The notes under the pieces: generated by a model
What the model saw: the letters and a program-made list of their open reading frames with translations, nothing else
The model's database searches: none
What the model was told of the DNA's origin: nothing
Made by a program: the position numbers and the translations under genes
Shown: positions 1 through 47,697 of the stretch, piece after piece
Numbering within the stretch: the first letter of the stretch is position 1
Layout: each line of letters starts with the position of its first letter
Assembly (NCBI GenBank): GCA_946403965.1
Contig: CAMJBT010000022.1
Coordinates: forward strand, 1 to 47,697
Reading direction: 5' to 3'
DNA from: an uncultured Pseudobutyrivibrio sp.
GTDB taxonomy: Bacteria > Bacillota > Clostridia > Lachnospirales > Lachnospiraceae
Length of the DNA stretch: 47,697 bases

Positions 1-1
1 T

Positions 2-61
2 GATAAAAATCTTGCAACAGGACTGCTTAAATATCAGGAATATCGATTTGGTATTCCGTGA
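2..61 (+). CDS. 3' end of a gene cut by the left edge (unidentified)
   Basis: Frame 2 is open from the first base and ends at a TGA at 59-61, leaving 19 C-terminal residues that end in the sequence FGIP. The plus strand here is G-rich, like the following gene. The piece is too short to assign to a family. It sits 73 bases before a small acidic protein that may be an immunity protein, so it could be the end of a polymorphic toxin, but that is only inferred from position. Confidence 0.35.
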   Translation, partial: DKNLATGLLKYQEYRFGIP

Positions 62-134
62 AGACTTAGGATTCTGTATAATTTAAGACAGTGAAATTAA
101 CAAATCGGCATTTACTGGGAATGGCATTACTTTC

Positions 135-539
135 ATGAAAGATCAAATACAAATAACTCAAGACAATTTTATTAGACTGTTGGAAGAGGAATTTCCAGAC
201 AAGCATACAGATGTCCTGCATCACATTGAAGAAAATGGCGAGGTATTGTTTCATATTTTGTGCAATGATGTAATAGAAACCCCATTAGAGGAGCTGTTGT
301 CTGAAAATAAAGATACCGATATTATTAAGAAGTATTGTGATTTTATTGAGCGAATGTGGAAATTTGGAAATGAAGACATTATAAACATTCTAGATGTAAC
401 AGTTTTCGAAGGGCTGGCTCAAGATGACAAGATATGGCAGACTTTTGGTCAATACATATCTCAAGAGTGTAAAGATTATATCAACAATGATTTAATATCA
501 TGGAACGTGATGATGTTTTTATGTAAGCGGATAATATGA
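135..539 (+). CDS. Small acidic hypothetical protein, DUF7674-like
   Basis: A 134-residue soluble protein with no signal peptide or membrane segment, rich in Asp and Glu. The pattern of an N-terminal EEFPD stretch, followed by alternating helices and a conserved-looking KKYCDFIERMW segment near the middle, recalls the small DUF7674 proteins of Firmicutes; the family name is from memory. Such short acidic helical proteins are often immunity partners of secreted toxins, and an upstream gene ends just before it, so an immunity role is a reasonable guess and no more. No strong ribosome-binding site is visible before the ATG; only a GGGA about 15 bases upstream. It is followed by an intrinsic terminator. 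It is the only complete gene left of the putative dif site, and its coding strand is G-rich, as expected for leading-strand coding. Confidence 0.7.
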   Translation: MKDQIQITQDNFIRLLEEEFPDKHTDVLHHIEENGEVLFHILCNDVIETPLEELLSENKDTDIIKKYCDFIERMWKFGNEDIINILDVTVFEGLAQDDKIWQTFGQYISQECKDYINNDLISWNVMMFLCKRII

Positions 540-588
540 TCCCTGAGATGACCAAATTCAAGTTTGTTTAACCAAATAAACATATTAT

Positions 589-612
589 AAGGAGCTGGTT
601 TAGCTCCTTTAT
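589..612 (+). terminator. Intrinsic terminator after the DUF7674-like gene
   Basis: AAGGAGCT at 589-596 pairs with AGCTCCTT at 602-609 around a five-base loop, followed by TATTTAT. It lies about 50 bases after the stop at 539 and closes the plus-strand unit. Confidence 0.75.
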
Positions 613-760
613 TTATACATATTATTTCCAGAACTAAATGCAACAGTAATGTATGTTTTGCTTTTACCTCTATAATGTTGCATTAACTTCAAGAATTTTG
701 CATTTACTAAAAAAAGTTACTGAAAGAAAGAGAAAAAAGAGAGAAGCATTTGACAAATGT

Positions 761-794
761 ATCTGTCGGATAAATATCTGTTTTTCCGATAGAA
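761..794. other. dif: Candidate dif-like Xer recombination site
   Basis: Two 14-base arms, ATCTGTCGGATAAA (761-774) and TTTTTCCGATAGAA (781-794), are inverted repeats matching at 11 of 14 positions and are separated by exactly six bases, TATCTG (775-780). This is the Xer core layout of two about 11-base arms around a 6-base spacer; the core would be 764-791. The right arm's TTTTTCCG also recalls the streptococcal difSL site as I remember it, and difSL likewise lies just upstream of xerS. Strand bias of genes and G/C skew both switch here, as expected at a terminus. Identification is inferred from architecture and context, not from a database match. Confidence 0.65.
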
Positions 795-870
795 TGTATT
801 TAAAATTGCTATCAACTATGATATCCTATATATATGCATAATATTAAATACTATTTTGGGAGGCACTACA

Positions 871-1935
871 ATGGGCAAAGATTCCGAATTCTATAAAGAA
901 AAATCAAAACAACAAAAACTTAAACTTAAAGAACTTTTATCTCAACTCCCAAAACCAGCTATAGACTATATTCATTCAAAAGAACAAACAACACAAACAA
1001 GTACTTTAATATCCTATAGTTACGACCTATTGACTTTCTTTCGGTTTTTACAGTCATCTAACCCTACAATTACAGGTTTGGACATCAGAAAAATTGATTA
1101 TGAGCTCTTAGATAAAATCCAGCCAGATGATATTGAAGAATATCAACGATACCTTGAATTAAATGTTATTGGTGAACAACATGAAAACGGCAAAAAATCT
1201 ATTGCTCGTAAAATGTCACCACTTAGAAGTTTATATAAATATTTATTACAACGAGAATATATTTCTCACGATCCAACACAGTTAGTTGCTTTACCTAAAT
1301 TAAAAAAGGACAAAAATATCGTTCGAATGAGCAATTACGAAGTTCAATCAATACTTGATGCAATTGAAAATGGCAATGCTTATACCTCTGAACGTCAGCG
1401 AAAATACGCTCAGAAAACCAAAGGACGCGACCTCGCCATAATGACTTTAATGCTTAATACAGGTATACGTGTCAGTGAATGTAATGGACTTGATCTTGAT
1501 GATGTTGATTTTATTGTTAATTCTTTAACAATCGTAAGAAAAGGTGGAGGACAGGATATTATCTACTTCAACAATGATGTAGCAGACACTTTAAAGGAAT
1601 ATATAAATGGTGAGCGCCAATACATCAATCCCATCAATGGACATGAAAAAGCACTATTCTTCTCTCTTCAAGGTAAACGTATTAGCATTGATGCTATTGA
1701 GAATCTTGTGAAAAAATACGCGAAAATCATTGTCCCAAATAAAAAAATTACACCTCACAAGCTTCGAAGCACCTATGGTACTGCTCTATATCGAGAAACT
1801 GGCGACATACGTCTTGTAGCGGATGTTTTAGGGCACGAAAATATTAATACTACTATTGACTACTATGCTGCTATTGAGGATGAACACAAGAGATTGGCCA
1901 GAAATGCTGTAGATTTTAGTAAAAAAGATCAATAA
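871..1935 (+). CDS. xerS: XerS-like tyrosine recombinase
   Basis: A 354-residue tyrosine recombinase with an N-terminal SAM-like core-binding domain (about residues 40-150) and a C-terminal catalytic domain. All six catalytic positions are present: Arg200 in TGIRVSE, Lys224 in the RKGGG hairpin, His296 and Arg299 in HKLR, His322 in LGHEN, and the nucleophile Tyr331. The length and the GRDLAI segment before the first catalytic Arg fit XerS, the single-recombinase system that resolves chromosome dimers at difSL with FtsK, better than the roughly 300-residue XerC/XerD. The ATG at 871 is chosen because GGGAGG at 858-863 is well spaced from it; an in-frame TTG at 856 falls against that site. The coding strand is C-rich and G-poor, the reverse of the gene to the left, so the gene probably lies on the lagging strand just past the terminus. 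An integrative-element integrase is the alternative. Confidence 0.85.
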   Translation: MGKDSEFYKEKSKQQKLKLKELLSQLPKPAIDYIHSKEQTTQTSTLISYSYDLLTFFRFLQSSNPTITGLDIRKIDYELLDKIQPDDIEEYQRYLELNVIGEQHENGKKSIARKMSPLRSLYKYLLQREYISHDPTQLVALPKLKKDKNIVRMSNYEVQSILDAIENGNAYTSERQRKYAQKTKGRDLAIMTLMLNTGIRVSECNGLDLDDVDFIVNSLTIVRKGGGQDIIYFNNDVADTLKEYINGERQYINPINGHEKALFFSLQGKRISIDAIENLVKKYAKIIVPNKKITPHKLRSTYGTALYRETGDIRLVADVLGHENINTTIDYYAAIEDEHKRLARNAVDFSKKDQ

Positions 1936-1939
1936 AATA

Positions 1940-1981
1940 GGATTCTTGCTGACTAAACAATGTAATTGTCAGCAAGAATCC
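1940..1981. terminator. Bidirectional terminator between convergent xerS and rluD-like genes
   Basis: A perfect 14-base-pair stem, GGATTCTTGCTGAC (1940-1953) with its complement at 1968-1981, around a 14-base loop. It lies five bases after the xerS stop and seven before the rluD-like stop. AT-rich flanks on both sides allow it to serve both converging transcripts. Confidence 0.85.
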
Positions 1982-1987
1982 CTTTAC

Positions 1988-2902
1988 TTAAGTCATAGCT
2001 CTGTATTTGTTTAGTAAGGATTCAAAATACTCAGGTAATGGAGCATTGACTTCTACATAATTTCCAGTTGTAGGCTGTATAAAACCAAGTGTCTGTGCAT
2101 GTAAAGTTTGGCCACTTAAATTCTTTACAGGTTTTCCATATACATCATCTCCTAAAAGTGGATGTCCAATTGAAGACATATGCACTCGAATTTGATGTGT
2201 TCTTCCGGTTTCTAACTTAAATTTCACATAAGAAAACCCCTTATATTGCTCTAAAACTTTATAATGAGTAACTGCCGAACGTCCATCAGAAACAACAGCC
2301 ATCTTTTTTCTATCTTTTGGATTTCGGCCGATAGGAGCATCTATAATGCCTTCCTCATCTTTAAAATTCCCCACAACAATTCCTTTATATATACGATTCA
2401 CAGAATGTGCTTTTATTTGAGCCGCAATATTATTATGGGCTTTATCATTTTTACATACTAAAAGCGAACCTGTTGTATTCATATCAATTCTATGAACAAT
2501 ACCAGGTCTAATTTCACCATTTATGCCAGAAAGAGAATCTTTACAATGATACATCAATGCATTAACTAATGTGCCTGAATAATGGCCAGGAGCTGGATGT
2601 ACAACCATTCCTTTTGACTTATTTACAACAATAACATCATCATCTTCATACAGTATCTCTATAGGAATATCTTCTGGAACAATATCAATTTCCTTTACAG
2701 GCTCAACACTAACAACAATTTCGTCACCTAAACGTGTTTGATATTTAGATTTTACATTTTTTCCATTTACCAAAACAAAGCCACTATCTATTGCTTTTTG
2801 ATAGTAGCTTCTTGATTTTTCAGGATTATAACCTGCAAGATATTTATCGATTCTGATACCTTCATCTGCAGATTCTTCGATAATGATAGTATATTCATCC
2901 AT
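1988..2902 (-). CDS. RluA/RluD-family 23S rRNA pseudouridine synthase
   Basis: A 304-residue RNA pseudouridine synthase that isomerises uridine in rRNA. An N-terminal S4 RNA-binding domain (about residues 14-65) is followed by the synthase domain. The catalytic motif reads HRID, with the essential Asp at residue 140, followed by MNTTG in place of the more usual TSG form. RTHQIRVHM and GHPLLGDDVYG near the C-terminus are typical of the family. In Bacillota an RluD-type gene (ylyB) commonly follows lspA, as here. Its ATG overlaps the lspA stop codon by one base (TAATG), so the two are probably translationally coupled. The exact rRNA target cannot be read from the sequence. Confidence 0.93.
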   Translation of the reverse strand: MDEYTIIIEESADEGIRIDKYLAGYNPEKSRSYYQKAIDSGFVLVNGKNVKSKYQTRLGDEIVVSVEPVKEIDIVPEDIPIEILYEDDDVIVVNKSKGMVVHPAPGHYSGTLVNALMYHCKDSLSGINGEIRPGIVHRIDMNTTGSLLVCKNDKAHNNIAAQIKAHSVNRIYKGIVVGNFKDEEGIIDAPIGRNPKDRKKMAVVSDGRSAVTHYKVLEQYKGFSYVKFKLETGRTHQIRVHMSSIGHPLLGDDVYGKPVKNLSGQTLHAQTLGFIQPTTGNYVEVNAPLPEYFESLLNKYRAMT

Positions 2903-3423
2903 TATTTAAATAATAAGCGTTGCTTAATCTCCTCTAAATCTTCATCTTTATAATAAAAAAGAATTAATATTAAAAGTGCAAATATTGCAACAGTCACATA
3001 ACAATCTGCAACATTAAAAACAGGAAAATTAATTAAAGAAAAATAAATAAAATCAACAACATAGTTATTGCTAATTCTATCGATATAATTGCCTATAGCA
3101 CCTGCGATAAGAAAAACAATAACATAATCTAAGAATGTATATTTTTTTTCCTGAGGCATTCTAAAAAGAATGTATGCCATAATTATTAATAAGATGGGCG
3201 TAGCAACGGCAAACAATGTCTGTTTTCCTTCAAGCATTGAAAATGCAGCACCAGTATTTTCTAGATAATGAAGTTGCAACACATTTGGAATAAGAATAAT
3301 ATCTTCCCTATCCATTAGATGCTCAACAGCAAGTATTTTGGTCCATTGATCTAACAAAATCAAAAGTATAGAAAGTATTATACTATACACTAAAGAAATT
3401 AATTTATTACATTTGTAAAACAT
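2902..3423 (-). CDS. lspA: Lipoprotein signal peptidase (signal peptidase II)
   Basis: A 173-residue membrane aspartyl protease that removes signal peptides from diacylglyceryl-modified prolipoproteins. Four hydrophobic segments are visible (about residues 9-26, 68-87, 97-115 and 135-157). The family motifs are present: DQWTK near residue 25, ENTGAAFS near 55, GNYIDR near 111, VVDF with catalytic Asp124, and FNVAD with catalytic Asp140. It shares TAATG overlaps with both aroB upstream and the pseudouridine synthase downstream, so the three form one unit. Likely substrates in this window are the lipoproteins encoded at 7953-8942 and 27781-28917. Confidence 0.97.
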   Translation of the reverse strand: MFYKCNKLISLVYSIILSILLILLDQWTKILAVEHLMDREDIILIPNVLQLHYLENTGAAFSMLEGKQTLFAVATPILLIIMAYILFRMPQEKKYTFLDYVIVFLIAGAIGNYIDRISNNYVVDFIYFSLINFPVFNVADCYVTVAIFALLILILFYYKDEDLEEIKQRLLFK

Positions 3424-4514
3424 TAGTTTAATACCTGTTCTATTGACTCAAGCAAATCTTCATCAGAAAAATCAATATATGATCCTGCTTCGCCAATAGC
3501 CTTTAAAATAGTAAATTTTATTTGATTATTAACCATTTTCTTATCTGATTTTGAAGCTTCTAAAATATCTTCAGCTTTTAAACCTGATACTGATGTAGGA
3601 AGGTTATATTCATTTAAAAGGTTGATAATGTCTTCATGTTCTTCCCGTGAAATATTTCCAAGTTTTGCTGATAAAAATCCAGCACAAACCATACCAATAG
3701 CCACACACTGACCATGACCAAGATTAAAGTTTGAAAGCTTTTCGATAGCATGACCTAATGTATGGCCGTAATTCAAATATGCTCTGATTCCCTTTTCTTT
3801 AGGATCGATTTCGACAACATGTCCCTTAATCTTACAACAATTATATACAGTATGTTCTAAAGCTTCTGTCTCTCTGGCTGAAAGGCTCTTTGAATTTACC
3901 TTTAACCAATCGTACAATTCTTTATCTGCTATTAAGGCACTTTTTATTACTTCTCCCATTCCACAAGCAAAATTGTCTGCATCTAAATGATTAAGCACTG
4001 ATAAATTCATATATACCATTTTGGGCATATAAAAAGCACCAACCATGTTTTTATACTTGTTAAAATCAACCCCTGTTTTACCGCCTACAGAGCTGTCTAC
4101 CTGGGATAATAATGTGGTAGGAATTTGGATAAAGTCTATTCCCCTCAAAAAAGTGGCAGCTGCAAATCCAGTTAAGTCACCAACTACGCCTCCTCCAAGA
4201 GCAACAAGTAAAGAATTTCTAGTAAACTTCTTAAGAATTAAATGCTCATATAACATATTGACAGTGCTGAGATTTTTGTTTTCTTCACCAGCTGGAAAAC
4301 TGAAAGAAGTAACATTACTTCCTGTGTTTTTAAAAATATCAAGAACCTCTTTCAAAAATAAAGAAGCTACATTTGAATCTGTAACAATACAAATATTATC
4401 ATATTTAGATTTAATATCAGTATTAAAACAAGTTAGCAAATCTTCAAAATTACTTCTAAAATGAATTTGATAACATGGAGTACCTTCATAATTAATCGTC
4501 AAGTCTTTTGCCAT
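3423..4514 (-). CDS. aroB: 3-dehydroquinate synthase
   Basis: A 363-residue NAD-dependent enzyme that cyclises DAHP to 3-dehydroquinate, step two of the shikimate pathway. The cofactor-binding stretch ALGGGVVGDLTGF, the IPTTLLSQVDSSVGGKTG block, GMGEVIKSALI and NYGHTLGHAIE (Glu and His zinc ligands) are all present. The ATG at 4514 is chosen because AGAAGGAG lies six bases before it; a longer frame adds 12 unsupported residues. An intrinsic terminator ends only 27 bases upstream, leaving little room for a separate promoter, so expression may depend on read-through from the sepF unit or on a promoter inside that unit. Its place between sepF and lspA is unusual, because ylmH and divIVA are more often found there. 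Confidence 0.97.
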   Translation of the reverse strand: MAKDLTINYEGTPCYQIHFRSNFEDLLTCFNTDIKSKYDNICIVTDSNVASLFLKEVLDIFKNTGSNVTSFSFPAGEENKNLSTVNMLYEHLILKKFTRNSLLVALGGGVVGDLTGFAAATFLRGIDFIQIPTTLLSQVDSSVGGKTGVDFNKYKNMVGAFYMPKMVYMNLSVLNHLDADNFACGMGEVIKSALIADKELYDWLKVNSKSLSARETEALEHTVYNCCKIKGHVVEIDPKEKGIRAYLNYGHTLGHAIEKLSNFNLGHGQCVAIGMVCAGFLSAKLGNISREEHEDIINLLNEYNLPTSVSGLKAEDILEASKSDKKMVNNQIKFTILKAIGEAGSYIDFSDEDLLESIEQVLN

Positions 4515-4540
4515 TAGTATTCTCCTTCTGTAGTTGTTAC

Positions 4541-4571
4541 AAAAAAACACCAGATATTTTCATATCTGGTG
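4541..4571 (-). terminator. Intrinsic terminator after sepF, directly upstream of aroB
   Basis: CACCAGATAT (4548-4557) pairs with ATATCTGGTG (4562-4571) around a four-base loop. Read on the minus strand the stem is followed by seven T residues (4541-4547). It lies 15 bases after the sepF stop and 27 bases before the aroB start. Confidence 0.9.
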
Positions 4572-4585
4572 CAAGTGTCTAAAAA

Positions 4586-5098
4586 TTAAAAGCCGGTTTG
4601 AATTCCAGTGAAATCAAAGGCATCTACGATTCCTGCTAAATCACCAGAAAGCTCAACTCCTGCAGGAGTGATAATGAAGATGTAATCCTCAATACGTTGT
4701 AAATTACCATCAATTGCGTAACATGTACCACAAGTAAAATCGATGATACGTTGTGCAACTCCAAGATCTAATCCCTTCATATTAAGAAGAACTGTACGTT
4801 CAGCTAAAAGGGTTTCAGAAATTTCGCGAGCGTCCTCAAATGAAGATGGCTTAATAACACAAACCTCCATAACAGCTCCTTTCGATTTATTTCTCATTGG
4901 TGTAACTTTTTGCGCTGGTTTAAATGATCTATTTTCCTTCTCTGAAGGTTTATTTAGAACTGGACGCTTTTCCTCCTCGTCTTTTTTACCAAACTTATTA
5001 AAGAAAGATTTTTCCTCTTCCTCATCATAAAGTTCTTCATCATCATATTCGTCGTAGTCGTCTCCAAGATGCATTGCATCAAGCATTCTTTCAAACAT
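4586..5098 (-). CDS. sepF: Cell division protein SepF
   Basis: A 170-residue FtsZ-binding division protein that tethers and bundles FtsZ filaments at the membrane. The N-terminal FERMLDAMHLG stretch fits the amphipathic membrane-binding helix. A very acidic, low-complexity linker (about residues 14-70) leads to the conserved C-terminal domain, where MEVCVIKPSSFEDAREI, AERTVLLNMKGLD and QRIIDFTCGTCYAIDG are typical. It is preceded by yggS and the HlyD-like gene and followed by a strong terminator. The neighbours ylmG, ylmH and divIVA, often seen next to sepF in Bacillota, are missing here. Confidence 0.95.
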   Translation of the reverse strand: MFERMLDAMHLGDDYDEYDDEELYDEEEEKSFFNKFGKKDEEEKRPVLNKPSEKENRSFKPAQKVTPMRNKSKGAVMEVCVIKPSSFEDAREISETLLAERTVLLNMKGLDLGVAQRIIDFTCGTCYAIDGNLQRIEDYIFIITPAGVELSGDLAGIVDAFDFTGIQTGF

Positions 5099-5113
5099 AA
5101 CAATAACTCCTCT

Positions 5114-5818
5114 TTATATGCTATAATTTCTCTCACCGAAAATAGCGGTACCAACTCTTATATGTGTAGCACCTTCCTCTATGGCAACTTCAAAATCATT
5201 TGTCATTCCCATAGATAAAATTCTCATATCTACATTATCGATGTTTTCGTTAGCTATGTCAACCGATAACTCCTTTATTTTGTGAAAAATCCCTCTATTT
5301 TCTTCTGGAACCACAACATTTGGTGCAATGGTCATTAATCCCATAATGTGAACAACATCTAAAGTTGAGATTTCTTCACAAAGCTGTTTAGCCTCTTCTA
5401 ATTTAACTCCAAATTTTGTGGCCTCATTAGCAGCATTTACTTCAATTAAAATAGGTACTATAACTCCCTTTTTCTTCGCCTGAATATTTATTTCTTCTGC
5501 AAGACGGTAGCTATCTACCGAATGAATCAGTTTAACCTTATCAACAATATATTTAACCTTGTTTCTCTGGAGGTGACCTATCAAATGCCAATCAATATCT
5601 TCTGGCATTTCAGGAATTTTACCTGTTAGTTCTTGAACTTTGTTCTCACCAAATACTCTAATCCCTTGGTTATAAATAACCTGTAAATCACTAACAGGCT
5701 TAGTTTTGCTAACTGCAATTAATGTCACATCTTCCCTTTTGCGATTTGCACGCTTACAAGCTTCAGCTACTCTAGCCTCGACGTTAGTTAGGTTTTCTTT
5801 TAATTCCTGCTCTCTCAT
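5114..5818 (-). CDS. yggS: YggS-family pyridoxal-phosphate homeostasis protein
   Basis: A 234-residue member of the YggS/YlmE/PROSC family: a single-domain PLP-binding TIM barrel that buffers cellular PLP and has no clear catalytic activity. The cofactor lysine is Lys38 in AVSKTKP, followed by FGENKVQEL and WHLIGHLQRNK. The C-terminal phosphate-binding motif reads MGMTNDFEVAIEEGATHIRV, with Thr where Ser is usual. The gene sits in the common ylmE-sepF arrangement, 15 bases ahead of sepF and 17 bases after the adaptor gene. Confidence 0.95.
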   Translation of the reverse strand: MREQELKENLTNVEARVAEACKRANRKREDVTLIAVSKTKPVSDLQVIYNQGIRVFGENKVQELTGKIPEMPEDIDWHLIGHLQRNKVKYIVDKVKLIHSVDSYRLAEEINIQAKKKGVIVPILIEVNAANEATKFGVKLEEAKQLCEEISTLDVVHIMGLMTIAPNVVVPEENRGIFHKIKELSVDIANENIDNVDMRILSMGMTNDFEVAIEEGATHIRVGTAIFGERNYSI

Positions 5819-5835
5819 TTTGTTACCTCGTTTAA

Positions 5836-7230
5836 TTAATTTATGATTGTATTTTCTTCTACTTCATTTCCTTGAAGGACTATATGATCATACATAGAGA
5901 TACCGTATTTCGTACCGGTTTTTATAATAGAATAATCATTATTCTGATACAATATTTCAATTTGTTTAAATACAGCATATCCCTTATTTACATTGTATAC
6001 GCCTTCAAGCGTAGCTAAATCACTTCCAACCACATATTGTTCGTTGGAATCGGGTTTTAACAATACGTCGCCCCTTTTCACATCACTGTTATCAATATAG
6101 TAATAGTCTTCGCTTTCATAGTAAATAACAGGGTTTATATATTCCCCTTTATCATTTTCACTTTGAAGTAAGAATCCAGCAGAATCATCATTATTACCTT
6201 GAAGCATATATGATTTTGGAATAGTAAAAAATTGTTTTTTTACAATTGATGAATTAGGTATTTTTAGTCCAGATATATTGTTTTTAATAATTTTAATATG
6301 AACATATCTGCTATCAGCATACCTATCCATTGAATCATCTAAGGATAAAACCAGATAATACTTTCCAGCTTTTTTTGCAAAAGAAAGATTGGTCCAGGTT
6401 TCAACTTCATCCTCTAGGAATTTAATCTTTAAATAACTCTCTTCCTGAAGTGATTCATACAAGGATTTATCAACCTCACAAATCAAATTCCAATGATCAG
6501 AAGTAATAATTTTAAAGACAGGCTGTCCAGCTACAACAGATTCTTGTGATTTAAGATTCTCAGCTGAATAAGTTGACATATCAAAAGAATCAGATATAAA
6601 AGAATCCACTGTAAGATTTTCCAGGCCATCTACGGAATATACAATTAGACCTGGAGAAGGGCTATTGTAAATCGTGAATGTACCAGAGTTAATGGCACTT
6701 TGAAGTGATTCTCCCATTGACTCCATTGCAGAAACTGTATATAACTGCTGAATTTGAGATTCAAGTTCTGTCTTAAAAGAATAAAGTTTGTTGTAGTTTG
6801 TTGTATTGAAATCATAAGTAAATCCAGAAATAGCCGATTCTAGCTTTTCATAGTCTTCATCTCCTAAGCTAACTTCCGAATTCTCTGTTGATTTTTTTAA
6901 CGTTGATAGTACCTCTCCAGATGTATCAAGAGCATATACCTTTGATTTAGCACCAACTTTAGAAAAGTTTTCAGCAATATATAAAATATCTCCATTTGCT
7001 TCAGCATTAACAATCTGTTCCTGCCGAATAGCAAGAGCGTTATATTCTAAGTTTGAGGAAATAGAACCTTGTGACACTTCATATACCGTGATGTTTGCAG
7101 CTGTAAGGTAAGTAAGTAGATGATACAGCATATATATAAACATAACACCAACAATAATGAAGCCAATAGAAAAATGATATTGCTTTGGATATTTAATTAT
7201 TTTCTTTTCTTGAATTCTACTTTTTTTCAT
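5836..7230 (-). CDS. HlyD-like membrane-anchored adaptor protein
   Basis: A 464-residue protein with a basic N-terminus, one transmembrane segment (about residues 20-42) and a large extracytoplasmic part. After the membrane segment come a beta-rich lipoyl/barrel-sandwich-like start (NAEANGDILYIAENFSKVG), a helical stretch (about 120-175) and a beta-rich C-terminal half, the layout of HlyD-type membrane-fusion adaptors. No ABC or MFS transporter gene is adjacent; it instead precedes yggS and sepF, hinting at a cell-envelope or division role rather than classical efflux. The ribosome-binding site is poor (AAAAGAG about 13 bases before the ATG), and a terminator ends just 23 bases upstream. The fold assignment is moderate and the function is unknown. 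Confidence 0.75.
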   Translation of the reverse strand: MKKSRIQEKKIIKYPKQYHFSIGFIIVGVMFIYMLYHLLTYLTAANITVYEVSQGSISSNLEYNALAIRQEQIVNAEANGDILYIAENFSKVGAKSKVYALDTSGEVLSTLKKSTENSEVSLGDEDYEKLESAISGFTYDFNTTNYNKLYSFKTELESQIQQLYTVSAMESMGESLQSAINSGTFTIYNSPSPGLIVYSVDGLENLTVDSFISDSFDMSTYSAENLKSQESVVAGQPVFKIITSDHWNLICEVDKSLYESLQEESYLKIKFLEDEVETWTNLSFAKKAGKYYLVLSLDDSMDRYADSRYVHIKIIKNNISGLKIPNSSIVKKQFFTIPKSYMLQGNNDDSAGFLLQSENDKGEYINPVIYYESEDYYYIDNSDVKRGDVLLKPDSNEQYVVGSDLATLEGVYNVNKGYAVFKQIEILYQNNDYSIIKTGTKYGISMYDHIVLQGNEVEENTIIN

Positions 7231-7253
7231 AAATTTAAAGTTACTCTTTTACC

Positions 7254-7280
7254 AAATTAAAAGGGCACGAATCCGTGCCC
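7254..7280 (-). terminator. Intrinsic terminator after the small P-loop gene
   Basis: GGGCACG (7263-7269) pairs with CGTGCCC (7274-7280) around AATC. On the minus strand the stem is followed by TTTTAATTT. It lies 57 bases after the stop of the P-loop gene and about 23 bases before the start of the HlyD-like gene. Confidence 0.85.
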
Positions 7281-7337
7281 CATATAATTCTTAATAATAA
7301 TTTTAAGATTATATATTATAAACTTAAAATTCAAAAT

Positions 7338-7760
7338 TTATAGAGATACTATTATCTTCCCCTTTGCATCATCAGGAAGATCCTTCTCATTTTTACTAAC
7401 AGATAAAACAAATTTTACATTAAACATGTTACAAACCTTATCAAGCTTATCTAGAGCTGCAGAAAAATCATCATTATCATTTATATATGATACTGTTAGG
7501 AAACTATCTAAGAACACCTCTTGAATATCTGAATTCTGAGATAAAACACCGCTTAAGAAACCTAAAAATTCATCAGTTGTATCGATTGGATAATCACCCA
7601 TATTAATCAAGCGAATCTTTGAGTCTAATTCGTACATATGCTTAGTATTTTTATCAATGTACACAACAGATCCATCAACTTTTTTAATATCGGTATTTAC
7701 CTTGTCCAATAAGTATTTAGTTTTTCCTTTGCCCTTCTCGCCTGATATTATCTCCACCAT
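7338..7760 (-). CDS. Small P-loop protein of unknown function
   Basis: A 140-residue protein opening with a Walker A motif, GEKGKGKT (residues 7-14). A hydrophobic strand ending in Asp, EVFLDSFL (about residues 90-97), could serve as Walker B, and FVLSVSKNEKDLP near the C-terminus could be a further core strand. It is a minimal P-loop NTPase fold without recognisable partner domains or membrane segments. The ATG has GGGAGG well spaced before it. It stands alone between a 192-base gene-free stretch and a strong terminator, so it is probably monocistronic; a loose promoter (TTGATT, then GAATAT after 17 bases) can be seen near 7830-7860. I do not recognise a named family. Confidence 0.8.
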   Translation of the reverse strand: MVEIISGEKGKGKTKYLLDKVNTDIKKVDGSVVYIDKNTKHMYELDSKIRLINMGDYPIDTTDEFLGFLSGVLSQNSDIQEVFLDSFLTVSYINDNDDFSAALDKLDKVCNMFNVKFVLSVSKNEKDLPDDAKGKIIVSL

Positions 7761-7952
7761 GTTTAAATACCTCCCTTTTATACTATTAGCATCGAAAATC
7801 CCCCGTCCAATGCTTATTGTTTTAGTTAAGTATATTCTAACATAATGAGCCTAAAATCAAAATAACAAAAACAACATTTATTTAAAAATTGTGATTTTTT
7901 AAGCGAATTTACAGATAATCTCGCGGAATTGTGCACAATTATCAAAAATTCT

Positions 7953-8942
7953 TTAAGTACAATAATTACTAAGCATTTGATTCATCAGCAAATAAAGATT
8001 TGACCTGCAATCAGCATTAAACACAATGGAAATTATCTTGTCACCATCTTCATTTTGAGATAGCAACACCAAGCAATATCCTGCAGCACCTGTTGTACCA
8101 GTCTTACCACCTAAAATAGTAAAACCGTTAGGCTGATGAACGTTACCAGATAAATACTGATTTGTAGTTCTCCAATCTACAGTTTTTGCAGAACCTTGAC
8201 TAGTGTAATTTGCAGTATAGGTTGTTGCTGTAAAAATATTATAAAAATTTTCATTCTGTAATGCAGTATTTAAAATTAGATACATATCATATACAGTGGT
8301 GTAATGATTCTCATCATGCAATCCATTAGGAGTGATGAAATGAGAATTTGTAGCACCAATTTCTGTTGCAGTCTGGTTCATCAATTCAGCAAATGATTCA
8401 ACATCTCCGCTAATTCCCTCGGCAATTGCTACGGCCGCATCGTTGCCAGATCGAAGCATAAGGCCATACAACAAATCTCTTAGGGATATAACATCTCCTG
8501 CTCTAAGGTTGATAACAGAAGAATCACTAGCTTGGTCAACAGCATTTTCACTAATAGTATAAAATTCGTCCAAATCCCCTTTTATACAAGCTATGTAAGC
8601 TGTGAGGATTTTGGTTGTAGATGCTGGATATAACTTTTCATGAACTGATTGGGCATAAACACAAGACTGTTCAGTTATATTAAAAGCAGCGGCACCAGAT
8701 GCGACCTGCGAATCAACGGCAGATGTGCCCAAATCCTCATCACCAGTCACACACAAATCCTTTGCAAACAATTCTACATCAGAACCCGCTCCATTGTGTG
8801 TGATACCATAAACATCTGAAGTGTCATAAATATTATAGCTTGATACATTTTCCTCTTTCTTACCGCAAGAAATCAGAGAAAATGCCATTATAACAACTAA
8901 GGATAAAGAAACACATTTATTTATACATTTCACGCCACTCAA
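7953..8942 (-). CDS. Lipoprotein D-alanyl-D-alanine carboxypeptidase (S11 family)
   Basis: A 329-residue penicillin-binding protein of the DacA/DacF type that trims the terminal D-Ala from peptidoglycan stem peptides. The three active-site motifs are present: STTK at Ser108-Lys111, SGN at 165-167 and KTGT from Lys280. A lipoprotein signal peptide with LISC (lipidated Cys26) anchors it outside the membrane; many family members instead use a C-terminal amphipathic helix, which is missing here. The first start is a TTG that overlaps the mgsA-like gene by 26 bases; a GTG three codons later is also possible, and AGAGGAG lies before both. It ends the elongation operon, which fits a role in wall maturation. 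Confidence 0.93.
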   Translation of the reverse strand: MSGVKCINKCVSLSLVVIMAFSLISCGKKEENVSSYNIYDTSDVYGITHNGAGSDVELFAKDLCVTGDEDLGTSAVDSQVASGAAAFNITEQSCVYAQSVHEKLYPASTTKILTAYIACIKGDLDEFYTISENAVDQASDSSVINLRAGDVISLRDLLYGLMLRSGNDAAVAIAEGISGDVESFAELMNQTATEIGATNSHFITPNGLHDENHYTTVYDMYLILNTALQNENFYNIFTATTYTANYTSQGSAKTVDWRTTNQYLSGNVHQPNGFTILGGKTGTTGAAGYCLVLLSQNEDGDKIISIVFNADCRSNLYLLMNQMLSNYCT

Positions 8943-9312
8943 GATCTCCTCTATCCAAAGACTTAATAAGCAATTCTGCTGTAGCTAAGTTAGTAGCCAA
9001 AGGTATATTATGGGCGTCACAAATCCTAACAATACTATTAACATCAGGTTCATGAGATTTAACAGTAAGTGGATCTCTAAGAAAAATCACTAAGTCAATC
9101 TCATTTTGCTCAATCTGAGCACCAAGCTGTTGAGTACCACCAAGGTGGCCTGCTAAATACTTGTGTACAGAAAGGTTTGTAACCTCCTCTACAAGTCTGC
9201 CAGTAGTTCCTGTGGCAAAAATCTCGTTTTTGCTAAGTATTCCTCGATAAGCAATACAGAAATTCTGCATCAGCTTCTTTTTGGAATCATGAGCTACTAA
9301 TCCAATGTTCAT
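8917..9312 (-). CDS. mgsA: Methylglyoxal-synthase-like protein lacking the catalytic Asp
   Basis: A 131-residue protein plainly of the MgsA fold: NIGLVAHDSKKK at the start, ATGTTG at 33-38, FLRDPL at 77-82 and HEPDV at 87-91. By my recalled alignment to E. coli MgsA it keeps His8, Asp9, Lys12, Asp80, His87 and Asp90. However, the GGDQQ motif reads GGTQQ, so the proposed catalytic base Asp71 is Thr60, and phosphate-binding Ser65 is Ala54. The ordinary reaction, DHAP to methylglyoxal, is therefore doubtful. It has a good site (GGAGG, nine bases before ATG) and directly follows rodA in the rod-shape operon. It may be a repurposed subfamily with a regulatory or ligand-binding role. Confidence 0.85.
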   Translation of the reverse strand: MNIGLVAHDSKKKLMQNFCIAYRGILSKNEIFATGTTGRLVEEVTNLSVHKYLAGHLGGTQQLGAQIEQNEIDLVIFLRDPLTVKSHEPDVNSIVRICDAHNIPLATNLATAELLIKSLDRGDLEWREMYK

Positions 9313-10428
9313 TTAAAAAAGCCTCCCATTATTATTTTTTGATTGAAGACCAACATTCAATACAATACCAATACCAAAATAAACTGTAACAAGGGACGTG
9401 AGTCCATAACTAACAAAAGGAAGTGGTAAACCGGTATTTGGCATCAATCCTGTTACTACGCAAATATTAACGAAACTCTGAAAACCAATCAATGTAGCCA
9501 TACCCACACAAATAAGTTTACCAGATACGTCTTTCGCATTCTTTGCTATCATAAGAATTTCAATTGTAATAAAAAATATAAGAATAATTACTAAAGCGGA
9601 ACCTACAAATCCCAGTTCCTCTCCTGCTACTGCAAAAATAAAATCAGTATGAGGTTCTGAAATATAATTACCATTTTTTACAGAATCAAAAGCATCGTTT
9701 CCTAAGCCTTTTCCCATCAGCTGTCCTGAACCTATTGCCATGATAGAATTCTGCTGCTGATAAGAATTCTGTGGATATTTATCAGGTTTAAGCCATGCAA
9801 GAATACGGATACCTTGATATTCCTTAAGAATAGTTTGCCCTTCTCTAGAAATAAGGGCTAGTAAAATAAGAATTGATGGCGCAGTCACTCCAAGTACAAT
9901 ACCAACAAGCTTATAACTTAGTCCCACTACAAACATCATAACACAAATAATCATCATTGTGACTATAGTAGTTGATAAATCTGGTTCTTTTTCTATTAAA
10001 ATTAACGGAATTCCAGCTAAAATCATTGTAAAAACTAGAATTTTAGGCTTATTTATTTCTTCTTCATGCATCATTAAAAACCATGCAAAAAACAAAATAA
10101 GCAAAATTTTGCCTAGCTCAGAAGGCTGAAATCTAACTCCAACTTCAATCCATCTGGTAGCACCACCGGCATCATCACCAAAAATCAAAACTGCTACCAA
10201 AAGAACAATGACAAGCCCATAGTATATCCAGTGAAAATGAAGAATGAAATCATAATCTACTAATGTCATTCCTGCCATAACTAAAACGCCAAGTATCATA
10301 CCAATAATCTGTTTCTGTTGGTTAGATTCATTCGCTGAACCTATAACAAAAATACCTATAATGGTCAAGGCAATTACAGCTAATATTAACTTAATATCCA
10401 GATTTTTAAATTTATAATTTCGAAACAT
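9313..10428 (-). CDS. rodA: Rod-shape SEDS peptidoglycan glycosyltransferase RodA
   Basis: A 371-residue polytopic SEDS protein with about ten membrane segments that polymerises lipid II with its partner class B PBP. Family marks include RWIEVGVRFQPSELGK, the EPHTDFIFAVAGEELG block with the essential Asp at 262, and the C-terminal TGLPLPFVSYG. It is assigned as RodA rather than FtsW or SpoVE because it lies in one operon with mreBCD and PBP2, its usual partner. Its ATG overlaps the minC stop by one base (TAATG), and the mgsA-like gene starts right at its end. Confidence 0.95.
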   Translation of the reverse strand: MFRNYKFKNLDIKLILAVIALTIIGIFVIGSANESNQQKQIIGMILGVLVMAGMTLVDYDFILHFHWIYYGLVIVLLVAVLIFGDDAGGATRWIEVGVRFQPSELGKILLILFFAWFLMMHEEEINKPKILVFTMILAGIPLILIEKEPDLSTTIVTMMIICVMMFVVGLSYKLVGIVLGVTAPSILILLALISREGQTILKEYQGIRILAWLKPDKYPQNSYQQQNSIMAIGSGQLMGKGLGNDAFDSVKNGNYISEPHTDFIFAVAGEELGFVGSALVIILIFFITIEILMIAKNAKDVSGKLICVGMATLIGFQSFVNICVVTGLMPNTGLPLPFVSYGLTSLVTVYFGIGIVLNVGLQSKNNNGRLF

Positions 10429-11111
10429 TAACTCTTAATCCTCTTTAACAATCCACTACTAAGTGGTTCTGCTAAAAGCTCGTGATTCCAAACAGAAATA
10501 CCTATCGGTTCATTTTTAGAACGTCTGACACGTAATGACCATTTTTCCTGTATATGAACCTGTCCTGATTTTGTTCCAATCTGAATATTATCGGAATCAA
10601 GCTCTCCGGCAACAATATAGCATCCGGTATTATCAGGAAATCCTGCATGACAAGAACCACTAAGGCATCCCATAACAATTATATTTCCCTTTGCCTTAAC
10701 TGTAGCTTTTGATTTAACATCTCCAAGTATAATAAGGCTGGAATCTGATGTTATAACATCATGTTTTGCAACACTGCCTCTAATGATTTTCGCGTTTTCA
10801 AATATTTCATCTGTATAGAATTTATCAATTTCTCCAAGCATGCGAATGTCCTTATACTCGTTATTTTCATTGAGTAGGATAATCTTTATTTTTGAATTTA
10901 ATTCAATTGCTTGAATAATTACAAGGCCTTCTTCAGTGGAAAGCTCACGTCCAAAAGTCTCAAGGACCATGGACGTCTCTCCAAAGAAATCAGAAGCTTT
11001 GGCAAATTTTTCGCAAATAGCTCTGACTAATTCCTCAAATGAAATAGTAGGATCTAATTGAAGCGAAAGACCATATTTATTACTTTTTAAAACGACTGGA
11101 TCGTTACCCAA
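10428..11111 (-). CDS. minC: Septum site-determining protein MinC
   Basis: A 227-residue FtsZ-antagonist. The N-terminal domain (about residues 1-100) is followed by the right-handed beta-helix domain, recognised from DSSLIILGDVKSKATVKAKG, IIVMGCLSGSCHAGF and a later IVAGELDSDNIQIG. In the E. coli protein an RSGQ motif at the start of this domain binds MinD; here the same place reads RGSV (Arg111-Val114). The usual next genes, minD and minE, are absent: rodA follows with a one-base overlap. The start is TTG with GGGAGG seven bases before it. How this MinC reaches the membrane without MinD nearby is unclear; minD could lie elsewhere in the genome. Confidence 0.9.
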   Translation of the reverse strand: MGNDPVVLKSNKYGLSLQLDPTISFEELVRAICEKFAKASDFFGETSMVLETFGRELSTEEGLVIIQAIELNSKIKIILLNENNEYKDIRMLGEIDKFYTDEIFENAKIIRGSVAKHDVITSDSSLIILGDVKSKATVKAKGNIIVMGCLSGSCHAGFPDNTGCYIVAGELDSDNIQIGTKSGQVHIQEKWSLRVRRSKNEPIGISVWNHELLAEPLSSGLLKRIKS

Positions 11112-11128
11112 AATAAAGCCTCCCTTTT

Positions 11129-13978
11129 TTAATCTGTAATCTCATTTCCAGCATCAGATACTGTATTAGCTTCACCATTAAGCAAGTCTTCAGTAGATGA
11201 AACTCCAAAGTAATAAGACAATATATCCTTTGAAACCGCAGCTGCATTATGTGATGTATATCCATAGGCAATACGAGTTGCAATAGCTATCTCAGGATTG
11301 TCATAAGGTGCAAAGCCTATAAATAAGGCGTGGTTAGGTCTGCTTTTTACTTGCTGGGCAGTACCTGTTTTACCTGCCACAGGAACTGAGAAATTGTTAT
11401 ATGATGAAAGTGACTCAACAACCATTCTCATTCCATAATGAATAGCATCCCATTGTGAAGCATTTAAAGCATCTATCTCGTTTCTAACAGATGGCTTATA
11501 GCTTTCTAGAACATTTCCATCTGAATCTCTAACGCTATCCAAAAGAGTAAGATTGTAAACTGTACCTCTACTTGCTATTGCAGCGGCATATCGAGCCAAA
11601 CCGATAGTAGTAAAGTTATTATCAGACTGACCGATTGCAGCCATGACAGGGTACTCCGTTGCAATATGTGGAGAATTTTCTTCCACCTCAACGCCAGTAG
11701 TTTCATCCAAGCCATACATAGATGCATACTTTTGAATGTTCTTTATACCCTTTACTTCATCATAATTGCCATCACCACCAGAAAGTCTCCAACCAACTTC
11801 ATAAAAGAAATAGTTACAAGAATCTCTGATAGCCTCTGACACGTTGATGCTGCCGTGATTGCTAGGATAAATCCAACATTTAGGTTTGTTAGAAACCTTT
11901 GTGTATTGGCCTAAGTCTACGATTTGCGTTCCTATATCTATAACGCCCTCTGCTAGACCAGCTGTAGAACTAACAATCTTGAATGTAGAACCAGGGGCTG
12001 TTCTCTGCTGCGTAGCATAATTGTATAAAGGATTTGCAGCATTATTAGTCAAATATGAATAATAATCAGCGTCAACAGAATTAGCCAGCCTATTATTGTC
12101 ATATCCTGGATATGTAACCATAGCTAATAGCTCACCTGTTTTAGTGTCGATAATTGCAGATGAACCAGAACATGGATCCAAAGCAAGCTGACCAGGTGTA
12201 ATCTCAAGATTTTTTATCTTTGATAACATAAACTCATAGGCTGATAAACGTCCGCTTGTAAGCATCTGATAGGTCTCATCATCCTGGTCTAATACACCTT
12301 GATCATACAAAATGACACAAAGTTGTGAGCCTGAAATACCATCATCTAAAAGTAAATACTTATAAATTAAATTCTGGAAGCCCTTATCATTTTCAAGATA
12401 CTTAATTAAGTAATCAATAAGATCATCATAAAGCTCTTCGGTATCTGCATACTTGGCCTCAGTCTCATATTTTGTAATATCAATCCAATTTTGCTCTATT
12501 GCATAAATCAGATATTTGTTAACAGCCATCTGTTCTGAAGTCCAGCTTTCCTGTACCTCAGATCCTTTATCAATCGCATTTGCATCAAAAATTCCAAGGC
12601 TTTTAAGCTTAGTAACTAGATATGTAGAATACGCCTGATATTCATCTGGCAAATCACTATAAATCACTTCATTATTTGATTTCAGCTGGCTTTTAAGTGT
12701 AGACAAGACTGATTTTTGCTTTCCCTTAAAAGCGGCAAGCACTGCCTTTTCAGTAGATGTCGAATCATCATCTGCGAATGCAGTTGTATCGATTATTCCG
12801 TTTTTAATCAAGGAATAATATACATCATAAATAGGCACAACAACGTCCGAAGCTGAAGCATGTTCAGATGCATTATACTGCTTTATATTTGCAATTTTAG
12901 AATATAAAATACCAGCAATTTCTTGCTCCAAAAGAATATATGTCGCTTTTTGAAGCTCCATATCTATTGAAAGATATACATCATTTCCAGATACAGCCGC
13001 CAAATAGTCTCCCTCAGCGATAGTATTTCCAACACTATCTACATACAGAGTCTCATGACCTTTTGTTCCAGAAAGATAATCATTCATGTATTTTTCAATA
13101 CCAGACTTACCAATAACATCAGTAGCTTCAATAGTATCATCTTCTTTTGAAAGCTCTTTATATTCTGTAGTGGAAATCTGTCCAGTATATCCAATAATAT
13201 GAGCGAAATATTCACTATCTTTATATCTTCGAAGTGATTTTTGTTCTACGGCAACGCCAGTGAGCTCATTTACATTTTCTTCAATAAATGCAACTGATTT
13301 ATCCGAAATGTCAGATGCAATAACTGTAGAAATATACTTCTGATATGAGTTTTGGCCCATGTTATATCGAACAATTAAAATCTTATAGCGAAGTTTTTGG
13401 TCATATTCATCAGAAATATTGTAAACCTTATCACTAGAAAGATAGTCAATAATTTGTTCTGGAGTAGCAGTTGCCTGATCAAAACCAAGTTTGTCACTGT
13501 ATTCCAAGTCATCAATACTTGATTTACCAAAAACATCGGCACGAAATCTCTGAAGAGAATTTCCTGAATATAAAAACTGATACTCACCTGATGAATCGAT
13601 AATAATAGGGAAATTGTTATCGATAGAATCGCCATTGGCCTCAAGCTTTTCAATTATGTATGCGATTTCTGAATTCAGAGACTCACTTCGTTCTGCCTTG
13701 GATGAATAAGTCCCTGTATCCTGAATTGTTACTGCATAAACCAATTCATTATAAGCTAATAAATTGCCATTGCGATCATAGATATTTCCACGAGTAGCAG
13801 GAATTATTTCTGTTTTTTCCAGTTTTAAATTGTAGTTGCTCTGGTATTCAGAACCATTGATAATTTGTAGATAAAATAAGCGTGAAATAAGGACAGCAGC
13901 GAAAATGCCCATCACTACTGATACAACACGAATACGTGAAGATAATGCATTTCTTAAAAAGTCCTTAATAGTTTCCAA
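11129..13978 (-). CDS. mrdA: Penicillin-binding protein 2 with a large insertion
   Basis: A 949-residue class B PBP, the transpeptidase partner of RodA in lateral wall synthesis. A short cytoplasmic tail and one membrane segment (about 18-37) precede the dimerisation domain with RGNIYDRNGNLLA near residue 60. The transpeptidase motifs are STFK (nucleophile Ser664), SCN at 720-722 and KTGT from Lys870. Most PBP2 proteins have 600-700 residues; here about 250 extra residues (roughly 355-600), helical and acidic, separate the SIDMELQ segment from the SSAIIDTKTGELL segment. The start is TTG, inside the end of mreD (14-base overlap). The position between mreD and minC is the normal rod-shape operon order. 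Confidence 0.95.
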   Translation of the reverse strand: METIKDFLRNALSSRIRVVSVVMGIFAAVLISRLFYLQIINGSEYQSNYNLKLEKTEIIPATRGNIYDRNGNLLAYNELVYAVTIQDTGTYSSKAERSESLNSEIAYIIEKLEANGDSIDNNFPIIIDSSGEYQFLYSGNSLQRFRADVFGKSSIDDLEYSDKLGFDQATATPEQIIDYLSSDKVYNISDEYDQKLRYKILIVRYNMGQNSYQKYISTVIASDISDKSVAFIEENVNELTGVAVEQKSLRRYKDSEYFAHIIGYTGQISTTEYKELSKEDDTIEATDVIGKSGIEKYMNDYLSGTKGHETLYVDSVGNTIAEGDYLAAVSGNDVYLSIDMELQKATYILLEQEIAGILYSKIANIKQYNASEHASASDVVVPIYDVYYSLIKNGIIDTTAFADDDSTSTEKAVLAAFKGKQKSVLSTLKSQLKSNNEVIYSDLPDEYQAYSTYLVTKLKSLGIFDANAIDKGSEVQESWTSEQMAVNKYLIYAIEQNWIDITKYETEAKYADTEELYDDLIDYLIKYLENDKGFQNLIYKYLLLDDGISGSQLCVILYDQGVLDQDDETYQMLTSGRLSAYEFMLSKIKNLEITPGQLALDPCSGSSAIIDTKTGELLAMVTYPGYDNNRLANSVDADYYSYLTNNAANPLYNYATQQRTAPGSTFKIVSSTAGLAEGVIDIGTQIVDLGQYTKVSNKPKCWIYPSNHGSINVSEAIRDSCNYFFYEVGWRLSGGDGNYDEVKGIKNIQKYASMYGLDETTGVEVEENSPHIATEYPVMAAIGQSDNNFTTIGLARYAAAIASRGTVYNLTLLDSVRDSDGNVLESYKPSVRNEIDALNASQWDAIHYGMRMVVESLSSYNNFSVPVAGKTGTAQQVKSRPNHALFIGFAPYDNPEIAIATRIAYGYTSHNAAAVSKDILSYYFGVSSTEDLLNGEANTVSDAGNEITD

Positions 13979-14510
13979 TTCGATCAGAACCTTTCTTTTC
14001 CATTTTTTCTAACCAGTTATTAATATACAAAATCATATAGTAGACAAAAATGGAAACAAGTAGTGTATATACAACCTCAGGTATAATTAAATTTAACAAA
14101 TAAAATGAAAAAGAATGCTGAGATTTTACAGTAAATCGTGCGAAATAAGATGCAGTACCATAAATTAAATCACTAGTACCTATAAGAATCATAGGTAATC
14201 TTAAATCATCACCAAAAAACTGTTTTTTGAAAAGGCCATTTAGTAGCCCTATATACATGTAAATTAGAGCATATGAACCAAAAAGGGTGCCAGAAAAAAT
14301 ATCAAGCAACAGGCCAGTAAAAAAGCCAACCCATATTCCATATCTTCTCCCCTTCATAAACCCATAGGTAGCAACAACGCAAAGTAAAATATTAGGTGTT
14401 ACGCCTGCAAGACGATATCTTGAAAATATACTTGTTTGGAGTAAAAAGCATACATAAATTACAAGGGCAATAACCAATATTCTTTTTAAATACTGCTTAA
14501 AATCACTCAC
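13965..14510 (-). CDS. mreD: Rod shape-determining protein MreD
   Basis: A 181-residue integral membrane protein with five or six hydrophobic segments and basic termini, typical of MreD, which links MreC and the RodA/PBP2 pair to the membrane. Sequence conservation in this family is low, so the assignment leans on size, topology and position between mreC and PBP2. The start is GTG and overlaps the mreC stop (GTGAGTGA), so translational coupling is likely. Confidence 0.92.
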   Translation of the reverse strand: MSDFKQYLKRILVIALVIYVCFLLQTSIFSRYRLAGVTPNILLCVVATYGFMKGRRYGIWVGFFTGLLLDIFSGTLFGSYALIYMYIGLLNGLFKKQFFGDDLRLPMILIGTSDLIYGTASYFARFTVKSQHSFSFYLLNLIIPEVVYTLLVSIFVYYMILYINNWLEKMEKKGSDRIGNY

Positions 14511-15366
14511 TCTTGTATGACTCCTTTAACTGTTTAATAACAAGCACATCAGATAAATGCTTGAAATCTACAACAGGTGTAATTGTTCCAGACTTTGATA
14601 AATCATTTTCATCGAGATTAACTGATGAAATATAACCGATCATAAGTCCAGGTAAATATTTGTCAGATATATTGGATGTAACAACAATATCGCCAATTGC
14701 TACCTTGTCATCACTATCACTTAGATTCGAATAATTAATCACATTGCTAGCAGTCATATTTTCAAGACTTCCAGAAACAATACAATTGTCCTCAGTAGAT
14801 GAAATAGTTGCACTAACATTTGATGTATCATCTATAATTGCACGAACCACAGCATAGCTGTCACCAACAGAAGAAACGATACCTACTAAACCACCATCTG
14901 CAATAACGTTCATATTTACTTTAATGCCGTCTTTTTTGCCTTTATCGATAGTGAAGGTGTTAAACCAATTAGATGTACCCCTTCCAATGATACGTGCACC
15001 GGTAGTTTCGTAATCGTAATAGTTTTGATCAAGCTCATATAACTTTTGAAGCTCGTCTAATTCACCAAGCTTAAGCTCATAGCTTTTGATTTTATCATTC
15101 AGCTCGTCCACCTGCTCTGTAAGTTCTTCATTTTCAGCAACAAGTTGCTTTTTTGTTTTGGTGTCTGCTGAAGAAATAGCAATTGTACTTCCTATATAGT
15201 CGATACCCTTTTGCATTGGTATAAAAATATGGTTTGCTATTGTTTCAAGAGGACCACCTGTAAACCCGGTAGAATAACTAAAAAACAATAGCATTATACA
15301 TATAATTGATAAAATCGTGAGCAGATATTTACTTGGTATTCCACCATTTGATTTTCTCTGTCTCAT
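14503..15366 (-). CDS. mreC: Rod shape-determining protein MreC
   Basis: A 287-residue single-pass protein: a short basic N-terminus, one membrane segment (about residues 11-32), a coiled coil (about 75-115) and two beta-barrel domains outside the membrane. GARIIGRGTSNWFNTFTID and the GLVGIVSSVG segment are typical of the family. MreC oligomers activate PBP2-RodA. The ATG has GAGGT close before it. It follows mreB by 14 bases and overlaps mreD. Confidence 0.95.
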   Translation of the reverse strand: MRQRKSNGGIPSKYLLTILSIICIMLLFFSYSTGFTGGPLETIANHIFIPMQKGIDYIGSTIAISSADTKTKKQLVAENEELTEQVDELNDKIKSYELKLGELDELQKLYELDQNYYDYETTGARIIGRGTSNWFNTFTIDKGKKDGIKVNMNVIADGGLVGIVSSVGDSYAVVRAIIDDTSNVSATISSTEDNCIVSGSLENMTASNVINYSNLSDSDDKVAIGDIVVTSNISDKYLPGLMIGYISSVNLDENDLSKSGTITPVVDFKHLSDVLVIKQLKESYKSE

Positions 15367-15380
15367 AATACCTCGATTAA

Positions 15381-16394
15381 TTATTTAAATATTCTTGTTT
15401 TCATACTATAGCCATACTGCTTAAACTTTGAATCTGTAAGAACTGATCCCAAACCTCGTACGCATGACTCCTGTGGATCATCAAAGCAATTAACCTTGAT
15501 GTTTGTAACTTCTGAGAATAAATCTGTAAGTCTAAACAATTGAGATGTTCCACCGGTAAGATAAATACCAGAATGGACGATGTCCTTTGCAAGCTCAGGT
15601 GGAACCTTTTCAAGAATAAGTTTAACGTTTGTGCAGAAGCTTTCTAAATCAGCCTTTATTGCGTTATAAATAACGTCACTTTCGATTTCCATTTCTATTG
15701 GGAGACCGCTAACTACATCACGTCCAACAACTGTTAACTTCTCTCCTCTTCCTTCGATAGCCGAACCAATTTCTTCTTTAAGCTGTTTTGCAGTCTTCTG
15801 ACCAATTACAAGATTAAAGTTTCTCTTGATGTAGGTAACAATTGATTCATCGATTTGATTTCCACCAAAAGGTAGAAGTTCAGATAACACAAGGCCACCC
15901 AAGGAAATAACAGATATTTCAGTGGTATCAGCACCTAAGTCTACAACCATAACACCAGTAGGTTCTGAAACATCAAGACCAAGACCAATAGCACTTGCAA
16001 TTGGTTTTTCGCACACCTTTATTGAATGTGGCTTATTCTTTGATTTTGTAAACAAATCTGAGAATGCCTTTTTCTCAACCTCAGTAATATCTGTAGGTAC
16101 AGCAACAACAATATCTGAGCCTTTAATTTTTCCTTTTAATTCTTTTTCGAGAACCTCAAAAAGCATTGTTTGCATATTGTCGAAATCTGCTATAACACCT
16201 GAAACAATAGGAAATGAAACCTGAATTGTGTCAGGAGCTTTTTCGAACATAGAATATGCTGGATTTCCATAAGAATACATTTGATTCTTGTTTACAATAG
16301 CAATTGTGTTTTTAATATTTGTGATTGAACTGGTTGCTCCACTAAATATCTTTAGATTCTGAGTACCTATATCAATTCCAAAAGAATTTGGCAT
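15381..16394 (-). CDS. mreB: Actin-like rod shape protein MreB
   Basis: A 337-residue actin-like ATPase that guides lateral wall synthesis. The phosphate-binding loop near the start (FGIDIGTQNLKIF), the second phosphate motif VMVVDLGADTTEISV (near residue 155) and the adenosine motif SGIYLTGGTSQL (near 285) are in the expected order. The ATG at 16394 is preferred over an 11-residue longer frame because GGAGG lies six bases before it. The N-terminus (MPNSFGIDIG) differs from the usual MreB start, and the protein is slightly divergent, so an Mbl-like paralogue is possible, but its place heading mreCD favours MreB. It is the first gene of the elongation operon after a terminator hairpin. Confidence 0.92.
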   Translation of the reverse strand: MPNSFGIDIGTQNLKIFSGATSSITNIKNTIAIVNKNQMYSYGNPAYSMFEKAPDTIQVSFPIVSGVIADFDNMQTMLFEVLEKELKGKIKGSDIVVAVPTDITEVEKKAFSDLFTKSKNKPHSIKVCEKPIASAIGLGLDVSEPTGVMVVDLGADTTEISVISLGGLVLSELLPFGGNQIDESIVTYIKRNFNLVIGQKTAKQLKEEIGSAIEGRGEKLTVVGRDVVSGLPIEMEIESDVIYNAIKADLESFCTNVKLILEKVPPELAKDIVHSGIYLTGGTSQLFRLTDLFSEVTNIKVNCFDDPQESCVRGLGSVLTDSKFKQYGYSMKTRIFK

Positions 16395-16422
16395 AATTAT
16401 CCTCCAAATAAAATAATATTCT

Positions 16423-16457
16423 AACAAAACTACGCCTATAATTACTTAAAAATAGGC
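16423..16457 (-). terminator. Probable terminator between ynbB and mreB
   Basis: GCCTAT (16434-16439) pairs with ATAGGC (16452-16457) around a 12-base loop, followed on the minus strand by GTAGTTTTGTT. The stem is short and the T-run broken, so this is a moderate call; it would end the long rlmH-to-ynbB transcript. Confidence 0.5.
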
Positions 16458-16487
16458 ATAAAAAGCATAGGCCTTTTAGCAGATATT

Positions 16488-17774
16488 TTAGCACAGTTGT
16501 GATATGTTCACAAGGCGACCATCCACAAGTTTCTGAAGAGACTTAAGGATACCAAGTTTTGCATGATTCCATGTTAATCCGCCCTGGAAAAATGCAGTAT
16601 AAGGCTCTCTAAGTGGTCCATCTGCTGAAAGCTCAATAGATGAACCTGATACAAATGCACCTGCAGCCATAATAACCTTAGAATCATATCCAGGCATATC
16701 CCATGGCTCTGGTGTGACATATGAATCTACCGGTGCAGCAGCCTGGATTCCTTCGCAGAATGCAATCAAACCTTCCGGCTTAAAGAATGAAACAGCCTGA
16801 ATAATGTCATATCTTTCTTCGGTAGAATTTGGTACACAAAGGAAGCCAAGAGGTTCATAAATATTAGCAGCAAATATAGCTCCCTTAAGTGCTCCCGCAA
16901 CAACTGTAGGTGCAAGGAAAAATCCCTGATAAAACGACTGCATAATACCAAGAGAAGCTCCTACTTCCTTACCAAGACCTGGTGATGTAAGACGATGAGC
17001 TGCACTTTCTACACACTCCTTTGTTCCAACTATATATCCACCAATTGGAGCAAGTCCACCACCTGGATTCTTAATCAAAGATCCAACACACATATCAGCA
17101 CCAACTTCAATTGGTTCAATCTTTTCTACAAACTCGCCGTAGCAATTATCTACCATACAAATAATATCCGGCTTAATGCCTTTTATAAATGAAATAAGTT
17201 CTCCAATTTGTTCTACAGATAGAGTTGGACGGTTTGCATATCCTTTTGAACGTTGAATAGTAACAAGCTTTGTACGCTCATTAATTGCAGCTTTGATGCC
17301 ATCATAATCAAAGCCACCATCTTCCCTTAAATCAACCTGTGCATAAGTAACACCATATTCAGCCAATGAGCCATTAGATGGTCTAATTCCGATTACTTCC
17401 TCCAGCGTATCGTATGGTTTTCCTACAGGTGATAAAAGCTCGTCACCAGGACGTAGATTACTCATTAAAGCAAGAGCTAATGCATGAGTTCCGCATGTAA
17501 TCTGTGGACGAACAAGGGCGTCTTCAGCTTTGAAAACAGATGCATATACTTTTTCAAGAGTATCACGACCAATATCTCCATAGCCATAACCAGTTGTTGT
17601 ATTGAAGCATTCAACTGCAACCCTATTTTCTTGCATAGCTCTTAAGACCTTAAGCTGATTATACTCAGCAATATCATCAATTTCTCTGAAGCGCTCTTCA
17701 AGTTTTTCAAGAATACTATTACCGTATTCATATACTTCTTTTGATATACCAAATTCTTTGTAAATACTAAACAC
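16488..17774 (-). CDS. YnbB-type PLP enzyme (methionine gamma-lyase/aluminium resistance family)
   Basis: A 428-residue fold-type I PLP protein of the family annotated as methionine gamma-lyase family or aluminium resistance protein. The cofactor lysine is Lys235 in GSLIKNPGGG, and the CMVDNCYGEF segment (Asp209) binds the cofactor ring. RPQITCGTHALA and GYGYGDIGRD are characteristic. The real substrate is not established for the family. The GTG start overlaps the end of miaA by eight bases. In many clostridia hfq lies between miaA and this gene; here there is no room for it. It ends the mismatch-repair run, followed by a probable terminator. Confidence 0.9.
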   Translation of the reverse strand: MFSIYKEFGISKEVYEYGNSILEKLEERFREIDDIAEYNQLKVLRAMQENRVAVECFNTTTGYGYGDIGRDTLEKVYASVFKAEDALVRPQITCGTHALALALMSNLRPGDELLSPVGKPYDTLEEVIGIRPSNGSLAEYGVTYAQVDLREDGGFDYDGIKAAINERTKLVTIQRSKGYANRPTLSVEQIGELISFIKGIKPDIICMVDNCYGEFVEKIEPIEVGADMCVGSLIKNPGGGLAPIGGYIVGTKECVESAAHRLTSPGLGKEVGASLGIMQSFYQGFFLAPTVVAGALKGAIFAANIYEPLGFLCVPNSTEERYDIIQAVSFFKPEGLIAFCEGIQAAAPVDSYVTPEPWDMPGYDSKVIMAAGAFVSGSSIELSADGPLREPYTAFFQGGLTWNHAKLGILKSLQKLVDGRLVNISQLC

Positions 17775-18714
17775 TATCTATAATTCCTTTCTTCTTTAGC
17801 TCAAACAAAATATGTGAGAGTTGATCTTCAGTAGATAAATAAATAGTTTTATCTATCCAAAGAACTTCTTTTTCTCTTCTAAACCAGGTAAGCTGACGCT
17901 TAGCATAATTTCGGGAGTTTTTCTTGATAAGCTCAACAGCATCTTCTAATGAACGTTCCCCATCAAGATATGAAATAATCTCCTTGTAACCAATTCCATC
18001 CATAGAGGTCATGCCCTTTTTGCAGCCTTTATTAAGAAGTCCTTTTACCTCCTCAAGGAGTCCATCTGCCATCATCTTATCCACTCTATAATTTATACGG
18101 TTATATAATTTTTCTCTGTCATCATTCAAAACAAAATATGCAAAGTTATAATCAGATTCTCGCTGTCTTTCCCTTGCATTATGAACAGAAAATTTTTCTC
18201 CTGTTTGATTATAGTATTCAAGAGCTCTAATAACTCTTTTTCTATTGGCAGCAGGAATAGATTCAGCAGACTCTGGATCAATTTCTAAAAGCTTATCATG
18301 GAGAGCCTCGTTACCATTTTCATCTGCAAATCTCTCCAGACTTTCCCTGTAATTTTTGTCTATCTCCTGCTGTGTAAACTGAATATCATAAAGTATAGCC
18401 TGAATGTAAAAACCAGTTCCTCCACAGATAATAGGGATTTTCCCCCTGGAATAAATATCTTCCATGGCAGCTAAAACCATTTCTTTAAAACGTACCACAT
18501 GAAATTCTTCAGTAGGTTCAATAACATCAATTAAATGATGTTTAACCCCTTCCATTTCTTCAGGCATTATTTTAGCTGTTCCAATATCCATATTCCTGTA
18601 TACCTGCATACAATCTGCAGAGATTATTTCACCATCAATTGCCTTCGCAAGTTTTATGGATAATGAAGTTTTACCTACAGCTGTCGGGCCGGTTAATACA
18701 ACTAATTTTTTCAT
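17767..18714 (-). CDS. miaA: tRNA dimethylallyltransferase
   Basis: A 315-residue enzyme that adds a dimethylallyl group to A37 of tRNAs reading UNN codons. The P-loop GPTAVGKTS (residues 8-16) is followed by ISADCMQVYRNMDIGTAK, which holds the substrate-binding residues, then GGTGFYIQAILYD and GYKEIISYLDG later in the protein. Its start directly abuts mutL (one-base overlap), and it overlaps the YnbB-type gene at its end, so it is co-transcribed with mismatch-repair genes as in many Bacillota. Confidence 0.97.
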   Translation of the reverse strand: MKKLVVLTGPTAVGKTSLSIKLAKAIDGEIISADCMQVYRNMDIGTAKIMPEEMEGVKHHLIDVIEPTEEFHVVRFKEMVLAAMEDIYSRGKIPIICGGTGFYIQAILYDIQFTQQEIDKNYRESLERFADENGNEALHDKLLEIDPESAESIPAANRKRVIRALEYYNQTGEKFSVHNARERQRESDYNFAYFVLNDDREKLYNRINYRVDKMMADGLLEEVKGLLNKGCKKGMTSMDGIGYKEIISYLDGERSLEDAVELIKKNSRNYAKRQLTWFRREKEVLWIDKTIYLSTEDQLSHILFELKKKGIIDSV

Positions 18715-20666
18715 TATATAATCCTTTTAAATTTCTTTCCTAACTCATATTCCGAAAAGGAAATCATTGTTGGTCTACCATGTGGGCAGTGATATGGGTT
18801 TTCAAGAGTCAGTAAGTCGTCAATTAGAGTTTTTATTTCAGGTATGGAAAGCTTATTATTACCTTTTACAGCAGCTTTACAAGACATAGATGCAACTCTT
18901 TCAACAATCATATCAAAAGAATCACTTGCCTTGTAGGATTGACAATCCGCAAGAACCTCCATAAAGAAATCTTTTGGATTAAGATTCAAAAGATTTCCAG
19001 GAACAGCATTTATTGCAAGCTCATTTCCTCCGAAAGATTCAACTCTATAACCAAGCTTTTCAAAGGCATCTCTGTATTGTTCAAAAAGCAGCACATCCTG
19101 AGGAGATAATGATACTATAACGGGCGGACTAACCATCTGAGATGTCATCTCTTGATGCTTCAATCGTTCCATTGTCTTTTCAAATAGTACTTTTTCATGA
19201 GCAGCGTGCTGATCAATGATATACATATTTTTATCGTATTCAACAATCCAATATGTATCGAAGACCTGACCTATTATCTTATGTTCTTTTATGGCTTCTT
19301 TATCAAGGAAGCTAATCTGCTCGTACTTTTCTCCACCCCTATTTTTTTCTGCAAATTTCTTTTCATAGGGAGTATCGTTGTGTATTTGAGTTACAATAGA
19401 CTGTTTTATTCTTTCAAGTCTATCTCTCTCAAATGGCTCAGGCATTTTTTTTACAGCTGGCTTTGCAGCAGAATCATTTACAGCTGTATCCTGATATCCA
19501 CTTTGATTATTTTCGGTATAGGATGTTCTTTCTCCTAATCTTTTACTATTAGACTCCAAAGCGTTTTGTGGACTGATGATTTCTGAATCGTTAGATGTTG
19601 ATGTATTAAATGTATTATTAACTACTAACGGATTCGGCGTAGTCTTATCCTCATCAACTTTAGCTTCTAATATATCCTCACGTTTTCTAAGACGTTTGCT
19701 AATCACCTTTGTAAGGAGTTCACATATTAAACTTTCATTTTCGAAACGAACTTCTTGTTTTGTGGGATGAACATTAACATCCACGGCAGATTCATCAAAA
19801 TTAATATTTAAGACAAAAAATGGGTACTGATGTCCCATGAGGAAACCATAATAGCCCTCTTCGCAAGCTCTCGAAAGAGTATTACTTTTAATATATCTAT
19901 GATTTACAAAAAAATGCTCAAATGCTCGATTACCTCTAGCTATGACAGATTGTCCAATAAATCCATTTATGGATACAATCTCATCTTTATAATCAATATC
20001 AAGAACATTACTTGCAATTGTACGTCCATATATCTGATAGATTGTATCTGATAAAGATCCATTACCAGAAGTCATAAGCTTTTCTTTACCATTAAGCAAA
20101 AACTTAAAGGATATCTCTGGATGAGACAAGGCCAGATGTTCTACAACATCAAACACATAGCTTCCCTCAGTGCTTTCAGATTTTAAAAACTTTTTTCTTG
20201 CTGGTGTATTATAAAACAACTGACGAATAATAAATGTAGTTCCATTTGGTGCCCCAATATCATTTAGAGATATTTCTTTTGCTCCCTCTATAATATAGCT
20301 GGAACCAAGTAGTGCTTCCTGTGTTTTAGTAATTAATTCAACCTTTGAAACTGCAGAAATGCTTGATAAAGCCTCTCCTCTGAAACCAAGAGATCTGATA
20401 CAATTCAAATCCGTTGCATTTTCAATTTTAGAAGTAGTGTGTCTTAAAAAAGCAATTTGAATTTGGTCTTTTTCAATACCTGATCCATTATCTGTAATTC
20501 GAAGATATTCAATACCGCCACCTTTAATTTCAACAGAAATTGCAGTTGCACCTGCATCAATACTATTTTCGATAAGCTCCTTTGATACTGATGAAGGGCG
20601 CTCTACCACTTCACCTGCAGCAATTTTATCAATTGTCTCCTGGCTCAGTACATTTATTTTTCCCAT
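18714..20666 (-). CDS. mutL: DNA mismatch repair protein MutL
   Basis: A 650-residue GHKL ATPase with a C-terminal endonuclease domain. The N-terminal block has IAAGEVVERPSSVSKELIEN, DNGSGI and GFRGEALSSIS. A poorly conserved Ser/Asn-rich linker (about residues 335-445) leads to the nuclease domain with DQHAAHEKVLFE, SCKAAVK and CPHGRP, the metal-site motifs of MutL proteins in bacteria without MutH. It nicks the daughter strand after activation by MutS and the sliding clamp. The ATG is immediately joined to the mutS stop (one-base overlap). Confidence 0.97.
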   Translation of the reverse strand: MGKINVLSQETIDKIAAGEVVERPSSVSKELIENSIDAGATAISVEIKGGGIEYLRITDNGSGIEKDQIQIAFLRHTTSKIENATDLNCIRSLGFRGEALSSISAVSKVELITKTQEALLGSSYIIEGAKEISLNDIGAPNGTTFIIRQLFYNTPARKKFLKSESTEGSYVFDVVEHLALSHPEISFKFLLNGKEKLMTSGNGSLSDTIYQIYGRTIASNVLDIDYKDEIVSINGFIGQSVIARGNRAFEHFFVNHRYIKSNTLSRACEEGYYGFLMGHQYPFFVLNINFDESAVDVNVHPTKQEVRFENESLICELLTKVISKRLRKREDILEAKVDEDKTTPNPLVVNNTFNTSTSNDSEIISPQNALESNSKRLGERTSYTENNQSGYQDTAVNDSAAKPAVKKMPEPFERDRLERIKQSIVTQIHNDTPYEKKFAEKNRGGEKYEQISFLDKEAIKEHKIIGQVFDTYWIVEYDKNMYIIDQHAAHEKVLFEKTMERLKHQEMTSQMVSPPVIVSLSPQDVLLFEQYRDAFEKLGYRVESFGGNELAINAVPGNLLNLNPKDFFMEVLADCQSYKASDSFDMIVERVASMSCKAAVKGNNKLSIPEIKTLIDDLLTLENPYHCPHGRPTMISFSEYELGKKFKRII

Positions 20667-23275
20667 TATTCTACCACCTTATTGTGATATTCAAACAAAA
20701 TATTCATAGCTTCCAAAGGAGTAATTTTTGTAACATCTAATGATTTAAGTCCTGAGATAATTTCAGCCTCATTCTCATTTATAGATACTCCTTCAATTTC
20801 TCTAAGTTTCTCTTCAATATGCTCACGAATTGCAATTCTGTCAGACACAGCTGCAATATCATTTTCATTTAATGAATTTACAATAGTTCGTGCTCTAGTG
20901 AGTACCTCTTCAGGCAATCCAGCCAATCTTGCAACCTGAATACCATAACTTTGATCCGCTCCACCTGAAATAATCTTTCTAAGGAATATTATGTCCTCTC
21001 CAAGTTCCTGAACAGCTATGCAATAATTATGTACCCCCTTTATTTGACCTTCCAATTCTGTAAGTTCATGATAATGAGTTGCAAATAGAGATTTAGCACC
21101 AATTTGATATGCAATATGTTCTACTACAGCCCATGCAATAGATAGACCGTCATATGTAGATGTGCCTCTACCAATTTCATCAAGAATTAAAAGGGACTTG
21201 CTTGTTGCATTATGTAGTATATTTGCAACTTCATTCATCTCTACCATAAAAGTAGACTGACCAGTAGATAGATCATCCGAAGCGCCTACTCTTGTAAAAA
21301 TCCTATCAACAACACCAATCTGGGCTTCTGTGGCAGGAACAAAGCTTCCTATCTGAGCCATAAGAACTATTAAAGCGACCTGTCGCATATAGGTAGATTT
21401 ACCTGCCATATTAGGTCCAGTAATAATGGCAATGGTATTATTTGATAAATCTAGCTGACAATCGTTTGAAATAAATTGATTTGCCTCTATCATTTGTTCT
21501 ACAACAGGATGACGACCTTCTTTTATTTCAATTACACCACGATTATTTATTATTGGTTTAACATAATGATTCTTTTCAGCTACTACTCCAAGGGAAATAA
21601 TAGCATCCAATACTGCTACTGACTTTGCGGTAATTTGAATACGATCAACACTAGCAGCAATAGTATCTCTAACTGTTTTAAAGAACTCATACTCAATAGT
21701 ATTTAATCTGTCTTCAGCACCTAAAATCCTATCTTCTAGTTCTTTCAGTTCTGGAGTGTAATATCTTTCGGCATTTGTAAGGGTCTGTTTTCTAACATAA
21801 TAATCAGGAACCAAATCTTTATAAGAATTTGTAACTTCAAGATAAAATCCAAAAACCTTATTGAATTTGATTTTTAAATTTTTAATTCCAGTTTTCTCTC
21901 GTTCTTTTGCTTCTAAGTCAGCAAGCCATTGTTTGCCATCTATTTTTGCAAGACGAAGCTTATCTACTTCTTCGTTGTAGCCTTTTTTTATGATATCTCC
22001 ATCTCTCGAGGAAATTGGAGGTTCATCATCGATGGCAGAATCAATGAGAAGATACAAATCCTTCATATCATCTATATTGGAATTTAAATCAGTTATTAGA
22101 TGCGAATTAAAACTGTTTAAAATAGTTTTAATTGGTGCCAACATTCCAATGGATTGCTTAAATGCAATTAAATCTCTTGGATTAGCAGATTGATAGGTAA
22201 TTTTGGTAATAAGTCTTTCCAAATCATATACTGATGAAAGATACTCACGTAATTCTTCTCTATCAATTAAAGAATTATTAATTTCTTCGATTGCATCCTG
22301 ACGTCGTATTATTTCATCTACTGATAATAAAGGTTGCTCAATAAAGGTCTTAAGCTGTCTTGCACCCATTGCAGTCTTTGTTTTATCCAAAACCCAAAGC
22401 AATGAGCCGCGTTTTTGTTTATCTCTCATAGTCTCTGTAAGCTCAAGATTTCTTCTTGTTGAGCTATCTAAGAGCATGAATTTACCATCTGTATATGGTG
22501 TAAGATGTGTAAGGTGTGCAAGCTCTGTTTTTTGAGTCTCTTTAAGATAAATAAGCAATGAGCCTGCAGCCACTTTTCCCTGAGGAAAATCCATAAGTCC
22601 AAGGCCTTCAAGGGAATGAGCGTGAAAATGAGAAAGTATTTCTCTAGTACAAAGCACATCGTCATAATATGATTCATCAAGCTTAGATGCCACGCATTCT
22701 ATTTTATTTGAAATCTCATTTAGGTCCAAACCAGATTCAAAAATAGATTTAGAATATATAATTTCTGCAGGATTAAAACGAAAAACCTCATCAATTAACT
22801 TTCTAACACCATCAACCTCTGTAAGATAAAAATCTGCAGTTGAAATATCACACACACTTACACCAAAAACACCTCTATTGTAAAAAAGTGACATGATGTA
22901 ATTGTTACTACCCTCATCTAAAGCTAATTGATCAATATTTGTACCCGGTGTAACAACCCTGATAACTTCTCGCTTAACAAGTCCTTTTGCTTCTTTCGGA
23001 TCCTCCACCTGCTCACAAATTGCAACTTTATAGCCTCTTGAAACAAGCCTGTTTATATATGAGTCGGCCGCATGAAAAGGAACACCACACATAGGAGCTC
23101 TTTCCTCAGCTCCACAGGACTTTCCAGTAAGGGTTAGCTCAAGTTCTTTTGATGCAGTCTTTGCATCATCAAAAAACATCTCATAGAAGTCGCCTAACCT
23201 GTAAAATAAAATGCAATCTTTGTATTCATCTTTAGTTTTTAAATACTCCTGCATCATTGGAGTGTATTCTGCCAC
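20666..23275 (-). CDS. mutS: DNA mismatch repair protein MutS
   Basis: An 869-residue mismatch sensor. The mismatch-binding Phe-X-Glu lies in RLGDFYEMFF near residue 30. Connector, lever and clamp domains follow, then the ABC-type ATPase with Walker A GPNMAGKST, the STFMVEMNEVANIL signature region, Walker B SLLILDEIGRGTSTYDG, and FATHYHEL. The length fits MutS1. It lies 15 bases after the COG2509 flavoprotein gene and is coupled to mutL. Confidence 0.98.
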   Translation of the reverse strand: MAEYTPMMQEYLKTKDEYKDCILFYRLGDFYEMFFDDAKTASKELELTLTGKSCGAEERAPMCGVPFHAADSYINRLVSRGYKVAICEQVEDPKEAKGLVKREVIRVVTPGTNIDQLALDEGSNNYIMSLFYNRGVFGVSVCDISTADFYLTEVDGVRKLIDEVFRFNPAEIIYSKSIFESGLDLNEISNKIECVASKLDESYYDDVLCTREILSHFHAHSLEGLGLMDFPQGKVAAGSLLIYLKETQKTELAHLTHLTPYTDGKFMLLDSSTRRNLELTETMRDKQKRGSLLWVLDKTKTAMGARQLKTFIEQPLLSVDEIIRRQDAIEEINNSLIDREELREYLSSVYDLERLITKITYQSANPRDLIAFKQSIGMLAPIKTILNSFNSHLITDLNSNIDDMKDLYLLIDSAIDDEPPISSRDGDIIKKGYNEEVDKLRLAKIDGKQWLADLEAKEREKTGIKNLKIKFNKVFGFYLEVTNSYKDLVPDYYVRKQTLTNAERYYTPELKELEDRILGAEDRLNTIEYEFFKTVRDTIAASVDRIQITAKSVAVLDAIISLGVVAEKNHYVKPIINNRGVIEIKEGRHPVVEQMIEANQFISNDCQLDLSNNTIAIITGPNMAGKSTYMRQVALIVLMAQIGSFVPATEAQIGVVDRIFTRVGASDDLSTGQSTFMVEMNEVANILHNATSKSLLILDEIGRGTSTYDGLSIAWAVVEHIAYQIGAKSLFATHYHELTELEGQIKGVHNYCIAVQELGEDIIFLRKIISGGADQSYGIQVARLAGLPEEVLTRARTIVNSLNENDIAAVSDRIAIREHIEEKLREIEGVSINENEAEIISGLKSLDVTKITPLEAMNILFEYHNKVVE

Positions 23276-23290
23276 TACATTATCCTACCT

Positions 23291-24874
23291 TTAATTATTT
23301 TTATTTCTTATAACAGCTTCCGATACCTTCAAACCATCCATAGCAGCTGAAGTAATACCGCCTGCATATCCAGCTCCCTCTCCGCATGGATAAAGACCTG
23401 AAATATTTGATTGAAATAGCTCATTTCTATTAATTCTTACAGGAGATGATGTTCTACTTTCTATTCCTGATAGAATAGCGTCATCTCTATCAAATCCATT
23501 TATTTTATGACCAAACTGTTCCATGGCTTCAATAATTGAAGCATTTATATCTTTTGAATAAATATCAGAAAGCAATCCAAAATCAGTTTCACCCTTTGTC
23601 TGAGAACCAAAATCTCCGTAAGCTTTTGTTAAACATCCATTTTTATAATCTCCAAAGAGTTGCTGCGGTATTTTTCCGTTACATAGTTCATATGCCTTTG
23701 CTTCAATACTACGCTGATATTCAATTCCTGAAAGAGGGTTTGTTTTATCAAATTCATTGGCACCAACGGAAACAACAATCGCAGAATTAGCATTACTACT
23801 ATCGCGTTTTGAATAACTCATTCCATTGACAACAAGTTTGTTAGCCTCTGAGGAAGCATTAACAACATAACCACCTGGACACATACAAAAAGAATAAACA
23901 CCTCTACCATTTGCAAGATTGGCCGCCAATTTATATGGAGCTGGCTCCAGTTTTTTGAATTTTGGTCCATACATTATTTCTGAAATCATACTTTGTGGGT
24001 GTTCTATTCTAAAACCAACAGCAAAGTCTTTTGCTTCCATGGCAAACCCTTTATTATAAAGAGTTTTGAAGGTATCTCTTGCACTGTGACCAATTGCAAG
24101 TACCACTGTATCGCAAGAATACTGCTTTTCATCGGTAATTATTCCAACAATCTTTCCATCTTCAATAATGAAATCATTAACCTGACAATTAAAGTGAAAT
24201 TCACCACCAAGTCTTTCTATTTCTTTTCTCATATTGGCAACCACAGTCTTAAGAATATCTGTACCAATGTGAGGTTTACTATCATAAAGAATATTAGATG
24301 GAGCGCCAAATTTAACAAATGTTTCTAAAACAAAAGTATTTCTACCTTGTTTGTCATTTACAAGAGTGTTTAGCTTACCATCAGAAAATGTTCCAGCACC
24401 GCCTTCTCCAAACTGTACATTAGATGCAGTATTTAAGACTCCTGTTTCCCAGAATTGAAGAATATCCTTTGTACGTTCTTCAACCATTTTTCCTCGTTCA
24501 AAAACCACAGGATTCATACCATTCAATGCAAAAATATATGCAGCGAACAAACCTGCAGGCCCACAGCCAACAACAACCGGCGCCTTACCCTTAGCTTCAA
24601 TCTTCTGAAATTCATATTCTCTTTTTTTATAACTGTTTATATTGTTATCTTTTGAAAACTTTTTTAATAATTTGCTTTCAAGAGAAGTATCCAATGCTAC
24701 AGCAACAGAATATACCCAAAATAAAGTAGGCTTTTTTCTAGCATCAATAGAACGTTTTAAAACAGAAATATTTTTAATGTCAGAAGTATTTATTCTAAGT
24801 TTTTTTGCGATTGTTTTTTGAAGTAAAACGTCATCTTCTTCTATTTCAATTTTAATTTGATCAACTTTAATCAT
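23291..24874 (-). CDS. FAD-dependent oxidoreductase, COG2509 type
   Basis: A 527-residue flavoprotein of the uncharacterised FAD-dependent dehydrogenase group. An N-terminal domain of about 95 residues, with a ferredoxin-like pattern and basic patches, precedes the dinucleotide-binding GCGPAGLF (residues 103-110). NVQFGEGGAGTFSDGKLNT, GHSARDTF and the C-terminal GLYPCGEGAGYAGGITSAA are group signatures. The substrate is unknown. Its ribosome-binding site (GAGG) lies in the last codons of the next flavoprotein gene upstream, so the two are tightly coupled. Confidence is high for the family and low for function. Confidence 0.9.
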   Translation of the reverse strand: MIKVDQIKIEIEEDDVLLQKTIAKKLRINTSDIKNISVLKRSIDARKKPTLFWVYSVAVALDTSLESKLLKKFSKDNNINSYKKREYEFQKIEAKGKAPVVVGCGPAGLFAAYIFALNGMNPVVFERGKMVEERTKDILQFWETGVLNTASNVQFGEGGAGTFSDGKLNTLVNDKQGRNTFVLETFVKFGAPSNILYDSKPHIGTDILKTVVANMRKEIERLGGEFHFNCQVNDFIIEDGKIVGIITDEKQYSCDTVVLAIGHSARDTFKTLYNKGFAMEAKDFAVGFRIEHPQSMISEIMYGPKFKKLEPAPYKLAANLANGRGVYSFCMCPGGYVVNASSEANKLVVNGMSYSKRDSSNANSAIVVSVGANEFDKTNPLSGIEYQRSIEAKAYELCNGKIPQQLFGDYKNGCLTKAYGDFGSQTKGETDFGLLSDIYSKDINASIIEAMEQFGHKINGFDRDDAILSGIESRTSSPVRINRNELFQSNISGLYPCGEGAGYAGGITSAAMDGLKVSEAVIRNKNN

Positions 24875-26086
24875 TTAAACCTCATTTATAATAGCATTTG
24901 CTGCAATATCAGCTGATGTATATGCCCAAGTCAAATTATAACCGCCACATATTCCATCAACATCTAAAACTTCACCAATAAAGAATAGGCCTTTCTCTGT
25001 TTTGGCCTCCATAGTGGTTAAATCAATTCCATCCAAATCAACACCACCAGCAGTTACCTGAGAGCTATCAAACCCCTTTGTTCCAGTAATATTAATTGAA
25101 AAATGCTTGAAATTCTGAACAAGATTTTTTATATCCTCATCATCTAATTTGCAAACAAGAGTATCTGGATATATTCTTGAATATGAAACAACTATTTGAA
25201 TAACCTTTTCATTTGCTAATCCAACTAGGGATTTTGTAATATCTAAATTATTATTTCTAGCAAATCTAGACTTCAATTCATTTTCAAGCTCTTGATCGTT
25301 CATAAAAGAAACGAAGTCAACAGATAGCGAAGCCACTTTTTTATCAAGTTCATCTAGCCCAATGAATCGACTAATACACATAACTGGGTAGCCTGAAACA
25401 CCATCCTTATTAAATTGTATCTCGCCTTCACAAGTATGATTTCGATACGTAACAGCTCCAAGGGCTCTTACACCGCCAAGCTCTTTTAAACAAATATCAT
25501 TGCCCGAAAGTCCAACTAATGCTGGAGCAAGTTTAGTCAGCTTAAGGTGATATTTAGAAGCCATTTTATATCCTATTTTTGATGAACCAAGTGTGGCAGC
25601 TGAAAGTCCGCCAGATGCAATACATACCTTTTTTGATAGTATTTTACGTCTGTGAGTTGTCACAGTAAAAATATCAGTTTTAGAAATATCAGTAACACGA
25701 TTATCAAGAAATACATCAATATTTAGTGTTTCAATTTCGTTTTCTAATGCATCTCTAACAGTCTTTGCCTGATTTGTAATTGGATAAAAATAACCATCCA
25801 ACTCTCTTTCAAGAACTCCTATTTCTCGAAGAAAATCTCTCAATTCACACTGTTTATCTGGCATAAAATCCAATATAGAATTACTGTAATAATATTCTGG
25901 CCCCATTCGTCTGTTTGTATAATTACATCTTCCATTTCCAGTTGAAAGTATACGTCTACCCACAACTCTGTTAAGTTCTGTTAAACAGACCAAAAGACCT
26001 GCCCTTGCAAGTTTTATTGCAAGAACAAGTCCTGAAAAGCCAGCACCAACTATACATACATCATATATCTTATTGTCCTGTTCCAT
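24875..26086 (-). CDS. HI0933/BaiN-like flavoprotein
   Basis: A 403-residue NAD(P)/FAD-dependent oxidoreductase of the HI0933 family (annotated as BaiN-like or aminoacetone oxidase family). The FAD-binding motif is GAGFSG (residues 14-19), followed by VVGRRILSTGNGRCNYTN, SGYPVMCISRFI, and TAGGVDLDGID with GLFFIGEVLDVDGICGGYN near the C-terminus. The ATG at 26086 is chosen because GAGGT is seven bases before it; a longer frame would overlap the flippase gene. Its physiological substrate is not known. Two flavoproteins of poorly known function side by side in a repair/envelope operon are unusual. Confidence 0.9.
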   Translation of the reverse strand: MEQDNKIYDVCIVGAGFSGLVLAIKLARAGLLVCLTELNRVVGRRILSTGNGRCNYTNRRMGPEYYYSNSILDFMPDKQCELRDFLREIGVLERELDGYFYPITNQAKTVRDALENEIETLNIDVFLDNRVTDISKTDIFTVTTHRRKILSKKVCIASGGLSAATLGSSKIGYKMASKYHLKLTKLAPALVGLSGNDICLKELGGVRALGAVTYRNHTCEGEIQFNKDGVSGYPVMCISRFIGLDELDKKVASLSVDFVSFMNDQELENELKSRFARNNNLDITKSLVGLANEKVIQIVVSYSRIYPDTLVCKLDDEDIKNLVQNFKHFSINITGTKGFDSSQVTAGGVDLDGIDLTTMEAKTEKGLFFIGEVLDVDGICGGYNLTWAYTSADIAANAIINEV

Positions 26087-26091
26087 ATAAA

Positions 26092-27774
26092 TTACCTCAA
26101 TAAATGTAACGAATAAGCTATGTTGCAAAGTTTTGTTCCGCCTGGGAATTTCATAAGTGTTTCATCGTCAATACCTTTAAAAATAAACATTGCAACAAAA
26201 TATACAATTACACCAATAATTATGGAAACTACACAACCTACAAAGTTTGCAATCCCCTTTGAACCATTGATAGCAATAAGTCCATAGAATAAATGATAAA
26301 CAAGATATACTATCACTCCCATAAGCGCACTTGCTTCTAATGGTGCTAAAAAGACTTTTTTTACATCTATTTTTGCACCGGAAAATCTTAAAACAGCGGA
26401 CTGATTTAAGAAGCACATCATTAAAGCATAAAAAGCATTCGCAATAATAACAGCATAAATATGTAAGTCAAAAACCTCCATAAGTACAAATAACAAGGCT
26501 ATATGTGCAAACAATGCAATAACAGCATTTTTAACAGGAATTGTCATTTTATCAATTCCCTGCAAAATACCATTTGATAGGGTAGATAATGAGTAGAAAA
26601 TAATTGAACAGCCACCAATAACAAGCATTAATCCTGAACTTTTATCAGAATCATTAAACAGAAGCTGCATTACAGGTGATGCTAATACCATCAATCCTAC
26701 ACAACAAGGGAACGAAATAACCATAACAAATCTGTTTGCCATATTGATTTGTTTCTTAACAAGATCCTTGTCTCCTGAATTAAAAGCAGCAGTAAGACTT
26801 GGAACTGTTGAAGCTGCCATAGACGAAGCTATAGCTAATGGAACATTTATTAAAACTTTATATTGTCCAGTAAATACACCCCAGCTCTCGCTAATGACAG
26901 TAGCATCATGACCTTGGAGTAAAGCAAGGTTTTTGAAAATTCCTTGATCAATAATAGAACTTATATTATAAACCGTTGTACTTAAAAGTACTGGTACAAT
27001 AGTCAAAATCAATGTGGACATAATCTGATTATATCCCTCAAAATGTTTGTGCTTATCCTTTTGCATCATCTTGTTAAAAACTTTTCTAAATGCAAAATAA
27101 ATAAACAAAACAAATATTAATGCAAAAGCTGCACCTGTGGAGGTACCAAGTGTTCCGCCTGCAGCACCATACGCAGCGCTATAACCTTTTACATTTCCTA
27201 AAACTCCTCCAACTTTTTTTCCATAGCTAAAAAGAATATGAGCAGCAACAACTGAAACAATTGCATTTACAATCTGTTCTCCAATTTGTGAAATAGCACT
27301 TGGAATCATTGTTCCCAGGCCTTGGAAAAAGCCTCTGAACACACCAAGAATTGCCACAACTAGTAATGTTGGAGCAAGTATTTTAAGAGCAATTGCTGCA
27401 AGTGGAGTTTTTAACATGACGCCTGTAAAAAATTCTGCGCCAAAGAAAACAATAAGTGATGCGCATCCTCCTGTTATAAACGCAAAAAGAAGGGCGCCGT
27501 GCAAAACCTTGTTTGCGTCCTTGACGTGCCCTTTAGCCATTCTTGCAGAAACCAGCTTTGATACTGCAAGCGGTATGCTGTAAGAAGATATAAGCAATAT
27601 AATATTATAAATTTCATAAGCGGTACCATAGTAGTCATTTCCCATTTTACCAATAATAGCCTTAAGTGGGACTCTATACATGAGTCCCACAACACGGCTA
27701 ATTATTGAAGCTAATGCAAGAATCGACCCCTGCATTAAGAATTTAGTATCGCTATGTTTGTTTCTTCTAGCCAT
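26092..27774 (-). CDS. MOP-superfamily lipid flippase (SpoVB/MurJ-like)
   Basis: A 560-residue polytopic protein with about 14 membrane segments, of the polysaccharide biosynthesis / SpoVB / MurJ group. The N-terminal sequence GSILALASIISRVVGLMYRVP is typical of this group, as is the GTAYEIYNIILL segment near residue 45. Members move lipid-linked wall precursors or polysaccharide units across the membrane; in cells with no separate MurJ, SpoVB-like proteins can be the lipid II flippase (Amj in B. subtilis is unrelated). The substrate cannot be decided from the sequence. It follows the DUF3048 lipoprotein gene closely and ends just before the BaiN-like start. Confidence 0.9.
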   Translation of the reverse strand: MARRNKHSDTKFLMQGSILALASIISRVVGLMYRVPLKAIIGKMGNDYYGTAYEIYNIILLISSYSIPLAVSKLVSARMAKGHVKDANKVLHGALLFAFITGGCASLIVFFGAEFFTGVMLKTPLAAIALKILAPTLLVVAILGVFRGFFQGLGTMIPSAISQIGEQIVNAIVSVVAAHILFSYGKKVGGVLGNVKGYSAAYGAAGGTLGTSTGAAFALIFVLFIYFAFRKVFNKMMQKDKHKHFEGYNQIMSTLILTIVPVLLSTTVYNISSIIDQGIFKNLALLQGHDATVISESWGVFTGQYKVLINVPLAIASSMAASTVPSLTAAFNSGDKDLVKKQINMANRFVMVISFPCCVGLMVLASPVMQLLFNDSDKSSGLMLVIGGCSIIFYSLSTLSNGILQGIDKMTIPVKNAVIALFAHIALLFVLMEVFDLHIYAVIIANAFYALMMCFLNQSAVLRFSGAKIDVKKVFLAPLEASALMGVIVYLVYHLFYGLIAINGSKGIANFVGCVVSIIIGVIVYFVAMFIFKGIDDETLMKFPGGTKLCNIAYSLHLLR

Positions 27775-27780
27775 AAGTAA

Positions 27781-28917
27781 TTATTTTGCCTTACTAAAAT
27801 CTGATTTATTTGCGTAGTATACATTCTCGCCAGAATACTCACGCTGACATGCTTGAATCCATGTTGTACCAACATTAAGCTGAATCTCTTCACCTGTTGA
27901 TGCATCATAGTAATGTGTAATAGATGAATCAGAGTCTTTAGTCCACTTGATATCAATCATTTTACCATTTGAAATGTACTTACCAGTACCTGAGTTGTAA
28001 GAAAGAAGGTATCCAAGATACTGTGAACCTTCATATGTCCACCATTCTACATCCTCAATGATGATATTCTTTGCTGTAAGTTGCTTTCCTGAAAGAGCAT
28101 CAACCTGCTTCTGGTTGAACTCATATCTGTAATAAAGACCATCATCCTCATTGTAAACCCAATAAGGTTTATTTGTGTAATAGTACATTTGGATTGCCTG
28201 ACAATCTGTACCATTTTCAAGATTATTACCATTTGCAGCAAACTTGAAATGTGGCTCATAGTCTGAAGGTAATGTCATATCATACTTCATTTTATCGATA
28301 CCAATTTCAAGGCCCTTTGAGTTTGTGTAAAGTGTATGCTCAGATTTTCCTGTTCTGTATGTACCAGCGCTTCCTTTTTTTCCTTCAAGCTGAAGAGCAT
28401 TAAGGTTCTGAACAAGGCCGCCATCAATAAGCTCAAAAGCAGCTGGATTACCGCCGGCGTGCATATAAACCGCATCATATTCACTTGCAAAATATACATA
28501 ATATGGACGAGCGCTTCGAACATTACCAATCTGATCAAGTCCTGTATAATCATCAAAAAGGGCCATCATACGAGTGATTCCACCCTCGACAACACATTCA
28601 TATATTACGCCTGCATTGCCAATACCATACTGTGGTAAGCAGGCTTTTGTATTCTCAATCATAACAGCTACCGGACGCTGTCTACCATAAGCAGGATCAA
28701 CCCATTCTCCATTTAAATAGCTTCTAACCTTTCCATCTTCTGATACCTGATCAAAAAAGGCCATTGAGCTGTCCACTGCCTCAGCTGTGATGTCCTCTCC
28801 ATTTTCAGTAACTCCCACTGCTGAATCATCAACAACCGCTTCGTCTTTCTTACCACAAGCACTCATAGAAAGAGCCATAGAAAGAATAAGCATAAGTGAT
28901 ACTACTCTTTTTTTCAT
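27781..28917 (-). CDS. DUF3048 (YerB-like) lipoprotein
   Basis: A 378-residue predicted lipoprotein: signal peptide with lipobox MSAC (Cys21), an acidic linker, then a DUF3048 domain recognised from PVAVMIENTKACLPQYG, ADVIYE-like GVIYECVVEGGITRMMALF and the VRSARPYYVYFASEYDA block. The C-terminal part, with TGKYISNGKMIDIKW and IQLNVGTTWIQ, fits the second YerB domain. It acts outside the cell; function is unknown in this organism, and in other Bacillota YerB has been linked to spore or wall biology only loosely. It lies between ybeY and the flippase gene with short gaps. Confidence 0.92.
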   Translation of the reverse strand: MKKRVVSLMLILSMALSMSACGKKDEAVVDDSAVGVTENGEDITAEAVDSSMAFFDQVSEDGKVRSYLNGEWVDPAYGRQRPVAVMIENTKACLPQYGIGNAGVIYECVVEGGITRMMALFDDYTGLDQIGNVRSARPYYVYFASEYDAVYMHAGGNPAAFELIDGGLVQNLNALQLEGKKGSAGTYRTGKSEHTLYTNSKGLEIGIDKMKYDMTLPSDYEPHFKFAANGNNLENGTDCQAIQMYYYTNKPYWVYNEDDGLYYRYEFNQKQVDALSGKQLTAKNIIIEDVEWWTYEGSQYLGYLLSYNSGTGKYISNGKMIDIKWTKDSDSSITHYYDASTGEEIQLNVGTTWIQACQREYSGENVYYANKSDFSKAK

Positions 28918-28937
28918 AAATCACTGTCTCCTTTTCC

Positions 28938-29435
28938 TTAATCTCGAGAAATATTTAGAAGACCTAATATTTCTCTTTGTTTTTCTTCCATAACAGAGGC
29001 TTCAACCTCAGTCATGTGATCAAACCCAAATAAATGTAACATACTATGGGCTATAAGAAAAGCATACTCTCGAAGTACTGAATGTCCGTATTCCTCCGCC
29101 TGTGAGATGATGCGAGGGACGCTAAGAACAATGTCTCCGAGGATTACTTCTCCTGTCTCAGGATTAAATAAATCATCATTTGATTCAATAGCATCAAATA
29201 CACCTGGTGTTTCATACTCTATCATCGGAAATGATAAAACATCTGTCGGTGCATCGATATGTCTAAATTCTTTATTTATGCTTTGAATCCCTTCATTATC
29301 TGTAATAGTAATACTAATTTCAGCTTCAAATGGAAACTTCAATAAGTCCATTGAAGTGTTGATTACATCATTAGCAACTTTCTCATAGTCAAAATCAAAT
29401 TTAAAATCTATTTCATTTTCTAATAAAACTGTCAT
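28938..29435 (-). CDS. ybeY: rRNA maturation endoribonuclease YbeY
   Basis: A 165-residue metal-dependent RNase that acts in 16S rRNA 3' maturation and late ribosome quality control. The zinc site is His130, His134 and His140 in the AHSMLHLFGFDH motif; Arg59 in the NKEFRHIDAPTDVLSFP block is also conserved. Its ATG overlaps the PgpH-like stop (ATGA). The order phoH, PgpH-type gene, ybeY is the standard one in Bacillota. Confidence 0.97.
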   Translation of the reverse strand: MTVLLENEIDFKFDFDYEKVANDVINTSMDLLKFPFEAEISITITDNEGIQSINKEFRHIDAPTDVLSFPMIEYETPGVFDAIESNDDLFNPETGEVILGDIVLSVPRIISQAEEYGHSVLREYAFLIAHSMLHLFGFDHMTEVEASVMEEKQREILGLLNISRD

Positions 29436-30625
29436 GCTAAAATATCCTCATTAGCCAAAATTTCTCTAATTGTCAAAAACTGGTTCATAGTAAGTCCAGA
29501 ATTATCGTAAATTCCCTTTTGCGATAATTCATTAATAGTTTGGTATATAACCATATTTTGATTCCATGCACTGGCCATTGCATCTTTATCAAACAACTCC
29601 ACCTTTGTAACTACCGAATCAACCATGTGAACAATAGCAGACTCTTTGGTACTAGGCAGATAAATAATACCGCCGTACTCAGCAAGTATTTGTGTTACGT
29701 CAGATGGAAAGCAGTTATCATTGGCAATTTTAAGTGCATTATCAATCATAGGTTCACCTTCAATTTTTCCAAGTCTGTAATAAAAGCCTCCACAGGCAGC
29801 CAATGATGAATTTGCATTGATAGCTTCTGCACATTTTCTTGAAAATACTGATACTCTACTAGCATGTTCGTACTCAATAAATGAAAAATTTCTAATTTCC
29901 TGAACAAGTTTATAGTCAGGAATTAAAAACTCTTCGTAAATATTTGTTTGGCTTTCCTCAACATATTTTGTAAATAAAGGTATGACGATAACCGAAAGTA
30001 AACTTGCAATAAATCCTTCAACTAATGCATAAAAAAGAATAGTTAAAGACAACTCTAAATAATTAAAATAATAAAAAATAATAGATATTAATGTTGAGGT
30101 AGCAAAAATTAAAATTAAGGAATAAAGCCTTTCTACTCCTTCTTTCTTTTCAATAAAATGGGACAAAATATTTCCAAATGCAATCATCAAAACATAACAG
30201 ATAACAAGATAAATGTTATATTCTAGACAAATGGCTGTAATGATAACCATATATAAATCCAGCGCATTTGACAAACTGTCGTCAAAAACTGTACTGGTCA
30301 ATATTGGCAAAACAATAAATGGCGCGAAAAAATCTGGAGCAATCATTGCAGACAAAATCGTAAATCCCCATGCCATCATTACTATAAAAGTAATCTTGCC
30401 ATATGTAATAAAATTGTACTCGGGAAGTGCCCCCTCTAACCTTTTACGTATAAGCAGCAATATAAACAGACAAAAGAAACAGGCATTAATTGCAAGAACA
30501 CATATAAATTTATCAACCAAAACTTCATTTAATAAACATAATAAAGTGTTTGCAACTAGAAATATTAATGCCATCCCAATAGAATAACCAATTCGAATTG
30601 AAGAAAATCTATTAGTGTGCTTCAT
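29432..30625 (-). CDS. PgpH-like membrane protein with a degenerate HD domain
   Basis: A 397-residue protein with six or seven membrane segments (residues 1-220) and a cytoplasmic C-terminal domain that aligns by eye with the HD phosphohydrolase of PgpH, the 7TM-HD c-di-AMP phosphodiesterase. The start of that domain, EHASRVSVFSRKCAEAIN, keeps the first His (254), but the HDIGK motif reads YYRLGK, so the metal-binding His-Asp pair is Tyr283-Arg284. The later HHGT-type motif reads EYGG, while MVDSV still fits the last family Asp. The large extracellular domain of full PgpH (about 700 residues) is absent. It is probably inactive as a hydrolase, yet the frame is intact and it holds the canonical locus between phoH and ybeY, suggesting a kept binding or scaffold role. 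Confidence 0.8.
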   Translation of the reverse strand: MKHTNRFSSIRIGYSIGMALIFLVANTLLCLLNEVLVDKFICVLAINACFFCLFILLLIRKRLEGALPEYNFITYGKITFIVMMAWGFTILSAMIAPDFFAPFIVLPILTSTVFDDSLSNALDLYMVIITAICLEYNIYLVICYVLMIAFGNILSHFIEKKEGVERLYSLILIFATSTLISIIFYYFNYLELSLTILFYALVEGFIASLLSVIVIPLFTKYVEESQTNIYEEFLIPDYKLVQEIRNFSFIEYEHASRVSVFSRKCAEAINANSSLAACGGFYYRLGKIEGEPMIDNALKIANDNCFPSDVTQILAEYGGIIYLPSTKESAIVHMVDSVVTKVELFDKDAMASAWNQNMVIYQTINELSQKGIYDNSGLTMNQFLTIREILANEDILA

Positions 30626-30628
30626 GGT

Positions 30629-31612
30629 TTATTTTAACCTTTTTTTATTTTCTAGCTTTTTTTCATGTGTCTCATAAGCGTTGACAATCTTTTGCACCAA
30701 CGGATGCCTTACAACATCTTTAGAATCTAAGGTGCAAATTTTGATATCATCAATGTTTTTAAGAACTTTCATGGCATCATCAAGACCTGATTTAACTCCA
30801 TTTGGTAAGTCCTTCTGTGTTTGATCACCTGTAATAACAGCTTTAGACCCAAAGCCAATTCTGGTAAGAAACATTTTCATCTGAGCAGGTGTAGTGTTCT
30901 GAGCCTCATCTAGAATAATAAATGAATTATCTAATGTTCTACCTCTCATATATGCAAGTGGTGCAACCTCTATAAGCCCCTTTTCCATATTTCTTTGAAA
31001 AGCTTCCGCGCCCATAATTTGATAAAGTGCATCATATAAAGGTCTAAGATATGGATCAACCTTACTTTGCAAATCTCCCGGTAAAAATCCAAGCTTTTCG
31101 CCGGCTTCTATAGCAGGTCGTGTCAGAATAATTCTTGATACCTCTTCATTTTTGAAAGCAGTGATTGCCTTTGCCATAGCAAGATATGTTTTTCCTGTAC
31201 CGGCTGGACCTACACCAAAAACAATCATATTATTGGTAATAGCATCAACATATTTCTTTTGACCAAGTGTCTTAGGTGCAACAGGCTTGCCAGTTGTTGT
31301 ATGACATATTATTTCGCCTCTTGCGTCTGAAACATCATGATTTACTATTTTTTCTTTTTCAATGGACATAACGTAATTAACATCCTGTGTTGTAATAATA
31401 TTTCCCTTTTTTGATAAAGCCAATAACTCATCCACAACTACTTTGGCATGTTCTGCTTGAGTTTTGTCTCCCACAAGCTTTATCTCATCATCTCTAAGAA
31501 TAAATGAAATTCCCATACCATTTTCAATAGTTTTGATATTCTTGTCGAACTGACCAAAGATATTGTCTATATGGTCAGCAGGGATACTAATATTCAAAGA
31601 ATAATCACTCAT
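30629..31612 (-). CDS. phoH: PhoH-family ATPase (YbeZ)
   Basis: A 327-residue PhoH/YbeZ-type ATPase. A small N-terminal domain (about residues 1-100) precedes the P-loop GPAGTGKT (135-142) with MAKAITAF; FIILDEAQNTTPAQMKMFL holds Walker B, and TGDQTQKDLP a sensor-like motif. YbeZ works with YbeY in RNA processing. It lies three bases before the PgpH-like gene and one base after the phosphorylase stop, within a long co-directional run. Confidence 0.95.
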   Translation of the reverse strand: MSDYSLNISIPADHIDNIFGQFDKNIKTIENGMGISFILRDDEIKLVGDKTQAEHAKVVVDELLALSKKGNIITTQDVNYVMSIEKEKIVNHDVSDARGEIICHTTTGKPVAPKTLGQKKYVDAITNNMIVFGVGPAGTGKTYLAMAKAITAFKNEEVSRIILTRPAIEAGEKLGFLPGDLQSKVDPYLRPLYDALYQIMGAEAFQRNMEKGLIEVAPLAYMRGRTLDNSFIILDEAQNTTPAQMKMFLTRIGFGSKAVITGDQTQKDLPNGVKSGLDDAMKVLKNIDDIKICTLDSKDVVRHPLVQKIVNAYETHEKKLENKKRLK

Positions 31613-31613
31613 A

Positions 31614-32918
31614 CTACTCTACAATATCTATAATCAAATCCATATGATTGCATTTATCAGAACGAATTTCTGTAGCATTTTTAATCATTTCCTGTGCATG
31701 TGCAATCTTAGCTTCGTCATTTGCATGAATATAACAAATAGGCTCGCCCTTATTGATTTCATCTCCTACCTTTTTATTTAAAATGATGCCAACTGCCATA
31801 TCTATCACATCATCAAATGTCTCTCTTCCTCCACCTAAAGACATAGAAGCAAGACCAATGGCTTCAGCTTTTATAGCGTGAACATAACCGTCACTCTCGG
31901 CAACTACAGGCACAACATATTTTGCAGGAACAAATTTAGATAAATCCTTAGCGTAAGATGAATCTCCACCCTGTGCTTCGATAAACTCCACAAACTTATC
32001 AAAAGCTTTTCCATTATCCACTGCCTCTTTCATTAGCTGCTTTGCCTTTGATTTGTCAGTTTCAATTCCAGAGAAAACAATCATCTGAGATCCAAGTTCA
32101 TAAACTACTGTCATTAAATCTTCTGGGCCATTTCCTTTTAAAGCATTAATTGCTTCGATAACTTCAAGGTCATTTCCAATTGCATAGCCAAGCGGTTCAT
32201 CCATATTTGTAAGAACTGCGGCTATTTTCTTGTTGGCACGCTTACCTATATCAACCATTGATTTCGCAAGTTCAAGTGCTGATTCTTTATTTTTCATGAA
32301 AGCACCATCACCAACTGTGACATCAAGTACAATAGCATCTGTACCAGCTGCAAGCTTCTTTGACATAATCGAACCTGTTATGAGTGAAATTTCGTCTACT
32401 GTAGCTGTAACATCGCGAAGTGCATAAAGTTTTTTGTCTGCAGGCGCCAAATTCTTAGACTGACCTGTAACTGCAATCTTTATAGAATTTACCTGATTTA
32501 TAAACTGTTCCTCAGAAAGTGATACATTAAAGCCTGGGAAGGCCTCTAACTTATCTATTGTTCCTCCTGTATGTCCCAGACCGCGTCCACTCATCTTAGC
32601 AACAGGAACACCGATAGATGCAATAATTGGTCCAAGAACAAGAGTAACCTTATCTCCTACACCACCTGTTGAATGCTTGTCTATCTTAACTCCATCAATA
32701 GATGATAAATCAAGAATATCTCCAGAATCTCTCATTGCCATAGTGAGATCATAGCGTTCTCTGACATTCATGCCATTAAAATAAATAGCCATTAAGAGAG
32801 CTGATATCTGATAATCTGGAATCTCTCCATTAGTGTACCCATCAATAATATGATAGATTTCTTCTGTAGATAACTCCTGACCTAGCTTTTTCTTTTCAAT
32901 TAAATCGTACATTCTCAT
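31614..32918 (-). CDS. pdp: Pyrimidine-nucleoside phosphorylase
   Basis: A 434-residue enzyme that splits uridine, thymidine or deoxyuridine with phosphate into base and sugar-1-phosphate. Characteristic are VDKHSTGGVGDK-like KIDKHSTGGVGDKVTL, AKMSGRGLGHTGGTIDKLE and the two-lobe layout with a C-terminal alpha/beta domain from about residue 340. The length is that of Pdp/DeoA proteins. The ATG has GGGG nine bases before it. It lies 26 bases after rlmH. Confidence 0.96.
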   Translation of the reverse strand: MRMYDLIEKKKLGQELSTEEIYHIIDGYTNGEIPDYQISALLMAIYFNGMNVRERYDLTMAMRDSGDILDLSSIDGVKIDKHSTGGVGDKVTLVLGPIIASIGVPVAKMSGRGLGHTGGTIDKLEAFPGFNVSLSEEQFINQVNSIKIAVTGQSKNLAPADKKLYALRDVTATVDEISLITGSIMSKKLAAGTDAIVLDVTVGDGAFMKNKESALELAKSMVDIGKRANKKIAAVLTNMDEPLGYAIGNDLEVIEAINALKGNGPEDLMTVVYELGSQMIVFSGIETDKSKAKQLMKEAVDNGKAFDKFVEFIEAQGGDSSYAKDLSKFVPAKYVVPVVAESDGYVHAIKAEAIGLASMSLGGGRETFDDVIDMAVGIILNKKVGDEINKGEPICYIHANDEAKIAHAQEMIKNATEIRSDKCNHMDLIIDIVE

Positions 32919-32944
32919 AGTTACAAACCCCTTTTATCTCTACC

Positions 32945-33424
32945 TTATTTGTGATAAGGTTCATTTTTCATAATACGCATTGCTCTATATATTTGTTCAA
33001 GTAAAACAACTCTCATTAACTGATGAGGGAAAGTCATTTTCGAAAAAGAAATCTGATAATCAGCTCTTTTCAAAACCATATCAGATAAACCTAGCGAACC
33101 GCCTATGATAAACGATATAGTGCTTTTTCCATTGATGCCTAAGTTCTCTATGTAATTGGAAAACTCAACCGAATCCATCTGCTTACCAAGAATCGCAAGT
33201 GCTATCACATAATCTCTTTCGCTTATGTGTTTAAGTATTCGTTCTCCCTCTTTATCCTTAATAATTTGAATTTCTGTATCGGATGCATTCTCTGCTGTCT
33301 TTTCATCAGACACCTCTATAACTTTAATAACAGAGTATTTTGAAAGCCTTTTTGAATACTCTTCTATAGCATCACGAAAGAATTTTTCCTTTATTTTACC
33401 AACGCAAATTATGTTTATATTCAT
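32945..33424 (-). CDS. rlmH: 23S rRNA (pseudouridine1915-N3)-methyltransferase
   Basis: A 159-residue SPOUT methyltransferase that modifies pseudouridine 1915 of 23S rRNA. The C-terminal knot FIIGGSLGLSDMVLKRA with SKMTFPHQLMRVVLLEQIYRA is unmistakable, and 159 residues is the family norm if translation starts at the ATG at 33424. A frame 13 residues longer begins within the promoter -10 box and is unlikely. No clear Shine-Dalgarno sequence precedes the ATG. It heads the long minus-strand run behind the promoter at 33463-33491. Confidence 0.95.
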   Translation of the reverse strand: MNINIICVGKIKEKFFRDAIEEYSKRLSKYSVIKVIEVSDEKTAENASDTEIQIIKDKEGERILKHISERDYVIALAILGKQMDSVEFSNYIENLGINGKSTISFIIGGSLGLSDMVLKRADYQISFSKMTFPHQLMRVVLLEQIYRAMRIMKNEPYHK

Positions 33425-33462
33425 GACATTTATTTTAGACCATTTTGAATATTTACACAACA

Positions 33463-33491
33463 TATATAGTCTAAAGAATAATAAAGCACAA
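33463..33491 (-). promoter_or_regulatory. Promoter for rlmH and the long downstream run
   Basis: On the minus strand TTGTGC (33486-33491) and TATATA (33463-33468) are separated by 17 bases, a sigma-A layout. Transcription would begin about 30 bases before the rlmH ATG. It lies just downstream of a terminator, as a new unit's promoter should. Confidence 0.55.
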
Positions 33492-33540
33492 GATATAATT
33501 TATCATTTAATACTGCCGTGGATTTTATAAAAAAGATTAA

Positions 33541-33575
33541 CAAATAAAAAGACACGCCTGCGGTGACGTGTCTTT
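33541..33575 (-). terminator. Intrinsic terminator of the ftsK-fhs-TPR unit
   Basis: AAAGACACG (33548-33556) pairs with CGTGTCTTT (33567-33575) around a ten-base loop; on the minus strand the stem runs into TTTTTATTTG. It lies about 110 bases after the stop at 33685. The stretch 33576-33684 holds nothing else I can support. Confidence 0.85.
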
Positions 33576-33684
33576 CAAAGGGAGAATAATGTTATGAAAA
33601 ATGTATCTCTTAATGAGATGGTCTTATAATACTAATAAAATATGTTCAAATAGAGTGATATCTGTGAAAAATATGTGAACAATA

Positions 33685-34851
33685 TTATGGATTATAAATA
33701 TAATCTCCATGGAATATTGGTCCTGCATTTCCATCACTATCAATAATTACTACAGATAAAACACTAGAACCCTGAATTATATTAAATGGGCCAGTATATT
33801 CTTTGCCGAATTCTTTAGGATTTGTTCCATCCCAGGTATAGTAAGCTTTACATCCAACAGGTACATCAATAGATATCTGTACTGATTCAGTATAAACTCC
33901 TGGCCCCGGATTAACTACAGGCGTTTGAACTTTAGCAGCTGTAATCTTATAGGTTTCTGAAACAACTCCCGAATATTCTCCCTTATCATTTAATGTAACA
34001 GCTTTTACGGTAGTTTCGCCTTCATTAAGCTTAATTGGTTTAGAATATAATTTACCGGACGTAGTTGGATTCTTGCCATCTAGTGTATAAAAAATCTGAC
34101 ACTCATCCTCATTACTTGTAAGCTCTAATGAAAGCTCCCCTTCATATTCGCCTCCTGATTTACTAAACTCTGGAGGATTAATAAAAAATTCAGAAAAAAC
34201 AGCTGCTATTTCGTCATTTGGCGCCATCTGCTTCAGTTCATTTATGCTTTCAGTATCACCAAGCTGTGAATAAGCGTCAATAAGACTTACATAAATAGCT
34301 TTATTATCTGGCTCCAACTCAAGTGCCAGTGTAAGAAACTCCACCGCTTTGTCATATTCCTTGACTTTATAATACATTCGGCCTACACCATAAATTGCCT
34401 CAAACGAATTTTTATCAGAATTATAAGCTTCCTCAAATAAACCAAGCGCTTTTGCATATTGTTTATTTGATTCTGCTTCTATCGCTCTATTCATAAGACT
34501 GTTGTAGGAATGACTCCCAAGGAAAGGAATTATTACTATAACCCCGAAAAAGACTATAACCAAAAAAGCAGCTATTTTCTTTAAAAAATCCTTATTTCTA
34601 ACTATTGCGTTTGTGGAACTACTTGAAGCCTTATTTTCCGTTTTAGTTTTTATTACAGGAGGTTTCGCCACCGGCTTATAAACACCTGTAGCGAAACGCT
34701 CATCCTTTGCTTTTTCTTTATCTTCTACAACCCTCGATAATAATTCTTCTTCTAAAACATCATAATTAGGCACAAGCTGAATAGACTCCCCACAAGATGG
34801 GCAGTAAATAAGTCCAGATTCAATTTCAGCTCCACATTTTTTACAAATCAT
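33685..34851 (-). CDS. Zinc-ribbon, TPR and chitobiase-C-like repeat membrane protein
   Basis: A 388-residue mosaic protein. Residues 1-21 form a zinc ribbon with Cys3, Cys6, Cys17 and Cys20. A charged linker leads to one membrane segment (about 92-112). Outside, two to three TPR-like helical repeats (about 115-205) are followed by two beta-sandwich repeats, each with a YTLDG/YTWDG-N-P core and an FYT/AYY strand, like the CHB_HEX_C domains at the end of chitobiases. The predicted topology puts the zinc ribbon inside and the TPR and beta domains outside. The function is unknown; a role in sensing or binding wall or glycan material is a guess. It directly follows fhs (one-base gap) and ends the ftsK unit. 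Confidence 0.85.
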   Translation of the reverse strand: MICKKCGAEIESGLIYCPSCGESIQLVPNYDVLEEELLSRVVEDKEKAKDERFATGVYKPVAKPPVIKTKTENKASSSSTNAIVRNKDFLKKIAAFLVIVFFGVIVIIPFLGSHSYNSLMNRAIEAESNKQYAKALGLFEEAYNSDKNSFEAIYGVGRMYYKVKEYDKAVEFLTLALELEPDNKAIYVSLIDAYSQLGDTESINELKQMAPNDEIAAVFSEFFINPPEFSKSGGEYEGELSLELTSNEDECQIFYTLDGKNPTTSGKLYSKPIKLNEGETTVKAVTLNDKGEYSGVVSETYKITAAKVQTPVVNPGPGVYTESVQISIDVPVGCKAYYTWDGTNPKEFGKEYTGPFNIIQGSSVLSVVIIDSDGNAGPIFHGDYIYNP

Positions 34852-34852
34852 T

Positions 34853-36523
34853 TTAGAATAATCCTGTAATCACTCCGTCATCTGTGACGTCTATATTGTT
34901 TGCAGCAGGCTGTTTTGGAAGTCCTGGCATTGTCATAATACTTCCTGTAACAGCAACTACAAAGCCAGCACCTGCTGAAGCATATACTTCACGAACATTT
35001 AAAGTAAATCCTTCAGGTCTTCCAAGCTTTGTTGCATCATCAGAAAGAGAATACTGTGTTTTAGCCATACATACAGGGAAGCTTCCCATACCAAGGTCTT
35101 CGATTCTCTTTAATTCCTTTTCAGCTGCTGCGGAATATGCAACATCAGCTGCTCCATATATTTCAGTAGCAACTGTTTTAATTTTATCCTTTAGAGAAAG
35201 TGAATCATCATATAAAGGCTTAAAGTTGCTCTCCTTATTTTCAAGAACAGAAAGCACTTTCTTGGCAAGTTCTACACCGCCTTCGCCACCTTTCTCCCAA
35301 ACTTCAGAAAGAGCGAACTCACATCCACGTTCCTCACAAAAACTTCTAACAAACTCAGTTTCAGCATCTGTATCAGTAATAAATGAATTAAGTGTAACAA
35401 CAACTGGAACACCATATTTCTGAAGATTCTCGATATGCTTTTCCAGGTTTACAATACCTTTCTTTAAAGCATCTAAATTTTCATTGGTTAATTCAGCCTT
35501 AGGAACTCCGCCATTGTATTTCAAAGCACGAATTGTTGCAACAAGTACAACAGCATCAGGACAAAGTCCGGCCATACGACATTTAATATCAAAAAATTTC
35601 TCAGCACCAAGATCAGCGCCAAAACCTGCCTCTGTAATAGTGATGTCTGCAAGTTTCATTGCTGCCTTTGTAGCACGAACAGAGTTACATCCATGGGCAA
35701 TATTGGCAAATGGACCACCGTGTACAATAGCAGGAGTATGCTCTAAAGTCTGAATAAGATTTGGTTTTAAAGCATCCTTCAGAAGTGCTGCCATAGCACC
35801 TGTTGCTTGTAAATCATCAGCTGTAATTGGCTTGCCTTCAAATGAATATGCCACAATAATTCTGCCGAGACGTTTCTTCAAATCATGCATATCATCAGCA
35901 AGACAAAGAATAGCCATAATTTCAGAAGCAACTGTAATAACAAAATGGTCTTCACGCACCATTCCATCCATTTTTGAGCCAAGACCAACTACAATATTTC
36001 TAAGAGCTCTGTCATTCATGTCCAGACATCTCTTCCACACAATTTGACGGGGATCAATTCCTAAAGAATTTCCCTGCTGAATATGATTATCAAGCATCGC
36101 AGCTAATAAATTATTTGCTGAAGTGATGGCATGAAAATCACCTGTGAAATGAAGATTTAAATCTTCCATTGGAACAACCTGAGCATATCCGCCTCCTGCT
36201 GCTCCGCCCTTGATTCCAAAACAAGGACCTAAAGATGGCTCTCTAAGTGCAAGGCATGCTTTTTTCCCTAACACGCCCATAGCTTGGCCTAGACCTACGG
36301 ATGTTGTGGTCTTGCCTTCACCAGCTGGAGTAGGATTAATAGCTGTAACAAGTACAAGCTTACCATTCTCATTACTTTCAATCTTTCTTAAAAGATCATC
36401 AGAGAATTTTGCTTTATACTTACCATAAAGCTCTAAATCATCTTCACTGATGTTCAGGGTGCTAGCTACCTCCCTGATGTGAACCATCTTTGCCTCTTGT
36501 GCGATTTGAATGTCTGACTTCAT
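34853..36523 (-). CDS. fhs: Formate-tetrahydrofolate ligase
   Basis: A 556-residue ATP-dependent enzyme that makes 10-formyl-tetrahydrofolate from formate, feeding purine and methionyl-tRNA formylation or, in acetogens, the methyl branch of the Wood-Ljungdahl pathway. The P-loop TPAGEGKTT (65-73), [19 protein letters not shown] and HFTGDFHAI are signature motifs; the length matches the family. GGGAG lies eight bases before the ATG. It follows ftsK by 17 bases. No other one-carbon gene is adjacent. Confidence 0.98.
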
Positions 36524-36540
36524 TTGACTGACTCCCTTAC

Positions 36541-39276
36541 TTATGCATTTATTAGTTCTTCAAACTCTGATATTGCCATTCGAATTTCTCTAGGTTTGGT
36601 ACCCATTTCAGGACCTACTACACCCGCTTCAGCAAGCTGATCCATGATTCTGGCAGCTCTATTAAAGCCGATTCTGAAATTTCTTTGCAGATACCCAATA
36701 GAACCTTTTTGATTTTCTATAACAAGACGTCCTGCTTCTATAAATAGTGGGTCCCTTGAATTATCAGGCTCCCCTGAGCTTATAGAACCAGAAACATTCT
36801 CAGAGTTTTCAATATGTGTCTCTATATCGGAATTATAATCAACTGCGTCATTATTATCCTTAAGGAATTCAACAACAGCACTTACTTCATCATCACTAAC
36901 AAAGGCACCTTGTACTCTCACTGGGTTTGAAAGGTATTGAGGAGCATAAAGCATATCTCCATTACCAAGAAGATTTTCAGCTCCATTCTCATCAATAATA
37001 ACTCGAGAATCAGTACCATTAGAAACCTTAAACGCAATTCGAGAAGGAACGTTTGCTTTAATAAGGCTGGTGATAACATCAACTGTAGGTTTCTGCGTAG
37101 CAATTACAAGATGAATTCCAGCTGCTCTAGCCTTTTGTGCTAAACGAACTATAGAATTCTCAACATCCTGTTTTGCAACCATCATAAGATCAGCAACCTC
37201 ATCAAGGATAATTACAATCTGTGGAATCTTTGTACGTTTATCTTCAGGAAAATCTTCAGGCAAAAGATTATTTTCAACCTTTTCATTGAAGCCTTCAAGA
37301 TTTCTAACATTAGCCTGTTGCATAAGAGCATATCTATCATCCATTTCTTTGACAGCCCAAAGTAATGCTCCTGCAGCTTTTTTAGGATCTGTCACTACCG
37401 GAAGGAGAAGATGTGGAATTCCATTGTAAACAGAAAGCTCTACAATCTTAGGATCAACCATTATCATTTTAACTTCTTCTGGTGAAGCGTGATAAAGGAT
37501 ACTCATAATCATTGTGTTTACACAAACTGATTTACCAGAACCAGTAGCACCAGCAATAAGTAAATGTGGCATCTTTTCTATATTTCCAACAATAACAGTT
37601 CCTGAAATGTCTTTTCCTACGCAGAATGAAATTTTAGACTTTGCGTTTTTAAACTCCTTAGAAGAAACCAGTTCCTTAAAGCCAACCATTGATTTAACTT
37701 TATTTGGCACCTCTATACCTATAGCAGATTTACCTGGAATTGGAGCCTCAATACGAAGGTCAGTAACTGCCATATTAAGTTGTAAATCATTCTGAAGGTT
37801 AACAACTTTGTTAACTCGTGTGCCTTCTGCTATAGCAATCTCGAAACGAGTAACCGAAGGGCCTAATGTTACTTCAGTAACATTTGCTTTAACACCAAAG
37901 TTTCCTAATGTACGTTGCAAAGTATTTGCCTTTTCTGTCAAGTATTCCTTGGAATCAGCCCCACTATTCTTTGCATCTTTTAGTAAACTAAGAGGTGGAT
38001 ACTTATAAGGCTTCTTAGGTTTATTATTATCTGCTTCTATAGATGCTTTCATGCTTTCTGAAGATTCTTCAATTTCAGAGGCCGATGATACCGACGCTCT
38101 TGAACGCTTTGAATTAGACGTGCTGGTAGCTTCAGATTCAAACCCATCAGCTGAAGGACTAACAGGCTCTGGGGCCGGTTCAGCCGGTGTATTAATTACA
38201 GGAGTCTTGAATACCATTTGATGATCTGGTTGTTCTTCAATAACCTCGGAAATATCAATTTTAGGAAGTTCTTCTGCAGTATCTGTAAAGCTATGGGAAC
38301 TTTTTGATTTCCTATCACTAGATTTTAGTCTATGACGACTAGTTTTAGTAACTTCAATAGCACCTTCCTCATCAGCAATATTAAATCTAATTTCGTTTAA
38401 GCCTTCGTTAGAAGATATAGCTTCAGAATAATCAGGTATTAAAGTTGTATTTGAAGTAACACCTGAATGTTTTCTATCTCTTCTGTTTCCATCAGTCTGC
38501 CTAGCCTGGAGAAGTTCCATCTCTTTATCCTGTTGCAGCTTATTCATAATAGCTTTTCTTTCAGGATTATATCTAACGCGGCTTGCTTCTCTTTCCATCA
38601 TCTGACGCTCTCTTCTAAGTCGTCTTCGTTCATTAGCTCTATCTGCATGACGTCTCGATGACTGTTGGACTCTATCATAAGCAAATCTTTCTATAATGAT
38701 AATTGTACAAACAATCATCACTATAATGTCTATCAAATATGCTCCTAAAAGTCCAAAGCTATCATATATACCAAATGCTATTGCTCCTCCAACAAGTCCA
38801 CCTCCATAATGGTGTTCCTTTGCATAAGAAAATGCATCTAAAGGCAACAGCATATTTTGTCCATTTAAAAAGAGTTCAACAAAGGTTGTTAGAAAAATAA
38901 GCAACACAAAACCAGCTACAACCTTTGCTATTGCAACTTTATTTCCATAATTTGAAATTATAAAAAACGCAGAAAAAGCAACCATAAATGGTAGAATGTA
39001 TTGAATTATGCCAAACACACCAAAGAGAAAGTCAGCAACCGCATTACCGGCTACTCCACCTATACCAAAGTTACTAATGCACAAAAGTATACATATAGCA
39101 ATAGACACCCAGAGAACAATTTCCTTTGAAGAATCCTCAAAAAAAGGATCTTCAAATTCCACTTCCTGCTTTTTACTTCTAGATGATTTTGCTTTTGTGG
39201 ATGTCTTTTTGCTAGTACGGGTATTTGACCTGCTATTTGATTTTTTTCTAGAATTATTCTTCCCTTTTGTTGCCAA
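36541..39276 (-). CDS. ftsK: DNA translocase FtsK/SpoIIIE
   Basis: A 911-residue septal DNA pump. A Lys/Ser-rich N-terminus (1-45) precedes four membrane segments (about 53-200), a long variable acidic/basic linker (about 205-430), the alpha/beta motor with Walker A GATGSGKS (576-583) and Walker [14 protein letters not shown], and the gamma winged helix at the C-terminus (from about residue 845, with [20 protein letters not shown]) that reads orienting DNA motifs. The start is TTG with GAGGT about nine bases before it. FtsK drives Xer recombination at dif; here the XerS-like gene and dif-like site lie about 36 kb away in the same window. Confidence 0.97.
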
Positions 39277-39301
39277 ATTTAAAACCTCATAACATAAATT
39301 A

Positions 39302-39336
39302 TCATTAAAAAGAGAATAGATTAACTATTCTCTTTT
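39302..39336 (-). terminator. Intrinsic terminator of glgA
   Basis: AAAAGAGAATAG (39308-39319) pairs with CTATTCTCTTTT (39325-39336) around a five-base loop; on the minus strand the stem continues into TTTTTAATG. It lies 15 bases after the glgA stop and about 30 bases before the ftsK start. Confidence 0.85.
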
Positions 39337-39351
39337 CAAGCATTATATTTA

Positions 39352-40800
39352 TTAACCTATCAAATAGTTATAAATATTTTCGTATTTTTCTTTTTGTACA
39401 GCCCAAGAATAGTTTTTGCTCATACCTCGCTCAACCATCTTATTCCACTGTACCTTCTTCTCAAAGAAGATATATTTACTGTAATTAACAGTATTAAGAA
39501 GCTCATCACCATTATAGTTGGCAAATGAAAATCCATCACCTGTTTTCATATATTCATTGTATGCTTCAACCGTATCCTTAAGGCCACCTGTTTCACGAAC
39601 GATAGGCACAGTACCATATCTAAATGAAATAAGCTGTGTTAATCCACAAGGCTCAAATCTTGAAGGCATTAAAAAGGCATCTGCCGCAGCATAAAGTCTA
39701 TGAGCCATTGCATCATCATAGCTGATATTCGCAGAAATCTTCTCCGGATATTTCCATGCATAATGACGGAACATATTCTCGTATTTTGACTCGCCTGTTC
39801 CTATAACAACAAGCTGTGTAAAATCATCTACGATACCTTCAATACAATAATTGATAAGATCTAATCCCTTTTGATCAGTAAGTCTAGAGATAAGACCAAT
39901 CATATACTTCTTTGAGTCAACTTCTAAGCCAAGCTCCTGCTGAAGCTTAGTTTTATTAATCTTTTTGTTCTTTCTGAATGTAGAAAGATCATAATTCTTA
40001 TAGATTTTAGAATCTGTAGCCGGATTATAAACAGAGTTATCGATTCCATTAACAATACCCTGCATATCATAATGACGAGCACGAAGTAATCCATCAAGGC
40101 CTTCACCATAGTATGGAGTCTGGATTTCATCACAATAATTCGACGATACTGTAGTAATGTAATCAGTGTAAACCAATCCCCCCTTAAGCATATTGCCACA
40201 TTTCTTGTATTCAAGCTTGTCTGGAGTGAATAAATCTACTGGCAAACCTGAAATGCCAGAAACAGTCTTAGTATCCCACATTCCTTGGAATTTAAGATTG
40301 TGAATTGTCATTACTGACTTCATTCCCCAGAAGAACTGATCACCTTGAAAATCAGTCTTAAGATATACAGGAATAAAACCTGTCTGCCAATCATGACAAT
40401 GAATTAAGTTTGGCTGGAATCCAATAAGTGGTAACATTGAAAGAACAGCCTTATCAAAGAAAATAAACTTTTCAAGATCCCATCTATCCTCTGAATATGG
40501 ATAGAAACAATCAAAATAATCATGATTGTCAATAAAGTAAAAAGTAACACCATCTAATTCATACTCAAAAACACCAACATATTTTGTACCAACAAGAGGC
40601 CCCATATTCATCTGAAAGCTAGTAAGATATTTAAAATCCTTCTTATACTTTTCTGGAATAAAGGTATAGTAAGGTAAAACCACTCTAACATCAAAATAAT
40701 CCTTACAAAATTCCTTTGGTAATGCACCAACTACGTCAGCCAAACCTCCAGTCTTTACAAATGGTACACACTCGCTTGACGCGAATAAAATTTTGTTCAT
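39352..40800 (-). CDS. glgA: Glycogen synthase (ADP-glucose type)
   Basis: A 482-residue GT5 glycosyltransferase that extends alpha-1,4-glucan from ADP-glucose. The N-terminal KTGGLADVVGALP (from residue 16) is the nucleotide-sugar-binding signature; HCHDWQTGFIPVYLK, ARHYDMQGIVNGID and PSRFEPCGLTQLISFRYG follow in family order. It appears to be a single-gene unit: terminators or gaps lie on both sides, and a TATAAT box (40821-40826) lies about 20 bases before the ATG without a good -35 match. Other glycogen genes are not in the window. Confidence 0.96.
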   Translation of the reverse strand: MNKILFASSECVPFVKTGGLADVVGALPKEFCKDYFDVRVVLPYYTFIPEKYKKDFKYLTSFQMNMGPLVGTKYVGVFEYELDGVTFYFIDNHDYFDCFYPYSEDRWDLEKFIFFDKAVLSMLPLIGFQPNLIHCHDWQTGFIPVYLKTDFQGDQFFWGMKSVMTIHNLKFQGMWDTKTVSGISGLPVDLFTPDKLEYKKCGNMLKGGLVYTDYITTVSSNYCDEIQTPYYGEGLDGLLRARHYDMQGIVNGIDNSVYNPATDSKIYKNYDLSTFRKNKKINKTKLQQELGLEVDSKKYMIGLISRLTDQKGLDLINYCIEGIVDDFTQLVVIGTGESKYENMFRHYAWKYPEKISANISYDDAMAHRLYAAADAFLMPSRFEPCGLTQLISFRYGTVPIVRETGGLKDTVEAYNEYMKTGDGFSFANYNGDELLNTVNYSKYIFFEKKVQWNKMVERGMSKNYSWAVQKEKYENIYNYLIG

Positions 40801-40874
40801 TGTTTCTCTTCCCCTTAATTATTATAATACCGCCCTATATAGCGGATAAAACCTCATTAAAAGATATAACTCTT

Positions 40875-41603
40875 TTATTCATCCCAATTGTGATATACAT
40901 TTTGAACATCATCATCTTCGTCAAGAAGATCAAGAATCTTATTAATTTTGTATAAATCCTGCTCGTCTGAAAGCTCCACGTATGTCTGTGGAATCATAGT
41001 AACCTCAGCATCAACCATAGGAATATTTTCAGCCTCAAGAGCCTCTCTTACCGCAGAGAAATCCTCTGGTGTTGTGTAGATTTCAAAGCAATCTTCTTCC
41101 TCTGAAAAATCTTCAGCTCCTGCATCAAGAGCAACCATCATAAGATCATCAGCTTCCATAGAGCATTCTTCCTTAGAAACAATAATCTGACCACGATTAT
41201 CAAACATGAAAGAAACACATCCTGGAGTACCAATGCTTCCGCCACCCTTTGTAAATGCATTACGTACATTTGCAGCAGTACGATTTCTGTTATCTGTAAG
41301 ACAATCTACGATGATAGCAGTACCATTTGGACCATATCCTTCGTATGTAACAGACTCATAGTTTACTGCATCTGCATTACCAGCAGCTTTCTTTATACCA
41401 CTTTCGATAGTAGCATTAGGAACATTGTTAGCCTTTGCTTTTGCAATAACATCACGAAGCTTTGAATTATTGTTAGGATCTGGACCGCCTTCTTTTACTG
41501 CTACAGCAATCTCACGACCAATTATTGTAAAAATCTTTCCTTTTGCAGCATCATTCTTCTCTTTTTTGTGCTTAATATTAGCAAATTTTGAATGTCCTGA
41601 CAT
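40875..41603 (-). CDS. yebC: YebC/PmpR-family protein
   Basis: A 242-residue member of the YebC family, beginning [23 protein letters not shown]-like and containing [19 protein letters not shown] and [19 protein letters not shown]. Family members were described as transcriptional regulators; some YebC2-type proteins help ribosomes translate proline-rich stretches, so either role is possible. A sigma-A-like promoter (41645-41673) lies just upstream, and GAGGT is the likely ribosome-binding site. It stands alone between glgA and the CorC-like gene. Confidence 0.95.
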
Positions 41604-41644
41604 ATAATTATTTACCTCTTTTCTTCAATACTAAATCTCACAAA

Positions 41645-41673
41645 ATTATAACAAAAACAGATATCTTATTCAA
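41645..41673 (-). promoter_or_regulatory. Promoter for yebC
   Basis: On the minus strand TTGAAT (41668-41673) and a perfect TATAAT (41645-41650) are 17 bases apart. The -35 box lies inside the last codons of the CorC-like gene. Transcription would start about 35 bases before the yebC ATG. Confidence 0.65.
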
Positions 41674-42550
41674 TGTGACTTTTCCTACGAACAAATACTT
41701 CACCAATTACTTTTTCTGTGACATTTTTTACATAAAAGATAAAATTGTCGTCTTCAAGCTTAAAGGCTGTTCCGTCTTCAGGAATTTTACCTAAAAGGGA
41801 AATAAGATAACCATTTAAAGTCTCATAATCCTCAGATAACTTCATGTTAAGAATATCTTCTACCTCTTCTAAGGTTGTACTGCCATCCATAATAAAGGTA
41901 TCTTCGGTCCTCACCTCAATTGAGGCTTCATCTTCATCATGTTCGTCCTCTATATTTCCAACAATTTCCTCCAAAATATCTTCCAAGGATAAAATCCCTG
42001 AAACCTGGCCATATTCATCCATTACAATAACCATATGTCGTTTTTTTGACTGCATTTTGGCAAACAAGGTATTTATACCATGGGTTTCCGGAACAAACTC
42101 AGCCACAGACATAAGCTCCTGTAGATCCACAACATGAAGATTATCAATATCCTTGTCGTAATATGTCAAAATATCCTTTATATGAATAATTCCTATGATA
42201 TTATCTAAATCTTCAAGATATACAGGATAACGGCTCATATTGTTTTCGTTGATAAAGGAAATCGCCTCTCGGATAGTCATATTACCATCTATAGCAACTA
42301 TATTCTTTCTATGAGTCATAATATCCTTCACATCTGTGTCAGAAAACTCAAAAATGTTTTGAATCATAGCAGCTTCAGATGCTAAGATGTTTCCATCTTC
42401 GTGTCCTTCGTTCACAAGAGAAATAACATCTTCTTCTGTAATATTTTCCTGTTTGGATTTCCTGTAAAAAATAATCAGAATAACAAATTCAACAACAGCA
42501 ATAATTGCAAGAATTAAAATAAAAATATAGGGATTCGCCCCGTCCTCCAT
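41666..42550 (-). CDS. CorC/YbeX-like CBS-domain protein with one membrane anchor
   Basis: A 294-residue protein: one membrane segment (about residues 7-28), a CBS pair (about 75-200, with VKDIMTHRKNIVAI, SRYPVYLEDLDNIIGIIHIKD and HMVIVMDEYGQVSGILSLEDILEEIVG) and a C-terminal CorC_HlyC domain (about 215-290). Most Gram-positive relatives have a multi-pass DUF21 transporter domain before the CBS pair; it is missing here, as in E. coli CorC, but a membrane anchor is present. It could be a regulator of magnesium or cobalt transport, or linked to ribosome maturation like YbeX. The ATG has AGGAAAGGAG before it. It is followed by the yebC promoter. Confidence 0.88.
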   Translation of the reverse strand: MEDGANPYIFILILAIIAVVEFVILIIFYRKSKQENITEEDVISLVNEGHEDGNILASEAAMIQNIFEFSDTDVKDIMTHRKNIVAIDGNMTIREAISFINENNMSRYPVYLEDLDNIIGIIHIKDILTYYDKDIDNLHVVDLQELMSVAEFVPETHGINTLFAKMQSKKRHMVIVMDEYGQVSGILSLEDILEEIVGNIEDEHDEDEASIEVRTEDTFIMDGSTTLEEVEDILNMKLSEDYETLNGYLISLLGKIPEDGTAFKLEDDNFIFYVKNVTEKVIGEVFVRRKSHIE

Positions 42551-42608
42551 TAATAGCTCCTTTCCTAAATGAAAATTATTATTAACAATATTATTTTACC
42601 ATATGTAT

Positions 42609-42641
42609 CTAAAAAAGACTAAGCAATAAACACTTAGTCTT
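42609..42641 (-). terminator. Intrinsic terminator of the rex unit
   Basis: AAGACTAAG (42615-42623) pairs with CTTAGTCTT (42633-42641) around a nine-base loop; on the minus strand a run of six T follows. The stop codon of the coiled-coil gene (42634-42636) lies inside the stem. Confidence 0.85.
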
Positions 42642-43386
42642 CTTTATTCTCTGAATCATCCGAATCAGAATTATTTTCTTTATTTTCCTTGGATACAGCT
42701 TCTAAATCAACATTCTCTAACTCGACTTTTGATAAATCACTAGTGCCAGAAGCATCATTTTTATCAGAAGAATCCATTTTATCATCAGCAATGCCAATAT
42801 AAAAATCTCCATTTTGCATATCAAAAAGATTCAATACTTCCATGCCAAATACATCATGCATATATGAATATATTTCTTTGTTATTGATTTCTCTGTTATG
42901 TTTTCTGATGACATTCTTTTTTAATTGAATTCTGACATCTTTAATCCAATTTGTAATTTCTTCTGCTTCTGTTGAATTAGTCCTGAGCTTTTCATAGCAG
43001 TAGTCCATAGTGGCCATCATGAGAGCTTTATTTGTTTCCTCAGTGAGCCTAGGCAAATCCTTCTGCTCATCTTCTGCTGCGGCAATACGCTCCTTGCATT
43101 CTTCTAATAGCCTTTTGTCGTCATCAAGCTTTTTTGATACAAGATCAGACGTGCCCTCCATATTTGACATGACGGAGGCCATAAGATTTTCTTTTACTTT
43201 CTTTAAATCCTTAAGCTCTTTTTTTAGCTCAGCATCTCGCTTGAGAAGCTCGCTCTCCTTAGCTTCAAGTTCTTTTACTTCATCAGGCTTTCCACCTAAA
43301 GCAAAAAGTCTATGCCATTTTTGATCTAAAATCAGCATCGGTACCTTGATTTTAGCAATAGCATTTTGAAAATCATGATCTGACAT
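42634..43386 (-). CDS. Coiled-coil hypothetical protein following rex
   Basis: A 250-residue soluble protein. Residues about 35-125 are a heptad-rich coiled coil (KELEAKESELLKRDAELKKE). A middle helical domain (about 125-200), with an IRKHNREINNKEIYSYMHD segment, is followed by a very acidic, Ser/Asp/Asn-rich tail (about 205-250). The N-terminal KVPMLILDQKWHRLFA looks ordered. No known domain is recognised. It lies ten bases after rex, shares its promoter and terminator, and so is likely controlled by Rex and the NADH/NAD+ ratio. Confidence 0.85.
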   Translation of the reverse strand: MSDHDFQNAIAKIKVPMLILDQKWHRLFALGGKPDEVKELEAKESELLKRDAELKKELKDLKKVKENLMASVMSNMEGTSDLVSKKLDDDKRLLEECKERIAAAEDEQKDLPRLTEETNKALMMATMDYCYEKLRTNSTEAEEITNWIKDVRIQLKKNVIRKHNREINNKEIYSYMHDVFGMEVLNLFDMQNGDFYIGIADDKMDSSDKNDASGTSDLSKVELENVDLEAVSKENKENNSDSDDSENKED

Positions 43387-43396
43387 AAAATACCAC

Positions 43397-44026
43397 CTAT
43401 TTTTTCTGTTGAGTAATATTATATGACAACTGCATCAAACTATCAGAAAGATGTACATTCTCAATCACCACATCGGGAATATCATCTAAATCTACGTGTG
43501 CAAAGTTCCAAATAGCATGAACGCCAAGAGAAACCAATTTTAAGGCTGTGGATTTCGCATTAGCCTTTGGCAGTGTAAGTGCTGCTATTTCCACATCATT
43601 ATTTTTTATAAAATCAGGAAGCTCATCCAACATCTTTATTGGAAGATCCCTTACCATTTTATCCTTTAAATCCGGATTTGTATCAAATAAGCCGATAATT
43701 TTGAAACCAACACGCTCAAATTTAACATATCCCGCAATTGCCTGTCCTAAATTACCTGCACCTATAACAATAACATTATGTGTCTCGTTAACTCCAAGAA
43801 TATTGCCGATTTCTTCATGAAGATAAGCCACGTTATATCCATAACCTTGCTGACCAAAGCCTCCAAAGTTATTTAAATCCTGTCTAATTTGTGATGCAGT
43901 AACGTGCATCCTCTTGCTTAAATCATTAGAAGAAATACGTTCAACTCCGTCATCAAGGAGTTCACCTAAGTATCTATAATATCTAGGAAGTCTTCTAATT
44001 ACAGCCTGCGAAATTTGTTTGTCCAA
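43397..44026 (-). CDS. rex: Redox-sensing transcriptional repressor Rex
   Basis: A 209-residue repressor that senses NADH/NAD+. An N-terminal winged helix (about 1-75; ISQAVIRRLPRYYRYL, ISSNDLSKRMHVTASQIRQD, FGGFGQQGYGY) is followed by a Rossmann domain with GAGNLGQA (89-96) and a C-terminal swapped helix. NADH binding releases it from operators at fermentation genes. The start is TTG with a full AGGAGG eight bases before it. A consensus promoter with a Rex-type operator over its -35 box lies directly upstream, so it is almost surely autoregulated. Confidence 0.97.
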   Translation of the reverse strand: MDKQISQAVIRRLPRYYRYLGELLDDGVERISSNDLSKRMHVTASQIRQDLNNFGGFGQQGYGYNVAYLHEEIGNILGVNETHNVIVIGAGNLGQAIAGYVKFERVGFKIIGLFDTNPDLKDKMVRDLPIKMLDELPDFIKNNDVEIAALTLPKANAKSTALKLVSLGVHAIWNFAHVDLDDIPDVVIENVHLSDSLMQLSYNITQQKK

Positions 44027-44057
44027 AATGTACGCCTCCTAAAAATATCTAACTTTA

Positions 44058-44086
44058 ATTATAGATTCAGGCTATGACTTTGTCAA
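44058..44086 (-). promoter_or_regulatory. Consensus promoter of rex
   Basis: On the minus strand TTGACA (44081-44086) and TATAAT (44058-44063) are exactly 17 bases apart, a perfect sigma-A promoter. Transcription would begin near 44051, about 25 bases before the TTG start of rex. Confidence 0.88.
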
Positions 44087-44114
44087 CAAATTAACAATTT
44101 CGTCATAGCCTGAA
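44066..44114. repeat. 13-base-pair inverted repeat enclosing the Rex operator; possible terminator of the ABC-F gene
   Basis: TTCAGGCTATGAC (44066-44078) and its exact complement (44102-44114) enclose a 23-base loop that holds the Rex operator. It begins ten bases after the stop of the ABC-F gene, where a terminator would be expected, but the bases after the stem on the minus strand (TCTATAATT) are a weak T-run. One arm forms most of the spacer of the rex promoter. Confidence 0.7.
44080..44097. promoter_or_regulatory. Rex operator
   Basis: The 18 bases TTGTCAACAAATTAACAA match the clostridial Rex consensus TTGTTAA-N4-TTAACAA with one mismatch. The operator covers the -35 box of the rex promoter, so bound Rex would block polymerase. 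Consensus is from memory; the match and its position are seen directly. Confidence 0.85.
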
Positions 44115-44124
44115 AATAATCATT

Positions 44125-46044
44125 TTAAAGGGAACTACTTACTTCTTCCCATTCTTTATAAAGTTCATCCAACTTTTTAATTATATCGTTTTGTTTAGCC
44201 GTAAGTTCATTCAATTTAGCGGAATTTGTCATATTCTCAGGTTTTACGAACTCTAAATCTATGCAATCTTTTTCCGCCTCCAAAGATTCAATTTCGGTTT
44301 CAATTTTAGAAATACGATTTTGGATTTTACGCTTTTCAGCTTCAATTCTTTTTTGTTCCTTAAAATCAAGCTTTGCAGCTGAAACTTCCTGCGTCTCAGT
44401 AAAATCTTTATTCACATTATTATTTGCCGATATTGCAAGCTGCTCTTTTTTAGCAATATAATCATCATAGTTTCCAAGATATTTTATCAGTTTTCCATTT
44501 GAAAGCTCAAGAATCATATTTGCTGTTTTATTTACAAAATATCTATCATGACTTACATATAACAAAGTCCCATCATATTCATTCAACGCCTCTTCCAGCA
44601 TTTGTTTTGAATCCATATCCAAATGGTTTGTTGGCTCATCAAGGATAAGGAGATTCGACTTTGAAAGCATAAGTTTTGCAAGAGATACTCGGCCTCTTTC
44701 ACCACCTGATAAGTCACTAATCCGTTTAAACACATCATCTTCTGTAAACATAAATGCAGCAAGAGTATTACGCACTTTTGTTTCAGTAAGGAATGGATAG
44801 GCATCATGAAGCTCACTAAATATAGTATTAGTCTCAGTAAGGCCTTGTTGCTCCTGATCATAATAGCCCATAGTAACATTCGCCCCAAAACGTATTTCAC
44901 CAGTCTCAAAATCTGTAAGACCATTAATACATTTTAAAATAGTTGTTTTACCTGTACCATTATCACCAAGAATAGCTATTCTATCACCTTTATGAACTTC
45001 AAATGACAAATCTGTAAAAATATTTTTGTCTTCATATGATTTTGTAACATGAGAAAATTCAAGAACATCCTTTCCACTTTCCTTCTCAATTTCCAATGTG
45101 AGTCGCATTTTAGGAAGTTCTTTGTCTGGAGCGTCCATAATCTCCATTTTATCAAGAGTTTTCTTTCGGCTTTCTGCACGTTTTATTGATTTTTCTCTAT
45201 TAAAAGACTGTAATTTTTCTATAACTGCCTTTTGATGCTCAATTTCTTTTTGCTGCTTTTCATATGATCGTTCATAGGAAAGCTGATTAAGTTCCTTTTG
45301 GGCAACAAAAGCTGAATAATTTCCAGTGTATACAGTAGTTTTACCATATGATAAATCCACAACATGATCAGCAATCTTATCAAGGAAATATCTATCATGG
45401 GCAACAATTATCACAGCACCCTTATAGCTAGATAAATATCCTTCCAACCACATAATTGAGTTCAAATCCAAATGATTTATAGGCTCATCCAACAACAGCA
45501 AATCAGGACTTGAGGCAAGAAGACGTCCCAAGCTAACTCGAGTTTTCTGCCCACCTGACAGTTCGTTCATGCTCTTTATTAAGTCATCTCCCTCGAAGCC
45601 AAGACCCTTCAAGATTCCTACTGCTTCCGAACGAAATGTGTATCCGCCCATTAAATCGAATTGATGTTGAAGCTTATGGTAATTATCCATAAAAGCTTCC
45701 ATTTCACCTGGAGCAACAGAGCTCATCTCAAGCTCCATTTCACCCAAACGTTTTTCCATAGAAAGTAAATCTTCTCTAGCACCTAGAACTGTATCTAATA
45801 TATTACTTCCAAAGGAATCTTCCTGATACTGAGCAAGATACCCCATTGTAGAATCTTTTTTTAACGTCACCTCACCATCATCAGCAGGAATTTCTCCAAT
45901 AATAATTTTAAGAAGTGTGGACTTTCCCGTACCGTTATTACCTACAATTGCAACTTTAGAACCTTCATCTACCGCAAAAGTAGCATCTTTAATTATTGAA
46001 TCCTCACCAAATGATTTATAAATATGCGAAACATTTAATACCAT
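44125..46044 (-). CDS. ydiF: ABC-F family ATPase, YdiF-like
   Basis: A 639-residue soluble protein with two ABC domains and no membrane segment. The first has Walker A GNNGTGKS (35-42), signature LSGGQKTRVSLGRLL and LLLLDEPINHLD; the second has GDNGTGKTT (near 360), LSGGERGRVSLAKLML and LLILDEPTNHLD. Both end with the catalytic Glu. A charged interdomain linker (about 235-320, with RAESRKKTLDKM) and a C-terminal coiled coil (about 565-639) complete the ABC-F layout. These proteins act on the ribosome, in translation or antibiotic protection. Position next to rex matches B. subtilis ydiF. The pnp terminator lies immediately before its AAGGA site, leaving no separate promoter, so expression may be set by read-through. 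Confidence 0.93.
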   Translation of the reverse strand: MVLNVSHIYKSFGEDSIIKDATFAVDEGSKVAIVGNNGTGKSTLLKIIIGEIPADDGEVTLKKDSTMGYLAQYQEDSFGSNILDTVLGAREDLLSMEKRLGEMELEMSSVAPGEMEAFMDNYHKLQHQFDLMGGYTFRSEAVGILKGLGFEGDDLIKSMNELSGGQKTRVSLGRLLASSPDLLLLDEPINHLDLNSIMWLEGYLSSYKGAVIIVAHDRYFLDKIADHVVDLSYGKTTVYTGNYSAFVAQKELNQLSYERSYEKQQKEIEHQKAVIEKLQSFNREKSIKRAESRKKTLDKMEIMDAPDKELPKMRLTLEIEKESGKDVLEFSHVTKSYEDKNIFTDLSFEVHKGDRIAILGDNGTGKTTILKCINGLTDFETGEIRFGANVTMGYYDQEQQGLTETNTIFSELHDAYPFLTETKVRNTLAAFMFTEDDVFKRISDLSGGERGRVSLAKLMLSKSNLLILDEPTNHLDMDSKQMLEEALNEYDGTLLYVSHDRYFVNKTANMILELSNGKLIKYLGNYDDYIAKKEQLAISANNNVNKDFTETQEVSAAKLDFKEQKRIEAEKRKIQNRISKIETEIESLEAEKDCIDLEFVKPENMTNSAKLNELTAKQNDIIKKLDELYKEWEEVSSSL

Positions 46045-46055
46045 AGTTATTCCTT

Positions 46056-46087
46056 AAAAAATGCGCCTGACAAAACGCCAGGCGCAT
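46056..46087 (-). terminator. Intrinsic terminator of pnp, abutting the ABC-F ribosome-binding site
   Basis: ATGCGCCTG (46061-46069) pairs with CAGGCGCAT (46079-46087) around a nine-base loop; a run of six T follows on the minus strand and runs straight into AAGGA, the ribosome-binding site of the ABC-F gene. It begins 15 bases after the pnp stop. Confidence 0.92.
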
Positions 46088-46101
46088 TAAAATCTAGTTA
46101 A

Positions 46102-47697
46102 TTACTGACAATCCTTGATTGAGAAGCTGATACGTCCCATCTTGTCTTTGCCAAGGCAAACAACCTTAACAGTATCGCCAAGAGTAAGAACATCTTCAAC
46201 TCTATCAATTCTTTCCTTTGCAATCTTAGAAATGTGAACCATTCCTTCCTTGCCTGGAGCGAACTCGATGAATGCACCGAACTCTTTGATGCTTACAACT
46301 TTACCAGTAAGAACCTGATCCTTTTCAAAATCAGTTGTAATGATTTCAATCATTCTCTTAGCTTCATCCATCTTTGCAGCATCTGTTCCACAGATAGAAA
46401 CATTGCCTTCATCTGTAATATCAATCTTAACATCACATCTAGCAATGATTTCATTAATTGTCTTTCCACGCTGTCCAACAACATCACCAATCTTTTCTGG
46501 GTCAATAGTAAGCTGAATAATCTTTGGAGCATACTCGCCAACCTGTGGACGTGGCTCAGCAATCGCCTTGCTCATGCAGTTGTCCATAATGAAGAATCTA
46601 GCTTCACGACAACGTGCGATAGCACCTTCAACGATTGGACGTGTAAGACCGTGAATCTTAATATCCATCTGAATAGCTGTGATACCCTCTTTAGTACCAG
46701 TAACCTTGAAGTCCATATCTCCGAAGAAATCCTCAAGACCCTGAATATCTGTAAGAAGAACGAAATCATCGTCAGTATCTCCTGTAACAAGACCACAAGA
46801 AATACCTGCTACCATAGCCTTAAGTGGTACACCAGCTGCCATAAGTGACATACAAGATGCACATGTAGAAGCCATTGATGTAGAACCGTTAGATTCGAAT
46901 GTCTCTGATACTGCACGGATTGCATATGGGAACTCTTCTGGTGTAGGAAGTACAGGAAGAAGGGCACGCTCTGCAAGAGCACCGTGACCGATTTCTCTAC
47001 GTCCTGGTCCACGAGAAGGCTTTGTCTCACCTACAGAATATGCAGGGAAGTTGTAGTGATGCATATATCTTTTCTCTGTAACGAATGGATCAAGTCCATC
47101 AATCTTCTGAGCCTCTGAAAGAGGAGCAAGTGTAACAACATCACAAATCTGTGTCTGTCCACGAGTAAACATAGATGAACCGTGAACACGTGGAATAATA
47201 TCCACCTCAGCTGCAAGTGGTCTAATTTGATCTAATTTACGGCCATCTGGACGCTTGTGATCTTTAAGAATCATCTTACGTACAGTTTTCTTCTCATACT
47301 GATAAATAGCTTCACCAAGAACTGCAAGCCATTCTTCGTTATCTGCAAATGCCTCTTCAAGACGCTCTGTAATCTGACGGATGTTCTCCTCACGAACCTG
47401 CTTTTCATCTGTAAATACAGCTTCTTCCATCTCTGCAGGAGGAACAATTTCTTTCATCTTTGCAAAGAGCTCTTCTGGAATAGCACATGATGTGTACTCG
47501 TGCTTTGGCTTACCACACTCCTTAACCATCTCATCGATGAAAGCGATGATTGTCTGGTTAACATCGTGACACTTGTAAATTGCCTCAATCATCTTATCCT
47601 CAGGGATGATGTTAGCACCAGCCTCAATCATGATAACCTTTTCTCTTGTAGAAGCAACTGTAAGCTTAAGGTCGCCCTTATCCCACTGCTCCTGTGA
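46102..47697 (-). CDS. pnp: Polynucleotide phosphorylase (5' end beyond the window)
   Basis: The last 531 residues of the phosphate-dependent 3'-5' exoribonuclease of RNA decay. The frame stays open to the right edge, past an internal Met at 47631, so the gene is cut; about 160-170 N-terminal residues are missing compared with the usual 700. Visible in order are the end of the first RNase PH domain, the helical linker, the second PH domain (HGSSMFTRGQTQ, ESNGSTSMAS, DTDDDFVLLTDIQG and EGITAIQMDIK with metal-binding Asp residues), a KH domain (GQRGKTINEIIARC) and an S1 domain (VVSIKEFGAFIEF). A strong terminator follows. Confidence 0.97.
   Translation of the reverse strand, partial: SQEQWDKGDLKLTVASTREKVIMIEAGANIIPEDKMIEAIYKCHDVNQTIIAFIDEMVKECGKPKHEYTSCAIPEELFAKMKEIVPPAEMEEAVFTDEKQVREENIRQITERLEEAFADNEEWLAVLGEAIYQYEKKTVRKMILKDHKRPDGRKLDQIRPLAAEVDIIPRVHGSSMFTRGQTQICDVVTLAPLSEAQKIDGLDPFVTEKRYMHHYNFPAYSVGETKPSRGPGRREIGHGALAERALLPVLPTPEEFPYAIRAVSETFESNGSTSMASTCASCMSLMAAGVPLKAMVAGISCGLVTGDTDDDFVLLTDIQGLEDFFGDMDFKVTGTKEGITAIQMDIKIHGLTRPIVEGAIARCREARFFIMDNCMSKAIAEPRPQVGEYAPKIIQLTIDPEKIGDVVGQRGKTINEIIARCDVKIDITDEGNVSICGTDAAKMDEAKRMIEIITTDFEKDQVLTGKVVSIKEFGAFIEFAPGKEGMVHISKIAKERIDRVEDVLTLGDTVKVVCLGKDKMGRISFSIKDCQ

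Follow-up and report, generated by a model that had tools for sequence, protein, structure and literature searches.

The 34-bp dyad upstream of a tyrosine recombinase gene in the window (the whole stretch of DNA analysed here, 47,697 nucleotides from an uncultured Pseudobutyrivibrio sp.) is best read as the chromosomal dif site of a Pseudobutyrivibrio-type bacterium, with the adjacent gene encoding a single Xer recombinase predicted to act on it, a reading to which sequence comparison leads us to assign a probability of about 0.88. The left arm (ATCTGTCGGATAAA) and the right arm (TTTTTCCGATAGAA) match each other at 11 of 14 positions across a 6-bp spacer, TATCTG, and the ATG of the recombinase gene lies 77 bases past the last base of the site, all as the first-pass annotation had described (Table 1). 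In the window sequence alone the dyad is marginal evidence against chance: the whole window holds 12 dyads of the 14-6-14 type with at least 11 matches, against 2-7 in 10 Markov resamples, and at least one such dyad is found in ~6% of 500 resamples of the local 331 bp (P ~0.06). We take the dyad as real because it is conserved among relatives.

Table 1. Features of the window around the candidate dif site
Feature	Coordinates	Strand	Basis or remark
dif-like recombination site	761..794	+	arms 761-774 and 781-794, spacer 775-780; sequence, conservation, skew
XerS-like tyrosine recombinase, 354 aa, complete	871..1935	+	ORF; best NCBIfam model XerS
168-bp repeat, 3' end 40 bp from dif	553..721	+	repeat copies near dif; probable mobile-element end
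Terminator-like hairpin inside the 168-bp repeat	589-609		
DUF7674 protein, 134 aa, left of the repeat	135..539	+	PF24722, E 9.4e-15

That conservation was assessed by scanning a single genome for each species and keeping 80 recombinase-encoding loci (the best 80 of 104), spanning Pseudobutyrivibrio, Butyrivibrio fibrisolvens, Roseburia, Shuttleworthella, Konateibacter and further Lachnospiraceae. With a site called at 24 or more of 34 matches and no more than 600 bp upstream of the gene, the 34-bp site is found upstream of the orthologous recombinase gene in 74 of these 80 related loci, and the suggestion that relatives would keep the site beside the recombinase is thus borne out in the genus and in the wider Lachnospiraceae. 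Of the six misses, two have the locus cut by a contig edge (L073 and L121), three have the site farther away or on a different contig (L048, L054 and L057), and L095 carries a diverged, inverted copy. Adding the window gives 75 site rows, 54 of them distinct, in which the distance from site to ATG ranges from 11 to 464 bp with a median of 74. Over the 74 rows with sufficient flank, pairwise identity averages 83% within the site, against 30-38% in four adjacent windows of 34 bp. The consensus for the Lachnospiraceae site is ATCTATCGGATAAA-TATCTG-TTT[A/T]TCCGATAGAT, the inner AAA/TTT being invariant in all 75 rows. Several arm positions covary: the pair 6-29 is T-A in 55 rows and G-C in 10, and the pair 8-27 is G-C in 59 and T-A in 6. 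Position 5 is A in 72 of 75 rows and G in the window and in L103, where one pair is broken.

The position of the site is that expected of a replication terminus. Full 10-kb flanks were available for 42 of the 80 loci, and in 39 of these GC skew passes from positive to negative across the site; the other three (L081, L095 and L115) show no clear change. In 33 of the 42 loci no more than 1.5 kb separates the cumulative skew maximum from the site, and in 39 no more than 3 kb; the maximum is mostly ~1 kb to the right of the site and close to the end of the recombinase gene, so that skew alone cannot separate the site from the gene. The two are separated in L054, where 3.8 kb lies between site and gene and the maximum falls 251 bp from the site. 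In G012, 2-kb bins at the site give +0.14, -0.12 and -0.27, placing the switch within ~2 kb of it, and 20-kb samples along the same genome's 2.70-Mb contig locate the other switch at 0.70-0.84 Mb, nearly opposite the site. The window itself starts at a contig end; from 1001 onward the skew of its 2-kb bins is negative. The proposal that the site would coincide with a turn of the skew is accordingly upheld in both the locus set and G012.

A dif site is expected once per chromosome, as the first-pass annotation had pointed out, and the genomes of the genus agree with this. They were searched with the core pattern at up to 3 mismatches, the same pattern read backwards serving as a control. A core match with at most 2 mismatches is present in 28 of 29 genus genomes, and the control, at up to 3 mismatches, finds matches in 3 of the 29. 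The only extra matches, one each in G012 and G003, are on separate contigs of 102.5 and 88.9 kb, respectively, both probably plasmids. The genome with no core match for this site version (G026) is 81% complete, and its recombinase matches are only weak. The site is separated from the recombinase gene yet retained in G005 and G022, and site and gene lie on different contigs in G025. The exact site core has no match among the viral contigs searched.

The recombinase has the residues R200, K224, H296, R299, H322 and Y331, which we take to be the catalytic ones and which are invariant in 20 aligned rows. It is matched at E 3.4e-60 or better in 58 of 61 genomes; in the remaining three the best match is weak (G026 and G051) or is XerD (G034). 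One match in a draft genome (G010:C1:1778955-1779995; L032, L056) begins at residue 7 and contains one in-frame TAA. Although XerS (NF003462) is the best NCBIfam model, the score of 195.6 bits falls below its cut-off of 267, and the protein is 29-30% identical to six XerS rows and 24-29% identical to XerD. In trees, six XerS, eight XerD and 37 Lachnospirales rows, plasmid-type paralogues included, occupy separate branches, with support of 98/90 for the six XerS rows, 98/96 for the 37 Lachnospirales rows and, in a larger tree, 100/99 for XerS plus L259. Left out of these trees were L178, L252, L255 and L258 (empty after the ORF filter), L256 (wrong ORF) and L194 (a duplicate), and the smaller 98/96 tree was also made without the remaining '_oth' rows, L259 and L249. 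Joining XerS with the version-1 Lachnospiraceae as one clade gives a p-AU of 0.023, for a group that was chosen after the first tree and with the long XerS branches flagged. Assignment to XerS proper is ruled out by the sub-cut-off score, the separate branch and the 14-6-14 site, and the enzyme very probably works like XerS while standing outside the XerS clade. The proposal of a single-recombinase Xer system outside the streptococci therefore stands as regards the pairing of site and gene, their conservation, the skew turn and the lack of a second match in five genomes (see below), and fails as regards membership of XerS itself.

Outside the genus the recombinase is 39-50% identical to the window protein. 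The idea that the window's site version extends across the whole order was rejected: only L173 among 20 order-level stretches had a perfect dyad close upstream, the core of this version has no match in 17 of 61 genomes, and the 16 matching genomes outside the genus do so with 2-3 mismatches, as by chance. A second site version, AACTATTCGTTAAA-N6-TTTNGCGAATAGTT, lies on the contig of the gene, 0.3-52 kb away, in nine of 21 genomes (G029, G031, G035, G039, G048, G055, G056, G057 and G059); these nine sites were picked post hoc, by eye, from like cores, and their arm letters outside the pattern match at 24-27 of 28 positions. A first, loose pattern for this version showed no enrichment over the backwards control in the 21 genomes, and a tighter one matches 73 of 196 order genomes against ~31 for the control by a hand count, most of the 73 lying outside the set of loci read. 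Within the loci read, arm matches of at least 23/28 separate from those of at most 20/28, and the upper group comprises 23 genomes with 11 family codes. The skew maximum is no more than 1.6 kb from the second-version site at six of 13 places (G031, G039, G048, G055, G056 and G057) and in G059 the distance is 3.4 kb; the sites in G035 and G036 are too near a contig end, and the contig of G029 too short, for the skew to be read. The candidate in G046 (dyad 6) was discarded as a chance match, and we are unsure of G031b and G033 as sites of this version. Judged from these sequences, the single-Xer system probably reaches beyond the genus into other families of the order. G417 and G489, which belong to the same genus, have two core matches of the second version apiece, at widely separated places.

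Single-recombinase systems of several kinds offer points of comparison. XerS/difSL, as far as the available portions of PMC5357621 describe it, belongs to streptococci and lactococci and uses an asymmetric 31-bp site with an 11-bp centre. The Lachnospiraceae system resembles it in having one recombinase of ~355 aa, a site directly upstream of the gene and a terminus position, and differs in the near-mirror arms of its 14-6-14 site. When the region upstream of a genuine xerS (L242) is compared with the Lachnospiraceae consensus, the known site is the best match within 1.5 kb, at 21/34 without gaps, a score equalled in 5 of 20,000 shuffles. XerH/difH of Helicobacter and Campylobacter, in the accessible parts of PMC2731167 and PMC5357621, is likewise a single recombinase of similar length with a site usually near the gene, a central hexanucleotide and a terminus position; in sequence, however, the Lachnospiraceae protein matches XerH only weakly (5jjv, E 4.8e-6, against E 4.9e-18 for XerD 1a0p), and XerH rows are absent from the trees. 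The XerL/dif system of the Legionellales, to judge from the accessible text of PMC9765430, shares, by description, the single recombinase and a near-palindromic terminus site, and differs in that gene and site are more than 400 kb apart in L. pneumophila. With XerCD/dif the candidate system would share its function, together with its terminus position; it differs from that two-recombinase system in that none of the 29 genus genomes rises above the curated XerC or XerD cut-off, both of which are strict, so that this count by itself is weak evidence.

The neighbourhood of the site also bears probable marks of mobile elements. Matches to the 168-bp repeat of Table 1 occur in at least 20 of the 61 genomes (19 from the genus), the candidates having been only partly scored in many. 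Across 34 loci, 17 repeat copies with an intact 3' end are found at 15 dif sites (13 chromosomal and two on probable plasmids), all with this end towards dif and at a distance of either 40-42 bp (5 copies) or 49-53 bp (12 copies); in the same 34 loci no copy faces a nearby dif with its opposite end. Repeats flank dif on both sides in G022 and G025, only a 5' piece lies near dif in G015 and G017, and beside dif no copy is present in ten of the genus loci that were examined. Copies also occur apart from dif, in G004, as second copies in G010 and G003, and in others; the repeat is also found in L225, L226, L236, L167, L171, L223 and others. An IS30-type gene, together with cargo, lies between dif and the recombinase gene in G005 and G022 and adjoins the recombinase gene in G025. 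At 73% identity or more the 29 genus genomes hold seven IS30 copies, five of them near dif or the recombinase gene (G005, G010, G021, G022:C15 and G025) and the other two at different places in G022; more divergent copies are mostly elsewhere. The repeat probably forms an end of a mobile element homing on dif, and the DUF7674 protein is possibly part of its cargo; that the IS30-type gene moves the repeat-bearing element is a guess. The res-site hunters of the Tn5053 family are a precedent to which such an element can be likened. More tentatively, and at what we consider less than even odds, the Lachnospirales single-Xer recombinases may form a family of their own with a fast-changing dif, hunted by a cargo-bearing element with an IS30-type transposase whose end, in fixed orientation on chromosomes and plasmids and at two distances from dif that differ by about one helical turn, would recognise the Xer-dif complex. 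An integron-like cassette array to the left of dif was also considered and found unsupported, and an Rfam search gave no matches.

Relatives of the system occur on other contigs, some of them probably plasmids. The 102.5-kb contig of G012 (G012:C2, L171) carries a XerS-like gene at 8877-9905, 35% identical to that of the window, and a dif-like site at 8810-8843, one arm of which is as in the chromosomal site and the other diverged. The window's own genome contains, on G000:C6, a paralogue near-identical to this plasmid-type gene. At L231:4652-11371 (G009:C13; compare G000:C108) half of a dif-like sequence and a plasmid-type XerS-like gene enclose a small gene and two genes for tyrosine recombinases, an arrangement that would fit the insertion of an element into the site; the gene order is Tn554-like. 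The 88.9-kb contig of G003 (G003:C3) has a dif-like site at L223:9823-9856, and the protein search lists no recombinase match on that contig.

These plasmid-type relatives bear on a different reading of the dyad, namely that its role is that of a recombinase-gene operator or of a mobile-element attachment site, and not dimer resolution. The placement of the site directly upstream of the gene would suit such a role, as would a probable plasmid that carries a paralogue with a site of its own and the presence of other tyrosine recombinase genes near a plasmid-type site. An operator or an integrase gene would not, however, be expected to follow the skew switch from genus to genus or to persist in nearly every genome of the genus; the site outlives its separation from the gene in G005 and G022, the second version stands up to 52 kb from the gene in other families, and the viral contigs lack the exact core. 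We consider this reading improbable. Chance, which the local P value from the window alone would leave room for, is ruled out by the conservation of the site among relatives set against the low identity of its flanks, and an accidental inverted repeat has a vanishingly small probability.

Slightly less probable than an operator or attachment site is a dif that requires two recombinases, the window type and a second partner that went unrecognised. Further tyrosine recombinases are present in many genus genomes, XerD exceeds its cut-off in nine of the 61 genomes, all outside the genus, and some true XerC and XerD proteins fall below the cut-offs, only 2 of 14 control genomes passing for XerC and 4 for XerD. 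Yet five genus genomes (G010, G011, G013, G020 and G021) yield no second match when searched with the window recombinase protein, and in G011, G013 and G021 the XerD model, at E 0.001, likewise matches no gene besides the window-type recombinase. The near-mirror arms are those expected for one protein, and the second site version is common to genomes with XerD above the cut-off (G031, G039, G056 and G059) and without it (G029, G035, G048 and G057).

A chromosomal dif served by one recombinase thus remains the preferred reading. In the scheme that we infer for binding, cleavage positions, FtsK dependence and dimer resolution, two like protomers would occupy the pair of 14-bp arms in each site, and the two sites of a dimeric chromosome would be brought together at the terminus. 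Strand exchange would then take place across the 6-bp spacer and convert the chromosome dimer to monomers before division, with FtsK, by analogy with XerS and XerH, as the probable signal.

Single-Xer systems are named for streptococci and lactococci, epsilonproteobacteria, archaea and the Legionellales in the available portions of PMC5357621, PMC2731167 and PMC9765430. In the open-licence papers searched we found no report of such a XerS or dif system in Lachnospiraceae or Butyrivibrio, a search that does not settle priority. If the reading is correct, one enzyme would be enough for abundant gut and rumen bacteria to separate their chromosomes, and naturally occurring site variants in the order would allow the joint change of a recombinase and its site to be studied. 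In draft genomes the site is a marker of the terminus, and mobile elements seem to use it as a landing place.
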